Of a stretch of DNA of 7,194 nucleotides, positions 1-7,194 are shown in pieces. The notes below the pieces were generated by a model. The model did no database searches. It had not been told where the DNA came from and saw only the letters and a program-made list of their open reading frames with translations. Position numbers and translations under genes: made by a program. Origin of the DNA: Nitrospinota bacterium (GTDB taxonomy: Bacteria > Nitrospinota > Nitrospinia > UBA9942 > JAHJSF01); assembly GCA_018830405.1 (NCBI GenBank), contig JAHJSF010000028.1, forward strand, positions 1 through 7,194, in the 5' to 3' direction. Every line of letters begins with the position of its first letter. The first letter of the stretch is position 1.

Positions 1-195
1 AACCTCCTTCACTCCGGGTACCTTCTCAAAATCTGATTCCATACACCAGAAACATCCTCCCGCCAAAATAGCCTTCTCCATCCTATTCTCTCCCTTCCCC
101 CCTTCCAAAGCAGAAGTCTTATTCATATAAAAGGGGAAAACTAATATTGCTATCAAAAATAAGGCGATCAACCCAATCCATTTTATTGAAAACAT
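1..195 (-). CDS. msrA: Peptide methionine sulfoxide reductase MsrA, N-terminal part (cut by window edge)
   Basis: MsrA reduces methionine-S-sulfoxide in proteins and free methionine, repairing oxidative damage. The 65 visible residues contain the family signature GCFWC (residues 47-51) followed by [11 protein letters not shown]; Cys48 should be the catalytic nucleophile. The start at 195 is preceded by AAGGAAGGG, a good ribosome binding site. Residues about 5-23 are a hydrophobic helix ([17 protein letters not shown]) not found in plain cytosolic MsrA, so this form is probably exported or anchored on the periplasmic side. A second in-frame ATG at residue 39 (bases 81-79) opens the canonical core [13 protein letters not shown] and has its own purine-rich upstream stretch, so a shorter cytosolic product is possible. 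The gene lies 42 bases downstream of the dehydrogenase remnant on the same strand and may once have been co-transcribed with it. The rest runs off the left edge. Identity is firm; location is inferred. Confidence 0.93.
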
Positions 196-237
196 ATTTA
201 TCCCTTCCTTTCCGACTCAGATAGTAAATCTAAATTT

Positions 238-712
238 TTAATTTTGAAAGTAACTTATCCTGTAAACAACTCCCGCTCTATCATCCGAGACGAGAAGAGC
301 CCCATCCGGCATAACCAAAAGATCGGCCAGCCTCCCCCACTCCCTGACATCGGGGAGCCACCCATCGGCAAAGACCTGATAATCGACCGCTTTATTGTTT
401 TTAACAGTAACCATGGTTACCCTATAGCCAATAGGAATGGAACGGTTCCAAGAACCATGTTCGGCGATAAATATCTTGTCCCGATATTTTTCGGGGAACA
501 TCTTCCCCATATAAAATCTCATCTCCAAGGGTCAGTGAACGGGCCTTAGGAACCTCGGCATATACCTCTATCTTAAAGCCTTTGGGGAGTCTAATCTTTT
601 GGAGAGGAAGAGTCTCTCCGAAGGCAACAGAGACAAATAAAAGCAAAAGAAATAGGGCAAGTACAACTCTTCCGACAAGAGACTTACTCCTGCAAGGGAC
701 AAATATAAACAT
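238..712 (-). pseudogene. PQQ-dependent sugar (L-sorbosone-type) dehydrogenase remnant with an internal deletion
   Basis: Intact members are periplasmic six-bladed beta-propeller quinoprotein dehydrogenases of several hundred residues. Here only both ends survive. The first part, starting at 712 after a GGAGGA ribosome binding site, has a signal peptide (about residues 1-32) and the family opening LPLQKIRLPKGFKIEVYAE..ARSLTLGD. The frame then changes at about 521-529 into the C-terminal family segment MRFYMGKMFPEKYRDKIFIAEHGSWNRS..GYRV, ending at the TAA at 240-238. Read straight through, the first frame gives a 96-residue product with a nonsense tail. Most of the propeller is missing between the halves, so this is a large out-of-frame deletion and not a point frameshift. 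Both ends keep recognisable family sequence, so the loss is probably fairly recent. Family assignment rests on these two conserved blocks; substrate specificity cannot be read. Confidence 0.85.
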
Positions 713-756
713 AAGAATCCTCCGGGGAAATAGAAGACGTAAAAAGGGGTGCCTCG

Positions 757-785
757 AAACTAATATCGGAGACCGTGATTGTCAA
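757..785 (-). promoter_or_regulatory. Candidate sigma-70 promoter for the dehydrogenase remnant
   Basis: On the minus strand TTGACA (785-780) is a perfect -35 box. It is followed after 17 bases by TAGTTT (762-757), a poor -10 (3 of 6). It lies in the 100-bp gap after the gemA-like gene and about 45 bases before the remnant's start codon. The spacing and -35 are good; the weak -10 keeps this tentative. Confidence 0.35.
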
Positions 786-812
786 GATAGCCTCCTCCCT
801 CCTTTTGTTTGC

Positions 813-1196
813 TTAGGCAGACAAATGGTGTTCAAGATGGCTCTTGATACCCTTCAGAGACTCTATAACCTTGGAGGCCTCTCTCTTTGACAGATTGCCG
901 ATATCTTTCTTCTGGTAATACTTGGCAATAAAATTTTGGAGGTGATTATCATCCCAGCCGATCTCTCCGGCCAATCCTTTTATAAACATCCTCTGGCGTA
1001 GGGTTATACTATTGTTCTCGTTCCGGTAATGTCTGCTCCGGACAAAGTTATTCATCAACTTCCTGAATCCTCTTTCATCAAGATCCTTGGAGGTTGAGAC
1101 CCCGGCAGCCTTTTTTAATATGTCTCGGTATTCCTCATCGCTGAGACCAAGTTCCTTTTTAACGATGTGGATAACGGCCAGTTTCTTTTTATCCAT
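813..1196 (-). CDS. GemA / Mu gp16-like protein (DUF1018), stand-alone
   Basis: This 127-residue protein resembles the DUF1018 family that includes phage Mu gp16 (GemA), described as a phage regulatory protein affecting host gene expression. Visible family features are KKLAVIHIVKKELGLSDEEYRDIL (residues 4-27), then GVSTSKDLDERGFRKLM, a central ITLRQRMFIKGLAGEIGW, and the closing NFIAKYYQKKDIGNLSKREASKVIESLKGI. It is soluble, charged and mainly helical, with no signal peptide or membrane segment. The length is close to that of a small DUF1018 protein, so it looks intact. The start at 1196 is the first Met of the conserved block, but no clear ribosome binding site precedes it. No integrase, transposase or phage structural gene adjoins it, so it is either a solitary relic or a domesticated regulator. 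Its function in this host is unknown. Confidence 0.75.
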   Translation of the reverse strand: MDKKKLAVIHIVKKELGLSDEEYRDILKKAAGVSTSKDLDERGFRKLMNNFVRSRHYRNENNSITLRQRMFIKGLAGEIGWDDNHLQNFIAKYYQKKDIGNLSKREASKVIESLKGIKSHLEHHLSA

Positions 1197-1274
1197 ATGT
1201 CTAATGTGTAAAGATGTTTAGAAGATTCTGTCAGGTGAGGGTATCTACAAGACCATTCGACCACTATTGGGACT

Positions 1275-1295
1275 CATACGCAAATAAAAAGTATG
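1275..1295. promoter_or_regulatory. Small inverted repeat in the divergent intergenic region
   Basis: CATAC and GTATG flank an 11-base A-rich centre between the gemA-like gene (minus) and the DUF1207 gene (plus). Such a repeat could be an operator for either gene. The arms are only 5 bp, so chance is a real alternative. The rest of the 241-bp gap (1197-1437) is AT-rich and holds no gene that I can see. Confidence 0.15.
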
Positions 1296-1326
1296 CGCTC
1301 AAACAATTACTTTTAATTGAATTACA

Positions 1327-1354
1327 TTGACACGATTCTCTAAAATTGTTTAAG
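1327..1354 (+). promoter_or_regulatory. Candidate sigma-70 promoter for the DUF1207 gene
   Basis: TTGACA (1327-1332) is a perfect -35 box. With a 16-base spacer it is followed by TTTAAG (1349-1354), which matches the -10 consensus at 4 of 6 positions. Transcription would begin near 1361 and leave a leader of about 75 bases before the start at 1438. Confidence 0.4.
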
Positions 1355-1437
1355 TTAGTCATATAAAAATGCTCGAAGCTTGATGCTTTAAGATATTCAG
1401 GTATCCCCTCCAATAAAATTGTAAGGATAGATTAACC

Positions 1438-2570
1438 ATGCGATTGTGTCTCCCCCCCTGTCTGACTATTTTCGGCCGCCTATGCCTGGCCGCTCTCTGC
1501 CTCATCTTCCTTGGCTCATCTTCCCCCGCAATGGCTTCAAACAGGACCAGCGATGAATTTCTGACGGGCTATATTGCTTCGATTCTCGAGCGCGATCTCC
1601 TTTGGAAAAAAGAGAGTTATCGCCTAGACATTAACAATGGGATGGCCGTAATTACCATCTTTAAAGATAGCCGGATTCGCAGGCGGGATACGGCCAAACA
1701 GCTAAAGGCTATCGACGGACTTAAGGGGGTGGAGATTGTGGTTCGCCCGCCTGATAATATTAAGACGGGAGGAATAAACGATCTTCTTAAAATAACAAGC
1801 GAAGCAGAGGTCTTTCCGGTAGGAGACTTTTTCAAACCCCTCATCGCCGACCCGAAACAACCTCAGTTCTTTGTCAGCTTCGACCGCTTCAGGTCATCCG
1901 GTCAGGAATTCACTATGGCCTCAGTCGGATTCGGCGAGACCTTCGGTATGTATAGGCTCTTAGGTGAACACGAGGGGAATGGCCTGCAAATAAGCCTGCA
2001 AGGCGGGCTCTTCGCCCAGTTCAATATGGATGCCCCCTCCAGCGATCTTATCAACGCTGATTACATCATCGGTATCCCCCTTACTTATAGGCACAACGAC
2101 GATTCAATACGTCTTCGTATATATCACCAAAGTTCACACTTGGGGGATGAATTTCTCCAAAGTGTTAACCCGCCGGAAAGGATTAATCTCAGCTACGATA
2201 CGAGGCCGTTGAACTTATCTATTCACACGAATGGCCCGAATGGAGAATATACGGGGGCGGCGAATACCTGATACATAAGGAACCGAAAGATTTGGAACCG
2301 CTTATCACCCATTGGGGGGTTGAGTATTACGGGAGCAAGACCCTTCTCTGGAATGGTAGACCTGTGGCCGGGATAGACATAAAGGGCTTCGAGGACCGTG
2401 ACAACGGCCCCGATAAGAGTCTAAAGGCAGGGCTTGAGTTTGGCCATCCCAACCCGGGGGAACGCCGCCTTCGCCTGCTGGCTGAGTGGTACAATGGTTT
2501 TGACCCCCGCGGCCAGTTTTACAACAACAGGGTTGAATATTACGGGCTGGGGACATTTCTCGGATTCTGA
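1438..2570 (+). pseudogene. DUF1207 envelope protein with BON-like N-terminal domain, frameshifted by a 5-bp duplication
   Basis: The reading frame opens at 1438 (AAGGA upstream) with a signal peptide (about residues 1-33, ending near SSSPAMA). Residues about 38-102 look like a BON-like small domain (NGMAVITIF..., then QLKAIDGLKGVEIVV). From about residue 125 comes the DUF1207 region, rich in amphipathic strands and carrying FFKPLIADPKQPQFFVS, SVGFGETFGMYR, INADYIIGIPLTYR and YHQSSHLGDEFL. At codon 253 the frame is lost: TACGA is present twice (2194-2198, 2199-2203). Read with one copy, the protein continues as SYEAVEL...YGGGEYLIHKEP to ...VEYYGLGTFLGF and stops at 2570, giving about 375 residues. 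As it stands, translation ends at 2271 after 277 residues, 25 of them out of frame. The remainder is still well conserved, so the lesion is recent or reversible. DUF1207 proteins are predicted to be outer-membrane associated; their biochemical role is not established. Confidence 0.85.
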
Positions 2571-2576
2571 CATAGT

Positions 2577-2605
2577 TTGACTTTGGCAATAAAAGCTATC
2601 ACAAT
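2577..2605 (+). promoter_or_regulatory. Candidate sigma-70 promoter for the OmpA-family gene
   Basis: TTGACT (2577-2582) and CACAAT (2600-2605) are separated by 17 bases and match consensus at 5 of 6 and 4 of 6 positions. This would give an untranslated leader of about 180 bases, which includes a small hairpin GTTCT-cga-AGAAC at 2735-2747. Long leaders are common for outer-membrane protein mRNAs controlled after transcription, but no specific regulator can be named. Nothing else is visible in the 2571-2792 gap. Confidence 0.4.
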
Positions 2606-2792
2606 GAAAGGTGGGGTAGTGTATACCTACAAGGCGTTGTACCAAGCTAATGTTGCATTAGACCTCAATACAATCAATGCCCCATAAAGAGTTCCATTTT
2701 TAGCCTTAAAGCAGGCAAAAAGGTAAGGTAGGCTGTTCTCGAAGAACCTAATAGTCAACAGCAAAACAGAACAACATAAAGGAGGAGATAAA

Positions 2793-3788
2793 ATGAAATC
2801 AATATATCGTGTGGTACTTATGGCAGCTGCCCTTGTTCTTATCCTCCCCTTGTCTGCCCGATCCGAAATAAAGGAGGGGCAATTTGAATTTAGTCCGTTC
2901 GCTGGTTACAACTTCTTCGAAAGCAGACAAAATCTGGAGAACCAGGCCATATTTGGCGGACGGCTTGGTTATAACTTTACTAAAAATTTTGCTATCGAAG
3001 CCGTCGGGGAACATATAGGAAGCCGCGTTGATGATGATTCAGAAACATGGACTGAGGTAGGGCAGTTCGCCAGTCCAACTGATAATGTAAATATTAACTT
3101 TTATCATCTCGATCTCCTTTATCACTTTAAACCGGAGGAAAAATTTAATCCCTTCATCGCCGCAGGTTACGGAGCTGCCAACTATAACCCGGAGATGATA
3201 GATGGCGGTAATATGGCCATTATTAATTTTGGTCTGGGAGCAAAATATTGGATGACCGACAATTTCGCTTTAAGGTTTGATCTTAGAGATAATGTTGTTT
3301 ACGATGAGTCCCTCCACAATGTTGAATCTACCGTGGGAGTGGTATTCGCATTGGGCCGCAAGGCAAAGCCCGCGCCGGCCCCTGTTGCAGTCCATGAACC
3401 AGCCCCTAAGCCTAAAGTTGAGGAGAAGGTTGTTGTCCTTTCCTTTGAGGACATTCCTTTCGACTTCGACAAGGCGGACATCAACCAGGAGGCGAAGGAG
3501 ATCTTGAAGAGGAATATACAGGTTCTTAAAGCAAACTCAAAGGCGAAGATCCGTATTTCAGGACATGCCTCTCTTGCCGGTACTGAGGCCTACAACCAGA
3601 AGCTGAGCGAAAAGAGGGCAGAGGCTGTTTATGAGTACCTGATTAAAGAAGGAAATGTTCCCCCCAAAAAGCTTGTCACTGTAGGATATGGGGAGACGAG
3701 GCCGGCCGTTCATGAACCTAATCCAAAGGAGATCCACTCAAAGGCAGCCAAGGCTAACATGAGAGTTCTGCTTGAAATAATCGAATAG
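2793..3788 (+). CDS. OmpA/OprF-family outer-membrane protein (beta-barrel plus peptidoglycan-binding domain)
   Basis: This 331-residue protein should span the outer membrane and tether it to the cell wall. A signal peptide covers about residues 1-24 (ending SARS, with E25 as likely first mature residue). Residues about 28-188 are an eight-stranded-barrel-like region with alternating aromatic strands (FEFSPFAGYNFFES, IFGGRLGYNF, YHLDLLYHF, FIAAGYGAANY, LRFDLRDNVVY). A Pro/Ala/Lys hinge (about 191-212) leads to the OmpA C-terminal domain (about 214-331) with IPFDFDKADI, ISGHASLAGTEAYNQKLSEKRA and LVTVGYGETRP. In that domain the Arg expected to contact peptidoglycan is present (Arg275), but the usual Asp of the HTD/YTD motif is Ser260. 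The ribosome binding site AAGGAGGAGA before 2793 is very strong, as expected for an abundant envelope protein. A hairpin follows the gene. It is intact and of usual length; the family call is firm, pore activity is not shown. Confidence 0.93.
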   Translation: MKSIYRVVLMAAALVLILPLSARSEIKEGQFEFSPFAGYNFFESRQNLENQAIFGGRLGYNFTKNFAIEAVGEHIGSRVDDDSETWTEVGQFASPTDNVNINFYHLDLLYHFKPEEKFNPFIAAGYGAANYNPEMIDGGNMAIINFGLGAKYWMTDNFALRFDLRDNVVYDESLHNVESTVGVVFALGRKAKPAPAPVAVHEPAPKPKVEEKVVVLSFEDIPFDFDKADINQEAKEILKRNIQVLKANSKAKIRISGHASLAGTEAYNQKLSEKRAEAVYEYLIKEGNVPPKKLVTVGYGETRPAVHEPNPKEIHSKAAKANMRVLLEIIE

Positions 3789-3798
3789 ACGGAGTTGG

Positions 3799-3836
3799 TT
3801 TTAAGCTAATATTTGTTGAGCAAGATTAGCCTAAAA
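3799..3836 (+). terminator. Hairpin after the OmpA-family gene, terminator or attenuator
   Basis: Arms TTTTA-A-GCTAAT and ATTAGC-C-TAAAA pair with one A-C mismatch. The centre can extend the stem further (TTG/CAA, loop TTGAG). Only a short T run (CATTTTAG) follows, so termination is probably partial. It lies in the 67-bp gap between the OmpA-family gene and the next plus-strand gene, where it could lower downstream expression relative to ompA or protect the ompA mRNA 3' end. Confidence 0.5.
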
Positions 3837-3855
3837 CATTTTAGGAGCAGCGCCG

Positions 3856-4347
3856 ATGGACATATTCAAACCTAACCAGACCAGTTCCAACCTCATGGTT
3901 AAATACGCCGAAGAGAAATATTATAAACCGGAAAAGGATAAAGACATTGAACGGTATCTGGTTATCTACGACATTTTTATTAAGGCCAGGGGTTACTACA
4001 TCATCAACAAGGTATTCTTTTTCTTCTCCCTGATATCTGGGTTGGCCGTCTTACTCTGGCCGTCCCTATCCATCTTCGCCACAGACCTCGGCTGGAGGGA
4101 AATGGGATTTCTTAATTCGGCCATAGTCCAGACAACGGTTACCGGAATAGCCGCTCTTAATTTCGCCATCTACAGTCACTACAAAAAGAGACAGCTTTAC
4201 GCCGAAAACCTGATGAGGGTCGCCATCTTTTCAGAGGACTCTCTGGGTAAAATCAAAGACTATGTTGTAAAAGAGATGGAAAGGATCGACAGCGGATTCA
4301 GTTTTGGTAAAAGCCTTATAAAGGATGAGAGCGACCATACAAAGTAG
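3856..4347 (+). CDS. Small two-helix membrane protein of unknown function
   Basis: I do not recognise this 163-residue protein with confidence. It has no signal peptide. A charged N-terminal region (1-50, rich in Lys, Glu and Tyr) is followed by two hydrophobic helices at about 52-75 (VFFFFSLISGLAVLLWPSLSIF) and 87-107 (NSAIVQTTVTGIAALNFAIYS), then a basic turn YKKRQLYAENLMR (109-121) and a charged, helical C-terminal tail. Basic residues on both outer sides suggest a hairpin with both termini in the cytoplasm. This layout, with a conserved-looking Tyr/Arg patch just after the second helix, recalls SLATT-type 2TM proteins, but I see no diagnostic motif and treat this as a hypothesis. The start at 3856 has AGGAG about 9-10 bases upstream. 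It lies 67 bp after the OmpA-family gene, separated by a hairpin, and ends before a strong terminator, so it may be co-transcribed by read-through. It appears intact. Confidence 0.8.
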   Translation: MDIFKPNQTSSNLMVKYAEEKYYKPEKDKDIERYLVIYDIFIKARGYYIINKVFFFFSLISGLAVLLWPSLSIFATDLGWREMGFLNSAIVQTTVTGIAALNFAIYSHYKKRQLYAENLMRVAIFSEDSLGKIKDYVVKEMERIDSGFSFGKSLIKDESDHTK

Positions 4348-4391
4348 CCTCTCATTAAAATATTGTGCGGCCTAAACTAAATAATAAAGGA

Positions 4392-4427
4392 AAAAAGGGA
4401 GTAGCTTGTTTAAGCTACCCCCTTTTT
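4392..4427. terminator. Strong bidirectional rho-independent terminator
   Basis: The arms AAAAAGGG-a-GTAGCTT and AAGCTAC-c-CCCTTTTT pair with a single mismatch around the loop GTTT, giving a 16-position stem with T runs on the exit side of both strands. It stops transcription of the plus-strand membrane-protein gene (ends 4347). On the minus strand it begins 6 bases past the tRNA-Asn 3' end, so both convergent units share it. Confidence 0.92.
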
Positions 4428-4433
4428 ATATAT

Positions 4434-4509
4434 TGGCTCCCCGGGACGGATTCGAACCGCCGACAGGGTGGTTAACAGCCACCTGCTCTGCCAGCTGAGC
4501 TACCGGGGA
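4434..4509 (-). tRNA. tRNA-Asn (anticodon GTT)
   Basis: The reverse complement folds as a full cloverleaf. Acceptor arms TCCCCGG (4509-4503) and CCGGGGA (4444-4438) pair perfectly, followed by discriminator G (4437) and an encoded CCA (4436-4434). The anticodon stem GGTGG/CCACC encloses the loop CTGTTAA, with anticodon GTT at 4476-4474, reading Asn codons AAC and AAU. The T arm carries GGTTCGAATCC. Length is 76 with CCA. It stands alone between a candidate promoter upstream and the shared terminator downstream. Confidence 0.97.
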
Positions 4510-4533
4510 ATATTGCTTCACATTAAGCGAACT

Positions 4534-4562
4534 AATTTACTATATTTTTAGTATCAGTTCAA
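4534..4562 (-). promoter_or_regulatory. Candidate promoter for tRNA-Asn
   Basis: On the minus strand TTGAAC (4562-4557) and TAAATT (4539-4534) are separated by exactly 17 bases, each matching consensus at 4 of 6. The expected start point would lie roughly 15-20 bases ahead of the tRNA 5' end, a normal leader length for a single tRNA gene. Confidence 0.45.
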
Positions 4563-4609
4563 GCTTAACCTGATTTCTATTTTTTTATACTGAACCGCCT
4601 TCAAAATAA

Positions 4610-4730
4610 TAACAACCCCCTTACTCCCCCTTTTCTAAGGGGGAATTATGGGGAGAATTGCAGTAGAGTCCCCCTTGGAAAAGGGGCATCCAACGATTCC
4701 CCCTTAACAAAGGGGGATAGGGGGTTGTTA
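4610..4730. repeat. 121-bp palindromic MITE-like element
   Basis: The ends are inverted copies: TAACAACCCCC-TTACT-CCCCCTTT on the left and AAAGGGGG-ATA-GGGGGTTGTTA on the right, differing only by 2 bases in the spacer between the C/G blocks. Inside are three further C5/G5 hairpins: 4626-4643, about 4670-4686 and about 4699-4715. The outermost bases are TA on both sides, which fits insertion at TA by an IS630/Tc1-mariner type transposase, although with only one copy the duplication cannot be proven. It encodes nothing. It lies between the tRNA-Asn promoter region and the 3' end of porAB, where its hairpins could also help end or stabilise the porAB transcript. Confidence 0.75.
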
Positions 4731-4736
4731 GCGTTT

Positions 4737-4754
4737 AAATGCGGCTTTGCATTT
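4737..4754 (-). terminator. Weak hairpin at the end of porAB
   Basis: AAATGC and GCATTT surround a 6-base loop, overlapping the first base of the porAB stop codon region. No proper T run follows on the minus strand, so it is at best a weak terminator. The adjacent MITE-like hairpins may do more. Confidence 0.25.
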
Positions 4755-7012
4755 TAGAGGTCCGGATGCTCATGCATGGCCTTCAAACGTCTCCAACGCC
4801 TATCGACCTCTTTCTCAAAGGACTCTACAATATCATCATAGTCAGACTTCATCAGGTGCTTGGTCTTCCCCATATGCTTGAACCATTCACGGGCAGGAAC
4901 CTTCTTCCCCTTGGCCTCAGGATCATAGTTTAGGGTTGTAACCCCTCTTTCCACCTCATAGAGAGGGAAGAAGTTACAATCGACCGCCGCCTGAATAAGC
5001 TCCTGAGCACCGCCGGCCTCACTCCTCCAGTTAAGCGGACAGGCGGAGAGGAATTTACCATAAACCAATCCCTCATGCTTGGCATACCATTGCGCCTTGG
5101 CCGCCTTCCTAATCATATCCTTATAGTTCGACTCTACCGCAGTAAAGACATAGGGGATATGGCAGGAGGCAAACAGCTGGACAGTATCCTTATGCTGTCC
5201 ACGCTTACCGCGTCCAACCGTTCCGACATTGGATGTGCTGGTGACATGTCCAAGCGGCGTGGCATAGGAGAGCTGGTTACCTGTGTTCATGTACCCTTCG
5301 TTATCATACTCGAGGATGATCATGTTATGGTTTCTGAAGGCTGTTCCGAGTGCCGGTCCAAGACCGATATCAAGACCCCCGTCACCGCTAACCAATATAA
5401 AGGTAATATCCTGATCCTGAGGAATCTCTCCCCTTCTCTGTCTCTCCTTATACATATCAACCAAACCGCTCAAGGTTGCGGAGCCGTTCTGGAAGAGATT
5501 GTGGACATAGTTAACATTAAAGGATGTATGAGGATAGGAGGTGGTAACAACCATTCCGCAACCTGTGTGCCAGAGCATAACAACATGACCCGTAATCCCC
5601 TTTAAGAAGGTATTGATATTGGGGAATATTCCGCAGCCCGGGCAGGCGCTGTGTCCGGGGACAATACGTCTCGGCATGGCGGTAAGCTCGGCCGCCTTGA
5701 CCCCCTTGGCCTCTATAATATTCTTCTCCTTATTCTCGGTAACAGTAATAATACAGGGAGAGGCCGCCTCTTTGGTAATGGGCTCGGAAACCTTGGCAAA
5801 CTTGAAGTTCGGGTCACCGGCGGTTGCTCCTATGTAATCGTAGGGAACGGCAACCTTACCAGTCTTAGCAACCTCGAGGGCGCTCTCCAGCATTTCAATA
5901 GCATCTTCAAGGTAGAGGTCCTTCCCGCCAAGGCCGTATATGCGGCTCAAGACAAGAGATTTATTGGCAGGGTCGCTCTTTAGGGCAGCCTTTACCTCGG
6001 AAGACATACTCCCCCCCATACCGTTGAACGACTCAGCCCTATCGGCAATCAAGACCGCTTTGGCCTTTCCAAGGGCGGCCACAATCTCTTTAGCCGGGAA
6101 TGGGCGTATAACAGTCGGATAAACCAAGCCAACCTTCTTCCCTTCTTCCCTCAACTTATCAATCGCCCCACGAACCGTGTCGGCAGCCGAGTTGAGGATA
6201 AAGATAATCGCATCGGCATCCTCGGTACGGTATGTTTCGATCATCTTATAGGAACGGCCGCTCAGCTTGGCATACTCTTCATACATAGCCGGCAAGGCTT
6301 CATAGGCCTCCTGCATAGCCATGCTCAGCTGTTTTTTATTGTTTATCTGATCCGGGTCGTTCATCAATGGGCCAATGGTAATCGGATTGGCCACATCAAC
6401 CGACGTATACAAAGGCTGATACTTACCGATAAACTTGTAGACAGACTCTCTGTTATCGTCAAAGTAGGAAACCCTTCTTTTCTGATGGCTGGTTATAAAA
6501 CCGTCATAAGAAACTATGGCCGGAAGTCTAACCTTTTCGGCAATCTTGAGAGCGATTATATTCATGTCGTAGACCATCTGCGGGTCTTTGGCCAAGAGGA
6601 TTATCCAACCCATATTTAGGGTAGTCATTATATCGGAATGGTCGCAGCGGATATCTATCGGCCCGGAAACGCTTCGGTTAACAACGTTTAAAACCATCGG
6701 GAAACGTGTCCCCGACTGAGCCGGTAACTGCTCTATGGCGTACAGCAAACCGTTAGCCGAGGTGGCGTTAAAAACCCTTCCCCCTGCTGTAGCGGCACCG
6801 TAACATATACCGGCAGCCCCATGCTCACCGTCGGCCGGAATCAGGTGTACATCATGTTCCCCGTTGGCTCCCATCTCGTCAAGATATTCTGCTATCTCGG
6901 TAGATGGTGTAATCGGGAAATACCCCATAACGTGGTAATTGATATGGGCTGCGGCGATAGCAGCCATCTCGTTACCGCTTCTAAAGTCTATCTTCTGCTT
7001 ACCTTTAGTCAT
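4754..7012 (-). CDS. Pyruvate:ferredoxin oxidoreductase, alpha and beta subunits fused
   Basis: The enzyme interconverts pyruvate plus CoA with acetyl-CoA, CO2 and reduced ferredoxin in the cytoplasm. The 752-residue chain joins two subunits that are usually separate. Residues about 9-230 are the PorA pyrimidine-binding domain (GYFPITPSTEIAEY at 30-43; PADGEHGAAGICYGAATAGG at 59-78; VVNRSVSG at 110-117). About 265-370 form PorA domain II (ADAIIFILNS, YPTVIRPFP). A linker of about 55 residues (390-445) leads to PorB: GHSACPGCG at 453-461, TPP/Mg motif GDGGLDIG at 543-550 with EYDNEGYMNTGNQ at 568-580, and a PorB-like tail (VPAREWFKHMGKTKHL). Cys457, Cys460, Cys485 and Cys658 fit the four ligands of the PorB [4Fe-4S] cluster. 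The ATG at 7012 follows GAGGAG by 8 bases. The gamma and delta (ferredoxin-like) subunits are not in the window, though they may lie upstream beyond 7194. Pyruvate is the likeliest substrate; another 2-oxoacid is not excluded. Confidence 0.9.
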   Translation of the reverse strand: MTKGKQKIDFRSGNEMAAIAAAHINYHVMGYFPITPSTEIAEYLDEMGANGEHDVHLIPADGEHGAAGICYGAATAGGRVFNATSANGLLYAIEQLPAQSGTRFPMVLNVVNRSVSGPIDIRCDHSDIMTTLNMGWIILLAKDPQMVYDMNIIALKIAEKVRLPAIVSYDGFITSHQKRRVSYFDDNRESVYKFIGKYQPLYTSVDVANPITIGPLMNDPDQINNKKQLSMAMQEAYEALPAMYEEYAKLSGRSYKMIETYRTEDADAIIFILNSAADTVRGAIDKLREEGKKVGLVYPTVIRPFPAKEIVAALGKAKAVLIADRAESFNGMGGSMSSEVKAALKSDPANKSLVLSRIYGLGGKDLYLEDAIEMLESALEVAKTGKVAVPYDYIGATAGDPNFKFAKVSEPITKEAASPCIITVTENKEKNIIEAKGVKAAELTAMPRRIVPGHSACPGCGIFPNINTFLKGITGHVVMLWHTGCGMVVTTSYPHTSFNVNYVHNLFQNGSATLSGLVDMYKERQRRGEIPQDQDITFILVSGDGGLDIGLGPALGTAFRNHNMIILEYDNEGYMNTGNQLSYATPLGHVTSTSNVGTVGRGKRGQHKDTVQLFASCHIPYVFTAVESNYKDMIRKAAKAQWYAKHEGLVYGKFLSACPLNWRSEAGGAQELIQAAVDCNFFPLYEVERGVTTLNYDPEAKGKKVPAREWFKHMGKTKHLMKSDYDDIVESFEKEVDRRWRRLKAMHEHPDL

Positions 7013-7033
7013 TATTTTTGCTCCTCTATCTTG

Positions 7034-7194
7034 GTGCTTAATTGCCTAAATCTTGCTGTAGCCGACCGGCCTTTGACGCAGCCGGCTTTGTTGTCAATCC
7101 TCGCCATAGACCACGCTATGGCTGCGGTTGTCTTCGCGCCAGCCGCGCCAAATTCTCGGTCTTGATACTGACGCAGACTTAGGCAACTAAACAC
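7034..7194 (-). repeat. Long imperfect palindrome just upstream of porAB, candidate structured RNA leader
   Basis: The outer arms 7034-7053 and 7175-7194 are inverted copies with 17 of 20 identities. A middle pair, 7075-7086 and 7138-7149, matches at 9 of 12. An apical stem GCCATAG/CTATGGC (7103-7109, 7116-7122) closes on a 6-base loop. GACCG/CGGTC plus TTT/AAA can pair between the outer and middle stems. Read as minus-strand RNA, all six differences in the outer and middle stems become G-U pairs; on the plus strand they would be A-C mismatches. The fold ends 7 bases before the porAB ribosome binding site (7026-7021), so it could form in the porAB leader. It may extend past the window. It could be a structured leader, a small RNA, or a dispersed palindromic repeat. 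A 60-codon open frame across it looks like a by-product. Confidence 0.6.

Follow-up and report, generated by a model that had tools for sequence, protein, structure and literature searches.

A large hairpin located directly ahead of porAB in the window (the whole analysed stretch of DNA, 7,194 nt in length) is probably a non-autonomous IS5-type element that is moved in trans, with source copies under selection for folding, either as RNA or as one DNA strand. We propose that a copy of a dispersed MITE-like family landed immediately upstream of porAB to give this hairpin, and that the family belongs to a wider group of ~150-200-nt palindromic elements characterized by a common tip and by divergent arms and ends. 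Elements of the group would spread as DNA, most likely mobilised in trans by IS5-family transposases that use CTAG/YTAR-like target sites, and their source copies would also be selected for single-strand folding, most simply as RNA read in the core direction. The proposed selection on folding is suggested by the common tip together with the strand-specific G-U pairing.

On the minus strand, the region 7034-7194 is predicted to form a single 161-nt hairpin of -83.7 kcal/mol, as compared with -53.4 +/- 3.8 kcal/mol for dinucleotide shuffles (z = -7.95; 0 of 200 shuffles as stable), whereas the plus strand folds at -60.3 kcal/mol (z = -2.95). The minimum free energy structure of the minus strand contains 60 pairs, including 53 Watson-Crick and seven G-U pairs. 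The initial annotation had stated that all six differences between the arms give G-U pairs on the porAB strand, and the fold recovers each of them, namely U4-G158, G8-U154, and G17-U145 in the outer stem and G47-U119, G51-U115, and U54-G112 in the middle stem (element positions). It also reproduces the 7-bp apical stem with a 6-nt loop, and the claimed distance of 7 nt between the element edge and the porAB ribosome binding site holds as well. The minus-strand element begins with GTGTTTAGTTGC at 7194 and finishes with GCAATTAAGCAC at 7034. The window represents an entire contig, the end of which coincides exactly with that of the element; most likely, the assembly was broken by this repeat. 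The parts of the hairpin and its porAB neighbours are listed in Table 1.

Table 1. Coordinates of the hairpin element, its structural parts and the adjacent porAB features in the window.
Feature	Position	Strand	Basis
Whole element, short form, 161 nt	7034..7194	-	Same ends in same-genome copies (BLASTN, covariance model)
Left terminal arm, 20 nt (outer stem 5' half)	7175..7194	-	85% complementary to 7034-7053 (repeat search); 20/20 pairs on minus strand
Right terminal arm, 20 nt (outer stem 3' half)	7034..7053	-	Repeat search and fold
Middle stem 5' half, element positions 43-57	7138..7152	-	Fold; rich in G-U; covaries among copies
Middle stem 3' half, element positions 109-123	7072..7086	-	Fold; covaries among copies
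Apical region common to several families	7082..7140	-	Model R2 match, 62.7 bits, E 1.1e-16
Conserved core CGCAGCCATAG..CTATGGCGAGGA, including the apical stem-loop	7098..7126	-	Exact pattern match
GCA/GA internal loop of the core	7123-7125 and 7101-7102	-	
Bulged A of the core	7098	-	
GAGGAG, porAB ribosome-binding-site-like, outside the element	7021..7026	-	Sequence; 7 nt past the element 3' edge (7034)
Single ORF, PorA (aa 12-395) and PorB (aa 449-746), outside the element	4754..7012	-	ORF list; NCBIfam matches

The porAB ORF encodes 752 aa that span both PorA and PorB, and every NCBIfam equivalog score for this ORF is under its cut-off. Downstream of porAB, the window contains a tRNA-Asn (gtt) gene at 4434-4509 on the minus strand. 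A second palindromic repeat, ACAACCCCC..GGGGGTTGT, stands alone at 4611-4728. Two adjacent plus-strand ORFs at 1438-2271 and 2292-2570 resemble, by eye, one split outer-membrane-type protein, and look like the products of a frameshift or an assembly error.

The initial annotation had raised the possibility of a repeat family in which RNA pairing is maintained from copy to copy, and had suggested a search for covarying copies. In the 1.42-Mb genome from which the window derives, BLASTN with the window element gives 42 matches and the covariance model R1 gives 48, amounting to about 50 copies in total. Short, non-coding, bounded by 20-nt terminal inverted arms, and dispersed in multiple copies, the element has the attributes of a MITE. 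Nearly all intact copies begin with GTGTTTAG and finish with AAGCAC. The two main forms are 161 nt and ~192 nt long, the latter having an additional ACAACCCCC..GGGGGTTGT hairpin at the tip (e.g., locus L050, positions 1428-1619); in addition, there are shorter copies of 54, 115, and 143 nt that represent deletion forms. The junctions of the additional hairpin vary among the long-form tips and both of its orientations are present, suggesting that nested insertions or tip swaps took place several times separately. Two copies, at loci L012 and L020, share an identical right flank and have different left flanks, as a result of either inter-copy recombination or misassembly.

With respect to the neighbouring genes, 11 copies are in the sense orientation to both, 11 are antisense to both, 11 lie between divergent genes, and three lie between convergent genes; the remaining eight are at contig ends, as expected for a repeat that breaks assemblies. 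Outside this genome, the gene that follows the element on its 3' side is antisense more often than not (46 of 64), a bias that recurs neither in Tibeticola (11 of 19) nor in this genome (14 of 36), these counts being dependent on an ORF caller that is crude in high-GC DNA. The random orientation of the copies in this genome argues against a role in host gene expression and indicates that the position ahead of porAB is incidental. A recognisable sigma-70 promoter was not found near the window element.

Pairing is preserved on one defined strand throughout the family. All 41 full copies in the genome are more stable on the core strand, with mean energies of -80.6 vs. -64.2 kcal/mol. Over these copies, the paired positions comprise 1863 Watson-Crick, 228 G-U, and 40 A-C cells, where an A-C cell corresponds to G-U on the opposite strand. 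Compensatory changes are observed at ten pairs, with 33 cells altered on both sides vs. 10.4 in shuffles. On the tree of the copies, G-U changes outnumber A-C changes by 53 to 32 over all branches (p ~0.03) and by 43 to 28 on the terminal branches (p ~0.10). The G-U excess is weak on the terminal branches, hence the bulk of the skew sits in old, shared variants; in our reading, inserted copies decay almost neutrally and source lineages retain the pairing.

A similar pattern emerges from a wider set of 94 elements that constitute 17 clusters. The core strand is the more stable one in 16 of the 17 clusters, so that the suggestion of a repeat family retaining RNA pairing gains support both within the genome and beyond it. 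Arm mismatches over the clusters amount to 49.5 G-U and 15.0 A-C, with G-U in the lead in 14 clusters and A-C in one; of the 15 informative clusters, 14 are skewed the same way (sign test, two-sided p ~0.001). The inner stems of the wider group have a covariation score of 0.273 vs. 0.085 +/- 0.016 in shuffles.

The elements of this group are related by their tip, AACCRCAG-N-hairpin-N-CGAGGATT, which recurs in otherwise unrelated-looking palindromic repeats from at least six bacterial phyla (Pseudomonadota, Desulfobacterota, Selenomonadales, Nitrospinota, Planctomycetota, and Hydrogenedentota). At least 120 stretches of GTDB species genomes carry the core pattern, against a chance expectation of about one by our own calculation; core conservation within this exact-pattern set is partly by construction, a bias from which the R1, R2, and plasmid BLASTN matches are free. 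Among the matches listed, the hosts include Burkholderiales, Thiomonas, Nitrosomonas halophila, Formivibrio, Geobacter argillaceus, Desulfobacterales, Desulfovibrio, and Selenomonadales, as well as one Planctomycetota MAG and one Hydrogenedentota MAG. Model R1 matches two places in another genome of the same Nitrospinota class, where the arms and ends differ and the tip is identical. The covariance model R2, which was built from the tip, matches in seven of 77 genomes of the phylum Nitrospinota, two of which contain 17 and 23 copies; in these two multicopy families the apical stem itself is altered with compensation. The element at locus L067, in the genome matched by R1, is the same as that at L188 (JACRGO010000190.1, a Nitrospinota MAG), and the elements at loci L157 and L168 (Proteobacteria MAG) resemble the window element over its full length and have CTAG on both flanks. 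Scanning of genome contigs with the DNA pattern of the arm of the window's own family returned no match. In Roseateles sp. YR242, two cores are situated ~100 bases apart (L163:6079-6211), like one element inside or against another.

Related elements were also detected, including by BLASTN, between the genes of a few plasmids. A phage or plasmid origin was rejected, given that the window element is unmatched in phage and plasmid collections and the core is absent from the viral contigs scanned. Membership in a known Rfam RNA family was likewise rejected for lack of a gathering-score match: in Rfam 15, the window copy yields nothing relevant even to E 10 (one chance-level match), and for 12 loci with related elements the SRP RNA alone was matched, which is unrelated. 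Literature searches with the core and end sequences matched only unrelated papers, and those by topic gave no description of the group, though work on Polaromonas JS666 or Chunjie may cover one family.

The link to IS5 comes from two other genomes. In Tibeticola sediminis, 222 terminal-repeat matches correspond to ~110 copies, and nine out of ten complete copies, each of 161 nt, are flanked by exact 4-bp target duplications of the YTAR type, such as CTAA, TTAG, and CTAG. The same genome contains a 1.18-kb element that starts with GGCAACGCTGAACAAC, is bordered by TTAA on both sides, and encodes a transposase matching the IS5 model NF033581 (E 4e-101). Its IS5-family counterpart in Roseateles oligotrophus starts with GGCAACGCTGAACAACC and is bordered by CTAG on both sides. 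The terminal repeats of these two insertion sequences are identical to those of the respective local hairpin elements.

By extension, the window's own family would be mobilised by an IS5-type transposase. Transposases matching PF01609 (DDE_Tnp_1) and PF13358 (DDE_3, IS630-type) were not found in its genome, the assembly of which is 87% complete and in which repeats assemble badly. None of 43 own-genome copies has an exact 4-mer target-site duplication, with ~4 obtained by shuffled pairing. The flanks of the copies are CTAG-like on both sides yet unequal, the left flank being CCAG in 17 cases and CTAG in 13; excision that removes copies with intact junctions is a possible cause of this inequality. 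An IS630-type origin, of the ERIC, Correia, and RUP kind, was dismissed based on the absence of PF13358 and on paired TA flanks, of which nine were observed vs. 14.6 in shuffled pairs.

Several other explanations of the hairpin were weighed. The initial annotation had considered a cis-regulatory leader of porAB, in agreement with the position of the element 7 nt upstream of a ribosome-binding-site-like sequence and in the same direction as porAB. This role now appears very improbable: the ~50 copies are at unrelated sites, beside unrelated genes, with no orientation preference, and BLASTN detected no copy in 60 relatives, so the element is not a conserved feature of porAB. The insertion may nonetheless affect porAB, and any such effect would be a by-product. 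Another explanation holds that the element is an ordinary IS5-type MITE, in which the G-U skew and the common tip are relics of ancestry rather than signs of present selection on folding. It is consistent with the weak skew of post-insertion changes and with the fact that the 17 clusters have some core-adjacent sequence in common and thus are not fully independent. Against it, the arms are almost wholly different between clusters yet complementary, the inner stems covary far above shuffles, and the uniform skew of 14 out of 15 clusters would require either repeated selection or repeated coincidence. We regard this explanation as quite improbable.

A somewhat stronger competitor, albeit still an unlikely one, is that selection acts on one strand of the element as single-stranded DNA, and that the element is moved or recognised as a folded strand. 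G-T wobbles pair in DNA too, and IS200/IS605 elements and integron attC sites are known to move or to be recognised as folded single strands. The strand-specific wobble and the conserved tip fit RNA and DNA alike, and both the random gene orientation and the absence of promoter-like sequence near the window element suit mobility rather than host transcripts. However, the exact 4-bp duplications and the inverted terminal repeats held in common with an IS5-family DDE element indicate transposition of double-stranded DNA, and IS200/IS605 elements are not known to have such ends. Returning to the proposed IS5-type element with source copies selected for folding, the molecule under selection would most simply be RNA rather than single-stranded DNA; in sequence alone the two look alike. 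A bolder version, which we consider possible though doubtful, is that the tip would represent a structured RNA, widespread yet undescribed, with IS5-type elements as its carriers in at least six phyla, and that its folding would be needed for their spread, for example through binding of the transposase or of a host RNA-binding protein.

Small palindromic repeats are usually regarded as insertion sequence debris in the DNA. In this group, one tip structure persists across phyla as arms and ends change, and pairing is retained on one defined strand only, which makes the role of repeat RNA or single-stranded DNA in the spread of the elements directly testable in cultured hosts. In addition, the two covariance models could allow annotators to spot a repeat class that is missing from Rfam 15.

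Several known systems are comparable with the hairpin group. As described in the relevant passages of two reviews (PMC2229807, PMC10969869), the ERIC and Correia/NEMIS repeats are non-autonomous intergenic elements of 100-200 bp whose transcripts form long stem-loops, some of which are cleaved by RNase III or alter mRNA stability. They differ from the hairpin group in their TA-type termini and narrow host ranges, and these passages describe no common core across phyla. According to the section on YPAL/RU-2 of Yersinia (PMC2229807), these ~168-bp palindromic repeats are not A+T-rich and have predicted recent mobility; they have internal inverted repeats and duplications of 3-26 bp, whereas the hairpin group has terminal repeats and, in Tibeticola, 4-bp duplications. 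The IS5-family insertion sequences of Tibeticola (locus L233) and Roseateles (L239) share their terminal sequence, GGCAACGCTGAA.AA, and their type of 4-bp target duplication with the local hairpin elements. In contrast to the hairpins, they encode a 320-aa transposase, and the core was not found at the insertion sequence locus; the ends of the window family also differ from theirs. In the case of MITEPsy1 from Pseudomonas syringae pv. phaseolicola, a non-coding element of 100 nt was shown to move; its 18-nt terminal repeats resemble those of the IS5-family ISPsy2, its insertions at CTAG or YTAA duplicate 4 nt, and its secondary structure is not mentioned (PMC3189936). Compared by size, ends and target sites, the hairpin group resembles MITEPsy1 in being small and non-coding and, in Tibeticola and Roseateles, in having the ends of an IS5-family element, with 4-bp duplications at CTAG/YTAR-type sites in Tibeticola; the window family differs in length (161 or ~192 nt vs. 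100 nt). The hairpin group is best placed within the known kind of IS5-type MITEs, and its novelty lies in the strand-specific tip that is common across phyla.
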